Source: Myxococcota bacterium
GTDB taxonomy: Bacteria; Myxococcota_C; UBA6777
Length of the DNA stretch: 7,393 nt
Direction of reading: 5' to 3'
NCBI GenBank assembly: GCA_023150835.1
Contig: JAKLKB010000197.1
Location: forward strand, 1-7,393
Part shown: piece by piece, positions 1 through 7,393 of the stretch
How the letters are laid out: each line of letters begins with the position of its first letter
Numbering within the stretch: the first letter of the stretch is position 1
Made by a program: the position numbers and the translations under genes
Notes under the pieces: model-generated
What the model saw: only the letters and a program-made list of their open reading frames with translations
The model's database searches: none
What the model was told of the DNA's origin: nothing

Positions 1-63
1 ATGTAGCCCGAGCAGATCCATTCGTCCAAAAGCACTTCAACATCCTTCCAAAAGCACCTAAGC

Positions 64-70
64 AAAGGAA
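64..70 (+). promoter_or_regulatory. Ribosome binding site of the RND gene
   Basis: The purine-rich AAAGGAA lies nine bases before the ATG at 80. This decides the start: the next in-frame ATG at 98 (M7) has no Shine-Dalgarno in front of it. No promoter is recognisable in the 79 bases available, so the gene is probably cotranscribed with something upstream, which for RND pumps is usually the periplasmic adaptor. An 11-bp direct repeat, TCCAAAAGCAC, occurs at 25-35 and 47-57; its meaning is unknown. Confidence 0.7.
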
Positions 71-79
71 CACACAAGC

Positions 80-3000
80 ATGGGCGCGCTTTCGAGTATG
101 GCCGTTCGGCGGGCCGTCACCTTTTCGATGCTTTATTTGATGATCCTCGGGTTTGGGATGTTCTCGTTTTCTCAACTCAAACTCGACTTGTTCCCCGAAC
201 TCAAATTCCCCACCATCGCCATCATCAACAACTATACAGGCGTCAGCCCCGAAGAGATCGAGACCTTGGTGTCTCGACGCATTGAATCTGCGGTGGCTTC
301 GGTAAAAAACGTCAAGCGGATCTCGACCACCGCGAAGCTTGGGGCTTCTTTGATGATCGTGGAGTTGGAGTGGGGCACCAATATCGATCAATCCATGATG
401 GATATCCGCGAAAAGATCGACCTTGTTCGCAAGTTGATCCCCGAAGAAGCACGCCAGCCGATCTTGTTTGCCTTCGATCCCTCGCTGCAACCGATCCTGC
501 TCGTCGCAGTCAACACAAAAGGCAACTTGATGCAGATCCAAGATCTGATCGATCGCCGCATCAAGCCGTTGATCGAGCGTTTGCCGGGGGTTGCGTCGGC
601 CAACATCACAGGCGGCTCGAAACGCGAGATCCAGATCATGGTCGATCCGATCAAGCTCCAAGGTTATGGCATCGCTTTGGTGCAAGTGCTACAAGCCCTC
701 AACGCAGAAAACGTTCAAGTCGCCTCGGGCATCTTGGAGCAAGGAAAGCGCGAATTTTCGTTGCGCACGATGGGCAACTTTACAGACGTCGATCAGATGA
801 AGCGCGTCGTGATCGGCTACAAAAGCCAAGGCCCGGGCGTCATGCCACAGCCGATCTTTTTGCAACAAGTGGCAACCGTGATCGATGGAGAAGAAGAAGA
901 AAAACGCGCCATCCGTTCGGACGGAAAGCCCGGCATGTTGTTGATGATCCAAAAACGCTCGGACGCCAACACCGTACAGGCCGTCAAAGCCGTCGAAGAC
1001 GACCTGCCCAAACTCAAAAAGCTGCTTCCCCCCGGCACCGACTTCAGCATCCTCTTCAACCAAAGCGATATCATCACACAATCGATCTCCAACCTGCAAA
1101 GCTCGGCCTCTCAAGCCTTTTTTCTTTCGGTGTTGGTGTTGCTGTTCTTTTTGCGGTCCTTTCGCACTTCTTTCATCATCGCCTTGTCGATCCCGATCTC
1201 TGTGATCGCGACCTTTAGCGTCATGTACATGGCCAAGATCACGCTCAACATTATCTCGATGGCTGGACTCGCCCTTGCTGTCGGGATGTTGGTCGATAAC
1301 TCGATCGTCGTGCTGGAGAACGTGTACCGCCACTTTGAAGAAGGCAAGTCCGCCGAAGAAGCCTCGATCCAAGGCAGCAAAGAAGTTGGGGTTGCGATCA
1401 TGGCCTCGACGCTAACGACCCTTGCGGTATTTATCCCGATCTTGTTTGTCCCCGGGATCGCGGGCGCATTGTTTCGAGATATGGTGATCACGATCTGCTT
1501 TTCGCTTACGGCTTCGTTGCTCGTCGCGATCACCTTGATCCCGATGATGTCTTCTAGGCTTCTCACGGACAGCAGCCGCCAGAGACACAAAAACCCCGGT
1601 GCCTTCGGTCGTATGGTCGAGGGTATGCTCGTTGCGATGGATCGGATGTATGTGGGTGTGCTGCGTTGGTCCTTGGTCTGGCGCAAAAGTACCATCCTGA
1701 TCGGCTTTTCCACCTTGATCGTCGTTGTGGTACTCGCTGGCTTGATGCAAACGGACTTTCTGCCCAAAACAGATGACAGCACGATCTTTCTACAGTACGA
1801 ACGCAGCCCGGGGACTTCTTTGCAAGAGACCTTGCGCACAGGCGACTACATGGAGCGCCTGCTTCGTCAAAAATACGGAAGTGCCGTAGAGTCGGTGATT
1901 ATCGAAGCAGGGGTTGGTGAGGGGTTTGCGGCTCTCTTTGGGAAAGGCTCGTATGCCGGACAGTTGCGTGCGCGGCTGTCTTCGTTAAGCAAGCGCAGCG
2001 TCGGCAAGTGGGATATCGTCGAAGAGATCCAGCGCATGTACGCACAAATCCCCGACCTTAAAGTCATGGTTCAAGAGATGGGCCCGGGAGCCTTCGGTGG
2101 GCAGGGCGATATCGATATCCAACTTTACGGATACGACTTTAACATCGCACGCGAACTGGCCGAACAAGTCAAGCGCGTCGTCAGCCAACTCCCCAACGTC
2201 ACCTCTGTGTCCTCTTCTCTCGAAGACGGAAAACCCGAGCTTCAGATCCAGTTCCACCGCGACCGCATCCACGCGCTCGGCCTCAGCCCGATCGCGATCG
2301 GAAACACCATCTCGACGGCCTTCAAAGGCTCGATCGCAACGCTGTTTCGAGACCGAGGCAGCGAATACAACGTCGTTGTCCGCTTCCAAGAACGCTACCG
2401 AAACAAGATCGAACACCTCAAGCGCCTGTTGATCACAACACCCACAGGGAAAAACGTTCCCCTCGAAACCATCGCAGATGTCAAGATGGCCCTTAGCCCC
2501 GTCAAGATCGAGCGCAAAGATCAACAACGCGTCGCCATCGTCGGCGTTAACATCACCGCAGGCTCGATGGGTAAGGTCGTTGAAAGTGTACGCAACGCGA
2601 TGGACACACAGATCAACATGCCTGCCGATTTTTATTACAAACTGGGCGGAAAAGCCGAAGACTTCATCACTTCGTTCCAATGGCTGGGTGTGGCCTTTTT
2701 GGTCTCGATCTTGTTGGTGTACATGGTGATGGCAAGTCAGTTTGAGTCGTTGTTTGCGCCGTTTGTGATCTTGTTTTCGATCCCGTTATCAGGGATCGGC
2801 GTGTTGTTGGCGCTGATCCTTACCAACACTCCGTTGAGCATTATGGCGGTGGTTGGGGTGGTGATGCTCGTTGGGATTGTCGTGAACAACGCGATCGTCT
2901 TGATCGACTTTATTATCCAGATCCGGCAAGAGCGCGAGATATCCGTGACAGATGCGGCTTTGGAAGCGGGTCGTGTGCGATTGCGACCGATCTTGATGAC

Positions 3001-3283
3001 CAGCGCCACCACCATCCTCGGGATGTTGCCGATGTCACTTGGGATCGGTGAAGGTGCGGAAAACTGGGTGGGTCTTGGCCGCGTTGTGATGGGCGGAATG
3101 ATTAGTTCGACCGTCCTCACCTTGGTGGTCGTACCCGTCTTTTATTGCTCTCTGTTTTTGACCTTCGAGCGCATCAAAGGCTTCTTTTCCCGAGGCTCCC
3201 GTCCCCCGTCATCGGGCCATCCCTCCGCGTCCTCGCAACTACCGCAACAAACCGACGATGCCTTTTCCGCCCCTTCCGCCTAA
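80..3283 (+). CDS. RND family efflux transporter permease (HAE-1/AcrB-like)
   Basis: Inner-membrane proton-driven exporter of 1067 residues, the usual length for the HAE-1 group that works with a periplasmic adaptor and an outer-membrane channel. The fold is visible: one N-terminal membrane helix (about 12-30), a large periplasmic loop (about 31-343), helices 2-6 (about 345-494), helix 7 (about 538-557), a second periplasmic loop, helices 8-12 (about 868-1030), then a Pro/Ser-rich cytoplasmic tail. Helix 4 has GMLVDNSIVVLEN, with D406 at the AcrB Asp407 position and N407 in place of Asp408. Helix 10 has GIVVNNAIVLIDF, with N936 or N937 where AcrB has its relay lysine Lys940. From family knowledge, this pattern is common in HAE-1 branches outside AcrB, so the pump is probably functional with a simpler relay. 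Substrate cannot be read from sequence; drug, metal or lipid export are all possible. Neither adaptor nor outer-membrane channel is in the window. Confidence 0.95.
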   Translation: MGALSSMAVRRAVTFSMLYLMILGFGMFSFSQLKLDLFPELKFPTIAIINNYTGVSPEEIETLVSRRIESAVASVKNVKRISTTAKLGASLMIVELEWGTNIDQSMMDIREKIDLVRKLIPEEARQPILFAFDPSLQPILLVAVNTKGNLMQIQDLIDRRIKPLIERLPGVASANITGGSKREIQIMVDPIKLQGYGIALVQVLQALNAENVQVASGILEQGKREFSLRTMGNFTDVDQMKRVVIGYKSQGPGVMPQPIFLQQVATVIDGEEEEKRAIRSDGKPGMLLMIQKRSDANTVQAVKAVEDDLPKLKKLLPPGTDFSILFNQSDIITQSISNLQSSASQAFFLSVLVLLFFLRSFRTSFIIALSIPISVIATFSVMYMAKITLNIISMAGLALAVGMLVDNSIVVLENVYRHFEEGKSAEEASIQGSKEVGVAIMASTLTTLAVFIPILFVPGIAGALFRDMVITICFSLTASLLVAITLIPMMSSRLLTDSSRQRHKNPGAFGRMVEGMLVAMDRMYVGVLRWSLVWRKSTILIGFSTLIVVVVLAGLMQTDFLPKTDDSTIFLQYERSPGTSLQETLRTGDYMERLLRQKYGSAVESVIIEAGVGEGFAALFGKGSYAGQLRARLSSLSKRSVGKWDIVEEIQRMYAQIPDLKVMVQEMGPGAFGGQGDIDIQLYGYDFNIARELAEQVKRVVSQLPNVTSVSSSLEDGKPELQIQFHRDRIHALGLSPIAIGNTISTAFKGSIATLFRDRGSEYNVVVRFQERYRNKIEHLKRLLITTPTGKNVPLETIADVKMALSPVKIERKDQQRVAIVGVNITAGSMGKVVESVRNAMDTQINMPADFYYKLGGKAEDFITSFQWLGVAFLVSILLVYMVMASQFESLFAPFVILFSIPLSGIGVLLALILTNTPLSIMAVVGVVMLVGIVVNNAIVLIDFIIQIRQEREISVTDAALEAGRVRLRPILMTSATTILGMLPMSLGIGEGAENWVGLGRVVMGGMISSTVLTLVVVPVFYCSLFLTFERIKGFFSRGSRPPSSGHPSASSQLPQQTDDAFSAPSA

Positions 3284-3344
3284 TACGGTATCCCAGAGAC
3301 GCGTACACGAAACGTCAACACGATTCGCTGTACACGCCCTGCTG

Positions 3345-3400
3345 TTGGGCAGCCCCCTGTAGGGGCTACCTTTTTCGATCACACAACGGGCGGATTTCGC
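3345..3400 (+). repeat. Dispersed hairpin-plus-tail repeat, copy 1
   Basis: The segment starts TTGGGCAGCC, like the hairpins at 6884 and 6962, but its hairpin centre differs. After the T-run comes a tail, CGATCACACAACGGGCGGAT then TTCGC (3376-3400). The tail matches 6650-6674 closely (AACGGGCGGAT is identical) and 6997-7020 more loosely. The conserved tail lies beyond the T-run, so terminator function alone does not explain its conservation. Confidence 0.6.
3348..3375 (+). terminator. Rho-independent terminator-like hairpin after the RND gene
   Basis: Stem AGCCCC (3351-3356) pairs with GGGGCT (3362-3367) around a five-base loop. After one mismatch, the stem extends by two G-C pairs (3348-3349 with 3369-3370). 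It is followed directly by TTTTT (3371-3375). It lies 65 bp beyond the RND stop codon, in the orientation expected to end that transcript. It also forms the head of a repeat found again after the second gene, so it may be a mobile or dispersed repeat that serves as terminator. Confidence 0.6.
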
Positions 3401-3435
3401 CTAGGCCTCCGCACACGCCTCCCGCCATTTTCCTA

Positions 3436-3483
3436 CAACCATCGCAACAAACAGGCGAGACCTTTTGCGCCCCTTCTGCATGA
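3436..3483 (+). repeat. Degenerate duplicate of the 3' end of the RND gene
   Basis: These 48 bases match 3236-3283, the end of the RND gene, at 38 of 48 positions by eye without gaps, exactly 200 bp downstream. Read in the corresponding frame, the copy gives SQQTGETFCAPSA and a TGA stop, against PQQTDDAFSAPSA and TAA in the intact gene. Several differences are silent third-base changes (ACC/ACA, TCC/TCT, GCC/GCA), as expected if both copies once coded. Upstream of 3436 similarity fades to background. It is either a local duplication, or the last piece of a tandem RND paralogue that was otherwise deleted. It has no start of its own and is not a gene. Confidence 0.65.
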
Positions 3484-3525
3484 TTCCAGATCGCCCGATG
3501 GATTGGGAAAAATGCGGGATCTTCG

Positions 3526-3557
3526 TTGACAAGGTTCGCTGCTTTCTGCAACATAAG
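3526..3557 (+). promoter_or_regulatory. Candidate sigma-70 promoter for the nucleotidase-like gene
   Basis: A perfect -35 hexamer, TTGACA, is at 3526-3531. The -10 region is weak: CAACAT (3549-3554) at 17-bp spacing matches three of six consensus bases, and CATAAG (3552-3557) matches four of six but at 20-bp spacing. The site is about 75 bp before the chosen start codon, beyond the RND terminator-like hairpin, which suits an independent transcription unit. The call is tentative because of the poor -10. Confidence 0.35.
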
Positions 3558-3616
3558 CGCCTTTCGCACAATTCACGTTCTTCAAGGCGTAGATGCCGAG
3601 AGATGTTCATCAGAAA

Positions 3617-3624
3617 GCGGAGGA
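3617..3624 (+). promoter_or_regulatory. Strong Shine-Dalgarno that sets the start at 3632
   Basis: GCGGAGGA contains GGAGG (3619-3623), eight bases before the ATG at 3632. The earlier in-frame ATG at 3593 has only AAGG at 3584-3587 with five-base spacing. Starting at 3632 also puts the hydrophobic signal-peptide core closer to the N-terminus. Confidence 0.7.
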
Positions 3625-3631
3625 TACAGGG

Positions 3632-6553
3632 ATGCAGACAAGCGCAACGCAGGCGATCGAATGGATGCAGAGAAGCGCGAAACGAGCGGTTGGATGGTGG
3701 CGTTGCTTGCTCGCGGCACTGATCGCGATCGTAGGCGGAAGCGGGATACGCACCGCTCAAGCAGAAACACCGCCCGATCCAGTCTTTGAATTAAGCATCC
3801 TCTATACAACCGATATCAACGGTCAATTCCGCGACTTTCGATGCCGTCGACGCGATGTCGAAGGTTATCAACACGAAGCCGCCAAACGCGATGTCTCCAA
3901 CCTACTCTTCCAAGTCAACCGCATCCGCAAAGAGATCGTAGGCCGCTACATCGACCCCACCCGCAACCAAGACGCCAAACCTCTGCTCTTCAATACAGGC
4001 GATAACTTGGGGATCTCCCTCGCAGCCCGCTTTCTTTTGGAGTTCGAAGATCTGTCTGGCGTCGAGTTCATCGCCGAGGTTTTTCGGCGCTTTTCTTATG
4101 ACCTGATCGGGATCGGAAACCACGAGTTCTCCGTTCCCAACCGCAAAAAGCTCCAAGGCTTCATCGAACGCGCTGTCCTCGAAAAAGACCTCCGCTTCTC
4201 CGCCGCCAACATGGACGCCCCCGCCGACCACCCGATCGCCAAGCTGATCAACAAACAAGGCCCCGAAAAAGTCAAAGCCTTCATCTTCGATCAAACCTTC
4301 CGCCGCACCTTCAAAGTCAAAGACGCCACAGGCAAAGAAACCGAAAAGACCATCGAAAAAAAGATCAAAGTCGGCGCGTTTCACCTCCTCCCCAACGAGA
4401 TGGAAAAAAAACTCTCCCCCGCGATCGCCAAAGATCTCAAGTTCACCGATCCCGGCTCCAAAGCCAGCGAGATCGCAACGTGGCTGCGCGATGAAAAAAA
4501 AGTCGACGTGGTGATCATGCTTTCCCACCTCGAAGAAAGCAAAACCAACGGCGCAAAAGTCAAAGAAGTTCTCGGTAGCGCTTCGGGGATCGATCTGGTG
4601 ATCACCAACGAACTCCGAGACGGGGACAAGGCCACCTTCACAGGAACCTTTGATCGCGATGGCAAGGGCGTTTACATCGTCGGCGGAGCCGCACATGGTT
4701 CGCTGCTCGGTCGTGTCCGCTTGCGCGTCAGCAAACCCAAAGACGACGAAGTCGGAAAAGTCCTCTCCGCCCAAATCGACTCTATCCCCCTCAATGACGC
4801 CAACTACGACACCGAGCTACGACGCGAATTAATCAAGTGGGAGTCCTCCTATTGCCGCCGTTGGGGAACACCCCTTGGCAAGGGACGGATCCGCGACAAA
4901 TACAAGATGACTCAAGATCAATTCGCCGCCTATATGCTCAACACCATCCGCGAACTCACTCGCGCCGAGATCGCCATCATCAACAAAGGGGCCATCCGCA
5001 AACGACCCTTTGGAGACAGCGGACTCGCAGGATACGTCACCAAAGACGACCTCTATCGCGCCCTCCCCTTCAACGAAAAAATCGAAGTTCTGCGCGTCAA
5101 AGGCTCCGTCCTGAGCGGACTCAGCAGCGCCAGCGACAAATTCTATTTCGCAGGATTCGATGGCTCCCAAGTCAACGGGCGAGCCATCGAAGACACCCAA
5201 ACCTACACCGTCGCCACCATCAGCTTCGTCGCCAACAACAGAGAAGGCGGCTTTGAAAAAGATAACCTCGCAGAACGCCGACTCTTCGCTTACAGCGACC
5301 AAAGCAACGAAAAGATCCGCGATCTGATGATCCATCACTTCGCAACCAACGGCTTCCGACAACTCCCCAAAGGCCCCGCCCCTGCACCCCCCGATTCGAT
5401 GGACGAAAAAGACAAAAAAGTTTTCAAACGCAAAGAATTCACCAACGAAGAGATCCCCTTCACTGGGGACTTTGTGAACCTCGCCGATCGCGTGGCCTTC
5501 AAATGGACAGGCCGTGTTGAACTCAATTTCCGCTCAATCTTCCTTGGACCCGTAAATATCGGGACTTTCTACCAACAAAAAGACACCCTTAGCGGGGGCT
5601 TTTTTGAGAAATACGCCGGAACCTTCGCCGCCGAAACCAAGTTCCAAGTCGACACCCGCGCTCACCTCTGGGTCACCAGCATCAGCCTCAATTACGGGAT
5701 CGACGTCAGCCGCCAGTGGTCCCCCGGACCACCCGCCCAACCCTCCCGCGATCTGATCTTCCAAGAAAGTGATGACCGCGTCTCGTTTCGCACCGAATAC
5801 TCCTTCCGTTATTTTGAAGCCCTCTTCCCCGGAAAGCAGCGCTGGTTCTACACCAACCCCTTCGTAGAAGCGCAGTTTGACATCGAGATCACACGCGGCA
5901 GCCGCCCTGATATCGAACCCGAACGCGCTTTCAAAGTCTTGGGCGTCACCGAGATCTTCCAAAACAGCGAAGCCAAGGCCAAGTTGGGACTCAGCTTTCA
6001 GCCTTTCCGCGATTACCTGTTCAACCAAGCCCGCGAACAGGATGTCCAAAAACTCCAAGAAAAATTCCCCAAAGAAAAGATCCCCTCTTGGCAACCCGTC
6101 GACCTTCAGCTCAAGTTCGCCTTCGCTGTTCGCCGCCAATTGGCCTTGTTCTTGGTCCGCCAACCCAACTCCGCCCCCGTCGTCAACACCGACTTTAACA
6201 TCGGTTTTTCCGTCGAATACAAACTCAATACCTTTCGCCTCGGTCAGATCGGGAAAACCCCGATCACATGGGATTCTAGCGCAGAGTATCTGTTTACCGT
6301 GGTCGTCGCCCCCGACAAACCCGAACTCGCAGCCCTCTACATCCACGACCTCGCATGGGACAACAAGATCAGCTTCCAGATCGTCGGTGGACTCAAGCTA
6401 TCCTTGGGCCTGCGTTTCCTCGTATACTCCGGCTTTTTCCGCCGCGATCCCACCAAAGAATCCAGCCCCCTCGAACAAGGCCCCGTCGCCTTCCGCCTCG
6501 ACCCCAACATCAGCCTCAGCTTCGACTGGGGCGCACGTGGACAAGCCTATTAA
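3632..6553 (+). CDS. Secreted UshA/5'-nucleotidase-like protein with altered active site and C-terminal beta-barrel-like region
   Basis: A protein of 973 residues from ATG 3632 (986 from 3593). Residues 1-44 are a Sec signal peptide: basic stretch, core LLAALIAIVGG, AQA box with likely cleavage at A44/E45. Residues about 50-365 resemble the metallophosphoesterase domain of UshA/CD73: ILYTTDINGQF (D61), FNTGDN (D124), GNHEF (N163, H164), MLSHLEE (H299). About 395-550 resembles the 5'-nucleotidase C-terminal domain: AEIAIINKGAIR (445-456), LPFNEK (478-483). A Pro- and Lys/Glu-rich linker (about 580-608) leads to about 365 residues of alternating strands ending in Tyr, like an outer-membrane barrel. 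Family members hydrolyse nucleotides in the periplasm or at the surface using two metals. Here, by motif alignment, UshA His43 is Asn63, Asp120 is Ser167, and the GHxH histidines His252 and His254 fall at E327 and R329. Activity may be lost or changed. The mature part has only two cysteines (C71, C408), a possible disulphide. The nucleotidase homology is firm; the barrel is inferred. Confidence 0.85.
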   Translation: MQTSATQAIEWMQRSAKRAVGWWRCLLAALIAIVGGSGIRTAQAETPPDPVFELSILYTTDINGQFRDFRCRRRDVEGYQHEAAKRDVSNLLFQVNRIRKEIVGRYIDPTRNQDAKPLLFNTGDNLGISLAARFLLEFEDLSGVEFIAEVFRRFSYDLIGIGNHEFSVPNRKKLQGFIERAVLEKDLRFSAANMDAPADHPIAKLINKQGPEKVKAFIFDQTFRRTFKVKDATGKETEKTIEKKIKVGAFHLLPNEMEKKLSPAIAKDLKFTDPGSKASEIATWLRDEKKVDVVIMLSHLEESKTNGAKVKEVLGSASGIDLVITNELRDGDKATFTGTFDRDGKGVYIVGGAAHGSLLGRVRLRVSKPKDDEVGKVLSAQIDSIPLNDANYDTELRRELIKWESSYCRRWGTPLGKGRIRDKYKMTQDQFAAYMLNTIRELTRAEIAIINKGAIRKRPFGDSGLAGYVTKDDLYRALPFNEKIEVLRVKGSVLSGLSSASDKFYFAGFDGSQVNGRAIEDTQTYTVATISFVANNREGGFEKDNLAERRLFAYSDQSNEKIRDLMIHHFATNGFRQLPKGPAPAPPDSMDEKDKKVFKRKEFTNEEIPFTGDFVNLADRVAFKWTGRVELNFRSIFLGPVNIGTFYQQKDTLSGGFFEKYAGTFAAETKFQVDTRAHLWVTSISLNYGIDVSRQWSPGPPAQPSRDLIFQESDDRVSFRTEYSFRYFEALFPGKQRWFYTNPFVEAQFDIEITRGSRPDIEPERAFKVLGVTEIFQNSEAKAKLGLSFQPFRDYLFNQAREQDVQKLQEKFPKEKIPSWQPVDLQLKFAFAVRRQLALFLVRQPNSAPVVNTDFNIGFSVEYKLNTFRLGQIGKTPITWDSSAEYLFTVVVAPDKPELAALYIHDLAWDNKISFQIVGGLKLSLGLRFLVYSGFFRRDPTKESSPLEQGPVAFRLDPNISLSFDWGARGQAY

Positions 6554-6585
6554 CTCGAAATCCGAGCGATCTGTGATCATAAGAC

Positions 6586-6648
6586 GTAGGGGCGGTTGGC
6601 AAACCGCCCGATTATTGGGCAGCCACACCTGTCTGCCCCTACATTTTT
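6586..6648 (+). terminator. Multi-hairpin terminator-like structure after the nucleotidase-like gene
   Basis: An outer stem, GTAGGGGC (6586-6593) with GCCCCTAC (6635-6642), encloses two smaller hairpins. One is GGGCGGTT (6590-6597) with AACCGCCC (6602-6609) around a four-base loop. The other is GGGCAG (6617-6622) with CTGCCC (6633-6638). Outer and inner stems share bases, so they must compete in part. The structure is followed by ATTTTT (6643-6648) and begins 33 bp after the stop codon. Position and T-run suit a terminator. The near-symmetry and the shared repeat parts suggest it arose from a dispersed palindromic element. Confidence 0.55.
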
Positions 6649-6679
6649 ACGATAACTCAACGGGCGGATCTCGTCTGAG
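6611..6679 (+). repeat. Dispersed hairpin-plus-tail repeat, copy 2
   Basis: The head TTGGGCAGCCAC is preceded by CGAT four bases earlier, as at 6956 and 6879. The hairpin is imperfect here. A T-run follows, then the tail CGATAACTCAACGGGCGGAT plus CTCGTCTGAG (6650-6679), nearly the same as copy 1. The same order of parts (hairpin, T-run, tail) after both genes supports a true repeat family. Confidence 0.65.
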
Positions 6680-6802
6680 AGGGTGTCTCAAGCAGCGATA
6701 TCTGTTGGAAGCGTACACATACAGGAGCGCTCCGTAGCCAAAAAAGCCGTGTTCGCAAGCGTTCAAGGTGTCGAGCTGTTGGCTTTGAAAAAGGCTGCTC
6801 GC

Positions 6803-6866
6803 CCCCTTGATACGGGGTCAAGGGGCCTTTGGTCCCTTGTGGGGTGTGGGGTGAAACCCCATACAC
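6803..6866 (+). repeat. Cluster of competing hairpins
   Basis: CCCCTTGA (6803-6810) pairs perfectly with TCAAGGGG (6818-6825). The downstream arm also belongs to a second hairpin, 6819-6827 with 6831-6839, nine pairs with one G-T wobble and a three-base loop. The two cannot form together. A third hairpin follows: GTGTGGGGT (6844-6852) with ACCCC (6856-6860) and ACAC (6863-6866), with a two-base bulge. No T-run follows, and no adjacent gene is visible that these could control. Confidence 0.5.
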
Positions 6867-6883
6867 GCCTTGTGAAGCGATGG

Positions 6884-6917
6884 TTGGGCAGCCACGGGGG
6901 GCTGCCCCTACACTTTT
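6884..6917 (+). repeat. Perfect GGGCAGCC hairpin, copy 3 without tail
   Basis: GGGCAGCC (6886-6893) pairs with GGCTGCCC (6900-6907) around the loop ACGGGG, followed by CTACACTTTT. The 25 bases 6884-6908 are identical to 6962-6986. The tail module of the other copies is missing; unrelated bases follow. Confidence 0.75.
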
Positions 6918-6955
6918 CCGAATGCTCTGTGATCGAAGGAGAGCGCGAAGACGCT

Positions 6956-7023
6956 CGATTCTTGGGCAGCCACGGGGGGCTGCCCCACCCTTTTGACGAT
7001 CACGCACCCCGCGGATCTCGTAT
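6956..7023 (+). repeat. Perfect GGGCAGCC hairpin with tail, copy 4
   Basis: GGGCAGCC (6964-6971) pairs with GGCTGCCC (6978-6985) around ACGGGG. It is followed by CACCCTTTT and a divergent tail (6992-7023) that keeps CGATCAC and GCGGATCTCG. That tail is also the left half of the inverted repeat around the tandem array. Confidence 0.7.
6992..7023 (+). repeat. Left half of inverted repeat flanking the array
   Basis: TTTGACGATCAC, seven variable bases, then GCGGATCTCGTAT. The reverse complement of 7362-7393 has the same 12 and 13 bases with the same seven-base gap, giving 27 of 32 identical by eye. The two halves face each other across 338 bp that hold the tandem array. Confidence 0.75.
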
Positions 7024-7056
7024 GAGTATGAGGCCTTGTGGGCGGGATTGGGCGGA

Positions 7057-7290
7057 CAGCCTTTGCCCGACAGGGAAAACTTCGTTGAGGCGGACAAACA
7101 GCTTTTGCCCGACTGGGAAAACTTCGTTAAGGCGGACAAACAGCTTTTGCCCGACTGGGAAAACTTCGTTAAGGCGGACAAACAGCTTTTGCCCGACTGG
7201 GAAAACTTCGTTGAGGCGAACAAACAGCTTTTGCCCGACTGGGAAAACTTCGTTGAGGCGAACAAACAGCTTTTGCCCGACTGGGAGAAG
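7057..7290. repeat. 42-bp tandem repeat array, five full copies and one partial
   Basis: Copies begin at 7057, 7099, 7141, 7183, 7225 and 7267, exactly 42 bases apart; the last breaks down after about 22 bases. Copies 2 and 3 are identical, as are 4 and 5. Only four positions vary among full copies. The unit reads CAGCTTTTGCCCGACTGGGA then AAACTTCGTTRAGGCGRACAAA. The period is a multiple of three, so four of the six frames stay open through the array, encoding 14-residue repeats such as LLPDWENFVKADKQ (+) and EVFPVGQKLFVRLN (-). None has a convincing start with a ribosome binding site, so translation is not supported. Confidence 0.9.
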
Positions 7291-7361
7291 AGCTTTTGTG
7301 TGGGAGAACAGAGAATTCCGAGGCAGCGAGGGCGTATGGGACCATAGCGCATAACGGGGTG

Positions 7362-7393
7362 ATACGAGATCCGCCTGTAGTGTGATCGTCAAA
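7362..7393 (-). repeat. Right half of inverted repeat, reaching the window end
   Basis: The reverse complement reads TTTGACGATCAC, seven bases, GCGGATCTCGTAT, matching 6992-7023. It is also an inverted copy of the repeat tail seen at 3376 and 6650. Because it ends at the window edge, it cannot be seen whether a hairpin head follows on the right. Confidence 0.75.

Follow-up and report, generated by a model that had tools for sequence, protein, structure and literature searches.

What kind of protein results when a 5'-nucleotidase-like region is followed by a C-terminal part resembling an outer-membrane barrel, and what might it do? The question is raised by a gene in the window, by which we mean the whole 7,393-nucleotide stretch of Myxococcota DNA analyzed here. 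A sequence-only reading had proposed an ORF with a signal peptide, a nucleotidase-type region and a long C-terminal extension. All of these elements are present in a 973-residue protein, with the extension beyond the nucleotidase region amounting to 368 residues (Table 1). The cysteine-free character of this extension and its terminal Tyr, also pointed out earlier, held up, since the only cysteines of the protein are at positions 25, 71 and 408. An alternative upstream start (ATG 3593) would give an ORF of 986 residues. We prefer ATG 3632 because it has a likely ribosome-binding site.

Table 1. Features of the fusion gene and its product, in window coordinates.
Feature	Position	Strand	Basis
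GGAGG, likely ribosome-binding site of ATG 3632	3619..3623	+	sequence
Complete gene, 973 aa	3632..6553	+	ORF; homologues span 916-1107 aa
Sec signal peptide, residues 1-44, predicted cleavage between TAQA and ET	3632..3763	+	by eye; homologues also have a hydrophobic N-terminus
Metallophosphoesterase-type domain, about residues 53-370, dimetal site partly lost	3788..4741	+	family profile vs 3gve, 1hp1, 1ush; motif tables
D61-I62-N63, Asn instead of the His of canonical DxH	3812..3820	+	motif tables
Cys71, in every member readable here, G103 too; may pair with Cys408 in a disulfide	3842..3844	+	alignment
Asp124, GD motif kept	4001..4003	+	motif tables
Asn163-His164, GNHE motif kept	4118..4123	+	motif tables
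His299, SH motif kept	4526..4528	+	motif tables
E327-L328-R329, replacing H-x-H/Q of the GHxH motif	4610..4618	+	motif tables
Cys408, invariant in the family	4853..4855	+	alignment
5'-nucleotidase C-terminal domain (PF02872), about residues 425-540	4904..5251	+	E 6e-13
Pro-rich charged linker, residues 575-605	5354..5446	+	variable length among homologues
Predicted DUF3078-type outer-membrane barrel domain, residues 606-973, about 12 strands drawn	5447..6550	+	profile comparison, alternation

The C-terminal part is a real domain, neither a read-through product nor a chimera, because it is conserved across 13 family sequences and has a dN/dS of 0.033 relative to a sister genome whose copy is 96% identical at the amino acid level. 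The N-terminal part gave 0.071 in the same comparison. Since both values are low, both halves are being maintained, as measured on this one genome pair.

A Pfam scan of the window copy gave no credible C-terminal match. Across the family, nine of the 12 members matched DUF3078 (PF11276) weakly, the best at E 0.0015. The G002 copy, at 25.6 bits, passed the curated cut-off of 25 bits; the other members fell below it, and the window copy was unmatched. We compared the family barrel profile with ten DUF3078 proteins using hhalign and obtained 230 collinear columns with a probability of 76% and a score of 44.4. Controls stayed well short of this score: the maximum was 26.3 over 100 column shuffles and 29.9 over 100 block-shuffles, and the reversed profile gave 19.5. 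With the G103 member (described below) added, the probability rose to 92.1% over 229 columns. The relationship is remote, at about 15% identity. DUF3078 itself aligned with DUF481 (PF04338) at a probability of 99.4%. DUF481 has been catalogued as a putative outer-membrane pore family with 12 strands (PMC4827864), and a DUF3078 protein of P. gingivalis has been named an outer-membrane protein (PMC9722745). The DUF3078–DUF481 relation was also apparent from L083–L085 and L131–L150, where two DUF3078 proteins match the Pfam models of both families, one with a DUF481 score slightly below the cut-off.

The alternating polar and apolar strands noticed by eye in this region proved to be well above chance. 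The family-averaged alternation score of the C-terminal part was z 8.7 against shuffles, compared with −1.3 for the N-terminal part; for a single sequence the values were 4.7 and −0.8. The C-terminal score is similar to those of DUF3078 and autotransporter domains, whereas soluble nucleotidases score below 0. Taken with the DUF3078 relation, this agrees with the proposal of an outer-membrane-barrel-type domain of about a dozen strands, a number drawn by eye from the alternation peaks. An AlphaFold2 run on two sequences (the window copy and L006) reached a pLDDT of only 28.6 and was discarded, so the barrel fold rests on sequence comparison. A PDB search with the barrel profiles returned chance matches only and found no solved structure of the family barrel or of the DUF3078 group. 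The sequence comparisons pointed neither to a soluble beta-sandwich nor to a known periplasmic domain, the two identities that the sequence-only reading had set against its own proposal. That the C-terminal region is remotely related to DUF3078, and is not an autotransporter domain, is thus well supported at the profile level, and we infer that residues 606–973 would insert into the membrane as a barrel. Two further DUF3078-like proteins are encoded in the same genome (L079:4010-5986 and L080:3888-4982), of which one has a different N-terminal region, some 300 residues long, and the other is little more than a barrel.

The N-terminal part has the UshA/CpdB-like layout of a signal peptide, a metallophosphoesterase domain and then PF02872. 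The last of these was matched in 12/12 members, and PF00149 at E < 1 in 3/12. Searched against the PDB, the family profile matched YfkN (9e-16) and UshA (5e-10). AlphaFold2 modeling of this part from three sequences (pLDDT 44) gave Foldseek matches to YfkN (3gve) and UshA entries, which agrees with the sequence result and adds little to it.

A complete dimetal site (DxH, GD, GNHE, H, GHxH/Q) was not found in the family. The residues compared here are those that we take to match the metal ligands of UshA. The DxH His is lost in all 11 readable members, replaced by Asn, Tyr, Met, Gly or Gln; the remaining copy (G002:C547) is cut by a contig end at this position. GHxH is replaced in 12/12, with Glu or Asp at the first position in eight and Arg at the second in nine. 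GD, GNHE and SH are retained in 9/12, and most of these ligands are gone as well in the C56/C244/C29 clade and in G103. Two other fused proteins, G057 and G049, have likewise lost the DxH His and GHxH. By comparison, 23 of 26 aligned unfused nucleotidases keep the His of DxH together with the first His of GHxH; for the four fused lineages against these 26, Fisher's test gave P = 0.0013, a rough guide given that the set is non-random and phylogenetically non-independent. Degeneration of the catalytic site is well supported by these alignments, which indicate that the metal site is lost in part in most copies, leaving one half-site, or almost wholly, as in C56 and G103. The earlier description of an enzyme-like passenger therefore stands as regards a nucleotidase-type ectodomain and fails as regards a normal nucleotidase, since DxH and GHxH metal ligands are gone family-wide. 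Two other nucleotidases (L159:505-2997 and L162:1420-3843) have GGMSH instead of GGHSH, and each carries a long stalk, either acidic or Pro/Thr-rich, with another C-terminal domain after it.

Cys71 and Cys408 both occur in every family member readable at these positions, G103 among them, and are the sole cysteines of the mature window protein. A disulfide between them is plausible. Catalysis by UshA needs a large domain rotation (PMC7922932). It is speculation that such a bridge might limit or shape an UshA-like rotation.

The family was present in all five genomes examined of the source phylum, at one to four copies each, with complete members and full-length paralogues of 916–1107 residues. 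Three copies (C158, C196 and C56) are in the window's own genome, and the nearest named relative, at 96% identity, is Myxococcota bacterium KLAP109. In a tree built from the five genomes the clades mix genera, so the duplications look old. When 386 genomes were searched with the C-terminal profile, matches were confined to the source phylum, G103 (E 6.9e-8) and G318. The G318 match (E 7e-4) was set aside as a short stretch of a 1526-residue protein without the look of a nucleotidase. Aligned to the family, the G103 protein (836 residues) matched across 733 columns at a probability of 99.9. A full-length profile run on 385 genomes, with at most two candidates scored per genome, showed ordinary nucleotidases to be widespread; among the candidates scored, barrel-spanning matches came from the source phylum and G103 only. 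G057 (778 residues) and G049 (772 residues) each encode a nucleotidase with a strand-rich C-terminal part. The G057 fusion matched PF11276 at E 6e-4, and the two C-termini aligned jointly gave 83.8% against the family barrel and 83.0% against DUF3078. G103 holds a homologous fusion in a second lineage, and G049 and G057 similar fusions in two more, the latter two being less certain because their barrel likeness is weak when each sequence is taken singly. By this count similar combinations occur in about four distant bacterial lineages. Scans of viral contigs found no relatives.

We favor, with slightly better than even confidence, the reading that the protein is a pseudo-nucleotidase anchored by its barrel. 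It most likely faces the periplasm and would bind a ligand or a protein. The protein would be exported by Sec, its C-terminal part would fold into a barrel of about 12 strands as suggested by the DUF3078 homology, and the Pro-rich linker would tie the UshA-like two-domain region to it. A barrel with an even number of strands has its two termini in the periplasm. For this reason, and because no pore helix is evident, the periplasmic face is the most likely location of the UshA-like region. With the dimetal site partly or almost wholly lost, ordinary 5'-nucleotidase activity is most likely gone, and what selection maintains would be a binding module for a nucleotide, another phosphorylated ligand or a partner protein, held at the barrel or gating it. 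A more far-reaching version, which we regard as rather unlikely, is that the fusions form a multi-phylum family of receptors or gated channels of the outer membrane. The nucleotidase fold, having lost catalysis, would then be a sensor or plug on the periplasmic side, and its binding of a nucleotide-like ligand would open the DUF3078 barrel.

The order of signal peptide, passenger and C-terminal barrel, together with the long Pro/Thr-rich linkers of some homologues, would also fit an autotransporter-like protein whose nucleotidase-like part is passed to the surface by the barrel or its insertion machinery. We think this improbable. The sequence-only reading had used the term autotransporter-like, but as a statement of family it did not survive comparison: hhalign gave a probability of 1.6–1.8% against PF03797, versus 76–92% against DUF3078, and the region preceding strand 1 shows no evident conserved pore helix. 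The passenger also has a fold of its own and two conserved cysteines; if these formed a disulfide in the periplasm, passage through a pore of 12 strands could be impeded. PlpD, long thought to be such a case, proved to keep its enzyme-like domain, which precedes a C-terminal barrel, in the periplasm (PMC11116518). Doubts about the barrel itself go further. Some C-terminal strands are only weakly amphipathic and no structure model backs a barrel, which would suit a soluble or surface beta-rich domain outside the membrane; that we consider very unlikely, however, in view of the collinear DUF3078 relation that passed its controls and an alternation unlike that of soluble nucleotidases.

Loss of catalysis can be questioned as well. 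Asp124, Asn163, His164, His299 and Glu327 might hold one metal, with Arg329 replacing the other, and a different phosphorylated substrate might be cleaved at the outer membrane. One-metal activity is possible because most copies keep the D, N, H, H half-site and 8/12 carry Glu or Asp at the first GHxH His; the recurrent Arg at the second position (9/12) and the N-terminal omega of 0.07 point the same way. However, the C56/C244/C29 clade and G103 retain the same architecture with almost no ligands, so activity is not the common function, and we hold an altered but active enzyme to be unlikely.

Both parts of the protein are related to known families. Like UshA, CpdB and YfkN (PF00149 plus PF02872), to which it is detectably homologous, the window protein has a signal peptide and the same two-domain order, but it lacks the DxH and GHxH ligands and carries the additional barrel and the two conserved cysteines. 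About 230 barrel columns align in order with DUF3078, which goes with DUF481 (TCDB 1.B.75). The ten DUF3078 proteins compared are stand-alone barrels of about 280–350 residues, whereas the window barrel follows a 560-residue N-terminal region and most family copies fall under the Pfam cut-off. PlpD, which combines a patatin domain, POTRA and an Omp85 barrel, offers a parallel to the arrangement proposed here, in that its barrel keeps the enzyme-like domain before it in the periplasm (PMC11116518), but both of its parts are unrelated to those of the window protein, in which no POTRA was seen. Type Va autotransporters share only the order of parts, and the window barrel has neither profile similarity to PF03797 nor an evident pore helix.

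As the sequence-only reading had supposed, no described family with a nucleotidase–barrel architecture turned up in the Pfam and NCBIfam scans or in the open-licence literature searched, which is weak evidence of absence; a survey of ushA-like and cpdB-like genes across genomes contains neither the term "barrel" nor "outer membrane" (PMC10454023). Both families joined in the fusion, UshA-type nucleotidases and the uncharacterized DUF3078/DUF481 barrels, are widespread. The fusion appears in about four lineages, with the catalytic site degraded each time and with strong selection in the one pair tested. This offers a concrete handle on the role of DUF3078-type barrels and perhaps a case in which an enzyme fold has been put to other use at the outer membrane.

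Gene neighbors in the window's genus, in its clade and in G002/G004 indicated no function. An RND efflux-type permease gene lies just upstream on the same strand (window 80-3283); it adjoins the fusion gene in both genomes of the genus and not in G003. An IstB/DnaC-like ATPase gene is convergent to the fusion gene in the window's clade, and SulP and sulfur-transport genes are divergent from it in G002/G004. Beside the C56-clade copies of three genomes is a gene for a small cysteine-rich, apparently secreted protein (L035:8649-9092, L066:10373-10816 and L060:6766-7356). Downstream of the fusion gene, a 44-bp element with the core GGGCAGCCAC...GCTGCCCC occurs at three dispersed places in the window (6609-6652, 6878-6921 and 6956-6999), and there is a tandem array of a 42-bp unit in about 5.5 good copies (7014-7331).
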